DNA of 64,000 nt from Antedon mediterranea (lineage: Eukaryota; Echinodermata; Crinoidea; Comatulida; Antedonidae). A model generated the notes under the pieces. The model searched no databases. It was not told the origin of the DNA and saw only the letters and a list, made by a program, of their open reading frames with translations. This document shows positions 1 through 64,000 of this stretch, piece after piece. The stretch's first letter is position 1; each line of letters opens with the position of its first letter. The position numbers and the translations under genes are program-made. The DNA lies in assembly GCF_964355755.1 (NCBI RefSeq), contig NC_092679.1:20884932-20948931 (forward strand). Direction: 5' to 3'.

Positions 1-189
1 TAGTGTTATATGGCTATTGTTATTGACTGAATGATTGAAAGACTGTTGTAAGCAAAGCTATGATGTAAACCTATTTATTTACTATACTATTTCAAGTCCT
101 AAGATAAACGTGTAAAGTTAACATTTCATAACTTTGTCAACATATGGGTATTCACCTGAAGTTGTGCTTTTCTATTTCTGAATGACGTC

Positions 190-1582
190 AGAATTGCACA
201 ACATGACTTACGCGCGTTTTAACGAATTTCGCGTATTTAACATACATCGAAAACCATATAACAATTTAAATTGAAACTTAACAAAAGTTTTAGTTATATC
301 TTGCGCTAACTGACTTTGTAAAAAAAATGGCATGTTTTACACGAAGTTACGCGCGCACGCGCGTTTAAAATTTCAAAACGCGAAAAATCAATTTCTAATC
401 CACTTTCTACGCGTTTCATGTCATTTTGAGCAGGTAAGAAATTCCCACGCGTGCGCATTTTTTTACGTGCGCCGTGCGCACGTAGCGTTGAAAACAATTT
501 TTTTCACGTGATTTATGTTTTTCCAGCCTTTTGTAGTAATTTTACCAACTTTTATACGATTTAGACTTAAAATTACGTCATACGGGCACGTCGAATTGGA
601 TAATTTACGTGGGTTTTTGATGAAAAAGGTAAAAAATTCGTTAAAATTTGTCAAAATTATGCCTTTTTTTAAACAGTCGTAATTTCTAAACTGGACGGTC
701 AACTTTTTGTGGATGACATATTCTTGAAGTTGATGAGGTGTAGATATCGGATCATGTAATAATATGGCTAACCGGACATTGTGACGTCATCGTATGGCCA
801 CGCGAATATAAAATATAGGATTTTTGTATCTTTCATCATAGCGCATGACATTTAATAGAGCGCATCTCCAATTATCTGTTTTCCATTTTTACCCCGATTT
901 TTATATTATCTAGGTCAATCAACTATCTTTCGTATGAGTTAAAAATATTTTAATTTTTATGACGTCATCATGTCTAAAAATGTAAATAACGTGGGTCACT
1001 TATTTTCGTCTTTACAGTAAATTTCAATCTGTTATAGCTCGTCAGAATAAAACGTGATAATCATGATTAAAACGTTTTCTGGAAGCTATTGGATTGTAGA
1101 TACGAATTTATGTAAACATTTTGCCAATCGGATGTTGTGACGTCATCATATGACCAGTTAAATAAAAAAAGTCGTATTTTCATCTTTTGCGTCATAATTC
1201 ATCACATTTAAAAGAGCGCGCATCAATATTTTACGTATTTAAATTTCTTCTACACATTAATATGTTGTTGCCGAGATAATTTCCTTCCGAAATTGCTATC
1301 TTAGTATTTCATTTTGATACCGTCGCTATGTTAAAAATTGGAATAAATGGCGGGTCCAGTCATTTCACCTATTCTACACAGTATGTAATATGTATACAGA
1401 TTATATTGTATATATAATATGACACAAAATAACAGAATTCAGCAATAACAACATATCATATTCTTCCGTTCAGGTCATATTGCCACAATCTTTTTCTGTG
1501 TGCAATATTCTAACGTATGACGTCTACGTGGCCTTTGTCGTGCGGATAACTAACTCGTCAAAGTGACGAGTTACATGTCTAG
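190..1582 (+). mobile_element. Helitron-like element, unit 1
   Basis: Non-coding and rich in TGACGTCA words. From about 190 onward it is alignable with the unit at 1583-3113; for example the stretch around 208 matches 1731 and the stretch around 781 matches 2300. The right end has the Helitron 3' signature: a hairpin with arms AACTCGTCA and TGACGAGTT around an AAG loop, then ACATGT, then CTAG (1579-1582). The next base, T, begins the second unit. The 5' end cannot be placed because homology fades above about position 190. No RepHel protein is encoded, so the copy is non-autonomous. Family assignment rests on the terminal structure. Confidence 0.65.
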
Positions 1583-3113
1583 TCTTAATCTTCTTTCTTT
1601 CTGTATGATTTTTGTGTAACGCTTTTCTCTAAAACTTGCAAACATAACATTTTGTTAACTATGTTAACATTTTGACATTTATGTAACGTCGTCAAGCGAA
1701 GCTTTTCATGATGTTTACAATCGCGCAACGTGACGTACGCGCGATTTAACGATTTTCTCGTATTTAACATATGTCGAAAACCAAATAACATTTTAAAGTG
1801 AAACTTTGCAAAAGTTTAATTTATATCATGCGCTAACCTTCTGTTGAAAAAAAATTGCGTGTTTTACACAAAGTTACGCGCGCACGCGCATTTAAAATTT
1901 TAAAATGCGCAAAATTAATTTCTAATCAACTTTCTACGCGTTTCATGTCGGTTTAAGCATGTCAAAAATTCCCACGCATGCGCACATTTTTACGTGTGCG
2001 GAGCGCACGTAGCATTGAAAACGTATTTTTTTCGCGTGATTTATGTTTTTCCAGCTTTTTCTAGTAATTTTACCAAATTTTAAACAATTTCGACTTAAAG
2101 ATACGTCATACGAGCACGTCGAATTGGACAATTTGCGCGCGTTTTTTATGAAAAGGTTAAAAAATTCGTTTAAAATATGCCTTTTTTTAAACAGTCGTAA
2201 TTTCTAAAGTAGACGGTCAACTTTTTGTGGATGACATATTCTGGAAGTAGATGAGTTGTAGATATCGGATCAGGTATTAATATGGCTAACCGGACATTGT
2301 GACGTCATCGTATGGCCACGCGAATATGAAATTTAGGATTTTTGTATCTTTCGTCATAGCTCATCACATTGAATAGAGCGCATCTCCACTTATTCGTTTT
2401 CCATTTTTACCCCGATTTTGATATTGTCTAGGTCAATCAACTATCTTTCGCATGAGTTAAAAATATTTTAATTTTTTTTACGTCATCGTGCTTAAAAATT
2501 TAAATCACGTGTGGCATTAATTTCATCTTTACAGTAAATTTTAATCTGTTATAGCTCGTAAGAATAAAATGTGATAATCACGATTAAAACTTTTTCTGGA
2601 AGCTATTGGACTGTAGATACGAAATTATGTAAAAATGTTGCCAATCGGATGTTGTGACGTCATCATATGGCCAGTTAAATAAAAAAGGTCGTATTTTCAT
2701 CTTTTGCGTCATAATTCATTACATTTAAACGAGCGCGCATCAATATTTCACGTATTCAAATTTCTTCTACATGCTAATACGTTGTTGCTGAGATAATTTC
2801 CTTTCGGAATTGCTACCTTCGCGTTTCATTTTAAAACCGTCAACATGTTAAAAATTGCAATAAATAGCGGGTCCCGTAATTTCACTATTCTACACTGTAT
2901 GTGATATGGATACAGATTATACTGTGTATACTACAGTATATATGAATTTAAACAATAAATTTCAGCAATAACAACATATCATATTCTTCAGTTCAGGTCA
3001 TAATGCCAACGTGAACACTTCCTTTTGTCCTCAACCTATCCCCTTAATGTTAATGTTGCACCACTTGCGCGGCGGATAACCAAACTCGTCAAAGTGACGA
3101 GTTACATGTCTAG
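1583..3113 (+). mobile_element. Helitron-like element, unit 2, complete
   Basis: It starts with TC immediately after the CTAG of unit 1 and ends with the same hairpin (arms AACTCGTCA/TGACGAGTT, AAG loop), ACATGT and CTAG at 3110-3113, followed by T. These are the expected Helitron termini (5' TC, 3' hairpin plus CTRR, insertion before T). The 1531-bp body aligns with unit 1 along nearly all of its length with scattered substitutions and small indels. There is no terminal inverted repeat, no long ORF and no target duplication, as expected for rolling-circle elements. The direct head-to-tail junction is typical of tandem Helitron products. Confidence 0.7.
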
Positions 3114-3652
3114 TTATTTTTTATATTAAATAATGTTTTTGGACACATTTACGGCCGCCATCTTGTTGGTTCCCCCTCCTGTTGGAATCACTTTTCAGTC
3201 TGGAGTACACCCTCTAGTGTTCTTATTACATCTCTCTGTCTATGGCTCTCTGGCTGACCGAAATGTGTAGCGCCCTCGGGACCACAGGCTGGCCAAATGT
3301 CTAGCGCCCTCGGACCACAGGCTGGCCATAAAAGAACCACAGGCTGGCCGTGAGTTTGACGACCCCTGCTCGATTTTTTTAACGTACCTTTTTACCTGCA
3401 TACGACGATCAAGTGGTTAGGATTCCGGCAGAATTAACGCAACGTACTATCAAATACTTATTTTTAATTAAATTGAATTGTATGACGATGACTTTTCTTG
3501 GGCTTGGTTCAAATGCATAATAATTAATATCGTTTTTTTATTATGCAAATTATATTAAGCAGAATGTTGAGTTGAACTTGAGGCTGACTACTTACTATAT
3601 TATTACGTATTGGTATGTGGTAACAATTAAAATCTGATCGACGACGGTTATC
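3114..3652. repeat. Intergenic, short GC-richer tandem motif
   Basis: No gene is seen. A motif of about 28 bp (TAGCGCCCTCGG then ACCACAGGCTGGCC) occurs at about 3267-3296 and 3301-3327, with a third partial copy (ACCACAGGCTGGCC) at 3336-3349. The rest is AT-rich and unassigned. The last six bases are the left target duplication of the foldback element. Confidence 0.5.
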
Positions 3653-4784
3653 TACGGTGGCCTATAAGTGTCACGGCAACTTTCAAAAAATATCACGGCA
3701 ATTTTTTCAAAAAAAGCCACGGCAATTTGAAAAAGCCACGGCAATTTGAAAAAAGCCACGGCAATTTGAAAAAAGCCACGGCAATTTGAAAAAAGCCACG
3801 GCAAGTTTAAAATAAAACATCACGGCAAATTAAAAAAAAAACATCGCGGCAATTTAACAAAAATACCACGGCAACTTAAAAATGAAACACCACGGCAAAT
3901 TAGTATTGAAACACCTAAACACCACGGCAAATTACAGAATGCCACGGCGGAAGTGAGTTACCACGGCGGAAGTGAAACCTTTGGAATCTTCGATTTTTTC
4001 TGAGGTAAGTAATAGTTTGTGCATTGATGTAAATATTATATTAATTTATTAAACTGCAGCAGTTTACGTGTTTATTGCACTCTTCTTGAACTTTCTAGGC
4101 CGGGCTAGACCATAGGCCTTATTACAAGGTAGGCCTAGGCCCTATAACATTCTACAATGTTTTAATATATTTACAGTAATCTGTTTTTTATATAACAAGT
4201 TGTTTTTACAGTAGACCTAGCTACTATTGTAGGCCTAAGGCCTAGGGCTAGTAGTAGGCATAGCTAGGCCTAGTGCAATAAACACGTAAATGCAGCAGTT
4301 AAATATTTTTTTATTTTATTTTATTTCATACTCATCCAACAGCGAGTAACCCGCCAATTACAGGATGGATAAACTATTTAATAATTTCACAAGACAAACA
4401 TATACACATACACATATAATAAATTAATATAATAATATTTACTTCAATGCACCAATAATTACTTACCTCAGAAAAAATCGAAGGTTTCACTTCCGCCGTG
4501 GTAACTCACTTCCGCCGTGGCATTCTGTAATTTGCCGTGGTGTTTCATTACTAATTTGCCGTGGTGTTTCAATACTAATTTGCCGTGGTGTTTCATTCTT
4601 AAGTTGCCGTGGTATTTTTGTTAAATTGCCGCGATGTTTTATTTTTAATTTGCCGTGATGTTTTATTTTTAATTTGCCGTGGCTTTTTTCAAATTGCCGT
4701 GGCTTTTTTCAAATTGCCGTAGCTTTTTTTGAAAGTTGCCGTGACATTTTTTGAAAGTTGCCGTGACACTTATAGGCCACCGTA
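3653..4784. mobile_element. Foldback (TU-like) element with tandem-repeat arms
   Basis: This is a 1.13 kb element with inverted arms of about 400 bp. The left arm starts TACGGTGGCCTATAAGTG and the right arm ends with its reverse complement. The element is flanked by the 6-bp direct repeat GTTATC at 3647-3652 and 4785-4790. Each arm is mostly tandem 18-22 bp units with core CCACGGCAATTTGAAAAA, about a dozen on the left and mirrored on the right. The innermost arm segments (about 3990-4050 and 4418-4480) are also complementary. The centre (about 4080-4310) is unique and rich in TAGGCCTA words. Sea urchin TU elements have arms with short tandem repeats in the outer domain, so this is probably a relative. 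It carries no transposase. Confidence 0.8.
4310..4385 (-). repeat. Short repeat with A-rich tail, SINE-tail-like
   Basis: Read on the minus strand, this conserved segment of about 60 bp starts near TTTATCCATCCTGTAATTGG and ends in an AAATA-repeat tail. Related copies are at 37070-37150 (minus) and 46668-46715 (plus). The tail and dispersed distribution suggest the 3' end of a retroposon. It sits inside the centre of the foldback element. Confidence 0.45.
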
Positions 4785-4790
4785 GTTATC

Positions 4791-5611
4791 ACAGTACAAA
4801 CAATCATCAGCTGACCAAAATCAAGATGCCGATGCGTGAGAAAGGCGGGAGGAGCCATGATGGGAATAGAATTAATCACTATACTATGAATAGATTGACT
4901 ATGGTACGTCACAAGAGATAAATAATTTATTAGATGAAAGCAAGCAGCATTTCTAGTACTAGACACTGACATTTTTGCGAAAATGGAAACTCCACTATAA
5001 TTTATAGGTCCCAGCTGCTAGACGCAAAAAAGTTTGGGAAAAGAGTCTAACGGTTGAATGACAAATCCCAAAGCGTTTCTGGTATTTATGAGTCCCATGA
5101 TATTATATAAAACTGTAAATCAAAACAGTCCATGAAAGTTTTTGTTTGTACTAGTGACAGAAATTGAGTGTGTGTTTCATATCAAAGTTATTCACTTCTG
5201 TAACAAAAAAATAATATTTATTCACATATAAAAAGAGAAAAGAAACGTATAATTATAACTCAAAAACCATTGTCTGACAGACAATTTAAGTATTTTTTGC
5301 TGTAAATTACATTTTTTCAGGTAAAATAACTATTATGTGACAATAAAATGACACATTCAGAAATAAATTTGAAATAAAAAATACTTTTCAGAGGAACAAT
5401 ATATCTTTTAAAACTGTTACGTCAATAAGCGAGCAGCGTTTTTTGTAATAAATATTTCTTGTTTTATTTTATTTCATCAAAACCAACAGCAACGAAAGTT
5501 GCCACTTAAAGGTATGAAACAGAAAACAGATACAAAAAATACTCTATTATGAAGCAAACTTAAATAAAAATATGTAAATAGTAAAATTAGCCTATTGAGC
5601 ACGATTATTTA
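4791..5611. other. Gene-free AT-rich stretch
   Basis: No exon, RNA gene or recognisable mobile element is seen. The ORFs that cross the right foldback arm run through its tandem repeats and are not coding. Confidence 0.5.
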
Positions 5612-6352
5612 AAACAAGGCCAACAGCCATTAAGTCGCGTGCTACAATGCATAGTGATACCGGACCGCCGACAGACAGACCGACAGACAGACCGACAGAA
5701 AGACCGACAGACAGACAGACCGACCGACCGACCGACATAGTGAACTATACTGACCGAAATTACTGAACATGGTTAAAAATGTTGAAATGTTTAAAAACAT
5801 TTTTATTTTTTAATTTACACGTGCGTAGCCTGTCACTTTTGACGTGCTCGTATAACGTAATTTCGAGTTGAAAAGTAAGTCAAGAAAACAGAAATCGGGC
5901 AAAAAGAGTGCGCAATAACATTTAACGCGCAGTGCGCGCGCAAAAATATGCGCACTCATGGCAATTTTGTAAACGCTTAAAATTGCCTGAAACCAGAAAC
6001 GTACTCTTATTTCATCGAAAATAAATTTTGACAATTTTAAGCGCGCGTACGCATGCGTTACATGCGCTACACACGTAATTGTATTGCCATATGATGATTT
6101 ATGCCCTGAAATTTATGAGTACCAAATTTTGAATTGTGATTCATATATGGTTGTGAAGATATGATTACAAACGTGATTTTGTTAAATCGTGCGTAGACCG
6201 CGTAATTTTTTATTGCGCACCGTCAAAACATAACCATAAGGAATATACTGTGAAAAATTGACCTAGCTAGATTAAACTGATATCAAGATAAGGTCAGAAA
6301 GCGATAAAACGCATAGTGATACCGGACCGACAGACCGACAAACAGACAGACC

Positions 6353-6383
<31 letters not shown>

Positions 6384-6436
6384 CGACCAACCGACCGACA
6401 TAGTGAACTATAGAGTCGCTTCCACGCGACTAAAAA
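5612..6436 (+). mobile_element. Hairpin-ended element with GACAGACC microsatellite
   Basis: The left part reads AAGGCCAACAGCCATTAAGT then CGCGTGCT. The right end is an imperfect hairpin, AGTCGCTT-CC-ACGCGACT, followed by AAAAA. The left AGTCGCGT is the inverse of the right ACGCGACT, so the ends carry subterminal inverted repeats. A block with CATAGTGATACCGGACCG, a GACAGACC microsatellite and CGACATAGTGAACTATA occurs at both ends (5646-5750 and 6310-6415). Between them, about 5800-6240 is the reverse complement of part of the Helitron units at 190-3113. This resembles Helentron-associated elements (subterminal inverted repeats, microsatellite, 3' hairpin), which is inference from structure. 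Confidence 0.5.
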
Positions 6437-7559
6437 GAATACAATGAGTCTTGAATGAAGAATAACTATTGAAAAAAATATCAACATTTAATATGACCTT
6501 TAAAAGAAACAGAACAAATGATGGAGAAATATAAATAAACCATGAGAAAAACTGCACTCAGGAGTAAATGTAACCAGTGTTAGGTATTAAAAAACAAAAA
6601 ATAACCAAGTGAATAATTAGAAAATTAAAACCACCGGAAAGAAAGCCATAGTAAAGGTTCATCAGAGTACGTCTTTTCGCTACCATTTTGGTTACTTTTA
6701 CTGTTCTATTTCTCTTCATGCATGTTCCACTCTCAATGTTCATCACACTGTTCTATTTCTCTTCATGCATGCCTTTTTCGTCACCAATTTGTTTTTTCCA
6801 ATAGGTTGTTTGATTTGTTGCACTGCAATACCACAAACGCACTCATGAGTAGCACAGTTTCCTTTTTCGTCACAACAATAAATATGTAGTTTCAATGTAT
6901 TATTCTCAACAACAATACATTTGGGGTCTCCACAAACGCACTCAAAAATTGCTCATTTCACACATTTCACACGTTTCAAGTGGTCACCTTTTCCAATATT
7001 TATTTGGGGTGTTAGGTAAGTTGCAATATATTTCATAATAATACCATTAACGGTTAAAAATTTCATAGTATACTTGTCGTGTTATTTAAAACACTTGTAA
7101 TTTGCAATATATTTCATATAAAAATTGTCTATATATTTTATTAACAGATGATGTAGGTTAATAGTTATGAACCATATTTACACCGAAATTGTAGCAAGGT
7201 AGAAATTCCTGTGTTTAAATATAAACATAATCGCCTAGTTACTTCGATCGTACATCATTTTCAAGTCAAGCCACTGATTACCTGAGTCTCATCTCCCGAG
7301 TCCCAGCGCTCGGTAGTAGAGAATCACGCATAAAGTCGTGCATGAGAGTTTGGTGTAATGATTATATATCCAGCACAGTTGAGGTCTTTTTTTTATTATT
7401 AGGTGATGGTATTAAATCTTTATTATTATTTTCTTTTTATTGTTTCTGTACACTATTTTGTGTAACAATTATCTCAAAAAGGTTAATGTCAATGATTACC
7501 AAAATTTCAGAATATCTTTCAAATAATATAACTTAATCCTAATCAGCTTTCCAGCGTGA
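6437..7559. other. Gene-free stretch
   Basis: No supported gene. A short direct repeat (CTGTTCTATTTCTCTTCATG) lies at about 6701 and 6750, and CACAAACGCACTCA recurs at about 6831 and 6931. The remainder is AT-rich. Confidence 0.4.
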
Positions 7560-8520
7560 TCACTCATCCGTCCGTGACGTCATTTATACGCCATTTTGTG
7601 AAATCACATTATCAATCATATCTCCATAATTCATTATGACATATTAATGAAATTCACTACAGGTAAACTTCGATTCTTCGACTTCTAACTAAGCGCACGA
7701 TTCTTAAAATGCGTAAAAAATAAATTTGATGTATAAATCACATTCTACTCACAATCCTTAGTACATTCACCAATTTTGAGTCCATTCCGACTTAAAATAA
7801 CGCTGTACGAGCACGTTAAAAATGACAAAATGCGCACACTAATTGTACAAAAGTGCTAAAAATGGTAAAAAATAAGGACTTTTTAAAATGAATATAACTC
7901 TTCTTATTTTTAATTTGGTTTTTTCGAACTTCCGTCTTATCTGAGTATTATCTGTTTTAATCTAGTCTATCTTTATTTTTATACTCATATATTTTTATAT
8001 TGTATGTTTAATTGTTTTAAGGATGCACCATTATTATGTGTGCCGCTGTTCAAAAAGCGTTTTCCAAATAAATTATTATTATTATTATCATTATAATGGC
8101 AGGTGACCCCCAATTTTTTTAACTTATTATGGAAGCCAATAAATTGTAGATACAAATGTATATACACATTAGACGTACAAAATGGTATGACGTCATCAAA
8201 TGGCCACTTGAATTTAAAAATTAGGAATTTTTATCTTTTTGTGTGGGTTATCACATTCAATAGAGCGCATCTCCGTTATTTGAGCCCGATTTTCGCACAA
8301 CTTTTAGTATGTGCTTGCTCAATTAATTATTCTTCTAATGAGTTGTCAACATTTTTATTTTGATGACGTCATCACGCGTAAAAACTTGAATAACCTAGGT
8401 CGTGTAATTTCAGCTACACCATACATTAGAATATCTTATAGCTCTTCAGAATTAAAGGTGACCTTGAAGATTATAACTTATTATGAAAGCTGATGAAATG
8501 TAGATATGAATTCATATTAA
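7560..8520 (+). mobile_element. Diverged, truncated Helitron-family copy
   Basis: It aligns in the same order and orientation with the units at 190-3113, for example TACGAGCACGT near 7807 and AATAGAGCGCATCTCC near 8260, each followed by related sequence. Three intact TGACGTCA sites remain (7575, 8188, 8364). The 3' hairpin and CTAG end are missing. A foreign segment of about 170 bp ending in an ATT repeat (about 7930-8095) interrupts it, probably a retroposon 3' end. Confidence 0.55.
7930..8095 (+). repeat. Retroposon 3'-end fragment with ATT-repeat tail
   Basis: It ends TTCCAAATAAATTATTATTA and so on. The same type of end occurs at about 48120-48180 (minus strand) and 54850-54940 (plus). 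Shared 3' ends with a simple-repeat tail are typical of LINE/SINE copies. No coding part remains. Confidence 0.4.
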
Positions 8521-8699
8521 AATTCATAATAAAAAAAAACGCTGTTATTTCTGTTGGTTACGCTTTGTTGCTCGGCATTTTCATCGATCGAAGATTTCTT
8601 CCGTAACAATTTTAATTTTTAATTAAAAATCAATATAGAAATAAATGTAATGGAGGGAGTCTGCTCTTCAATGCTTCAGTTCTTCTTCATTGCTACGAT

Positions 8700-10333
8700 C
8701 AGTGGCGTATCCAGTAGGGGGGGGGGGCCCCCCCCCCTGATTTCGTTTCCGTCGGCACATCATCGCGGCTGTCGGCAAACAAAGGTGCCGGGGAAAAAAT
8801 ATTTATTCTGACAATAATTGAACTGTAAACATAATTCTTTTGAGTGTTTGTTTGTTTATTTACATATCATATCATCATTGATCCCTTCAGATCAACTATT
8901 TTTTATTTTCATTACATCTAACGAAACACGTAAAAAATGTGTAGCACGTACGTACGGCCGTACGCGGTAGATTGTTTACTCTCAAAGAACTTAAGTTCTT
9001 TGCCTTACCCCAAAGAACTTACAACACAAGAATCTCCTGTTCTTCAATTTGCATTCAAAACACAGTATCGGAAGTACAGGGTTAAAAGGTCAAACTGGGC
9101 GACGCCATTTCACAGCATGGAGCAGCGCCCCCTCCAAACTAGGAAGTCAATTACTCTATCCCCCCTAGAGTATTAGCAGATCCCCTCTATGATTTTGACT
9201 TTCTAATTTGATGCGGGCGCCCTACTCCTCAGTCAATTATTCTACCCCCCCCCCCCCCCCACTAGAGCATTAGCAGATCCCCTCTATGATTTTGACTTTC
9301 TAATTTGATGCGGGCGCCCTACTCCATGGCTCACAATGGCGCCACCCATAGCTCTATTCTATCCCACAATGCCTTTCGAAATTGTTACGCGCTCCGGACG
9401 AACAGGAGATTCTTGTGTTATAAGTTCTTTGCTTACCCTAAAACCTTGTTTTTGCATGCAGTTGAGCCTCTCATGACCTGGGATTTGTATGTCTTCCTAC
9501 GCTAAGAGATTATAATTATTGTTCCACATGCCATGTGCTTTTTTGTCTAAGATATATTTATTATAAGTGCCAAAAACCCGTTTTTTTTTCTCGATATGAG
9601 GCCTTTATTATTCAAAATTTTTAAAGAAAAAGCACATATACCATAAAAAATATCCATGTATTTCATTTTTGGAACAGAATATTCCGTGAGGCTCAACTAC
9701 AAAACCACCATTTTGTGATATGATGTCATCGTAAGCCAATCAAAGCTGAGCTTTCTCGCGATTGGCATTGCTCACGGTTGAATGATTTAGGATTCTAGCT
9801 GATTTGATTGGTGGATGCGAATCACCCGCAGCGGAATGTTTTCTCTCGCGCGTGTACCATGAATCACCTCACGACACTACACAAAGTTAGAGCAATGAAT
9901 TTGTCCGAATTCCGTTAAGTAAACAACTTTATATATTTTATAAGCATTTAATAACATGTTTTATTGATATTTCCAATGGTGATATATAAAATAAATTACT
10001 AAAAAAATTGTTTCGCGCGAAATTGTTTTACTTCTTTCGTGGCTAAAAACGATCATTTTCGGCGATGTTTTAGACCCTATATTTCGAAAACTACAAATCA
10101 AATTTTCCTAATTCTTTCTTTATTGTAATATGAATAAAACATACTAACAGATAATGTTGGTTTGGTTTTAATTTTGCATCGTTATACCATATAAGGCAAT
10201 ATGATTATGTAATCCTAGAATATATATTGTTCAGAGACGTCGTGTATGTACAGATAATGACACCAATTTTGTCGGCAAATTGGCAATTCCCGCCCCCCCC
10301 CCCCCCAACTTCAAAATCCTGGATACGCCACTG
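8700..10333. mobile_element. Non-autonomous hAT-like DNA transposon
   Basis: Terminal inverted repeats of 15 bp (CAGTGGCGTATCCAG and its reverse complement) are flanked by a perfect 8-bp direct repeat GCTACGAT at 8692-8699 and 10334-10341. An 8-bp duplication and CAGTG-type ends are hallmarks of hAT transposons. Homopolymer G/C runs lie just inside both ends. No transposase ORF is present in 1.63 kb. A separate TIR element (9011-9431) has inserted into it, so this element is the older of the two. Confidence 0.8.
9011..9431 (+). mobile_element. 7-bp-TSD TIR element, copy 1 (nested)
   Basis: Ends CAAAGAACTTACAACACAAG / CTTGTGTTATAAGTTCTTTG, with 7-bp target duplications CTTACCC at 9004-9010 and 9432-9438. 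Two other copies in the window (33055-33463 and 57568-57977) also have perfect 7-bp duplications, so the boundaries are solid. The interior carries an imperfect direct duplication of about 80 bp around GTCAATTACTCTA/TTTGACTTTCTAATTTGATG, with a long C run here at about 9246. Its ORFs are not conserved between copies, so it is treated as a MITE. The superfamily is unclear; 7-bp duplications are found in a few groups such as Dada and P-like. Confidence 0.8.
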
Positions 10334-10341
10334 GCTACGAT

Positions 10342-10672
10342 CACAAACGCCGTGCCTGTGGCACGTAGCGGATTTTTTCGCTGATTATGCAATAATTTTT
10401 TTTTTTTTTTTTATTTTGCGTCTGTGGTATTTACAGTACAGTTACATATTACTACATAGTAATGTAAAATGACCACTATGAAAGAGAGTACTAAAGTTAA
10501 GAGACCGGTATTCTGTGACTATTTGCCCATCGCGCTTGACTGATTTTCACGTAATAACTAACTAATTTCAACATTTTTCTCTCTTTCAGGTTCGTATATT
10601 AAGTCTGAAGTTACATTAGCCATTCCTCCCAGCAGGACGATACGGTAAGCAAAGTAGCAAGCAACGGAGGAA
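10342..10672. other. Intergenic, possible isolated exon
   Basis: A candidate internal exon lies at 10590-10644. It is preceded by a pyrimidine tract ending TCTCTCTTTCAG and followed by a GTAAGC donor. One frame is open across it (reads SYIKSEVTLAIPPSRTI). No similar protein is recognised and no partner exon can be shown. The rest is AT-rich with a T run near 10400. Confidence 0.25.
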
Positions 10673-10942
10673 ATGGCTAGTACTGCATCATGTCACCTAG
10701 AGTGGGACATACAATTCAAAAGTGACATACATTTCAAAAGAGTCGAAAATCCAATTGGCTCTTCGTCCTGCCACATAGAATAGCGCATAGAATGTGCAGG
10801 AAAGTTGGACGTGGAAATGGAAAGCAATGATATAGAAATGTCAGATGTGCAGGAGATGGAACATGATGACGTAGAAATGGAGGACCTGTCAGAAATAGAA
10901 AGTAATGATGTACAGATGTTAAACCTGTCGGAAAGCACCTAA
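10673..10942 (+). pseudogene. Acidic ORF broken by one in-frame TAG
   Basis: From the ATG at 10673 (MASTASCHLEWD) one frame is open to TAA at 10940-10942 except for a single TAG at 10781-10783. The part after the stop is strongly acidic with a repeated pattern (DVEMESNDIEMSDVQ, DVEMEDLSEIESNDVQ), which looks like protein rather than random sequence. The family is not recognised. It may be a decayed gene, an exon whose real boundaries avoid the TAG (AATGTGCAG at 10792-10800 could be an acceptor), or chance. Confidence 0.25.
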
Positions 10943-11027
10943 ATGAACGGTATAATAATATATGCAAAGGCCTCATTCAGATCAGAAACAGCTAAACCTC
11001 TAATTTATAGGTCCATGGCTAAACCAA

Positions 11028-11222
11028 TTACAAACAAGGCCAACAGCCATAAGTCGCGTGCTCTCAGAAAAAAATGAACTTTCAAAAAGTAATGTACTTT
11101 AAAACTTTTCTGTACATTAAAACAGTTCAAAAAGTACAGAAAAGCGATAAAACGCATAGTGATACCGGACAGACAGACAGACCGACATAGTGAACTATAG
11201 AGTCGCGTCCACGCGACTAAAA
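11028..11222 (+). mobile_element. Short derivative of the hairpin/microsatellite element
   Basis: It has the same left end as the element at 5612 (CAAGGCCAACAGCCATAAGT) and the same CATAGTGATACCGGAC block, with a short GACAGACA run and CGACATAGTGAACTATAGAG. The hairpin AGTCGCGT-CC-ACGCGACT followed by AAAAA is perfect here. The Helitron-like middle of the longer copy is absent, so this is an internally deleted version of about 195 bp. Confidence 0.55.
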
Positions 11223-12399
11223 ATGCAAATATATATATTATATCCGTGACGAAATATCAAAAATAGAAACGAAAGGAAAGAGGAAGATTGGATTTGAATA
11301 TCAAGCGAAAACAAAAACAATTTTAGACTGCTAAAATAAAAAGAATGTTAAAAGTGAAGTTATAAATATTGTTGCTGATTGAATTCATTATTGTTCAATC
11401 GAAAAGCGTTCCACTCACTCTTCTTTTTGTGGGCATATCATGCTACGGATATTATTAATTAATTAATTATTAATTGTGCCATGTGCCAATTTTAATTTAC
11501 ATTGGTTATGTTTTATAAAAATATAATAAAATTGTATAATTTTAAATAAAAATGACAATTTATAATACAATCTTTTAATTTTTCTGCTTAAGATGTATAT
11601 TTCTGTACTATAAATACTAAAGTCTATTGTAATGTAATTTAAGAATCAAAAACATAGACATGCATATATTTATACATACATAGGTATGTTTAAAAATTTA
11701 TTTATTTTTAGGTATTGTTATTTGTAAGCAATATGTATGGGTATAGGGTGCCTATTATGCTGAATCGTATCCCAGGTAGTCCTTATCCTCTTGATCGGTC
11801 TCTAAATGTTTGCAATGTAATCATACATTCCATTTTACCTATTAAAAAATGTTGTTATAGGTAGTATTTTGTCATTTCGAAAAAAAAAAAACACGCCATA
11901 TATTTGAATATCGATAACGTTATTGTATAACAGATTAAGAAATCATGATAAATGTGATGAATTAACATTGTTTTATTCTAGTAGTATAGGATTGTTCCCA
12001 TAAAACAAAAATAGAACCAACATTGTCATATTTTAAAATTGATTTTATAGGCATTTCTTTTTTTGTAATCCAAAGAGGAACTGAAAAAAAGGATAAAACT
12101 TAGCTGGTTGATCAACTCGCCTTAATTATCTAATTTTAGTGTAGGTAATAAGGTAAATATCTGTGTAATGGATCATTTATCGAAGCCAAATTGTAACCAT
12201 CAAATGGACATTGCTTTTTTATTGTAAATTAATATTTTCATGAATAAAAATAATAGTACTGTAGTTGCCTAATGATTTCATTGTTATTTGCGTGTACTGT
12301 GTACGGTACCGTGAATGCATCACTGAAAATTTAAACATATTAGCGTGTACGATGAAATGATGATCAACACATAGAAATCACCCAACCGGAACGCCAATA
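11223..12399. other. Gene-free AT-rich stretch
   Basis: Mostly A/T with runs and short simple repeats. No ORF, RNA gene or recognisable transposon end was seen. Confidence 0.4.
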
Positions 12400-12606
12400 A
12401 TGTCATCAAATTATACAGCAAATAGAGGGCGGTATTCAATTTCCACTAACGAAGAAGTAGTTTTCATTTGCACATGCAAGCGCAAGAATTATGCGCTCGT
12501 GCGCATACTCGAAGCAGTCAGGCGAAACGCTTGTCAAAAGTGCAGAAGGCCACTAATTTGGAAAATAAAAAAATGGTGGACAGAAGAGTACGACTTCTAC
12601 AATTAA
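12400..12606 (+). CDS. Uncertain small basic Cys-containing ORF, 68 aa
   Basis: A short ORF from ATG 12400 to TAA 12604-12606. The protein is basic, with two cysteine pairs (CTCKRK near residue 25 and CQKC near 46), a spacing that could bind a metal ion, and a Trp-rich tail. It resembles no family I recognise. Against it: short length, no visible splice partner, no polyadenylation signal close by, and local GCGC words like those of the Helitron family. It could equally be a fortuitous ORF. Confidence 0.2.
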   Translation: MSSNYTANRGRYSISTNEEVVFICTCKRKNYALVRILEAVRRNACQKCRRPLIWKIKKWWTEEYDFYN

Positions 12607-14592
12607 AGAATATATTTGTAGGCCTACTTAAGCAGTTCTGTAATTTCTGACGATGAGTCAAATGGACCTCGCGTCCGTAACTATTTTCTTTTTTTCTATA
12701 TAAATTTTATCTAAATATATATATTAATTTTAAAATTATTATAAGGTTGTAGCTAATTTTAGTACCTAGGTATAGTTTTTATAGACCAAGGAAACTTAAT
12801 ATCCGGAGGCAGTGGTTCTAATGAAAGATTTCAAAACACTGAAAAGCAAGCACACATACACTCAAGAATAAAGGAAACATATCATAGGACGGAAGAATCT
12901 AACTATATTATTATAATATTATTATAAAGAAATTAATTCTTGAGGGCTTAAGAAAAATAGGCCTACCCGAGAGGAACACGGAACGGAAGGCTGGCACTTG
13001 GTTTTGCGACGATCAGTATATATCTCCCCATCTTATACCATGGAGTAATTATTACTCCGGCCATGCTTAATACTGTGAAATATCGAATTTATATTTGACT
13101 GAGTTTCACGAAAGCTTTCTGTTTAACTTATCTACTTAATGCTGTGGGGGAAAGGAAAGAAGTGGGTGTGTAACAACAAGTACTTCTTTTTGAAATGTAA
13201 AATAAACTAAAAACAACTATGTTTTTTTTTTTGACACACTTCATTTTGATGCTAAATGTCGGCGGTCTTGTTTTTTTTTAATGTCAGGACAGGCACCACC
13301 TTTTCCAACGGTATTCGACTTTGCCTATACATTGTCGGATTCCCTTTTTTATTTATAGATTTGTACCGCTCTCCGGGGGCTCTTCGTTTGGCCTCATCGC
13401 CTATGCTATTTTCTTTCCCTACCGGAGAGCATTTTTCTGTTTATTCATTGCAATGCTGTTTCCGGTTTTCGCGTGGAGAATTTCTTTTGTCTATTACTGT
13501 ATGAGTGTTTTTCTGCTGTTTCCTGTTTGGGCAACCCTTTTTCACTATTTATAGATTTCTATTATCACACTTACCGTGACGTTTTTATTTTGATAACGCT
13601 TATGAATCGGGTTATAAAAGTTTCATACGAAAAACTTGTAAACAAGGAAATAACAACAACAGCAAATTATGTTACCATCGTGACTCAGGGCCGACTCAGT
13701 TGTAAACATACAGCGAAACAAGGGACAATGCAGCAACCTATCCTATTATTATTTTACTCACAAAAAAGCAGCAACATTATTGGATGAAGACATTTGTCAA
13801 CCAACCAATCATGGAGCTACCTCTCCATGAACCAGCTTCAGCTTTTGAGTTCCAGTGTAGTAAATACTGTAGGCATACAAGTATTTTTGCCGATATGGTT
13901 ATATTGTGTGTTTACATTGGTATACTGTACTTTCATACTATAATACGGTAATTATTTTCATATTGTCAGGTTTCGATCGTCAGATTTCACTTTTTGGTAC
14001 AATCAATAACCTGGTTCGTATGTAATGTTTATACTGTTTAATATTTTCTTGTAGTCAGGTTTCCGCTGCTGTAGATGTCACAGAGTCAATTGTTTAATTT
14101 ATCCTTATCCTAATCCATTGAATTTACACGTTTCTTTTCCCCCATTTTCGCCAGAAGCGATTTATATGTAATTTACTTCACTGAAAACTTATATCTGCGT
14201 GGACATTGACATACCCTTGATCTGAAGATAAGTGTCCGAAATGTAATTATTCAATCTATAAGTCAAGTTGCTGGACTAACCAAATTTCTATCACCTATTT
14301 TTATTGGGGAGAGCTCGATTTAAAGGTTTGGTCATTGTTACAATGGTCACTCTTTCCTATAGGCTTACTGCGAATAATAGAAAATAATTGTTATGTTACA
14401 CAGGGATTTATGTCTGATTAATTACATTTTTAGTACGGTATCTTGTCATCATTCTTGGTGGAGAAAATACGCCATCCCGACCCTGGCCTTGTTCATTATC
14501 ATCTTTAAAATAAACATATAATACCGTATTATTGGAATAACGCCTCGCTTTGAATAAACGCGCCCCTCCTCTCCCACTTTACGGTAATACAT
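12607..14592. other. Gene-free stretch upstream of the repeat-protein gene
   Basis: No reliable exon was found. ORFs at 13256-13787 overlap in three frames and run through a pyrimidine-rich segment with imperfect repeats (TTTC...CCGG...GAGA), so they are not accepted. Upstream exons or the promoter of the gene at 14623 could lie here but cannot be placed. Confidence 0.35.
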
Positions 14593-14622
14593 TTGTTTTA
14601 TTTGGTAGAGTTTCAATTATTT

Positions 14623-15405
14623 ATGCAGATGATGGAGCCTGAGAAATATCTCGAACAGTCGGAAAGCGAAGATAATGATGATGAAGAAAATATCGGTGTA
14701 CCGATACAAGTATCGGAGGAAGGAGGTAGGCCTAGTATTGAGAGCGTTCGAGTCATATCACAACTAGGAATTGACGAAAATCCGACAGAAAAGCAAATAA
14801 ACTACGAGAAAGAAAATGGTACCTGTATACCACAGGAAGGACACAGTGTTAAGAGTATTGAAGTGTTGGAGGAACGAACGAAATCACAACCAGGAGGAAT
14901 TCCCAAACAACCGAAAAGGCAAATAAACGATGAGAGAGAAGATATCGGTATGCCGACTCAACTATCAGACAAACGAGATATGGTTGCGAGATCGAATAAA
15001 GTAAAGTCACAATCCGGAGGAATTTCCAAACAGCCAAAACGCCAAATAAACAATGAGAGAGAAAATATCAGTATGCCGATTCAAGTATCGAAAAAACGAG
15101 ATATGGTTTCGAGATCGAATAAAGTAATGTTACAATCAGGAGGAATTCCCAAACAACCAAAAATGCAAATAAACGACGAGCGAGAAAATGTCGGTATGCC
15201 GATTCAAGTATCGGAGGAAGGAGATCGTGTTGAAAGTATTCAAGATACGTCACAACCAGGAATACAAGAACAAGAAATTTCATTCCAAATAAATGAATTC
15301 TGGCGGAGCATGCGCGTCAGACGACCTGTTCAAGAAGTGGGGACCGGAGCTGTCGTGTTTCATGATCCTCTCTATTTGAGCATTGAAGAGCAGAACAAAA
15401 ACTAA
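14623..15405 (+). CDS. Lineage-specific protein with 41-residue repeats
   Basis: Open for 260 codons from ATG 14623, or 258 from ATG 14629, which directly follows a possible splice acceptor (TTTATGCAG). The N-terminus is very acidic (EQSESEDNDDEEN). The middle holds three close tandem copies of a 41-aa unit starting at 14884, 15007 and 15130, with core GGIPKQPKRQINDERENIG followed by MPIQVS; two degenerate copies precede them. The C-terminus (FWRSMRVRRPVQEV) is basic and unrepeated. There is no signal peptide or membrane segment. The repeats keep the frame, with no stop or frameshift, which argues for coding. AATAAA lies at about 15494, so this is probably a terminal exon; upstream exons are not identified. 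The family is not recognised. Confidence 0.55.
   Translation: MQMMEPEKYLEQSESEDNDDEENIGVPIQVSEEGGRPSIESVRVISQLGIDENPTEKQINYEKENGTCIPQEGHSVKSIEVLEERTKSQPGGIPKQPKRQINDEREDIGMPTQLSDKRDMVARSNKVKSQSGGISKQPKRQINNERENISMPIQVSKKRDMVSRSNKVMLQSGGIPKQPKMQINDERENVGMPIQVSEEGDRVESIQDTSQPGIQEQEISFQINEFWRSMRVRRPVQEVGTGAVVFHDPLYLSIEEQNKN
14884..15249 (+). repeat. Tandem 123-bp coding repeat
   Basis: Three adjacent units: 14884-15006, 15007-15129 and 15130-15249 (the last one codon shorter). Differences between units are scattered substitutions and no unit has a frameshift. Confidence 0.75.
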
Positions 15406-15489
15406 AATGGATATTTGTATCTGTAAAATAGGCCTCGCCTAGTAGACCTGTCTGTGAAATCATATTATGAAAATATTCAAGACAAACAA

Positions 15490-15499
15490 TTAACAATAA
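15490..15499 (+). terminator. Polyadenylation signal AATAAA
   Basis: AATAAA lies within AACAATAAAGATA about 90 bp after the stop of the 41-residue-repeat protein. It supports a 3' end on the plus strand here. Confidence 0.4.
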
Positions 15500-17013
15500 A
15501 GATAACTTAGAATGTCTCAATATATGTAATTGTTATATTTTGTATAGGCTTACGTCAAGGATTTCTTTTTAGTATTGGTTTTTCAAAGCTATTCTCTGCT
15601 GCTATACGCAGTCATATTATAATTGGTAATAAGGTTCTCCTAAAAAAACTAAATAATTAGCATCTGACGTTTACAATTTTATACTATATATATATATATT
15701 AAAAAAGTTATATTATTAAATTACGACTATGTAATATAGTACATATTATGTTTATTGTTGGTAAAGATAACAATGCAATGTTAATATTAAAATGAAAAGA
15801 CATGCAAGTCATTAATTCATAATTTTCTTGGGAGATTTCGTTGGTTCCAAAACCTTGGTGTGAACTTTTTAAATATTTCTTTCTAACTTTACTACCTATA
15901 TGAATAGTAAATATAGATTAAAATATTTAATGTTAGTATATTTTAATACTGTATAATTATGCTTACTTTTGTGACATTGAAATTTGTAGCTTTAAAATGG
16001 TAAATTGTACATATTATATATTATGATTCTGTATTGTGTGTCGCTTTATATTTTTGAGGACCCCTTAAAATCAGCTCGCCGGCTGGGCCACCCTCTTGAA
16101 ATATGGTGAAATAAATAATCAGATCAGTACTGAAATCATGGTTTTATTATAAATTAATATTAACATGAATAAAATAGCAACTTTTCGACAAATTCATCCT
16201 TATTTTTGTGTGTAGTATTCCTTTTTGACATAATTGTTTTTTGCTGTATCTTGGAATATCATAAAAACAAAATGAGACTGATTATAAACAGATATAGGCA
16301 ATCAAAAACATTGTGGGTGAGTCTCAAAATAATTACTGTGAACAACCCGATGCAATGCTCATGTCCTTAAAGAGACGTTGGAAACTGTTGCTTTGGGACA
16401 AGTACAATAGAGGCAATCAAAAGCCGTACAAAATTCATGTGAAGGTTCTATGTTTTTGCTAATGATTTAGGACTATGTCACTGAAATAGATTGAATATAA
16501 AATTGTGACACAACCACCAGATTGGAATAGCATAACAACTTTACAGTATTCTCCCAAAAACCGAATTCTTTCACTCTGGAGGTTGCAACTACAAAAAAAT
16601 GCAAATCAGAATTTTGGGCCAGCCCTAGGGTTTTGGGATAGTTGCTTACCAATACAGGTAAGAAAATGCGTCCATTAACACTAGAAAACTTCGTTTTCTT
16701 CGTTTACACACATTAACAAAGTTTTTTAGTTGGTCTTGAGTCTTTATACATACTGGTGTATTTTTCCTTTTGTTTAGTGGTGTAGCGGTTACGTACAAGT
16801 GCTCACTGGCTAAACCCAGGGGCCCACAAGAGCAAACCATGAGCAGCCTAATGCAGCTACCCAGCATTCAAGGGTCACTTAGGAATGCTAAACCAAGGGC
16901 CTTGTCTCTTGCTTTACGCTACTGCTGCTACTGCTTATCATCAACCTTTCTTCAGATAGTAAACAAGTTTATTAATTGGTCTTGAGTGTTGTTTTCAGAC
17001 CTTATTCAGTTTC
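15500..17013. other. Intergenic between convergent 3' ends
   Basis: No gene is seen. A segment at about 16770-16980 is GC-richer and carries short ORFs on both strands, with no family resemblance or splice structure. It may be a transposon fragment. Confidence 0.4.
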
Positions 17014-17019
17014 TTTATT
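17014..17019 (-). terminator. BRMS1L polyadenylation signal (candidate)
   Basis: Minus-strand AATAAA about 107 bp after the BRMS1L stop codon. Another copy lies near 16964. Both distances suit a short 3' UTR. Confidence 0.45.
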
Positions 17020-17125
17020 TAGTCTTGAGTCTAAAACACAATCTCGCAATAACAAAGCTAATACGCTTAGCAGTGTCTTCAGATACATATTAATCTTTTT
17101 TCTCATTTTTGGTCTTGTATCAAAT

Positions 17126-20100
17126 TCACACATGTTTTATGGTGTATTTTCCTTTTTGCAAGTTTGAAAGATATAATTTTGATTTTGTGCCGTCATTCAA
17201 TTTTAACCAGATTTCACTTGTGTTGATGGATGTAATAACACCACTGCAAAAAAAAAAATGAAATTAGGAAATTGTTTGAAATTACCTAAAAATAGCAGTA
17301 CTTTAATGCTCTGTCTACACTATCAAACGGGTTTGACAAAAAAATGTGATGTGTCCAAATATGGTAATGATATGACATTATCATGTCCAGTGTGATGTGC
17401 CCAAAATTGGTAGTGGTATGCTTAAATATGGTAGTGATATGACATCATCATGTCCATATATGGGCACATCACATTTTGCTGCCACATTAAGTTTGATAGT
17501 GTGGTCTTCATCAATACCTCTACAAAGTATATTTGAGATTGTTCCACTTACCGGATGGGTGTATCCTCTCGTTTCTCTATAACCACGTTTGACGACTTGC
17601 CGAACCATAAACCCTCGTAACATAATCGTCCATCCTCATATCTAGCGCTGTATGGATGCCTGTGAGCTTCTGACCGATACACATCTATAAAAAATAAATG
17701 GTTTCCATGATTTTAGTGTTTTTTAGCTAACAGCACAGTAGTTGTCACTCAACATCTCGAACACTGAACATCTTGCGACATAGCACACTTAACAAGACAA
17801 TCAGTGCGGCCAAAGTGTGCATAGACTTCGTATCATTTTTATTCATGTGGTTTGGGTCATCCTCTTGAATATTCTTATAGATTTGTATAGAGCTCTTTGC
17901 GCTGGAATATCAGAGTCTATACAAAGAAGGTGTCCACACCATATCAACAGGATAAACATCAATATTATTAAAATAATGAAATCAACAAATCTAAACTTAC
18001 GATCAGACTTTCGCCTGGCACTGCTTGTTCCTCTGGCCTAAAACATTAAAAAGTAAATATATTAAACAACTGGAAAAATACATCTGAAACATTTGTGAAA
18101 TAATATAACATTTTTTAATTTTAATAAAAACAAATTGGAATTTCAGGTCTATAGAAAATAAACATAATCATTTGTATACATAAAAGTATATTCAGTAACT
18201 TTACACCTTTTAAACAATTTTTCTGCCAGAACAGAACATTTTTAACAATTTCAGAAAATCCTGTGTTTAATCTACAGAAATTATCATTTATGGTTAATTT
18301 ATTGGTACAACATAATTGAAAGCAACATATTTCTCATACCTTCATAATTGCTGTCCAGTCTTCAAGAATTTCAAATTCTCTCAACATGTACACAATAAAA
18401 GGACGTAAAATAATTGTTAAGAAATACAAAAACCGTATCAAAAATATGTCAACTTTATTTATGATGTTTTCTCTGTACATCCATACTCTACATATGATCT
18501 TTATCTGGTAGGTGTCGCCATCGGTGAAGTAAAAAAGTGCTCTAAAGCAACGTCGGGGTCACTACTATAATGACTCTGCACATCACTATGTGTTTTCACC
18601 GGAATGAAGAAATAAAGACCAATTTATAGTGAAAGGGAAAGAGAGTTTTAATTCTCAACATGACCATTATATTCAAATTATCTTACGCAGCAAACAAATG
18701 TCAAAAAGGAACTCATTAATTATTCATAAAATCAGATTGTGCATATAAAAATTAATATAAGGCTTCAATTCTTTAACAGAACACAAATTTAGGTCACAAC
18801 AGTGGATATGTTTCACTTCCCGACTGGATTTTTATAAATATATACAAGTGTCATTTCAATACAACACTGTAACGTCTCTAAAGCTCTGTCTACACTATCA
18901 AACTTTATGTGTCAAAAAAAATGTGATGTGCCTATATATGGTAGTGCTTTGCTTAAATATGGTAGTGATATGACATCATCATGTCCATATATGGCCACAT
19001 CACATTTTGTTGACATATAAAGTTTGATAGTGTAGACAAGGTTTAAGACTTTGTTAGCAAACTGTGTATACTGTACTATGACAAATGAATATTAAAGTTC
19101 AAATATTACATTGAAAAGGATATCAGAAACAGCTATAGGTTTTTTCTTCTTATCCGGATGAAGAGGATCGGTTTTTCGTAGATGTTTCTTTTGAGATTCA
19201 TTCCACAATTCTTTTTAGAGAGGGAAAAAATAAAATATTAAATAACAAATACCTGTATTTTCATTTCATCATAGAACCATGACATATTATTTATATGTTA
19301 TTTTAAGCAATATTTTTTAAAAGCAATACACTAAAAAACTGACCTGCAGAAATGTCAATATTGTGGCGGTCTTCCTCTAACTTTCTAATTTTTTCCTCAA
19401 GATCCGCACGGAATGCATCTTTCAAAAGAATTTTTTCACTCTGAAAAGATAATAGTTAGTATAGGTAGTTTGCTCTTCCAGAAAATCAGTGTAAACATAA
19501 GGATGTTTTCTACAAAAACGCTCGATGAAATTGTGCTGGCCAAGAACACCCACCTTTAAAATCGTCCATTTATTTGAAGGCCTAATTTCACCCAAGAAAA
19601 CTATAGGTACCAGAAAGAACTGGTTTATTTTTGTTCTTAACAACCTCTAACCTTTTAACAACCATCACTAGACTTCTCTAACCCAGAAGTAAATTATCTC
19701 CTCTTACCTCATAATGTTCAAGCGCTGCTTTTCCTTCGCACTCGTATGCATTCTCAATATTTTTCAGTTTCAGCTTACGAAGGATACCACATATATGCAG
19801 GGTCATCTGAGTGTGTTCTTCAAGTTCTTTCAACGGTTTTAAGTATTCTATGGCATATTCTTTGTGAACTTCTTCTAACTTTGAATCAACTTGGCTTAGG
19901 CGTTCATGATATAGTCTAGCAGAGAATAATACACAATTAAATAAAACCACTATTACCTTGTTTACTCTTTTAATCTCAGGATTTTCCAGAGAAATAGGTA
20001 GGTAGAAAGATATTTGCCAAATTTCAGTGGCTGGTCAACATTTAATGAGTGTCAATTTGTGGTTAATAGACAGATTAAACTTTTTCTTAACAATATTGTT

Positions 20101-20816
20101 TACTCTTAAAATAACTATTAATGAAAATGTTCAATTTAACTAACTTTTATTTTATTTCTGTAAAACTTTATTTTATTTTCAATAACATGTTACAATTACT
20201 ATACTGTACACAAATTTGTTTTTCCTCATTATCAATTTATTGAATTAAAATATGTACAGTGGGCTAATAATGTTTAGTTACAGTATTCATCTCATTTGTT
20301 ACAATTGCTGTACACTAAAATTGTCCGAATAGAAAATCAAACGTCTAAATAATAATAATAATAAACAGTATTTATATAGCGCCTAATGGATCACTGACCC
20401 CTCTAGGTGCTTAACATTAGACCTTAACTAATGGTAATAAACTATCCCCCGCCGGACACCATTCCGGTATTTCTTAGACGAGGTTTCGGGGATGGAGAAA
20501 TTTATATTCAATTTTAGGAATAATAATTTTGGATATTACTGTACTGTATATGAAAACCCAAATGTATTGAAATTATCAACATTACGTAGCTAAATACTAA
20601 AACTTACATTTCTTTTAAATCTGAAAACTGAATTTCAAGATCAGTCATGTCATCAAAACATTCAGTTTTTCGTTTATCACATTCTTCTTCATCCATGTCT
20701 AAATTAAAAACAAAGCAATATCAAAGTCTAGATAAAAAAAAAAGTAACAAACCGAATAAGCCTGTTGTTAAAATGGAAATGACATCGCTGCCAAACAAAG
20801 AAAAATAATAATGTAT

Positions 20817-20853
<37 letters not shown>

Positions 20854-21470
20854 GGTATATTGAAATATAGTCTCTAATCCCAGTGGTCACAGGGACAGTG
20901 CATATTTCAGCCGCCAGGCTTTACCAAAAAAATAATAATTAAGAATTAATTAATTATGAATTTAGGCAACCAAAATGATACTGACTCAGACTGAATACTA
21001 AAATGCTTTATTTGTCCAATAGAAATTCATCTTAAATATTTGAAAATATTAGTAAGATAAAAAAACAGATAAATATATTTATATAATTAATACTAGGTAC
21101 ATACAGTACACACACATTATGTTGCACAAAACTAAGTTTTAAAATACGATAAATATGCATAAAATGCTTAAAAATAAAAAGTTCAAAATTGATAAAAATT
21201 TATTTAAAAAAAAAATTTACAGACAGATCTCAGCTAGCCAGAATAAGTAGGCCTAGTTCTTAGGCCGGATCATCCGCTAGGCCCAGGCCCAATGTGATTG
21301 ATATTCAAGCAGCGGGAAAACTCACCAGAACTATCATCAGAGCCAGAGTCACTGCCCGTTCCTTCTTCCATATCGTCTCCGTCGGTTTTTTCACTGTGAC
21401 TATCAGGTGTACTGTCTTCTTGTGCCATATCTTCTTGATCACTATCAACCTCATCTCGAGTAGAAGGCAT
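17126..21470 (-). CDS. BRMS1L: BRMS1-like transcriptional repressor, 9 exons
   Basis: Subunit of nuclear Sin3-HDAC corepressor complexes, in the Sds3/BRMS1 family. Exons: 21470-21326, 20698-20608, 19915-19708, 19440-19344, 19210-19124, 18404-18340, 18037-18001, 17684-17552, 17243-17126. They total 981 nt, 326 aa, and all phases close; human BRMS1L is about the same length. The N-terminus is acidic ([16 protein letters not shown]). The Sds3-type coiled-coil region starts at about residue 49 ([17 protein letters not shown]) and continues with [13 protein letters not shown] and [17 protein letters not shown]. Then GPFIVYML at 210-217, ILEDWTAI, and the C-terminus [18 protein letters not shown], close to human. 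The start is the first ATG, before the acidic tract. Intron 5 is AT-AC; the others are GT-AG. MITEs sit in introns 5 and 8. Orthology could be to the BRMS1/BRMS1L ancestor. Confidence 0.95.
17304..17508. mobile_element. TA-flanked MITE, copy in BRMS1L intron 8
   Basis: Terminal inverted repeats of the family GCTCTGTCTACACTATCAAA and its complement, degenerate on the right here (GATAGTGTGGTCTTC). The core has three imperfect units around GGTAGTGATATG. It lies wholly within the intron. Confidence 0.75.
18405..19123 (-). other. U12-type AT-AC intron (BRMS1L intron 5)
   Basis: The 5' splice site reads G|ATATCCTTTT, a perfect U12 AT-AC donor. The 3' end reads TTTCTTAAC, AATTATTTTAC and then the exon. 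The branch sequence differs at one base from TTCCTTAAC, and its adenosine (18417) lies about 12 nt from the AC end. There is no polypyrimidine tract and no AG nearby. Joining 19124 to 18404 restores GGT CCT TTT ATT GTG TAC ATG (GPFIVYM), the expected family sequence. The intron is 719 nt long and contains a MITE. Confidence 0.93.
18879..19045. mobile_element. TA-flanked MITE, copy in the AT-AC intron
   Basis: Ends TAAAGCTCTGTCTACACTAT and TTTGATAGTGTAGACAAGGT, with a core of two GGTAGTG-type units and TGACATCATCATGTCCATAT. The copy leaves the U12 donor, branch site and 3' end untouched. Confidence 0.8.
20346..20510 (+). repeat. Dispersed repeat, SINE/LINE-tail type
   Basis: It starts at an AAT microsatellite and continues TATTTATATAGCGCCTAATG with CCCCTCTAGGTGCTTAACAT. 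Segments of this kind (TTTATATAGCGCC...) are common dispersed repeats in marine invertebrates. It lies in BRMS1L intron 2. Confidence 0.4.
20819..20855. repeat. AAT microsatellite
   Basis: An uninterrupted AAT run of about 11 units in BRMS1L intron 1. Confidence 0.8.
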
Positions 21471-23947
21471 TTTAAATTCAGAGTTTTTTACTGCTGCTAC
21501 TACAAAAAAAGGTTACTAGACCTATATTTTAGGGTATTTAAAATCAAAGGCCTCAAAAAACACAACACGACATTCAAGCAAAAAGAAGCCATCAACAACA
21601 AACCGAAAACAACGACTGCGCCCTCAATGTTTATACCGCATCAATTAGACTCTCGCCTGTCGTTTCGTATCAAAGATAGTTAGGGCAGTACCAAAAACCC
21701 AAAGAGCAGCTTTATAGCGTGTTTCAAAGAGATAGAACAGAGCATATTTTTCATTTCAATTTTAGTACACAAATAAAAACTCCACAACAATGACCATCCT
21801 GAATTAATCAATAGTTAACATTTTAAAATCTGCTATGTTACTATAATATTTCCTATTTTTACCGTCTTAATGATTTTCATCCAATCATGTTGTACAAGGA
21901 GAATTTACAATTCCCGGGCGGGTAGCAACAGCAGGAAAATTTGCTAAATTAGCCAATCAATGCACAGAACATAACTTGGCCAATCAAATAAAAGATCAAT
22001 TTTTTAATTTGCATATTAAGACGAAGCAACACACTTTTTTCGTATGGTGGAAGGCCTACGTAAGTTGATGATCAGCCCCGTGACAAAAATTCAGGGAACC
22101 TATAATAAATTAATTAGAACGAGATGTAGGCATATAAGTAAGTTGAGGCCTAGTTCTAGGTGTTATTCAAAATATAAAGTTATCCTTTATGAAAAATACT
22201 TTAGGCTACTTGGAAACTTTTCACACTCAATGAATCAGACGGTATCGGTAGGCCTGGTTGAAAGTCGAATTAGAGCTGTAGGCTTATCGCATTCATCAAA
22301 GTGAGCTAGACAGGATCGAGTGGCAGTGCAACAAGTAAGATTGACTACTGTAGGCTATAAAGAGGCCATTCTTTTCTCAAATAATTTTAATCATCAGCTT
22401 GACCAATGAGGTTAAAATACATGGCTCCGAAACAAATGAGAAATGCATTTTTGTTTATTCCAGCCTTCTTAGATTATTTTAGAAGAGGCCTAACCCATGA
22501 TAATTGTTTTTTTGCACACTTATAGCCTATTGTTTTTTTTTTATTAATTATGAGTTATTCGAGATCTTATCGACATTAATAAGTTCATTTTATTTGCGCG
22601 TAGGCCTATCTTACACAATGAATGAAAATGATATTATTAAGAAACTATTCATTTTCAAGAAAAATACAAATTCATAAATAAAATGGGCCGTTCAAAGTAC
22701 ACACCATCGATCATATATTTCATATCAGGATTCAATATTTGAGCATCAATTTCTAAGTAGGTAAGTATTCTCCTATTTCATTTAATGGTATAAATTGAAT
22801 CACATTGATGAATAGCTAAACAATTTTTTTGTCTTCTACATAATGACTGTATACTGTATTAATATTATATTAATGTTAAGTACGGTACTGTACTTTATTG
22901 TACAGTACGAATATAGGGAGAGAAAAAAGTACTGAAAACACAATGCTGCCATCTAGTGTCGAATGCCTAGCGACATCAAGCTTACTACTGATGCTGCTGT
23001 GTCGTCCTCTCTCTGTTGAGTTGTTATGACTTTTCGGTCATAATTTTGTTAAAAACGTCATATCAGTATGAATTGATAAATAGTTAAAGTATGTGAAGAT
23101 GTCATGCACTTGATATTTTCTAAGTTTGATTAATATTACTAGCTTTTCAGAGGTATTATAGGCTAGGCTAGGTTTGATAATGTAATAATTAATTAGGCTA
23201 GGCCTAGCCTAGGCTGGCCCTAGGCTAGGCTAGTAGGCCTAGGCCCCTACTAGGCCTAGCCCTGGTGGGCCTAGGCCTAGAGCCTCTAGGCCTAGGCCTA
23301 CTACTAGGCCTAGCCTAGACCTAGGCTTCTTCTTCTTCCAATTTAGTGCAAACTTCAGACTTGAAGACTATAGGCCTAGCACTTTGGTGGGATGTGATGC
23401 GAGTGAGTTAGTTTATTTGCACAGTGGCTGTCTGTGGGCCTAGTTAGTAGGAAGGAGGCCTAGTAGGCTATACTCTAAGGCTAGGCCTAACCTAGCTAGG
23501 CTAGGTTAAGCCTAGTACTGTAGGCTAGGCCTAGCTAGTGTAGTAAGTAGACAAAGCGATCGCAAGCGGGTAAGGTAGGTTAGCTAGCAGGTCTAGCATC
23601 GACTGGAACCTAGACTAGGCCTAGTTTGCCTTTAGTAGGCTAGTGTAGGCTCGTTAAAAGAGAGCCTAGGCAGTAGTAGTAGTAGTAGTAGAAGTACATT
23701 TAGTTTGTTCACTTACTGTCTGTAGACTCTAGGCCTAGTTATTTTCTTATTGTGGATATTCACATGGTCTGCCAGTGTAACATTTAATTAATTTAGGCTA
23801 GTAATTCAATTGTGTAGACAGTACGGACATTGAACCATACTGAATTTTTATATTGAATACTTCATAAACCTAAACATATTTAATTGTATGTATTTTATTT
23901 TCAATAATACCAAATTCTTTTTACATTTTAGCCATCCAATAATAATA
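21471..23947. promoter_or_regulatory. Divergent intergenic region, BRMS1L / FSIP1
   Basis: The only space between the two divergent start codons, so both promoters must lie in it. A dense cluster of TAGGCCTA, CCTAGG and GGCTAG words spans about 23160-23660. FSIP1 has a 5' UTR splice acceptor just upstream of its ATG (CATTTTAG, ends 23931); a possible matching donor is GCGG|GTAAGG near 23569, but the first exon is not proven. No TATA element is evident. Short ORFs here (for example 22044-22304) do not look real. Confidence 0.45.
23160..23660. repeat. TAGGCCTA-rich cluster
   Basis: About 500 bp consisting largely of overlapping TAGGCCTAG, CCTAGGC and GGCTAGGC words, many of them palindromic. 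It lies in the FSIP1 5' region. Smaller clusters occur at 4095-4275, 21247-21290, 30955-31025 and 60168-60215. Confidence 0.7.
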
Positions 23948-26900
23948 ATGGATATAACTCGTGGGAGCTTAGATGAAATTACCAGACCAGCAAGCAGTGA
24001 GCGCTGGCGTCCTGGTAGCCGTGTTTCCCTCTCAAATGCTAGTATAAGAAATACACCAACTCCTTTACAGAGTTCATTGGAAATACTGCTGCCAGATAAC
24101 CTTGGATTTCAGGTAAGATATACTATACCTACACACACACACACACACAAAAACAAGGAAGGTGTACTAAACATATTGATGAATAGTAGAAAAAAACTGG
24201 TATCCCAGCTCGTAATTTAAGAAACAACAATATCCTCTCTTTTCCCTTTAGTAGAGTCAGTTTACTCTAAAAACGTTTATAATCGGTCTTCCTCTGTTTA
24301 GTATTCTTGAGTTTGTGTAACTGTCTTTTGTTTCTGTTAACCATGCTGTGGTGGATTTGTTTGATGCTGTTGTTTTTGATTGGCCAAGGCACTCCCAGTT
24401 GCTCTTGTAATATACCCTCTAAATGTTACATAGAATTTGAACACATGCTGTATTGGCCTATTGGTTTTTATATTAAGTAGATTGTTAAAAATATATTATG
24501 ATGCATATTCTCATTTGAAGGATGAAGACCTAGAGGTTGAAGAATATATTTCACCAACAGAAGAATTTGAGAAAGATGAGGATTACACAAGTGAGTAAAT
24601 GTTTTAATTTTAGGTTAAAGATATATTGTTCCCCTTAAAAAGTAATATAAAAAAAAAATTGTAATTTAAAATAAAAAATTGTCAAATTGTCTATTGACTA
24701 TACAATGTATTTTTGGTTATATTTAACAGTTTATTTTGTCTTTATAAGTAAAACTATTATTTTTGTTAATTTGTTTTCCATGGAATTGGAAGTGAATTAC
24801 TTGATTGAAACTACAAAATTACATTCAAAGTCTGATCTTTTTTTTTCATGTTTTTTGGGGGCAATACATCTTTAAGTTGAACAAACTATTTTTACAAAAC
24901 ATACAAATCATTCTGTAAAAATTAGTAAATAAACACCAAAGCTACAATTAATTGATATCTCAATAATGACAACTAATAATGAAATCATCTACCCTGTGGT
25001 TGTTTTAAGTTGCCTATTATTGGTTTGTTTATTAGGCGACATACCATGCGAAAACAATGCCAATGTTAATCATAGTGGAGAGGAACAATCTGATCATAAT
25101 GATGAAGAAAAAGAAGATAATGATCACATGGATCCAAAGATTAAAGAGGCAATCAAAAAGATGGAAAAACTAGATCGTATCCTTGCAAAGAAAATGAAAC
25201 GAGAGAAGGATGTAAAACGAGAGAGACTTCTTCTGGAACAGAAGCTGCTTGAGGAGTTGGAGAGAGCAAAACCTGTAGGCAGACAGGAAGCAAAGGAATC
25301 GGCAGATAACACTGTGAAATTCCTGGCTCTCAAGCCACCACCAAAGCACTACGAAGGTAAGTCAAATTTACTAGCTGCAGCATTCTCCCATAGTTCATAG
25401 AATAGAGAATATAAATTGCTTCCCATCTGTATTAAAAGTGATGTAAGAAAATATAACATAAAGTAGGGGTAGACAGGCCTTGCTATTAAAACATTATTAC
25501 TGTACATTAACTGGATTGAAAAAATACAATTATATTATATATATTATATTTTTTTAGATTTAGGTAAATCTTACACTATACTACTTTTTTGGTTTTGGTG
25601 CCTCTCTTAGTTGTCTGGAAATTCATTTCTAAATTGGGAGAACGCTGACACCTTTTTAGAATTATCAAAATTATATTCCGGTAGATTTGTTTCTGTAACT
25701 GTGTCGTCAATTTTTGTGTCTGCTAAAAGTAAGTAAATTACAAGTACTGTCGTTATTGATGTAAGTGTCTTTTATTCCTTTTAGGTATCCTTACAGAAGA
25801 GGAAGAGGTTTGCTTCTCACCTTTATTTGCAACACAGCCTACCGAAATAAACACCAACAAGAATTCTGGAGAGTCTGCCAGTGATGGTGCCAGTACAACC
25901 AGATCAGGTAAATAACGCATTTTTTGAAAGTGTCATTGCCGAAACTGTTAATGTATAGTGATATGTTTTCTTAAATTCGCTCATACTTAATATATATATC
26001 AGGTTATATTTATTATTATAAATTTATATAACAACATACATAGAGAAGGCAGTCAAAAGCTGAAATTGTCTGCAAACAATAAAAAAAAAATAGCTCAATA
26101 AAATGGCACACACTAAAAAACAAGTTATAAAAATATGTTAAAAAAAAATGTTTTAAAAGTTTAAGATAAATACACTACAACCTTTTAGAAGATTCAATAA
26201 CTTTGATTAACCTTTTCATTGTATATATGAAGATAATTTGTCATAGTGAAGTGAATTAATAATACTATCCTGGATTTATAAAGTGCTGACAACAAAATAA
26301 TACTTCACCTTTTCAAATGTCGATCTGTGTTTGTACAAACCAGACTTATAACTTCCTCCACTCTGAAGAAACATAAGCAGATGTCTATTTAACATCCTAA
26401 TACACTATAACAAGAAAATATTATTTTCTAATCTAAAATAATTACATTTTTTATGTAGAATCTACCGGAAAGTGCTCTACAGGGAAATTCTCAACAAGTA
26501 GTCGTCAAACTTCTGGCACCAACAAAAATAAAAAGGGAGCTAAGAAAGGGAAAACAATTACTAAGAAAAATAGTATAGATTCAAAAGATGAAGTGGACTT
26601 CATTCACAGAAACATTCAGGTAAAATAAAGATGTTTGATTTGTTTGTTTATTGTCATACAATTAATAAAATAGTTCAAATGGTAATATCAATTGTAGTTA
26701 TTGTAAAGGCCACTTTACATCGTACGACAATGCAAGATAGCATTGGGCGTAGTTTTCAGGTCGTTGCGAGAACTTTAGACATGTTTAATTTTCATCGGGC
26801 CTCGTTGTACAACGCTGTCATTATCACTATTTTATAATAAAATATATCGCCCTCAATTTGGTGCAAATAATCATCTATGTTGTATTGTTGCAATATCAAA

Positions 26901-29900
26901 GTTTTCACTGATATTTTATTTTGTAATTTTAGCTTGCATCAGATGCCAGTAATGTTATTGCCATGACAGATGATGAGAAGCGACGGCTTGAAGATCTACT
27001 AGCGGATGTAGAGATGTTAGGAGATGACAACAAACAGGTATGAAATAGCAATAATGTGTAGAGGCTGACTCTGGTTTCTTAAGAGAATCAAATTTGGGTG
27101 ACATAACTTTCTTGGCTTACTTTACAGCACAAAAGCTATGTATACTTAATTCAAATTGATAATTTATATTAGAAATTCTGTGCGAATTGTATACAGGTAT
27201 TACTTTGTAAATCAATTATTCCTACTTTCTTTGTAATATAATGTTTTAAAAAATTTTTTTTATAATACATCATGTATTTTTATTTCATTTATTCATCTCA
27301 AAACAAGGACAGTACCGAGGTACTGTACAACAAACACACATCATTTTAAAACTAACTGAAACATGAGATGAAATACCATGCAAGCCAGATATTAAATTGA
27401 AATATTTTACTCTTTTGGTTTTCAGAATGATGAGAATTTACACACTTTGCAATTACAGTCGGTACCAGGTATCGGTTACCAACCTGAACAAAATGATATG
27501 CAGGCTTTGAAAGACATTGATGATAAACTGAAGCAATTAATGCCACTAGAAGACTATGAATCTATCTGTAGCACACCAAGGGAAATCAATATACATCCGT
27601 CTATTGTACGTTTATCTTCAGTTACTTTTTTCATTACATTTTGATGAGGCATGCTTGTTAAGCTCTGTCTACACTATCAAACATTATGTGTCAAAAAAAT
27701 GTGATGTGCCCATATATGGACATGATGATGTCATATCACTACCATATTTAAGCATAGCACTACCATATATAGGCACATCAAACTTTTTTGACACATAAAG
27801 TTTGATAGTGTAGACAAGGCTTTAATAAAAAGTGTTTCTGTTTTTGATACCATATTGTTTTAAGTCTCCATTCACTGTCTTAGTAATTAGCTCTAAATTA
27901 TCCAAATCCATATTTAAAACCATTCCTTCTCTTTTTTTAAAATTTTCAATGTCCAAGTCTCTTGAATCAGAAATTGTTCTAATACAGTTCTTTTTTTTAA
28001 ATAATATGTTTCCCTGTCAAATTATTATTACTTTTTTTTGTACAGTACATCAACTGCAGTGTATCTTTTGTCTGATTTTAATGCGTTTAATATTTTAAAA
28101 CCTTGTACTTTCTTTCACTTGAATGGTTTCTTTTTTTTTAGCTATTGACACACATGAGTGATCTTCGAGAATCTTTAGATGTGATGGAGTTGGGCGAAAA
28201 GGTACTGCAAGAAAATCATGTAATGAGAAACCAGCAGGAAAAATTAAAGAACATTGAAAAGGAGTTAGAAAAATTACAAAATCGTGTTGAAATGGAGGTA
28301 AATGCATGAAAACACTAATAATAATATTTTCAATCTGTTGCAATGAGCGAGATTGAGTTTTTTAATTGGAGAAATATACTATAGATAGGCAGTTCCCCTT
28401 CCTCCTCCTCCCAACCCTTCTCCCTTTAAGTTTAGCTTAAGCCCTATTTCCAAATCCCAGATCAGCCAGTATACATTCTTATACATTTTTTGTGGTTTTT
28501 TTAAAATAATCTTTGTTCTTTCTATTTATTTTTTGATTGTTTCAGATTATTTCACCTCGAATGTCCACAGCCCAATTCTCAGAGTTCTATGATGAATTTA
28601 CAGATGTTAGTTCGCGAGCAACATCTGAAACAAATTCTATTGCGTTATCATCTCCGCGAACTCCGCGGGAGAGTAACCCACCGAGTCGCTCAACCGTGGA
28701 TGCGTCATCTCCAAGGTCGCTCAGTCAGACCATGTCTGTATCACCAACAGTTTCAACACCTGAAAGTGAGAATGTCCGATTACCTCTGCCAAAGGATGTT
28801 CTTCAGCGACTGTTAGAGGAAGCAAGGAGTGATATGATGGGAGGTGATAGGAGTCGCCTGAGTACAGTTAGAGAGGAGAGTGAGCCAGAATACTCAACCA
28901 CCTCAAGGCAGTCGTGGGATTGCATGACAAATGGAAATGGTAAATTTATTCATAAACTTGACAACTTTATTTACATTCTATACCATTGCTAATGAACATT
29001 CTTTAGTCGTAAGAAGATGTCATAAGCAGGATCTTATTGTTACCAAATACATTTAGGAATACTTAGTTGTCCTGTGGATTAAGCCAATGATCACAATATA
29101 AATGTTTAAAATTAATTGTACAGTCCTTGAACATTTGTGAACATTTTTGTATTTCAGCTCGTGCAATCATGCCATCATTATCACAGAGCATTATTCAAGA
29201 TTTGATTAAGAACCCAAGAGTTACGTCTCACAGTTTGTCCTCCAGCAGAGCCAACAGCTCTTTGTCTCTGTCAAGCAACACTTCTTTATCAAACCACCAG
29301 GAATTGGTATCTGTCACTTCTCATTACTCTCATACAGAGAGCATTGATAATGACCGTACACCAGTGCCTGATGAAAGAGAAAATCACACTGACAATGGTA
29401 AACTTGCATCAGGGTATACCACAACTGATGATTTTTCTGGTAAATCAATTGTCAAGCAGGCTTGTTTTGATGAGAATAGCCTTAGCGCTGCTTCTGGTAG
29501 AGAAACACCTGATGATGACTGTAACGCAATAAATCAAACAAATGGTGACTTGTCTATTGAAGAAGATGGAAGTAAAATTTTGACTGCGGATGGAAGGATA
29601 TCGAGATCGCCCACCAGTGGGAGAATCTCAAAGTCTTCCACTACAGGGAAGATCTCTAGTGGAAGGATCTCGAGATCAATTTTGGAAAGGGAAATCGTGT
29701 CACCAGCTACAAAGAAACTAATGCATAGACCACATAGTAAAGATGAAATAAAATCCACATCAGAGGAAAAGGAGTGGAAAGACAGCCCAGATGAAAATGG
29801 TTTGATATCAAACGTAGATGGAAGGAATCAGAGACTGGATGTAATACTCCAACGTCACTCTCTAGGAGTGAAAGCACAGGCTATGCTGTCGCGTACTGAC

Positions 29901-30200
29901 CCTGAAGCATCAGCCTCTAGAGCTGCCTCTGCTACGTCAACGTTCCGCTCTGATTCACAAGCTTCTACAAACACTTTAATATCTTCATCAGACTTTGAAT
30001 ATGAAAACCAGCAAGGTGAATTTCTTGGTAAAGAATCTCCTGCTGGCATTGGTTTTGGACAAGTGCCAACACCACCAAAGACTGGTGTGCCTTCAAGAAC
30101 AAGATCAAAGAGATCCATGTCACTGGATGTAAATGATAGTGATGAAGATAAGGGTAAAGACGATGATGGTGGTAAGACTTTTAGTCCACCATTTTTTTAA
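23948..30200 (+). CDS. FSIP1: Fibrous sheath-interacting protein 1, 10 coding exons
   Basis: FSIP1 proteins are associated with the sperm-tail fibrous sheath and ciliary structures. Exons: 23948-24112, 24521-24590, 25036-25356, 25785-25907, 26459-26619, 26933-27037, 27426-27605, 28142-28297, 28546-28939, 29158-30200. They total 2718 nt, 905 aa; all junctions are GT-AG and in phase. The N-terminus MDITRGSLDEITRPASS closely matches the family start. The conserved coiled coil is at about 112-157 (KIKEAIKKMEKLDRILAKKM). Other family motifs are FIHRNIQLASDAS (about 274-286), DDEKRRLEDLL and LKDIDDKLKQL (343-353). The protein is longer than the human one (581 aa) because of a Ser-rich tail (about 428-905) with GRIS repeats from 704. 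MITE in intron 7. A 5' UTR intron is likely; AATAAA lies at 30451. Confidence 0.92.
27658..27825. mobile_element. TA-flanked MITE, copy in FSIP1 intron 7
   Basis: Ends TTAAGCTCTGTCTACACTAT and TTTGATAGTGTAGACAAGGC. The core has GGACATGATGATGTCATATC and two CACTACCATAT units. It lies wholly inside the intron. Confidence 0.8.
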
Positions 30201-30450
30201 TTAATATGTAAATTTTATGCAAAACAAGACTTCAAGAACAAGAGGTTTGGAATTGGAACCTGACTGTTATAATCAAAAATTCAAATTCTCAACAGTCACG
30301 TAATCGCACCTTGAACATGTCCCTAAGTTCGTCTTTCATACACTGTAAAGGGACATGTTATTTATTTATTCATGTTTCTTTTTTGTTAAACTTGGCCTTG
30401 TCTTGAATTACTTATTTTTAAAAGATATTGTAATGTTGTTGATGTGATGC

Positions 30451-30456
30451 AATAAA
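30451..30456 (+). terminator. FSIP1 polyadenylation signal
   Basis: AATAAA 250 bp after the FSIP1 stop, preceded by a TGTTGTTGATGTGATG stretch. It sets the FSIP1 3' end near 30475, about 360 bp before the SLC35F6 start codon. Confidence 0.6.
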
Positions 30457-30474
30457 TGTTTTGAATCAATTTGA

Positions 30475-30836
30475 ATTGATTCATAATTTATACACAAAAT
30501 AAAAGTTAAAGAAAGCTGTATATAAATGATATATCTAAACGAGCAATATTATTACTATAAAATAAAAAAAAACTGAGTAAAAATAAAGAATAATCAGATT
30601 GTTACATAATTGTATATAATATTCTAAACAACGTTTAAATGTTTCATGTAAACTGAACTCACTGTAAAACTTGTAAACTGTTTTCAAAAACTTTTTTCCA
30701 ATACGTACCCTGGTAATTATTACATCACCGTCAGCCAATCAGATGGCATGATTATGTTGTTCAGTCTAATGTTGTTGCACCCTATAGCCAAGGCTCAGAG
30801 TTTTAAATATTTACTAAGTAAAAATATACAGTAATT
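30475..30836 (+). promoter_or_regulatory. Compact SLC35F6 promoter/5' UTR space
   Basis: About 360 bp between the probable FSIP1 cleavage site and the SLC35F6 ATG must hold the downstream gene's promoter unless its 5' exon lies within FSIP1. It is AT-rich; an inverted CCAAT (ATTGG) lies at about 30735. No clear TATA box. Confidence 0.35.
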
Positions 30837-33800
30837 ATGGCGTTGACGGTTAGACAGATGTTGTTAGCACTTGGAATGCTTGTTACTGGTAGTATAAACA
30901 CACTAAGTAAAAAAGCACAAAATGACTGCACGTAAGTAACTAACTTTGTTTATCTAGCCTAGCTAGGCCTACCCTACTCTGTAGTTTATGCTAGGCCTCA
31001 GTCAGGGCTAGGCAGGCTGGCTAACTAGGAAGTATGATACAGTACACTAAAAGACGGTGGGAGAAGGCAGATTGGGTGGAATTTTTTTAAATTTTATTAG
31101 TAATACTAAATGCTATGAAGTGTTACACAAGCGTAGGCCTACGTACTGTATATATTTTTTACAACAATGGACATCACTAGCTAGGCCTAGACTAGTAGTA
31201 GTTGTAGTAATCACTGGCTGGGAGGAGTGTGCATTTTTAGAATTGATTTATTTTGGTTTTTGTTGATAGAGTTGTTGGACGCAATGGAACAGCACCACAT
31301 GAGTTTGATCATCCATGGTTCCAGACACTTATTATGTTTATAGGTAAGACTAAAATAATATGTATTGGTTAAATGAATGCAATGGAATTAAAACATGACC
31401 ATAAACAAAACAAACAACTCGGAACTGATTGTTAAATGACAATTTCAAATCTAGGATACAGCTGGGTGGCATGAGAAATGTTTTCACAATTTAAAAAAGC
31501 TTTAAAATATTGTATGTTATGCACGATTTTAACGATTAGCAGCAGTTGCATGAGTTCATTTTTTTCTCCATTTTTCAGGTGAAAGTATGTGTCTGTATGC
31601 TTTGCTGGTGTTGCGGCATCAGGAAAGGAGAGAGGTTTGTCATTGTGAAATACTTGTATTTTAATTAACTTTACACAGGCCTGTTAAGTAATGAAAATTG
31701 GTCTTGGAGCTTTTCGATTTGGGATGACCTAGGAACAAGTTAAGTCATCAGTGTCAATTGATGTGTAGTCTCCAAGGCTAGCAACCACCAGATCTGTGTC
31801 AAGGTGGGGAAAGCGGGAAGCTAGGACACGCGTCCCAATATTTCAGTCTGCGTACAATAAATTACCATAAGATATGTCGGCAGTAATCACAATTTAAAAC
31901 TGCCTAATAATAATATAAACACGTCTTGAATGAACTATTTCCTGTATCAAAAAATAATTGCATAGTAAAATAACTCAAGCTCGTATTTGATAATTCATGA
32001 TAATTTTTGTCTTATGTTTTCTTTCATTATTAGCTTAGAAAACAGCTTTATAGCATACAGAGTGTTGATGGGGACGTCGATCCTACCAACCAATTGAAAC
32101 AACCAAGGTAGGTGTTGCATCTATTTCATCATACTAACTTTGACAATCAGGGAAAATTTTCATTTAAAAATTTTGTTTAGCAATATTGCTAATCAAACTG
32201 ATTTTTAAGTCGAGAAACATAGTTTTGTATTGTATTTTTTGCTACACAATTTTCAAAATGTGTAGCAATAAGGTTGTTTTGTATAGCTTTTTGCTACGCT
32301 ACACTGGCGAAAATGTTCCCTGACAATACATACCTGTATGCCCTATTAATTTTTACTCATTTATAATCTTTTTGTATATTTAATTTATGTATTGAACAAG
32401 AGCAGTTAATTCTATTCAGGCCTATGCCTATTGCTTGCTCCTGGCAAGATTTTGCTTGATACAACATGCCGAATATTATCATTATTATTATTTAACTATA
32501 TACAGAGAATCCAAGCAATCCAATTTTAATATACTATTTTCTTATATTGTGTTTTTTTATTTTTATCTAACCAGAGTATTTCAGATCATACTAATAATTC
32601 CTACGTTATGCGATTTATTTGGAACAACATTAGCTGGTAAGAACATTTTAAACATTATCATTAAACATTATTGATTATTTGAGGAAAATAAATTGTTTTA
32701 CATTTGTCCCACAATTAACTTTGAAAAATTCACATATGAAGCACAGACAATTGAGTGTTAATACATGTTTACTGTAATGTCTGTGTCTTGCAATAGTAAT
32801 TGTATTGCATTTATTTATTTGATTAGGTATTGGTCTTCTTTATGTCACAGCCTCTGTTTGGCAAATGTTGAGAGGATCCATCATTGTTTTTGCTGGAATA
32901 TTGTCGGTTAGTTTTGTGTAAACTGTGTTATACCATCTATAATTGCTCTGCTCTGTGTTTTTACTGTATTTACTCTTGGACAGGTGGTGTAATGGTTAAT
33001 ATATATTTTTTGTCCATGAGTACAGTATGTATACATTCATTATTTGCATAACATCAAAGAACTTATAACACAAGAATCTCCTGTTCTTCAATTTGCATTC
33101 AAAACACAGTATCGGAAGTACAGGGTTAAAAGGTCAAACTGGGCGACGCCATTTCACAGCATGGAGCAGCGCCCCCTCCAAACTAGGAAGTCAATTACTC
33201 TACCCTCCTAGAGTATTAGCAGATCCCCTCTATGATTTTGACTTTCTAATTTGATGTGGGCGCCCTACTCCTCAGTCAATTACTCTATCCCCCCTAGAGC
33301 ATTAGCAGATCCCCTCTATGATTTTGACTTTCTAATTTGATGCGGGCGCCCTACTCCATGGCTCACAATGGCGCCACCCATAGCTCTATTCTATCCCACA
33401 ATGCCTTTCGAAATTATTACGCGCTTCGGACGAACAGGAGATTCTTGTGTTATAAGTTCTTTGATAACATTAAAATATTATTTTTTCTATTTCAGAGGCT
33501 CTTTTTAAAAAGAAAACTACAGTGTTATCACTGGACAGGGATTTCACTTACCATGGTAAGCACATAGTGATGTTGGATACCTGCTGACATTCTGTTTCAT
33601 TCCTTTGTCATTTCTGTGATTCAATTTTTTTTGTCTGAAAACCCATCATAATGGTGATGGTCATGGTGGTTTGTTTATTTGTTAGTGTTACATAATGTAT
33701 AGTATTATTATTATTATTCTAATGAAAGTGTTTTTATCTTGTAGTTTGGTTTGGTACTTGTTGGCCTATCCAGTGTCCTACAAGATGAAGAAGCAGGCTA

Positions 33801-36800
33801 CAGCTCAAAAACAGTTTTAGGTATGTTTCTATGGTTGGTTTGATATGGTTCTCTCTCACTCACTTTAACTCATATTCATACAAATTGAATTGAAAAAGAT
33901 AAGCAAGCACTGTATAAACACATGCATAGACACGTCTGCTAAATAAATAATCATTTGCATGGTACCAGGGTTAGCCCTCTAAATATTCATCATGAGGAGT
34001 CCCCATTACTTGACCAATTGTTTATGGTTTATTTCAGGTATTGTTCTTATTCTTAGTAGCCAATTTATAAGTGCAAGCCAGATGATAATTGAAGAACTAT
34101 TCCTTAAGAAACGAGGTTTTCCACCATTACAGGTAAAATAATTGAATTGATTGAAATATATATTTATACTGGGTAACCTCTTCAGTCATAGACTGGTCTC
34201 CCAGAGGGCCCAGTTGGTGATCAGTGGCTGTGATGTACTAATACACCGGGGTAACCCCCTACTCGTCTCGAAAGATGTACTCTTTAAAGTGCACACGAGC
34301 TAGATGTGTACACTGGACCTACGGTTTATAGTCCTTATCCGAGAAGACTCGTTCTACCACCAGAACCATGGAGTGAGTGAGCCTCGAACCCATGCCGGTG
34401 TTATGGCTACGTAATTACGGTTCCACTGTCTTAACCGCTCGGCCACTCACTCACTCACTCACTATTCCTCTACAGTATTCTCCCTGACACTGAATGCATA
34501 ATATACCCTACTCATCATTCATTAATTTGTTTAACAACATTCAACAGCAAGCACATGCCTTGCCAATGGCAGGATCTCAAGGCTTGTATTAGCTGTCAGA
34601 ATAATCCTGAAAATATGACAGGAATTGAACCAAGAACCCTAGGATTAGTAAGAAAACATATCAACCACCAGGACACCGTGCCACTACTTACAGTATCTAC
34701 TGGATTACAATAATAGGCTGCATCCTTGATTCTGACTCCACTATTATATAAGAAAAATTGAACATAGTTAATGCACAGTAGAATGTATTTTATTATTTGT
34801 TTAGGTTGTTGGTTTGGAAGGATCATTTGGTGTTGTGATTATGAGCGCTGTAAGTATAATAATGTATACTAGTACTGCAATCAAATGCTAAAGAAACTTC
34901 TATTTAAAATCAGATAGGTAAATAGGAAGAGGACAAAAATTTAAATTAAAGGATAAACAAATAGTTCAACTCTCTTATTGTATGAGTTATGTATTTGTAT
35001 GCCTTGAAACTTAAAAATATTATTTCAGTTAAAACATCATTTCGTACAATAAAATGTTCTAATAACAATCATTGGTTTTCTTAACAAAACATAATTTGCA
35101 ACGATTAGGAATCAAATGTTTTCTTTTGTGGTTAACATTCATACAACCAAGAATTTGTTATATTTTTATAATTTTATATATTTTCAGATTGTTCTTCCCA
35201 TATTATACCACATTCCTGATAGTTCAGCTGCAACACATCGGTATGAGGATAGCATTGATGCTCTCTACCAAATTAGTAACAGCACCAAACTGCTCATATT
35301 CTGCCTCCTATATCTCTGCTCCATTGCTTTTTACAATTTTTTTGGATTAGCGGTTACAAAATCATTGACAGGTTTGTAGGCAAAATGTTAATATTTTTTT
35401 ATATTTTTTTGTTTTCTTTTTGATAATCTCACAAATTAGACTAAATTATAACTCTTGCGTTTTTTTGGTTGTTAATGTATTAAGCTATGTCTACACTATC
35501 AAAAAAATGTGCCCATATATGGACATGGTGATGTCATATCACTACCATGTTTGGGAATATCACTACCATATTTGGGCACATCACACTTTTTTTGTCAAAC
35601 TAATAGACAAAGCTTTACACACTAATTCAAAATTAGTCTTTAGTTTGGTGTTTGTCATACCAGTAGCAAAGTCCAGACTTAGTTTTCATAGGACTCATAT
35701 CGGTATTTATACTCATTGTAAAAATACTGTTGCAACTGAAGGCTACTTCTACTCTTTAAAGCAGACTTACGTTTTAGTCACAAGAAGTTTGTTACCATTG
35801 GGCTTCCATTTGGTAGCTTCAAAGAGATTCAGATTTAATTTGCCAATTTAAAATGAGTGGTGAAAATGCAGTGGTAGATTCAAGATTTTGAAATAGTGGA
35901 GAAAGGGGCCTAAAAATAGTGAAATTTTAGGGTCGCTGAAATGGTTCATGTGTGTCAACTTTTTTTTCGGTTTTTTGTACTTTTATGATTATATCATAGC
36001 TTCTTTTTTTCCTATTTTTTTTGGCGTTTGTAAAGTGGTTAAAAGCATTTTTATTTATAGCAATTAGAGTTTTAAAAAATATGGGTGCAGTTTCTCATGC
36101 TGTGTGTGGTAAAACCACCTTCTCTTCTACATTATTCTGTAGTAGTCACATGGGAGTTTACAGACTTAAGTCTAATCTTTAAGTATTGTGTTGATGACAA
36201 GCACTGAGGCTGGCGCATTAGGGATGAAGAAAGTTTGACAGATATATAGGCTTGGAGGAGGATTTGTGATTACTATACATTTTTTTTTTAGCACAGGATG
36301 AGTTTCACTAATCCCGTATTTCACTATTTTTTATTTTCATTCTTTCAATATTTAATAAAAATTCCACTTTTGAAAACTCACTATAAAAAAAAATATTAGT
36401 GACATTTTCTGGCCTATTTAAATTGATTCATTGATTTTACAACTTTTTATCAGGCCAATCAGCAATGTTATTTCTCCATACACAGCATTATGCATAGATA
36501 CAGAAGTTATCACAACACTGATTGCCTTGTAACCGTGCTCAAAGGCTTATATTTGTTGTAATATGCTTATATTCTATTCTTGTCTGATGTAGATGATATT
36601 CTTTTTGCTGCCCTCATAAAGACCATACTCTCATTTCACTATATCAAACACAAAACATGCTTGAATGAGAAATGACTAGTAATAATACCCTAATTGAAAT
36701 AAACACTGAAAAAGTACAGTATAATAATTTCATTAAAAAATGCCTATAATCTTTATAATTTGTTGACAATATTTCACAATGACAATGCTTTCTGTGGAAG

Positions 36801-39800
36801 GTTGAAGCGCTTATAATAATAATAACTAATAATTTATGTCTTATTGATGTTAAGCCTGGTTTCCATAAAATTGCTACACGACAGAGGGGAGCGATTCTAT
36901 GGAAACGCTAGAATTTATCAGAGATCTAGTACGCGAGCGCTAAATATTCTTTGGTACGCGTATACGATTCATCGCCGACACAATCGGCAAAGTTGAACAT
37001 GGTTGATTTTATATTTATATCCATTTTAAACTGTAATTAAAAAACACATTATTTCGTCAATTGTGTATCTTCTTATTTCATACGCATCCAATAGCGACTA
37101 ACTCGCCAATTACTGGATGGATAAACTATTTTTATATTTTTTCGTGCTTATAAGTCTCATTTGAGGTTTAGGGAGTGGAGTTGAAAGAGTTGTGAGTTTA
37201 CAGCCCTGGCACTAGGTCAGGATTGAATCCTGGACTGGAAGGCAAGCATGTTCAACCACCAAGCTACAGCTTCACTACATCTGTTACCACAACACTATAA
37301 ATGAAAGAACTGGAAGATTTTAAGGATACCTAGGGAGACTTTCCTTTTAATTTTCTTAAAACATATATTCTATACAGTAAGGGATGATGATGATGATGAT
37401 AATGATAATGATTCCTTCTGCATGCTTTTTGAAGATAAGAAATTATTTATTGACATTTTTGACAGTTTGTTTATATAATTAATATTAAAGTACATACATA
37501 TTTGACATAGAGTCACCTTGGAAAAACCATCTAAATGTTTTGCTTTTCATTCGGTTTAGTTGCTTATATGGTAACGATGGGGATTTGAATTTAGCTCAGG
37601 TTAGAATAACATCATTAATTTAACATTGTGAAAGTAGATTGAAATAACCTATGTATATATACATTTAATATTGTTTAGTTAGAATCGTTAATATTTTTTT
37701 GACTTTATTTAAACATTTATTTAACATATAAATTGGTGCTTAGCTTAAGGTTAGCAACATTATTCTGATTGACTTTAAAAATAATATCCATCCTCTAAAG
37801 GACATCCGCTAGTTAGTTCATAAGTTCTTTCTGTTTCATTGTGTTCTAGTGTTCTTATTTTACATACTGTTTAAAGCATGTTTACATCACCTTTAAAAAA
37901 ATAATATTAATATAAGGCCAAGTAAAATTAATTAAATCACATCCTCTCCCCTCATCAAATTTCCAAGCAGCATGAACGAATTTAATATATTTTTCAAAAA
38001 ACCTAATTTATATAAGGAAAATAGAATAAAAAAATGTGAAGAATTGATTTTTCTGAGCTCAGGAGATGGAAATAATATGCTGGACACCATGAATTACTCT
38101 AAATACACATTTTCAAATGTCTATGCCGTTTTTTACCATAGATTTTTTGTTAAAATAATGAAAGAGTAAATAGCAAATAGTAAAACTCCTCACCAAGCTA
38201 CAATATCAAATCTACTATATCTATCTACTACAAATAATAGTTTTATATAATCATAGTCTTCTATAAATAATTGGTTTAACAAATAGAATTGTTAATGAAT
38301 TTATTTTTGTTTGGTTGTTCTTTGAGATTACCTAAAAGATCTTTCTACCATCCATGTTGCATAGAACTGAGGCATACTGATATACAGAGATGGCACTCAA
38401 GAGAATACACCGCCATATATCATTCAGATCCACAAGAGCTATCTCAGCTAGACAGTTGTCAATAACCAGTCAAATAAATCTAATCTACACATCCAAGAAT
38501 TGTCACGTTTTTTGTTCATATTTTTCTGGCGAAGTTAATCTTTAGAAAACATGTTCGACCTTTAACCTAGCTTAAACTCATCCTGGGTGTCTTTTGTGTT
38601 TTTTTCCTAGTCAATTGTTTTGTGTTCACGAAGTCAGGAGACTGTTCAAGTTGTTTTCCAAAAGCATAATCCTTGTCGTTCGTTAATCAAGCTGAGATGC
38701 TTTAAGGAGACGATACATCCATGACTTGTATTACTAAATGTAATTTGCTTCTCGTTGCTTCTCTGACCCAAGTCACAAAAGTCATGGCCATAACAATTAA
38801 AAAACATTTAGATGTAAACAAATAGTTGATGTTTAGCTATCATCCTTTTTGAGAGATGGGTGTTTTTGTATCTTGTCTGATACAAGAAGTTTCTTAGAGG
38901 TTTTCTTTTTCAACACAATTGATTTTTTTGTTGTAATACTTGACTATGCTTTTTTAAATTTTGAAATAAAGAATTTGAAAACTATATTTTTTTTAAATTA
39001 CAAATCATTTTTATTGCAATTTAAAATCATAAATTGAAGTTTAACAATCATAAAATATTATATACATAGAGCAAACAGAAGCAAAAGTACAGATTACATA
39101 CACAAACACTTTGTACAAAAAATTAATGCAATTACTTAATCGATTAAAAAAAATGAATTAGGTATCGCAAAATTACAATAAGATTTTATGTTATAAAAGT
39201 ATTTTTATATATAATTATTAAGATATTTTGAAATTTAAGCCTAAAAAAAAAAACACAATCTGAATTTTTGATTCATACAATTAATTTCAAACTTTTTGTC
39301 GGAATTACTTTTCATTGCAAATTGATGGTATGGTTATTAAAACGACAATGGTATTTTCTCTTGACATCATTATTTTTCTCTATGCTCAGGGATCACAGCA
39401 CAATTTAAAACAATTCACATTTTCAAAAATTCTTTACAGATTTGTATGCTTTTTTTCTGTATAAAAAACCAAAATCATTTACTTGAAAGCTTAGAAATAT
39501 AGAATAGAAGCATTGACAAGGCTAAATTTGTATAGGTCCCTTATTTTATAAATTGTTTCACAGGTTTAAATGGATTAACAATTTAATGTTAATTGATTCT
39601 TTTGAAGAACTTTGTTAATGGAACTTTGGTCAAGTGCCGTCTTTGGTTTAGCCTACTCAAGTAGGTTCAGATCCCTAAAAGGTCCCAGATGGAAATTTCC
39701 AGGTCACAGATCGAATACTGTTCTTTTTTTTTTTCTAAAGGTAGTAGTAGTAATTATAACCTATATTTAATCACCTTAATGTAAAGTATATACTGGCATA

Positions 39801-42102
39801 AACCATCCCAAAATTGAAAGCAATTTCATGTTGTAAAAACTCATTAACCAAAATGTTCACTTCAATTTTGGTTAATGTATATTACTGCGGCAGATGAAAA
39901 AATACTATATTTTCTCCATTAGACAAAGATATAATTTTGTTTTTTAAAACATATGTGTTCATCCTATGAAAGGATTGCCACCTGTTCGCACAGTGTTTTA
40001 AATTGGCATTCATGTAAATAATAAAATAGAAGAAGATTATTTATTCTGACCTTGGTGATATAAAAATGAAATAATGGGATCCATTGAACCTCTCAAAAAT
40101 TAATTTAATCAAGATGTTTGATAGATTTAATCGTTTAAGTCGATTATAATTCAACCTTCACTTTGATATTTGTCGGTTGACTAGATATCCATCATGTTGT
40201 TAATTAGAGCTTCGTTTACCTTGTTTTTAGATAGAGAATCTTGTCCGTCTTTTCAGGGCTACGTCTTCTATAAGTCTCTTTTAAAGCTCTGTCTACACTA
40301 TCAAACTTTATGTGGTATGGCCATATACTGTATGGACATGGTGATGTCATATCACTACCATATTTGGGAATATTACTACCATATTTAAGCATATCACTAC
40401 CATATTTGGGCACATTGCACTTTTTCCTTAAACTAGTTTGATAGTGTAAACAGAGGTTAAGAACCGTTTTGGTACATTTTTATCTTCCTCACAGTTTTTC
40501 TCTCTTCCACTACGTGTTATGATAATGTTCAAGTTAATTAGTACTCTTCTTACCTTGTTTGTAAGCATTTTCTAGAAAATTTTCTTGGAAAAGATCAAAA
40601 GTAGGAGAAAGAGAAAGAACATGGAATGACATTTTCCACAAACATTTACTAGTAATAAAACCTAGGTAAAATGTGTTTATCAAACTCGACGCATGTCAAA
40701 TCCGTCCGATTTTAAGTAGGTCACTGTTTTACCTTTGATGTTCGACTAAAGCCGTAATTACCCAAGATCAATTTTAAGTAGAGATATGTTCTTGCCAAGC
40801 TCTGCTGCCAGGTTGTTACAGCCAGATAACATCTAGTACATAACGCAAGACGAGGAGCAAAAAATTGAAAAATCCTTTGCTGAGCCCTGGGATGTTGCAA
40901 CTAATGCGCAATACATGATGGGCACATTTAAAACGCAAGGTTATCAGAATTACAGCAAAACCTCTGTATATAATTCTATATACTTTTACAACATTCATAT
41001 ATATATTTATATACTTTTATTTTGAATATCTAATATTGATATTCAATTTTCTATCTAACCACACATGCAATTTGAGAAATACATACAGTAGTTCAAATAA
41101 CAGTATTGTTTTGTTTTTCTGTGATTTAATTATGAATCAAAGTTGTTATAATAATGAAGGAATTAAAAGTCTGTGTTCAGCATGGAAAAGTTATTCTCCA
41201 AACGGGTTGATGTGAATATTTGTTGACTGGTCTTTGCATCTGTTGTGCTCTTGTTTTATATATTTACTTGGAATGCTGCCTTTGTAGATATGTGTGGTTC
41301 TCTAATTCTAATATATTCTATTCTAATTTTACAATATAACAACAAATGTTGTTTCTAATGGTTATTTTTACCAATTTTACTTAGATTTTTGTTCATCAAA
41401 GTTTAAAAAATTAAAAAATACCTCTGAAAATTATTAATTTTGTCTATTGTATAATCCCAGTGTCTTTGTTTTAATTTTTAGCTGTACACAGAACACTAAT
41501 TGACGCTTGTCGAACCATGTTGGTATGGCTTGTGGACCTAATCATCTACTATGCGTTTGACAAAAACTTTGGAGAAGAATTTGATGTTACTTATGGAATC
41601 CTTCAAAGTAATAATTACTATTTTTAATATAACTATTCAGTAGCCATTCTTTAAGTTTGAATGCATACATACACTAAAGCTCTGTCTATACTATCAAACT
41701 CTATGTGACAGAAAAATGTGCTGTGCTCATATATAGACATGATGATGTCATATCACTACCATATTTGGGCACATCACACTTTTTTTTTCAAACTAGTTTG
41801 ATAATGTAGACAGAGCTTTTGAATGCAAGATTTGCGGTACAACATGTGATTCCAAAGAAATGTAAACATTTTCACATTTAAATCACATTTTTAAATATTT
41901 CATTTTAGTTGATGGATTCCTATTCTTAATGATTGGAACTGCTATGTACAATGGGCTGATGCCTGTTGATTTTATACCATGGTGCAGAGATAGTTCTCAA
42001 ATGGTACCAGTGTCCTCATCAATAGGTAACGAAGATGAGGAAGGTGAGGATGATAATGAAGCATCTCCACTACTGAATGAAAAGGAACCTTCTTACACCT
42101 GA
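30837..42102 (+). CDS. SLC35F6: Solute carrier 35 family member F6, 13 exons
   Basis: Multi-pass drug/metabolite-transporter-type membrane protein. The human member is reported in lysosomal and mitochondrial membranes and binds ANT2; its substrate is not established. Exons: 30837-30931, 31270-31343, 31579-31634, 32034-32107, 32575-32636, 32827-32906, 33496-33555, 33745-33820, 34038-34132, 34805-34849, 35188-35371, 41482-41607, 41909-42102. They total 1221 nt, 406 aa (human about 371); phases close and all introns are GT-AG. Diagnostic segments: MLVTGSINTLSKK (14-26), TLCDLFGTTLAG (109-120), WQMLRGSIIVFAGILS, SQMIIEELFL, EGSFGVVI, SIAFYNFFGLAVTKSLTA, LMIGTAMYNGLM. The acidic tail carries EASPLL (393-398), matching the [DE]xxxL[LI] sorting signal also present in the human tail. 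Intron 11 is 6.1 kb; mobile elements lie in introns 6, 9, 11 and 12. Confidence 0.95.
33055..33463 (+). mobile_element. 7-bp-TSD TIR element, copy 2 (SLC35F6 intron 6)
   Basis: Near-perfect 32-bp inverted ends starting CAAAGAACTTATAACACAAG, with target duplication ATAACAT at 33048-33054 and 33464-33470. The interior matches copies at 9011 and 57568, including the internal 80-bp duplication. Its right end lies only 32 bp from exon 7, so the duplicated flank is close to the branch-site region of the intron. Confidence 0.9.
34170..34465 (-). repeat. tRNA-derived SINE, SLC35F6 intron 9
   Basis: On the minus strand the head has an A-box-like TGGCCGAGCGGTTAAGA (34446-34430) and a B-box-like GGTTCGAGGC (34390-34381), about the spacing of a tRNA with a long variable arm (Ser/Leu type). 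About 200 bp of non-tRNA body follows toward 34170. A CACT simple repeat adjoins the head. It is not an intact tRNA because the acceptor stem does not pair. Confidence 0.65.
34540..34690 (-). repeat. tRNA-derived SINE fragment, SLC35F6 intron 9
   Basis: On the minus strand: GGTGTCCTGGTGGTTGA (A-box-like) and, about 45 bp on, GGTTCAATTCC (B-box-like), then a body of about 90 bp. It differs from the SINE next to it, so two families or two very old copies are present in one intron. Confidence 0.55.
35480..35616. mobile_element. TA-flanked MITE, copy in SLC35F6 intron 11
   Basis: Left end TTAAGCTATGTCTACACTAT; the right end is degenerate (CTAATAGACAAAGCTTTA). The core has two ATCACTACCAT units and GGACATGGTGATGTCATATC. 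Confidence 0.7.
35617..40280. other. SLC35F6 intron 11 body
   Basis: Most of a 6.1 kb intron with no second gene visible on either strand. It holds a fragment at about 36850-37010 that starts AAGCCTGGTTTCCAT and is richer in CG, like a DNA-transposon end, the SINE-like segment at 37066-37275 and a GAT microsatellite near 37385. The rest is AT-rich unique sequence. Confidence 0.45.
37066..37275 (-). repeat. tRNA-derived SINE, SLC35F6 intron 11
   Basis: The head on the minus strand has TAGCTTGGTGGTTGAACATG (A-box side) and GGATTCAATCC (B box) about 35 bp later. The 3' part contains the conserved segment TTTATCCATCCAGTAATTGG, shared with 4310-4385 and 46668-46715. This copy therefore links the head and the tail of one SINE family. 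Confidence 0.55.
40281..40460. mobile_element. TA-flanked MITE, second copy in SLC35F6 intron 11
   Basis: Ends TTAAAGCTCTGTCTACACTA and GTTTGATAGTGTAAACAGAG. The core carries three ACTACCATATTT units, one of the longest in the window. Confidence 0.8.
41675..41820. mobile_element. TA-flanked MITE, copy in SLC35F6 intron 12
   Basis: Ends TAAAGCTCTGTCTATACTAT and TTTGATAATGTAGACAGAGC, with only one ACTACCATATTTGGGC unit in the core. It occupies about half of the 301-bp intron. Confidence 0.8.
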
Positions 42103-42844
42103 AGATAAAACAGTTTTGGAATACGAATGATTAGGAAGAATATTCTTTTGGTTTGTATACTTTTCCATGCTATGTTGTTTAAGTGATGTCAAAAACTGAC
42201 ACAAAAGTGTAAATACAGTCAATAATTTCAGCATAATAATTGTACTATAAATAATGTTTCGCTAGTAAAATGGCCGAACAGTAAGCGAAAAACAAGAATA
42301 TATAATCTATATTTCTTATGACCATTTGCACAGAATGCGGAGCGGACAGGCGATTTAACAGAAACCCATTACAGATTCTATGTTTTTTTGGCTTACCGTT
42401 ACTGCTCATCTGTGTAAATTGACCTTAACTGGCAGTCTAGAAATCATTTTTTATTTGATGTAAAAAAAAAATTAATTTATTCAATAGCTCATTATTTTTA
42501 CATTCATAATTGTTTTATCATATCTATACTTTACCTTGTAATAAAGGACCTGTTGAAATCTAGATTGAGATTTTCAGGCAAATAATAGCAGGTACGACAC
42601 AGAAAGAACAAAGGACCATGAAGTAAACAATAAATAGTATAAATGGAAAAATTCCAATGTTTTTTGGGGGTGGGGATCGGAGGAGGGGATGAACCAGCAT
42701 AGGTCGTTGTACAGTACTTATCTTTTTTTATTTTTATACTGATTCAAACAAGTATATGTTCTGTCAATTGTTTTTTCGTACAAGTCTTTGTCTTATTTAT
42801 TATTTGCGATTATTTAAGAGAAGCAAGTTACTGTTTTGTTAATG

Positions 42845-42850
42845 AATAAA
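42845..42850 (+). terminator. SLC35F6 polyadenylation signal
   Basis: AATAAA about 740 bp after the stop, followed by a GU/U-rich stretch (TTATTTTTCATCTTGTGTGA). Alternatives are near 42625 and 43540. Confidence 0.5.
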
Positions 42851-42879
42851 GTGTTATTTTTCATCTTGTGTGATATTTC

Positions 42880-45800
42880 TTTAATGATTAGTTCTTGTGT
42901 TTTATGAAACATTAAAAACTGCACATGGACGAGGAGTTGCAAAAGAGGTCGTAGGACCCCTGTTGCCATTTATATCTGACACGCTGGATTCAAAAGTATA
43001 TAGAAATAAAATTATTTTTGATAACTAGTCTGAGAAGATTCTTGTCATTTAATTGGAAAATTGTGGGTCACATGATATAAATAAATGTGATGTAGCATAC
43101 TCGAGCATGCCTTGTTATGTAAATCAAGTACTGCAATTTTGTTGTGTGCATTCAATTTTGTTATACAAAGTGAGTGGGCAAACACACATGCTACGCTGTT
43201 GTTGACTGATCGCGTTTGACTGTAATGTGCACCTTCTACAATTGTTCTACCAAAATTGGAGTGCTATCCTCTTCAAATGGCCTTAGCCTCTTGTTACGAC
43301 AAGATTACAGACAGCAAGGTACCGACTGTCATTTGTCCCATAATGCATATTTAAAAATAATGACGACAAACAAATAATTTTTTTTTTCAAACACCTGATA
43401 GCATTTATCCTTATCTGTACAAATTTTACAGTACTGTGTATTTTACTTTGTGTTTTAACATTTTACTGATTTTATTCTATTTTTGTATTAAGTTGCCATG
43501 AGAAAAACCAATTTCAAATCTTTCGTTGATGAACTATTTGACAATAAAGTTATCTTGTTTCATGTAAAAGTAGGTGTGTTTATAAAAGAAATAATGAATG
43601 TTTTATTATATTTATAATAGAATTTGGTGAAAGAGGAGTTATTTTATCTGCACTATACTGTGCAAATTTTCTTCTTTCACTGTTATAAACATTCATTATT
43701 TGTACAGTATTATGCAGTGAGTAGCTCATCACATTTAAAAAAAAAAGTGTGATCTGCAAATCTGTTAGCAAAGCTATAGATACACCAGAGAAAATGACTT
43801 CCGATGAAAAGAATTTTGAATGCAAAATGATGCACTCCATAGTAACATTTTGATCCTTGTGTATAAACCAACCTCCTACAATTTCATTTTAACTGATTCT
43901 TGAATTGAATTAGCATTGTTGAAAAATGTAAAATACAGTATGATAAAATAATCTCCACATAATTTGCAAAACCACTATAGCGCCCTCAATGTAAAACACT
44001 ATTAAAACTGTATCCTGGGACTTGCCAAATTCCGTAACAGGTAACATAGCAATTAATCTCGATCTAACCTAATATCGGCCGATAACAGCTCAAATTCAAC
44101 TAACTAAATATCTCTTTTTCAAGTACCTTATAATCTCGGATTAGGTTTAATTACAAAATACGGATTGTGTGTCTTACATAATTTTCGAAATCTGGCTATT
44201 ATTTTGTTACCTTAATATAGCTCAGTCTGACCGTTCCCTGGCGAGTTGATCCATATAAACTAATTGGAGATTGTTGGCCTCAATTGCTATTAAATTTGTC
44301 CTCTTGTCTCCTCTTATAGAGATTATTGATCTATTTTCAAAATCAATGTTTTACATATATATGTATTTCTGGATATGATCTATTAATTTTCTTATTTCTA
44401 GGATCATATTTTTTATGAAATGTGTATCATTCGAAATATATGCCTTTTATCCTCCCATGCATATTTTCTGATATTAGGAATCATGATATTACATTTATAT
44501 TTATATGTAGATATTATCGATTATGATTTTTACTATATAGTCTCATAGTGTGTATTATTAATATACCAATAAATCAGTTTGGATGTACAAACTATTTATA
44601 ATATACTAAATGAATGAATGAATTATATATTTTTTTATTCATTTTTTATACAGCATTTGTTTTCATAAAAACACCACAATTATTGTTTTATTCCTTTCTT
44701 TTTTCCCTTTACATCCTTTTCCATTCTTTAAATGTATTTTCTTTGAATACTAGTAAGTAAGTAATATTTATTTCTTTCCAAGAACAATACAATTTATAAA
44801 ACAGCATAAAATATGAATGAAAGTAAATACAGAACAATACAAACAAAGGCTTGACACTACCTTTGTAATTTACAAACAATTTTCTGTAGTTTGTTTACAG
44901 TACATACGTTATGTAATTTTTATGGTGTCATGAGACGACAGTGACCAAATTATTTGACTCTATGTAATCCCTCAACCAAATGATACTTTGTGGTTTTTTT
45001 GTTTTGTTTATATACATATTTTGATGATTGCTGATTTTGATCAAAATAAATGAATTGAAAGTTGAAAAAGAAAAAATGGAAATAATATATGTTTGGATTT
45101 CTGAAAAGAAGAGTATGAGCTTAAAAAAGAAAAACAATCTTTGAGTAATCAGTTTTGGCTAATTTACAAAAATTTTAAAATCCATAGGATCATTAATTGA
45201 ATAACTACTGCTTTTTTGGATAATATTAAAAACAAATATTTATCACGTCTTTTTGTATTTATTTTTATATTTTTTTGGCGCCACAGTTATGATTTTAAAA
45301 GTATATCACCAATATACACACTTATTTATACAGCAGAACATCGCAAAGAAAATAATAAAATATTAAAGTGATCCAGTAAAAGGAAAAAGTTGAGAGGAAA
45401 AATCAATGGTATTTTTTTTTTAGTTTCAGGTATTTTATCTTATCTTGTATTTTTATTTGTTCTACATTGATACGGGTGGATAAGAAACAAATTTTATAAG
45501 AAGCGACATTTCCATTTTATAATATTTTCACTACAGATATCCTGATCTTTACCGTATTAAATTAAAACATCAAGTCCTATTTTTAATATTTGCAATTTAA
45601 AAATGTTATTATTTGAAAACATCAATCACTATTTTCGTACAATCTCACAATTATCCTCTATAATATTAACACAAATTTTTACAATCCTACAATCAAACAC
45701 CGAATAACATGCTCTTTATAGTCCCGTCTTTCATATTCTCACATATAATTGGAAAATTCAAGCATAGAATCAGTTGCATAAAATACTGTAATAACATTTC

Positions 45801-46075
45801 TTTATAGTTCCGGCATTAATATTCCAAGGTACGATCAACGAAAATTGGGAATTAAAACTCGTTCAGATAAAAACACAGGTAGCTGCATAAATAATGACAT
45901 TGCGGTGAATTTTTTTGTCTTTCGGGATCGTTATGGCTGATGAAATTATTCGAGCTAATCCGAATATGATCAAACCACCCACTGTTGGGTCATCGACTTT
46001 CAGATCCCTCAGTCAGTGACTTTTTGAATATGTAATTACTTCATGACTCCTTGTCCTAGTTTGTAGTCTAGCGTC
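42880..46075. other. Gene-free AT-rich stretch
   Basis: No exon with a family resemblance on either strand. There is a possible alternative distal polyadenylation signal at 43541 (CAATAAAG). The sequence is low-complexity AT with occasional T and A runs. Confidence 0.4.
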
Positions 46076-46082
46076 CAGCTAA

Positions 46083-46630
46083 ACAAATGCTGTGTGAAGG
46101 TAATGTGGAGGCCTATTCCTTTGACCATTTGCATAATTATGCTAAGCTTGCTATGCTTTTAGTGAAAACATTTCTTTATTATATAGCCTATACAAATGCT
46201 GTGTGAAGGTATTGTGGAGGCCTATTCCTCTGACCATTTAAATTTGCTAAGCTTGCTATGGTTGAATGAAAACATTTATTTCTTATGGCCTAAACAAATG
46301 CTGTGTGAAGGTATTGTGGAGGTCTATTCCTCTGACCATTTACATATGCTAAGCTTGCTATACTTGAGTGAAAACACTTTATATGGCCAGGTTTGACCAC
46401 CTTATACAAATTCTGTGTGAAGGTATGTGGTGGCCTATTCCTCTGATCATTTACTATGCTAAGCTTGCTATGCTTGAGTGAAAACATTTCTTTATTATAT
46501 GCCTATAAGTTAGACCACTTTATACACTAAATGCTGTGTGATGGCCTATACTGACCGTTTACATGTTAAGCCTCCTGTGCTTGAGTGAAAACAATTATTT
46601 ATATATCGCCTATAGTTTGACCACTCACTT
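46083..46630 (+). repeat. Minisatellite, about 110-bp unit, five copies
   Basis: Units begin near 46083, 46192, 46293, 46406 and 46530, each containing ACAAATGCTGTGTGAAGGT, GGCCTATTCCTCTGACCATT and GCTAAGCTTGCTATGCTTGA, then ATTTCTTTATTATATGCCTA. Units differ by small indels and the last is the most decayed. ORFs crossing it shift frame between units, so it is non-coding. Confidence 0.85.
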
Positions 46631-46667
46631 GTATTCTGTATTCTTCAATTGTATAATTGAAATTATA

Positions 46668-46715
46668 AAAAAGTTTATCCATCCTGTAATTGACGATTTT
46701 GTGCTCGCTGTTTTT
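46668..46715 (+). repeat. SINE-tail-like segment
   Basis: AGTTTATCCATCCTGTAATTGACGA and a following CTCGCTG match the segments at 4310-4385 and 37066-37150 (other strand). It directly follows the minisatellite. Confidence 0.4.
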
Positions 46716-49700
46716 TTTAAAACAATTATTTCTTCCTTTTGTGATTGGTTAAAACTTTTGATATACCTTGAATCTTATTTTTCAGATATTCCATTTATTT
46801 ATTTATTTTAATCATTTCGGCAATAGACATGATAACTTAACAAAACACAGAAATATATAATATAAAATAATCATTCCTGATGACATAATTAATGATGAAA
46901 TATTGAATGCTATATAATGATGGCATATAGTTCATTGCTTGGAGTATAGAATATACTTTTGTATACTAAAAACTTAAACACAAAAATGTAATTCAGCAAT
47001 AGTATTTGTAATATATCTACATACATGTGAACATTTGTCACCCTATCAACAATACCTATTGTATGTTCTCCCTTGATACTACTATCTTCTGTTTGTAACA
47101 AATAATATAAAACTTTGTTAGAAAATCCAATAAATTCCAATTATAATTAAACTTCTCATTCCAGACTCAAAAACCTGTTATTTAAACTCCCATCCAGAAA
47201 ATTGACACCATTAAAATGATTCCAACAAAGTCATTACTGCTCAATTCATTCCGTAATTCCAAGATGTTCTCCGTCGAAGAAATTTGGCGACATTTTCCAG
47301 ATTTCTTTTTACAGAAAACATAGATGTATAGATTTCTCGTTCATACATTTTCATGACATCACATTAAAGCCTTATTCTAATGCATCAGAGGCAGTTAGTC
47401 CCTTCTGAAAATCCAGAAGATAGTAAGAAAAGTCTTAGGCTAATAAGACGAGCGCAATTATTTAGGGCATTCCACTACAATTAAGGTGATCACAGGCTTT
47501 TCATATTCATGATGATCGCGTGTAAGACTAGGGGGTAATTTGAATATTTTCGACCAGCTTTTCAAGGTCTCCGACCTTGATTTGACTTCAAACTTTTACG
47601 GTTTTTTTATTGTATGATAAAAAATGTTTATTCAATATGTACAGTAGTAATGATTAATTTGACCCATAAATTTGGAACTAAATATATGTGACAATGATTG
47701 TCTTGTTCTAGCTAAGTAATAACAAAATAAATTGATTTCCGCAACAAATGTGTAATTATTTTTTATGGATTAAAATGATGATGATGAAGAGGTAAGATTA
47801 TAATAGATAACAAAGCAACAGTTATATAAAATATTAAATATAATCAATGCTTCTGTCGTGATTTTGTTGAATCGCTTTTATTTAATTTGCTTCATTAGAA
47901 GGATAAGTAAACAAGTCTTTGGAAATAGGTCCTTTCTCCTTAAAGATTACATGTCCCAAATTCTATCGTTACTTGCACAGTTTCGTTGTTCTCAATACCA
48001 CCTGTGTATTGCTTGTATTCTCTATATTTCTCCCCATTTTAAACATTTATAATATGAACATAAATAGCCTTTATTTACAGCAATTTTACATTTTTTTATA
48101 TTGAATCCAATGTAGTTCGTATAATAATAATAATTTATTTGGAAGCTACACTTTTGAAACAGTGACACACTTCTTGAATGAAGGTGCGTGTCCAGATTAA
48201 GTAAAATAAAAGTTAGAGAAAAAAAGTGATTTAACAATAGGCCTATTTACAAGGAAACTAAATTATGAACAAAATATACAGGATTTTAAAAACAAAGAAA
48301 GCATTTTCATTGTTGCTTTCCTTTATTTGTGTTTTACAGTGACTTTCATTTGACAACTTATATGACAATTTTCTGTTTTATATAGTTTAGTATCCTATTT
48401 CAGTGATAGATAAATATTTTGACAGTTTATATTTCATTTAACATTTCATGATCTATATACCTTGTCGATTTATCTTTGGTTATTTGCTTTTATTAACCAA
48501 ATTGATAAAAAATAATAGTTTTTCTTAAAAGTTCAACTTTAATGTGATTATTATTCTAATCTAAAAATGTGCAATATAAAACATCAAATAGGTTTTATGT
48601 GTTTGTATGTTTTATAAAGAAGGTGTTTATTCAGTGTAGATTGACACTATGTTCCTGGTACTAATATTCTTAGTTATTTTAGTAAATTACGAATTGATTT
48701 ATTCCAGAAAAAAATTTATGTATTTTCAAAATACAGTTAATTCACAGTAATAAAATTAATGCATTGTATTTACTTAATAAAAACATAAAGCTATAATATT
48801 AATTTTAATATTCACATAGCAATTTTACCTAATATAGTAATACCTAATTTGCATATTAATTGTATTTTAAGCTTGTGTCACTGTCAAAATGACACTTCTA
48901 TTTTCCGAAATCTTGTTCAAAGTGAATGAATACCTGAGTACTACTTACTATAAATAATCTACTCAAAACCTTTGAAATTATATTTCTTGTTTTAAAAGGA
49001 ATTTTGACTGAAAAGTGAAACATTTTCATTTGATGTTAAGTATCAGTTGCTAAGGTTGATGAAGAACTTTAGGAGGAGAAAGGGTTGATGATGGAATATG
49101 TATGATAGATGATTAAAATAACTTAATATTTGTAACAAACCTGTTTTACTCAATAAAATTTAATGTTTTATGTAAACATTTCTATTCAGTATTTTTGTTT
49201 GGCAATGTCAATAATAAAATATACATTAGACTAAATACACCTTCTAAAGAAGAAAGTAATGATAATTTATAAATTTATACACACACACATACTTTTTAAA
49301 ATATACTTTTACTTTGTTATTGTAGACTTTTAAATTAGAAATGTTTAATGTTTTAAAATATTAGATATTAAAGAAAAAAATTTACTTTTAAAAGGTACAT
49401 GATAAAAATAAAAGCTAATATAATCACATTAAAGATACACAAAGTGACCTACTTAAAAAAACTGTGCAATCTAAACTCGGACTTCCTATTGAGAATAATC
49501 AAACAATGGCATTTATCTTATGTGCGTGGACCTATCAAGACATATACACATTACCATGTTGTTACGTGAAGATACTTGCGTAATTAATCAGCCGTAGAAT
49601 CAACCGGGTTTGACAATTCATGTCTCCATTGTTCAAATGATATTGACCAATTAAAAAAGATACGGAGACCATTAAAATCGAATGTAAATTACTTAAATAA

Positions 49701-51515
49701 AATGTAGGTTTGGTTGCTTTTCCGCGCTTGACCAGAACACGGGAGAAAGTTTTATTGGCGACAGTGTGCCTCTCGCGCCATCGCGGCAGAAACAAAATGT
49801 TTAAGATTGATAAGGTCTTTCATAGGCCGATTTTTTAAAACCACTCTGCTTTTTACCCATGTTATGAATGACGTTGTAATCCGGACGATGACAACGAGTC
49901 TCAGGATTTCTTTAAGTGTCGTAGTGTATTGAAGAAGCAAAGAAGTTTGAACCAACCTACATTTGTGTATCTAGTTGTAGAGGCACCCTAGGCCTATAGC
50001 TTAGCAGAGACAATCGGACGGCCTTCAGCATGAAAAGCATTACAGAAGCCTAGATAAGCCCACCATGATTCCACAGCTCCTTGGAATACTAACCCAGATG
50101 TGGGCTGACCAATCAACACGATTACTCAACTCCTTCGTGTCCAAGACAACCACCGCAGACTATCTTAAAATGTACAGGGTACTTGCGACAATTAATATTC
50201 AAGTACTATTTTAATAGAACAAGTACAAAGTAATAATTGATTAATATCATATACACAAGGTCAAAGACATAACTAAATTACGTAGCAAAAAACACTTTAC
50301 TTGACCACAATTAATTAGATCAAATCTGGTTTTATGTCATCTGTATCTATTAATAACAAAAAGATAGGGAAACAAAGACATAAGGATAGGATGTATTTTT
50401 AAAGAAGAAAGTAACAAAGGATAATGTTGGCCTAATTTGCAAGAATAGTAGTATGATCTGATTTATTTATTTTCTAAATTTTCAAAATAAAACAAACATA
50501 ATATTAATAAAATGAAAATACAAAAAAAAACCCAAACTAAGTTTCATTTTCTAATACTAGTTCAAGCATGGAGGTATTAAATTTTAATTTTATACCTCCA
50601 TTGTTCAAGGATTGCCTTGATTAGTTACATTTTAAAAAACGACAATGGTTTTTGTATTTAAATGTTACGGCTTTATGCCAACTTATTCATTGTTTTATAA
50701 TAATTTTAATTAATACTAATTATTTGTATCATATTCATATGTAGTTCTCAACAACAACAGTTGTTATTAGTGTTGTGAATATTGCATTATTTAATATTTT
50801 AATAAATAAGAATTAATATTTTATTTAATTTTTATTCCAGGAAAATAAGCAATATGCCTATTTATTATTTTCAGTCCTTTTTAAAATTTAGTTCTATATA
50901 GTTTATATTAGTTTTGGTTATATTGCATTATTTAATATTTTAATAAAGAAAAATTAATATTTTATTGACTTTTTAATCCAAGAAATCTTGCTTTTTTAAT
51001 ACTTTTTATTGTGTTTAAATTCTTATACTTAAAAGAACAATACTACATTTGTATGTGCTGCTAAACGTTATTTTATGTAGGTCGGGGTTAAGGCTACGAA
51101 ACCTTCAAAAACCTCTCGTAATTTCCTTTTCCCCATCAGAAATTTTCGTAAATCCTTCAAAAACTTTTTATAGGTTAATCTCCTTTTATATTCATGAATA
51201 TTCTTTTTTTTTACTTTGTTCAAACTAAGAATTAATTTTATTTTAAAACCTACATTTTGAAGATGTTGTAATTTTTTTTCCATACAAAATGTGACCTTGT
51301 TTGTTCAGTTCCTGTTTATTATTCAAATTTATGGTTTTGAATTACTTCTTTTTGACCCAATTTTTTTACGGATTCATAAGTATAACAAATTTATATTGAT
51401 AAATAATCTTTTACAGTTTTGATTAATTTTTATTCAAAATATGTAATATATTTTCAAGTAATCCCTGTACCAGGCCTCCTTCATAATACCCCCTAAGCTG
51501 TCATCTTCTTTGAAA
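46716..51515. other. Gene-free AT-rich stretch
   Basis: No supported gene. The retroposon tail at about 48120-48180 (minus) is the only recognisable repeat. A GC-richer island at about 49560-50170 contains a few CG words and short ORFs but no clear exon. An inverted pair of GGAGGTATTAAATTTTAATT / AATTTTATACCTCC lies near 50570-50600. Confidence 0.35.
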
Positions 51516-51642
51516 TAAAGATCTGTCTACATTATCAAACTTTATGTGACAAAATAAAGTGATGTGCCCATATATACACAATGTTATCATATCACTACCA
51601 TATTTGGGCACATTATACTTTGATGGTGTAGACAGAGCTTAA
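51516..51642. mobile_element. TA-flanked MITE, intergenic copy
   Basis: Ends TAAAGATCTGTCTACATTAT and TTTGATGGTGTAGACAGAGC, with one ACTACCATATTTGGGC unit in the core, a short form. Confidence 0.75.
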
Positions 51643-52530
51643 AGTTAAGGCAAGTAAATCTTATTTTGATTTAGTTGCACAAAAGGTCTATATAAAGAGA
51701 AGACTGCAAGAACTCATCTATTTGAATGCTACTAAAAAAAAGACAAACCAAAATTCTATTAATATTAAATATACAAAAAAGACATATTTGAAGGTTACTG
51801 ATTATTAAACTTTCTTGCCTTATTTAAGATTATTGAAAAAGATTGGAATAAATATATATATCATTGTAACACGATTCTTATGGAAGATCATAGTGAATAA
51901 AAAGAAACATATGTATAAATATGAATATAAAAATGAAACGTAATGGTAATCATCAAACACAATGATTGTAGCTTATGGAATTTGTAGTTAAACCCATAAA
52001 ATAGTAATTATTCCATGTATTACGCACCCATCTGAGAATTACGATTCCAATCACTTGACAATCTCATCACGTAGTTACAAGACACTTTTTATTTTCATTA
52101 AACTCATAAAATCTGCTTCAGAAGTGTTGTTATAATGAAAAAAATTGGAAAATAATGAGAACCTGGCCGGCGAAGAACAATATGATTCGATTCGTTGCAA
52201 GACTAATTAGGTTACATAAATTAAGGGGCAGATTTAGGTGCTAGTAATAGAGTGTTGTAAAACGGAAATAAATGCCGCTACATAAACATTGTAATTGAAC
52301 GTTTATGCGTAGCATATGTATGTCGGAGTGGAGCCATGGCTTTATGCTGTCTCTTCCAAGCATCTTTATTTTAATCAGCTTTTATTATTATGTGGATAAT
52401 TTGGTAGAAGTAATGTTTTAGATGTTTAAAATTGTTATAATTATAATTATTGGTAAAATCCTCCATCATAATAATTTATTATATTATTTCTAAATTCATT
52501 GTATAATTCATTATAAATTCTGTAATATAA
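51643..52530. other. Gene-free AT-rich stretch
   Basis: No feature recognised. Confidence 0.4.
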
Positions 52531-52539
52531 TATATTTTG

Positions 52540-53300
52540 CCTGTATCTTTCATTCACTTACTTATCCATCATCCATCCATTAATTTACTTCTTCATTTAT
52601 TCGTTCCTTTATGCATCCATCCCTCATTTAATCCATTCATTTATTTGTTATTATTTTTATTCATTGATTCATTATTACATATACATATTTCATACAAAAA
52701 ACTCATTTATTCATTCTTCATCCATTCATTCATTTCTTTATTCATTCATTTGTTCATTCATTCATTCATCATTATTTTTATTTATTGTTTGATTATTTGA
52801 TTCATTATTATATATACATATTTCATACAAAAAACTCATTTATTCATTCTTCATCGATTCATTCATTTGTTTATTAATTCATTTGTTTGTTCATTCATTC
52901 ATTCATCATTATTTTTATTTATTGTTTGATTATTTGATTCATTATTAAATATACATATTTCATACAAAAAACTTATTTATTCATTCTTCATCCATTCATT
53001 CATTTCTTTATTCATTCATTTGTTCATTCATTCATTCATCATTATTTTTATTCATTGTTTGATTATTTGATTCATTATTACATATTTCATACAAAAAACT
53101 TATTCATTCATTCTTTCATTCATTTATTTATTCATTATTATTATTATTATTTTTATTCATGATAATTTGACGTTATTGAATATAGATATTTCATACAAAA
53201 AACTCATTCATTCTTTCATTCATCCATTCTTTCATTCATTAATTTATTCATATTACTTTCATTTTATTCATTATAATTTGACATTATTAAATATACATAT
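52540..53300. repeat. ATTC-rich minisatellite, about 132-bp unit
   Basis: Five or more units, each with a landmark CATATTTCATACAAAAAACT, at about 52678, 52811, 52949, 53080, 53185 and 53297. The landmark is followed by runs of CATTCATTCATT and a CATCATTATTTTTATT segment. It is a higher-order repeat whose filler is an ATTC microsatellite. The ORF through it is compositional. Confidence 0.85.
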
Positions 53301-56300
53301 TTGATACAAAAAATATGTTTTATTGTCGGTTACCATCTGGACAAACATTAACACTTGATTGATTAGCTGACTGCGTGATTTATCCTCCTTTTGATTGATT
53401 GATTAATTGATTGTCTCCAATTCATCAAAGTTATTTGATATATGTATTATATACCACAGGAAAGGAAATTGCCAGCCATTTCAGACAGGTGTTTATTTCA
53501 GTCTGGTCCAAATCCCATACAATGTTGTTGCCTAATTGCTTGTCTAGAACATTTATCCCTTTGAATGTCAAGGCGGCTTTGCACAAAGTTCCTAACTTAG
53601 TTCTTTTAGGATTATTTTGTGTTATTCGATTCTATTCTGGAGTTTGGATTAGTTTAATTTCTTTGGCGGTTTTTGGATGTTTATTCCAAGGTCGTATTTT
53701 CAGAACATATTTCTATTTTTTTCGTTTAAGATATTTGCGGTGTAAAGGTCCTAACTTCAAATCTTCTGCTGGGTGATTACTGTAATATGAAAAACAGGAC
53801 TGAATAAAAAAGGTAAATGAATAAATTACTAGGAAAAAACCTTTCCAGTACAATTCCAGTCATTTTGATATCCCATGTGTTTAAATAACGATACCAATAA
53901 CTGTACAAACTGCCTTACAATACATTTATACAAATATAACTGGCTCAATTCAATTCATTAAAACTTTATTTAGCCATGGAGGCCCAGATCAACACATGAA
54001 TGTTTTTACCTGCGTCGGTGCACATAAAAAAACAAATACAATTTCAACAATGTTTTAATAATATTATGTAGGCCTACATTATATAAATATATATTTAAAT
54101 GGTATGTTAATGTTTTTTTGGTTGTAGAGCGGGGGTTAACCCTTGACCAATGACTGTAGTATGATCAGTAGTTGAATTATAACAAAATAAAAGCATACCT
54201 GCCCAGGTGTTCACTTTGATCTTTAACTTTCATTTTTCATATTAATGAAAGAATTATATTAAAATGATACAGGTTATAGATACTGTTACCGGTTAAGCTT
54301 TGTTGCGTGCTTGAGTAGGTAGCTTTGAAGTACCTTGCGTTGATGTCGGTATTATTTGTACCATTGTATTGACGGTGTTGTAGTTGTCGTATCGGGTGTA
54401 ACAACAAACCTTTGGTTAATAGTTGTTGCCTCCAGGCTTGGAACACTCTTTTCTATTCATATGAAAACTATAAGGAATTATACAGTACTTGAGCTTGATG
54501 TGGGATTTTGGCATGTGACAGTTCGGATCTAATCTTTGACCAAAATTAAATAACTTACGTATTCTTTATAATACTCTTTTGATTTTGGTTAATCCAGCTA
54601 ATTTGATTGTGCCAATTAACCTTCAGTCCCTGTGGGTACAATGTTATCCCTACTTCAACCACCTGTGTTTGGACTTGGATGTTGATATTGACCATTTCAA
54701 TCAATGGTAAAGCTTTTAGTAAATCAGTGGTCAATACCTCAATTATCTTTATGAATAGGAATGTACTTTTGATTCTGTATTTCAAAATATTTAGAAACAA
54801 CTTTTGAATCTTATGCCATGCATTTTAAAATGTTGTATTTGTAAATACTGTAGTTAGTATTCTGTAATGGCCTTGTTAAAATCACTATATTAAGTGATCA
54901 AGTTTTCCGTTTTCAAATAAATTATTATTATTATTTCTACAGGTATACTCATAGTGTTGAAAATAAATAGCTCCATCATTGTGTGAATATCCTTTCACAG
55001 TTTTGCTTTGGTTGATTTACCAAAACATTTTAATTTTTGTAAATGCTTGTTCTGATGCTTTAAAAGCGGTTACCTCTTTAATCATCCAGAACCTCCATTT
55101 TATTTTTTCTTGACCGTTCAACACCGACTTTTGATGTCCCGTCAATGAACAATTCATTAGAGAGACTTTGGCGACACTTACCTTATAAACATGTGTATTC
55201 GTCAGAAAGGCCCATGTGCTGCATATTCTATAACTGAATTGTTCCTTCCGGATTAGGTTACAGGTCCTATTGTGCTACCTAGACTAATAGGCTATTAGCC
55301 TGATCTCTGGGGTAAATCTTCAACGATATTTAACATAAAAAATATTTGTCAAAAACAACTTGGAAATAAACAGGAAGATGTATATTTTGACTTTTGTTGT
55401 ATTCCTCCCATGAGAGAGGTTTTTGGTTCACAGATTAAAGGGGGTGAATTGTGGTTTTGGAAATATTTGGTCTTATTTACACTGTTGAATAAAACACATA
55501 TCTTAAGGGTGGGATCTAGAAATATATAACAAGTGATTTTACATTATAGAAATAGAAATAATAAGTTATTTATGAGAATTGTTTTAGATTTTTTGCACTG
55601 TCATGGTTTAGGTTGAAATTCTAATTTTATACAAGGGAAAGGAGACAGTAAAGTAGTAAATGGAATAGAGCATGTTGAGTAGCATATCCATGTACCTCAT
55701 GAAACAAGCTTAAACCTAGGCATAGGCCTACACAAATCGATTGAGAGAGGGGATACAGTTGACTTGTGGACCCCCTTCTCCTAAATTACAATGCAAAAAG
55801 ATAGGACATTAGATTAAGTCCAGCACTTTATTTTGTGACCATTTTAAGCCCTTGAAACTCCCTCCCTTCTTCCCCTTCCCCCAATTTCGAGTCCCTGCGA
55901 CAGATACTGTGATAGGCAGTATGTTTTACTGAGCTCAGTTCTTTACTGCATTGTAAAGGTAAAAGTAGTCGCACATCATAGCACTACACTGGAGGGGGAG
56001 TGGTGTGCCCACTGTAGTATGACCCCACGGATGATTTAGTGGCAGATTGTACTTGACGTCTATTGATGGCAAGAATGATTAATGGGGGTTAATTTCCATG
56101 CACTGTAGAGTACCTATTTAACACATTTACCATTTTTTCTTGGAACTTTTCATCCGGATATTCATTCGTTTCAATGGTATTTGTCATTATATTCATAGTT
56201 AAATAAACATAAAAGTATGTTAATCTGCCTGGCAGCCCCTGGTACCTTTCTTTTCGTCTTTATTCAAATCACAATTTCATTATGCTTGATGTTTTTGATG

Positions 56301-57560
56301 ACTCCCAAATGTTTTCTTGCATAACAATGGTATTCTTGGTAATAAAACCTTTTTAATGCTACTAGAATGATTTTGGTCTTTTATTTAAAGTACAGTACTA
56401 GGTTTCTTATAGATTACCTTTTGCCTATTTTTGATTATTTGATTTTATTTTTATTACAGAAAAGTTTATTATAGATCAGTATAAATTATTATAATGTTAC
56501 ATATCAATTTAAAAAGAGGCTTTTCTGTCTGTCTGTCCATCTGTCTGTCTGTGCACAAGCTTAGCACTGCCGACAGTATGTGATCAAAATTGTCAGTTTT
56601 ACTTGGCAGTAAAACAAAAATAATAGTTGCCAAGTTTTCCAGCCATTTTATACCTTTATATTCTTTGTGACATTAAATTGCATTAATCTTTATGGTGATG
56701 ATATAATGAATTGAAACAGTAGATTAGAACAAGGGGGAATTGTCGAAGGGCCCCACCCCTCTCCTCTCCTTGACAGCAAAGATGATATGAACTACTTCTG
56801 AATAGTGATGCCCTAAATGAGGGGTTACTAGGTTTTAATAAATGCAATCGTATAGTCATCTAGGGAACACTAAAATAATTAGACTATTTAATCTAATACA
56901 GATTACCACATCGCAATTCCGAATATGTTATATACTTACAAACCATATAATTAAGTTGTCCAAAAATACATTTGCTTGATTGATGGTCATTAATATGAAT
57001 CTTTAATTGTAATTACTCGAAGCTGGGTTCTTTGATTGATTTATAGATTTCCTTACCACAATTACCTTACCGGAAGTTTTTCAATCATAAATTATCCCAG
57101 CACGTGTAAAATTACTTTACCCTTCCTAGCTAACAAAGGTTATTTGGTGTCAATGCCCTTACAATAGATCTGTGATAGAGGTCGCAGTTTTAAGGTTGGT
57201 CTTGTGTGTTTACCCCCTTTGATCTAAGATTTGTAACTGATAAGAAAGTATTAATTACCTGCGACCAAATTCTTCAAACAAACAGGATGCGAGATTTTGA
57301 CATGAAAATAAATTTATCAAAGGTGTTTTTAGTGAGAATAATCATAAAGGGGTTATTAGCCCATAGGATTTTGATAATTACTGTACTTTATATGAAATAT
57401 ATTGATTAGTATATTGGTTCTAACTAAAGTTTATCACTATAGACTTACAATTCTATTAAAGTTATATAAAGCAAATAAAATCCCTTCCATGTTCTTCTAC
57501 ATTTTGTAGAAATAAGCCAGGGATATTTTAGACATGCATTGGGGTCCAAAATTCTAATAA
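53301..57560. other. Gene-free stretch
   Basis: A 121-codon ORF at 53411-53776 has no family resemblance and is not supported. Retroposon-like 3' ends lie at about 53945-54060 and 54850-54940. A short CTGTCTGTCTGTC run lies at 56525-56552. Nothing else is recognised. Confidence 0.35.
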
Positions 57561-57567
57561 GACAAAC

Positions 57568-57977
57568 CAAAGAACTTATAACACAAGAATCTCTTGTTCG
57601 TCCGAAGCGCGTAACAATTTCGAAAGGCATTGTGGGATAGAATAGAGCTATGGGTGGCGCCATTGTGAGCCATGGAGTAGGGCGCCCGCATCAAATTAGA
57701 AAGTCAAAATCATAGAGGGGATCTGCTAATGCTCTAGGGGGGATAGAGTAATTGACTGAGGAGTAGGGCGCCCGCATCAAATTAGAAAGTCAAAATCATA
57801 GAGGGGTTCTGCTAATACTCTAGGGGGGTAGAGTAATTGACTTCCTAGTTTGGAGGAGGCGCTGCTCCCATGCTGTGAAATGGCGTCGCCCAGTTTGACC
57901 TTTTAACCCTGTACTTCCGATACTGTGTTTTGAATGCAAATTGAAGAACAGGAGATTCTTGTGTTATAAGTTCTTTG
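57568..57977 (-). mobile_element. 7-bp-TSD TIR element, copy 3
   Basis: Opposite orientation to the copies at 9011 and 33055. Ends CAAAGAACTTATAACACAAG and complement, with target duplication GACAAAC at 57561-57567 and 57978-57984. It is close in sequence to copy 2, including the internal 80-bp duplication. Confidence 0.9.
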
Positions 57978-57984
57978 GACAAAC

Positions 57985-59983
57985 TGAAAGATATAACTGC
58001 CTTATATAGAAACTGTATTTGCATTGTGGGTTTATAAATATATTCATGCTTGGTATTAGTATGCAATAACTATAGGATTGTAGGGGGGGGGGGGAGAAAG
58101 TTGGGGAGGATGGATACGAGCCATAGGTTAAATTGAAGTTAAACCACTATAAGGCACACTATACTCTGAATTATATAATTTTGATAAGTTGATTAATAAT
58201 ACCATTATATGTATACAATTTATAGATATAGCACAATTTATTAAAAAAAGTGTAGAAAAAAACTGTATTTCTTATTTGAACTTAAGATCGATTACCCATT
58301 ATTGATAAACAATAACAAAAAAAGAAACAAAAAAATGTTTACCTGGAGATAGAGATGTGCAAAGTACTTAAAAAAAACCACCTGAGTTGAAAGAAACAAA
58401 ATTGTAGATTCAGGATGACCCATTTAATCCTGTTTTTTTCCCCATACAATTTTATCGTAGGTTGTCTGTCTTTAATTCACAATAAAAGTTCTAATACTGC
58501 AATGTTTTTGTGTAAAAAATTTGCAAGCATATACAGTTATGATGTCCATAGAGAAACGACAGCGAGACTACTAAATAAGTCCCCATAGAGTTGAACGACA
58601 AAGGGGGTAAATCCGTTGACTAGTAATATCAGTGGAGATGGCTTGTAGTGCTTGGGGTCAACACTCTATGAGAATTATAAGCTTCACTTTAATGTTTTTC
58701 CCTGTTCAATATTTGATATCTAGAAAATTCAAAGTAATTTAGGGATACAATCCTCGATTGAAGCGATTATTGTTCTGCGCCTAGCAATGGTTGTGTTAAT
58801 GTGGTGTGGATTGGCTTTTCGTCGGTGTCAGTTTAAGGTGACGAACAATTAAGTGTCGGTGTCCACAACATCAAATACATTTATCGTTTTTCAAAAGTTT
58901 AATTGTAGTTTATTAAGATGCTTTTTTGCCGGAAAAGGTTTTTTTTTAGTTTGACTAAAAAGCATTTAATGGTATTTTAAAGCATTGAATTTGTATTACC
59001 ATTGAAGAACTCATTTAGAAGTCATTACTAAGATATAAATGATTGTATAATTTTATATACTTTGAATATTTTAATAAATTTTGTTTGAAAACATGTTTTG
59101 GTACAAAATTAATTGTTCAATATTAATTAAAGGCCATTGTAATTACATTTATTAGTTCAATGTGAATTAATTTTAATTTCTTTTTTATCCATTGTTCCAT
59201 GGAAAGAAAGGAAAATTATTATATGTGTGCTTGAAATGTCAAGGTATATTTCTCACTTCTCAGTCTCAGATTTTCTCATCCTAACTGAAAATAAATTTAT
59301 GAATGAATATCCAGTATATCACTGGCAAGGTTGGAGTTTCTCTATTCCTATAAAAGTATTATTTTTATATTCAATTCAATTCAATTCAAAATTAACATTT
59401 ATTTCCAAATTGGTGGCGTCATCAATAGAGCAAAAGCTTGTGTCAGGGACGGCAAAATAAAACAGACAAATTAAACAAAATATATATATAAAACACAGAA
59501 ATGAAAATAACAATAAGACGTCAAGCGGTACATTTCAATTGCAGTATAAATCATATTAATACATTTTCAATTGATTGATTTAATAATAATAAGAATAATG
59601 ATAAGATATAATTCCTTAAAAAAAATAGTATTTGCCAAATATCTAGTTTTCTAAACCCATTGATTATGAAACATTATTCTCTCTCATTGAGGTTACCTAA
59701 GTTTCTTGAATTTCTAAAACTTGCTTTGTAAATTGTTTCTGTAGGATTTCTAAGAATTGTCTGGTTGGCAGAAAATCAAAAATAACAATAGACCTTCCCA
59801 TGCCAAAAATAACAAATATTTTGAATTAAGGTGTTTCATTATAATGATGTCATAATCTGAATAAGCCTATGTGAATTTCCCCTTTTTATTTGATTTATAC
59901 ATGTTGTAATTGATTTAATGACATTGAGGTGCATAGTGCCAATTGGCAATAGGATGTTGTTGGAAAAATGATTAACCACTACA
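57985..59983. other. Gene-free stretch
   Basis: There is a G run at 58083-58095 and a possible retroposon end at about 59370-59470 (TCAATTCAATTCAATTCAAA then AATTAACATTTATTTCC). No gene recognised. Confidence 0.35.
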
Positions 59984-60618
59984 TTAAAGACCCCTTCCCT
60001 GCAATTTTGGACGTTTTTTGGAAAATAATACATATATATCACTTTAAAAACATTAAACCATGTCATTCCTTGTCTTAAATGTACGTTTTATGGTAAATTA
60101 TGATAAAAAGTGAGAAACAATGCACTACCTAAAGTAGCTCGCGGCGATCGACCTCTCGTGGACGGTCTTAGGCCTAGCCTAGCTAGGCTTAGTTTTGTAG
60201 GCCTAGCTGGTAAACATCAATAACGTACGAACATCGTACGCTAGCTATATACCTAGCCTGACGTTGTATAGTTGCTGCATTAATTGTCTTTCTATTTTTG
60301 CCAGACTCCGTTGATACAAATTGGGGAAAACCCGGTATTTTCGCTGAAAAGTTAGGAGTCTTCCATTTGTTTTGGCTTCACGATCGATCGAAAAGTGGGC
60401 GAATTACAGGTGAAAAACAAAAATATCAATCCGCGCGCAATGCATTTTGGGATTTATAGCGGGCCGCTATAATTATTAGAATCGATTTATTTTTCACATT
60501 TTTAACCGTTTAAAGACGAAAAAAGTTATCGCAATATGACCATATAGTATTATTTTTACATTAAATATAGTTTGTGATCTTAAATTAGATCTAAAAAAAC
60601 GTAGGGAATGGGGCTTTA
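59984..60618. mobile_element. TTAA-ended TIR element
   Basis: The left end TTAAAGACCCCTTCCCT and the right end, reverse-complemented, TTAAAGCCCCATTCCCT match at 15 of 17 positions. The interior is CG-richer than the surroundings and includes TAGGCCTA words and AATGCATTTTGGGATTTATA. No transposase. TTAA at both ends could be the target duplication (piggyBac-type) or part of the TIR. The right end overlaps or abuts the MITE that follows. Confidence 0.5.
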
Positions 60619-60775
60619 AGCTCTGTCTACACTATCAAACAAGTTTGACAAAACAAGTGTGTGCCCAAATACGGTAGTGATATACCCAAATATGGTAGTG
60701 ATATTACATCATGTCCATATATGGGCACATCACATTTTTTTGTCACATAAAGTTTGATGTGTCGACAGAGCTTTA
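60616..60775. mobile_element. TA-flanked MITE abutting the TTAA element
   Basis: Ends TTAAGCTCTGTCTACACTAT and GTCGACAGAGCTTTAA, with a core of two GGTAGTGATAT units. Its left TTAA is the right TTAA of the preceding element. Confidence 0.75.
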
Positions 60776-60835
60776 AACACATTATGCATGCTAATGATTT
60801 TAGAACTAGTATGGTATAAAGTTCTCTATCTCCAC

Positions 60836-60893
60836 TATGGACATGATGATGTCATATCACTACCATATTTGGGAATATTACTACCGTATTTGG
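60836..60893. mobile_element. MITE core fragment without ends
   Basis: GGACATGATGATGTCATATC and ACTACCATATTTGGG units are present, but no terminal inverted repeats are recognisable. It lies 60 bp beyond a complete copy. Confidence 0.6.
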
Positions 60894-61990
60894 TATGATG
60901 AGCAATGAGCTTCATTTTCTGACTCTTACACATGGGTAAGGATTCATCTTTAACTGGGGAGACTCTTAAATCTGATTTATTTTTATGGTCCCAAGGATTC
61001 AAAATTCATCCTAAGAAAGTTAATTTTTATTGAATTTTTTAATTAGGTACAGTAATAATGTATATTTCGGTATATCTTTATTAAAAAAAAGTCAAATGAC
61101 AAAACTGTAGTCGTATATTATAAATATAAATATACAATCATGATAAAAACAGGTAAAATATAAAATATTTAAAAAAGCAGATCATCAAAATAACATTACA
61201 AAACATTAACTTCATTTAACAGTCTAGCCATAGTAGGAACAGTATATATTCATTGTTAATTTTCATAATTTTATCAGGTGTGCTTGATGTATGGCTAGGT
61301 TTTGGTTATCATCTGTGAAATTTAAAGGCATCCTTAAACTCATTTTGTATTATTGACTCTGTGTATAACTCATAAAATATCGGAAATAAATTTTAGATGG
61401 GAAATTATATTGTTGTTTTATTATATTTCCTGACACTTAATTATTTTTCTGTAGTTTGGTACAAAAATAGTATTTTTATTTGTGATTATATAATCACTTT
61501 TTGTTCGTATTACGCCTTTAGGAGGAATTCAATCTTGGGAAGACGCTCGGAAGTTATTTCTATATACAATGTATAGAGTGCGGAAAAGGCAAAAATGTCC
61601 ACTTTTTTTAGTATAAAATGTAATTTAGGAGGAGCTAGCACCTTTATTTTTCAAAATTGTCTTAGTCCCGCCCCATTTGGATCTGCCTATTTATTTGCTA
61701 ACAATATTTTTAAGGTCGTTACACTGAATAAATATACACAGATTCCAGCTATCAGTAGTTGTATTTATTAGTAAATCCCATCATCTATTTCAACAATCCA
61801 ATGCCTATCCTTTTTATTCCAGCTTTGATATTTACAAAATACCGACTATTATTCATTGATAAATAACAAATTCGCTCACTTATAGATAATAACATCTATT
61901 GATAAAAAAGTTCTTTTATTGTTAACACCCTCTTAATAATAGTCATTTTATTATTTTGATCCTTGGTTTATATGCTTATCCTGGTAGATA
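60894..61990. other. Gene-free AT-rich stretch
   Basis: No gene or repeat recognised. Confidence 0.4.
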
Positions 61991-61994
61991 GAGT

Positions 61995-62470
61995 TTTGAT
62001 TACTTCTATTAAATTGTGTAATGCTTGTATTATTTTGTTTTATCTGGATATTGATGTCTCAATGCCTGCCTTTGATTGGTTTAATGTTTGGCATAGTTAA
62101 GCAGTATTTCTCTGGTCTATTTAATTGTGGAATACTTCATTAAGTTTTTTTACCTGTCTGTGTCTGAATATCCCAATGCCTGTTTTTGATTGGTTTAATG
62201 TTTTGCAAAGTAAAGTAAATAGTACTTCTTTAATAAATGTGTAATACCTAGTTTGTTTTTATATGTTATCTGAATATCCCAATGCCTGCCTTTGATTGGT
62301 TTAATGTTTTGCAAAGTAAAGTTCTTCTTTGATCTATTAAATGTGTAATACCTAGTTTGTTTTTATATGTTATCTGATTATCCCAATGCCTGCCTTTGAT
62401 TGGTTTAATGTTTTGCATAATTATGCTGTATTTTGTTGATCTATGTAATTGTGGAATACTTCATCCAGAA
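61995..62470 (+). repeat. Minisatellite, about 105-114-bp unit, four copies
   Basis: The landmark AATGCCTGCCTTTGATTGGT recurs at about 62061, 62175, 62281 and 62385, followed by TTAATGTTTTGCA and then GTGTAATACCTAGTTTG or a diverged form. Two inner units are nearly identical, consistent with recent expansion. Non-coding. Confidence 0.85.
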
Positions 62471-64000
62471 AAGTATTATTTTGTTCTTAAATTATCTTAG
62501 TTGTATTGTTCTATACATGATTGTTATTATGTTTGTAAGTGATTTCATATGAATATAAATTAATGATTTTTATGTTTAATTCATAACCTTGTAAATCACA
62601 TATGTTTTAACTATGTGAAAGATGACTCCTATTTGTATTGGAATTAACATATATAATCTGTTTTGTAATATTCATTTTATCTGTTGCCCATATTTTTTGA
62701 TTAAAAACTTAACGAATGATTTTAAATTGCTTTATGTGGCATTGACACATATTTGCATACTGAACTCTGTTAATTTATAATTGTTAACTTTATTTGGTAC
62801 CTGAAATGTTTCAATTTTATGTTAAAAATATATAAGCCTGATTGTATTCACAATAAATAGAGGTGTCCAAGGAAGGGGTTTATAGTATATGATATTATGC
62901 AGGACTGGTTGAAAACATTTTACAAGACCGTAGCCGCCAGTATGGTTGTTAAGATTTCAACCTGACCACTTTTTCACAGAGAGGCCTTGACAACCCTGTT
63001 TTATATGTTTAATATTCTAACTTGTAATAGAGAGAGGAGGAATTGTTTATGTTATACGCATTTTTACACACATCCATACCCATAAATGGCCCGGTATAAA
63101 AATGACTTGAATTTGTACCAGGAAGATTATACTACTTGTACCTGCTCTGTGGCGGGTATTTTTTTTCTAGTAAATATATGGTTGATGATTTTGTTGGCAC
63201 ACACATTTTGATATATCTCATACCGTATATTTTTGAACCAGTAATGGGTGCATACAACTGTCACGAATGCTTTGATTTCTGCCGACATAAAAGAATTGAT
63301 TTTAAAAGGTGTGTTTATATAAAAAGAAGACTATCACAAATTATTCCGACTTCATACAAAAGTTTTTATGTGTGTTTTATTTGTTTATATTCTTTGACAC
63401 ACCGTATTCTATGCTTTAATTTAACTGGTATGAATGAATAGACTACTCTGTATACAAAGATGCCGCACTGAACCGCCTCTAACAACACCATGCCTCATAA
63501 ATACTAAGTAGGCATGGAATACAAAGGTGTTTGAAGGTGCAGGATGTCACAAATTTATTCGTAATTGTTCAATGTCAAGGCCATATTATCTAAAGTGTAA
63601 TTTATTTACCTGTGGAGCATAATAGTTTATTGTCTAAAGTTTGGCCATAGAGAATCCATGGTTTGGTCAACATTTGATTTCAAATATAACTTTTCTAACT
63701 TCCTTTTCTAACTTTTAAATTATTTTTTAATATTAATTAAAGTACATATGAAGGATATTGAATTATTAGCATGCAATGGTTATTACATGTAATGATCTAT
63801 TTAAATCAGGCAAGGGTGTAGGCTAGAGGAAGACACTGGATGCAGCTATGCACCCTCCTGATGAGCTTTTTTTAATGGTTTAAAAAATAAGGGACCAAGA
63901 CCTGGAGAGTATCTGTAAAAAGAGAGTTTGATTCTGTTTTGATTTCCTTTACTCCACTAAAATGTGCTCCTCCCCCATTCTCAAACGAGCCTATGCTTTT
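62471..64000. other. Gene-free right edge
   Basis: An ORF of 101 codons (63136-63441) is AT-driven and matches nothing recognised. No splice-linked exons were found. A gene beginning beyond 64000 could have regulatory or intronic sequence here. Confidence 0.35.

Follow-up and report, generated by a model that had tools for sequence, protein, structure and literature searches.

The closest described counterparts of the intron analysed here are human. The corepressor gene BRMS1L is listed among the minor-intron-containing genes that are U6atac-limited (PMC3728624), and intron 7 of SUDS3 is described as a minor (U12) intron (PMC8280824; PMC11039992). In human cells depleted of CENATAC, 92% of A-type minor introns are affected, compared with 24% of G-type ones (PMC8280824). 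According to the available text of a further study, SDS3 and BRMS1 are paralogues that were already present in the animal ancestor, the intron set of BRMS1 is largely conserved to sponges, and the fungal relationship of the BRMS1/SDS3 genes is not fully resolved (PMC13173789). The literature compared, each paper to the extent that its text was available, includes PMC13173789, PMC6072441, PMC8280824, PMC3728624, PMC11039992, PMC2831892, PMC6865273 and PMC10639083. In this text, and among the top-ranked papers reached by broader searches, no published statement was found that BRMS1 and SUDS3 share an AT-AC intron; the term "U12" is absent from the main text of PMC13173789. The window, i.e., the whole 64,000-nucleotide stretch that we analysed (G000:C10:20884932-20948931), belongs to a 354-Mb assembly of 18 contigs, and its features central to this analysis are a BRMS1-family gene and two of the exons of that gene:

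17126..21470, minus strand, BRMS1-family gene (Sds3 family, PF08598); encodes 326 aa in 9 coding exons, with an open frame across the joined exons
19124..19210, minus strand, exon 5; 87 nt, ends ...KKPIAVS plus G
18340..18404, minus strand, exon 6; 65 nt, its first segment is aligned with the part of SUDS3 that shows the match to the solved Sin3-interaction peptide

Structure and identity of the BRMS1-family gene

Seven of the eight coding introns of the gene (introns 1–4 and 6–8) have GT-AG termini, and intron 5 has AT-AC termini. A Pfam search places the Sds3 domain at residues 64-183 of the predicted protein (PF08598, E = 1.9e-19). Across the genome, PF08598 matches at E <= 1 fall in three places, i.e., the window gene, a gene on C3 with nine coding exons encoding 317 aa, and one sub-cut-off match on C5; the last was dropped, as its sequence reads by eye as what we take to be a large RNA polymerase subunit.

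Against PDB chains, the window protein matches SUDS3 (7sxi, 3.2e-12; also 4zqa) and the coiled coil of BRMS1 (2xus, 5.1e-9; also 4auv). When the chain matches of the two genes are compared, the window gene appears to be BRMS1-type rather than SUDS3-type: matches to the BRMS1 chains (2xus, 39 bits; 4auv, 27.9 bits) are made by the window protein and by none of the paralogue, whereas the SUDS3 chains score higher with the paralogue on C3 than with the window protein (7sxi, 92.2 versus 49.5 bits; 4zqa, 54 versus 24.3 bits). Two signs run counter to this orthology. The single best chain of the window protein is SUDS3 7sxi, because the chain table held no C-terminal part of BRMS1, and weak yeast matches are crossed, the window protein going to SDS3 and the paralogue to DEP1. 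No second BRMS1-type gene was found: at E <= 0.1 the protein search listed 8 matches, every one of them in the window gene. The same search did not list the SUDS3-type gene either, which limits what a missing match can tell. The name BRMS1L, used in the earlier note, is a loose label where only one BRMS1-type gene is found in the genome. For an invertebrate species, the better name is BRMS1, a co-orthologue of vertebrate BRMS1 and BRMS1L.

Termini and signals of intron 5

Intron 5 and its signals lie as follows:

18405..19123, minus strand, intron 5, AT-AC, with U12-type signals; 719 nt, phase 1
19114..19123, minus strand, 5' splice site ATATCCTTTT; positions +4..+10 able to pair with U11 and U6atac
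18416..18424, minus strand, branch-point sequence TTTCTTAAC; its two adenosines precede the intron end by 13 and 12 nt
18405..18406, minus strand, 3' terminal AC; the intron end reads TTTTAC

The boundaries proposed in the earlier note are exact: 19124 is the last base of exon 5 and 18404 the first of exon 6, and both exons are well supported. The AT and AC termini sit at exon borders fixed by the coding sequence, and the spliced exons read PIAVS-G-PFIVYML in phase 1 within the 326-aa open frame. The donor ATATCCTTTT, the AC end and a TTTCTTAAC adenosine about 12 nt from the end, on which that note had relied, are all present, with adenosines at both 13 and 12 nt. Its description of the intron as having no GT or AG is correct for the termini but not beyond them.

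U12-type introns have the donor consensus RTATCCTTT, a branch consensus close to TTCCTTRAC, and a short distance between the branch and the 3' splice site, about 10-20 nt. Relative to these consensuses, ATATCCTTTT fits the donor at 9/9 positions and TTTCTTAAC fits the branch at 9/9, if C or T is allowed at positions 3-4; the branch-to-3' splice site distance of 12-13 nt is within the U12-type expectation. The donor and branch scores (of 9) are 9 and 9 for the AT-AC intron of BRMS1 and 9 and 8 for that of the SUDS3-type gene, against 3-6 for the donor and 5-8 for the branch (best of 36 offsets) in the 14 other introns of both genes (13 GT-AG, 1 GC-AG).

Counted over both strands of the window, [AG]TATCCTT is present at 8 of 127,760 positions; for an AC or AG end with YCTTRAC 8-21 nt upstream, the count is 37 of 127,760. 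The joint chance of both signal sets at a single junction that the reading frame dictates is then 1.8e-8, an estimate that assumes independence and includes the intron 5 site itself among the counts. In a window as AT-rich as this one, the ten-letter donor is unremarkable by itself (1 seen against 0.49 expected), so the weight rests on the combination of signals at a forced junction. Every sequence-level feature that we examined agrees with the U12 AT-AC class, as the earlier note proposed; intron 5 very probably belongs to it.

A sequence scan of both strands gives 8 other loose candidates for U12-like donor/acceptor pairs in the window. Another ATATCCTTTC donor-like site is seen at 54987 on the plus strand, with TTTCTTGAC and an AC downstream; no gene is known there, and it is probably due to chance.

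Intron 5 also holds a repeat:

18877..19048, minus strand, palindromic MITE-like repeat in intron 5; about 172 nt, from inverted and direct repeat analysis

Without this repeat, intron 5 would be about 547 nt long. The end motif of the repeat, at <=2 mismatches, is found 8 times in the window versus 0.01 expected. Intron 8 of the BRMS1-family gene holds a related copy (17301-17504), and the SUDS3-type paralogue likewise has a palindromic MITE-like repeat in its own intron 8, with limits read by eye (L010, about 2120-2262). Two plus-strand open frames were observed elsewhere in the window: one at 24933-25397, beside the BRMS1 gene on the opposite strand, matches the FSIP1 family (PF15554, 3.5e-18), and a 283-aa frame at 14554-15402 has imperfect internal repeats by eye and no Pfam match at E <= 0.001.

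Minor-spliceosome components and a control intron in the same genome

A search of the same genome with Rfam models gave, all over the Rfam cut-off, U12 (125.7 bits), two copies of U11 (88.6 and 82.9 bits), one strong and one weak copy of U6atac (136.6 and 33.7 bits) and U4atac (97.6 bits; presence only). The two U11 copies, at G000:C5:11057853 and G000:C8:13519935, are identical over their first 13 nucleotides and diverge just after. The weak U6atac-like sequence (G000:C7:8523554-8523655) is shortened and scores barely over its cut-off of 33; it is perhaps a pseudogene. The Rfam scan of the window itself gave nothing at the gathering score.

With positions +4..+10 of the intron 5 donor, U11 (nt 2-8) and U6atac (nt 10-16, GAAAGGA) could each form 7 pairs, 1 of them G-U. 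With TTTCTTAAC, U12 (nt 18-25, GUAAGGAA) could form 8 pairs, 1 of them G-U, leaving an adenosine bulged at 12 or 13 nt before the end of the intron. In the AT-AC intron of the SUDS3-type gene, 6, 6 and 8 pairs are possible with U11, U6atac and U12, respectively, with the bulged adenosine 11 or 12 nt from the end. U12 could also form uninterrupted runs of similar length beside the branch site (7 pairs at UUAUUUU), so that the pairing fits the U12-type reading but cannot alone single out the branch.

A CENATAC (CCDC84)-like gene is found at G000:C8:4683900-4688400, with 5 exon-level PF14968 matches, the best at 1.2e-17. Three PF05253 matches were considered as U11-48K and rejected; 1 of 14 control genomes is also over the cut-off, and the PF05253 domain is found in other proteins besides U11-48K.

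As a positive control we used STX6, the sole control gene tried. Its intron in the same genome is of the AT-AC class (ATATCCTTGA ... TTCTTTAAC ... AC), with the junction ...ACAATTG/ATATCCTTGA ... TTCTTTAACATATTTGTTTTAC/GAATTGTGG..., where slashes mark the splice sites. Judged against the human STX6 protein, this join presumably restores the conserved STX6 sequence. In the available text of PMC2831892, an AT-AC intron of STX6 is known from fly CG7736 and the human orthologue, and in fish the intron has switched to GT-AG.

An AT-AC intron in the SUDS3-type paralogue

The window protein and the SUDS3-type paralogue are 30% identical (89/296 aligned positions). Intron 6 of the paralogue is also AT-AC and U12-like, ATATCCTTTA ... 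CTTCTTAAC ... AC (in its full form ATATCCTTTA...TTTCTTCTTAACTAATAACCAC), 389 nt long and in phase 1; the exon ends that flank it are C3:34019027 and 34019417. In five terminal classes, 32 pairs at this junction keep the frame and FLLSDEEIVDDI, i.e., 19 AT-AC, 7 AT-AG, 5 GT-AC and 1 GT-AG, and the lone GT-AG pair would delete most of exon 6. SQIDFLL is given by 4 of the 32 pairs and KQTPSQIDFLL by the chosen pair only. A second AC three bases upstream keeps the frame as well, with the product KQTPSPQIDFLL, so the exact end of this intron is less certain. SQIDFLL aligns with AQLNYLL of the SDS3 Sin3-interaction peptide 2n2h, a weak match to a short peptide (E = 0.0096), which puts the AT-AC intron of the SUDS3-type gene at the edge or start of the solved Sin3-interaction helix. 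In the same gene model, the last intron is GC-AG (G000:C3:34020662/34021022).

In the alignment of the two proteins, the AT-AC intron falls at column 224 in the SUDS3-type gene and at column 226 in BRMS1, with a gap beside both; because the gap adjoins the site, the mismatch is ambiguous. For five of the eight introns of each gene, the phase is shared and the positions lie within two columns of one another, three at identical columns (90, 160 and 192) and two nearby (226/224 and 248/250). None of 20,000 random intron placements reached five agreements.

Could the two AT-AC introns have arisen independently? The two-column offset would allow it, as would the intron ends, which by eye are unlike except for the signals. 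Phase and subtype, however, are identical, and for four further introns the phase is shared and the positions differ by two columns at most. In the available comparative work, moreover, loss is the commonest fate of minor introns, U12-to-U2 conversion is rarer and only one U2-to-U12 change is described. We consider an independent origin improbable. A common origin is the simpler account: the phase-matched AT-AC introns occur in two genes reported to have been distinct by the time of the animal ancestor (PMC13173789), so the AT-AC state most simply predates the duplication. On the basis of this one genome and the published human minor introns, the AT-AC state is probably older than the BRMS1/SUDS3 split. 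We do not push the date further back, because the fungal relationship of these genes is not fully resolved.

Alternative splices between exons 5 and 6

The earlier note held that only the 19123/18405 splice gives GPFIVYML and keeps the phase. We enumerated the pairs of splice sites that keep the frame and preserve the downstream protein segment: with any dinucleotides there are 5,964, among them 61 AT-AC, 4 GT-AG and 2 GC-AG. The AT donors 19168 and 19153, used with the same acceptor, also make GPFIVYML in phase, and delete the stretch before it, so uniqueness fails for that motif. It does hold for the longer product PIAVSGPFIVYML, which among the GT-AG, GC-AG and AT-AC pairs listed is yielded by 19123/18405 only. 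The 6 GT-AG and GC-AG pairs, which may occasionally be used, would insert 28-38 residues.

Under a rival proposal, the AT-AC signals are fortuitous and the true splice is a GT-AG one, joining, e.g., 19109 or 19130 with 18505 or 18499; alternatively, both splices are used, as a twintron. Four GT-AG pairs do preserve the frame, and two-class twintrons have been reported, in the text available, in vertebrates and insects. Yet each of the four would add 29-38 residues that are absent from the paralogue, U12 signals would arise at the forced junction with a chance of about 2e-8, and these signals recur in the paralogue; we regard this proposal as very improbable. Least likely of all, and hardly credible, is removal of intron 5 as an AT-AC intron by the major (U2) spliceosome, for which there is precedent in the 85 human major AT-AC introns or related subtypes mentioned in the CENATAC paper (PMC8280824, available text), but against which stand the C at +5 and TCCTTT at +4..+9 of intron 5, where the major AT-AC introns of sodium-channel genes are described as carrying G at +5, the complete U12 branch sequence near its end and the published status of human BRMS1L as a minor-intron gene (PMC3728624).

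Proposed mechanism and effect of retention

For intron 5 as a U12-type AT-AC intron, the following course is suggested by the pairing potential. U11, and then U6atac, would pair with ATATCCTTTT; U12 would pair with TTTCTTAAC and leave the branch adenosine bulged; and the AC that follows 12-13 nt after that adenosine would serve as the 3' splice site. The intron, in its AT-AC form, was probably already in the gene from which BRMS1 and SUDS3 descend, prior to the diversification of animals.

Translated in silico, a BRMS1 transcript retaining intron 5 would reach a stop after 10 further residues, giving 219 aa, and a SUDS3-type transcript retaining intron 6 would reach one after 21 further residues (...KQTPYILYYNLCINCQILKYQQIFR*), giving 218 aa. 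Retention would therefore cost SUDS3 its Sin3-interaction helix, BRMS1 the aligned segment, and both proteins their C-terminal domain. Taken as a whole, the explanation that the minor spliceosome removes intron 5 as a U12-type AT-AC intron, that the intron was inherited from a pre-BRMS1/SUDS3 gene and that its retention truncates the reading frame in each of the two genes appears to us highly likely from the sequence evidence. A more far-reaching idea is that one intron predating the duplication has been kept, in a subtype that is hard to splice, before the Sin3-binding segments of two Sin3-HDAC subunits, and so lets the level of the minor spliceosome or of CENATAC set how much of either subunit enters the complex; we hold this to be speculative and rather unlikely.

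Comparison with known systems

A minor intron in a BRMS1-type gene is not new in kind, as a human counterpart is published, and the surprise implied in the earlier note is smaller because the minor-intron dependence of human BRMS1L was already on record (PMC3728624). That human intron belongs to the same gene family as the window gene, and is presumably at the position of intron 5; its number and termini are not given in the available text of PMC3728624, nor did the literature text at hand give the class of its counterpart in human BRMS1. The minor intron of human SUDS3 is numbered 7, whereas its likely counterpart in the SUDS3-type gene of this genome is coding intron 6; the human intron would be AT-AC, its termini not being stated in the available text of PMC8280824 or PMC11039992. 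The STX6 intron is of the same AT-AC U12 class as intron 5, in an unrelated gene. The intron comparison of PMC13173789, in the text available, covers brms1 and brms1-like genes with SDS3 outside it, whereas the present work compares BRMS1 with SUDS3. What this comparison adds is that two ancient paralogues of one corepressor complex carry same-phase AT-AC introns at nearly the same place, and the BRMS1/SUDS3 pair thus provides a matched test of whether minor introns are kept for the co-regulation of partners or by inertia.
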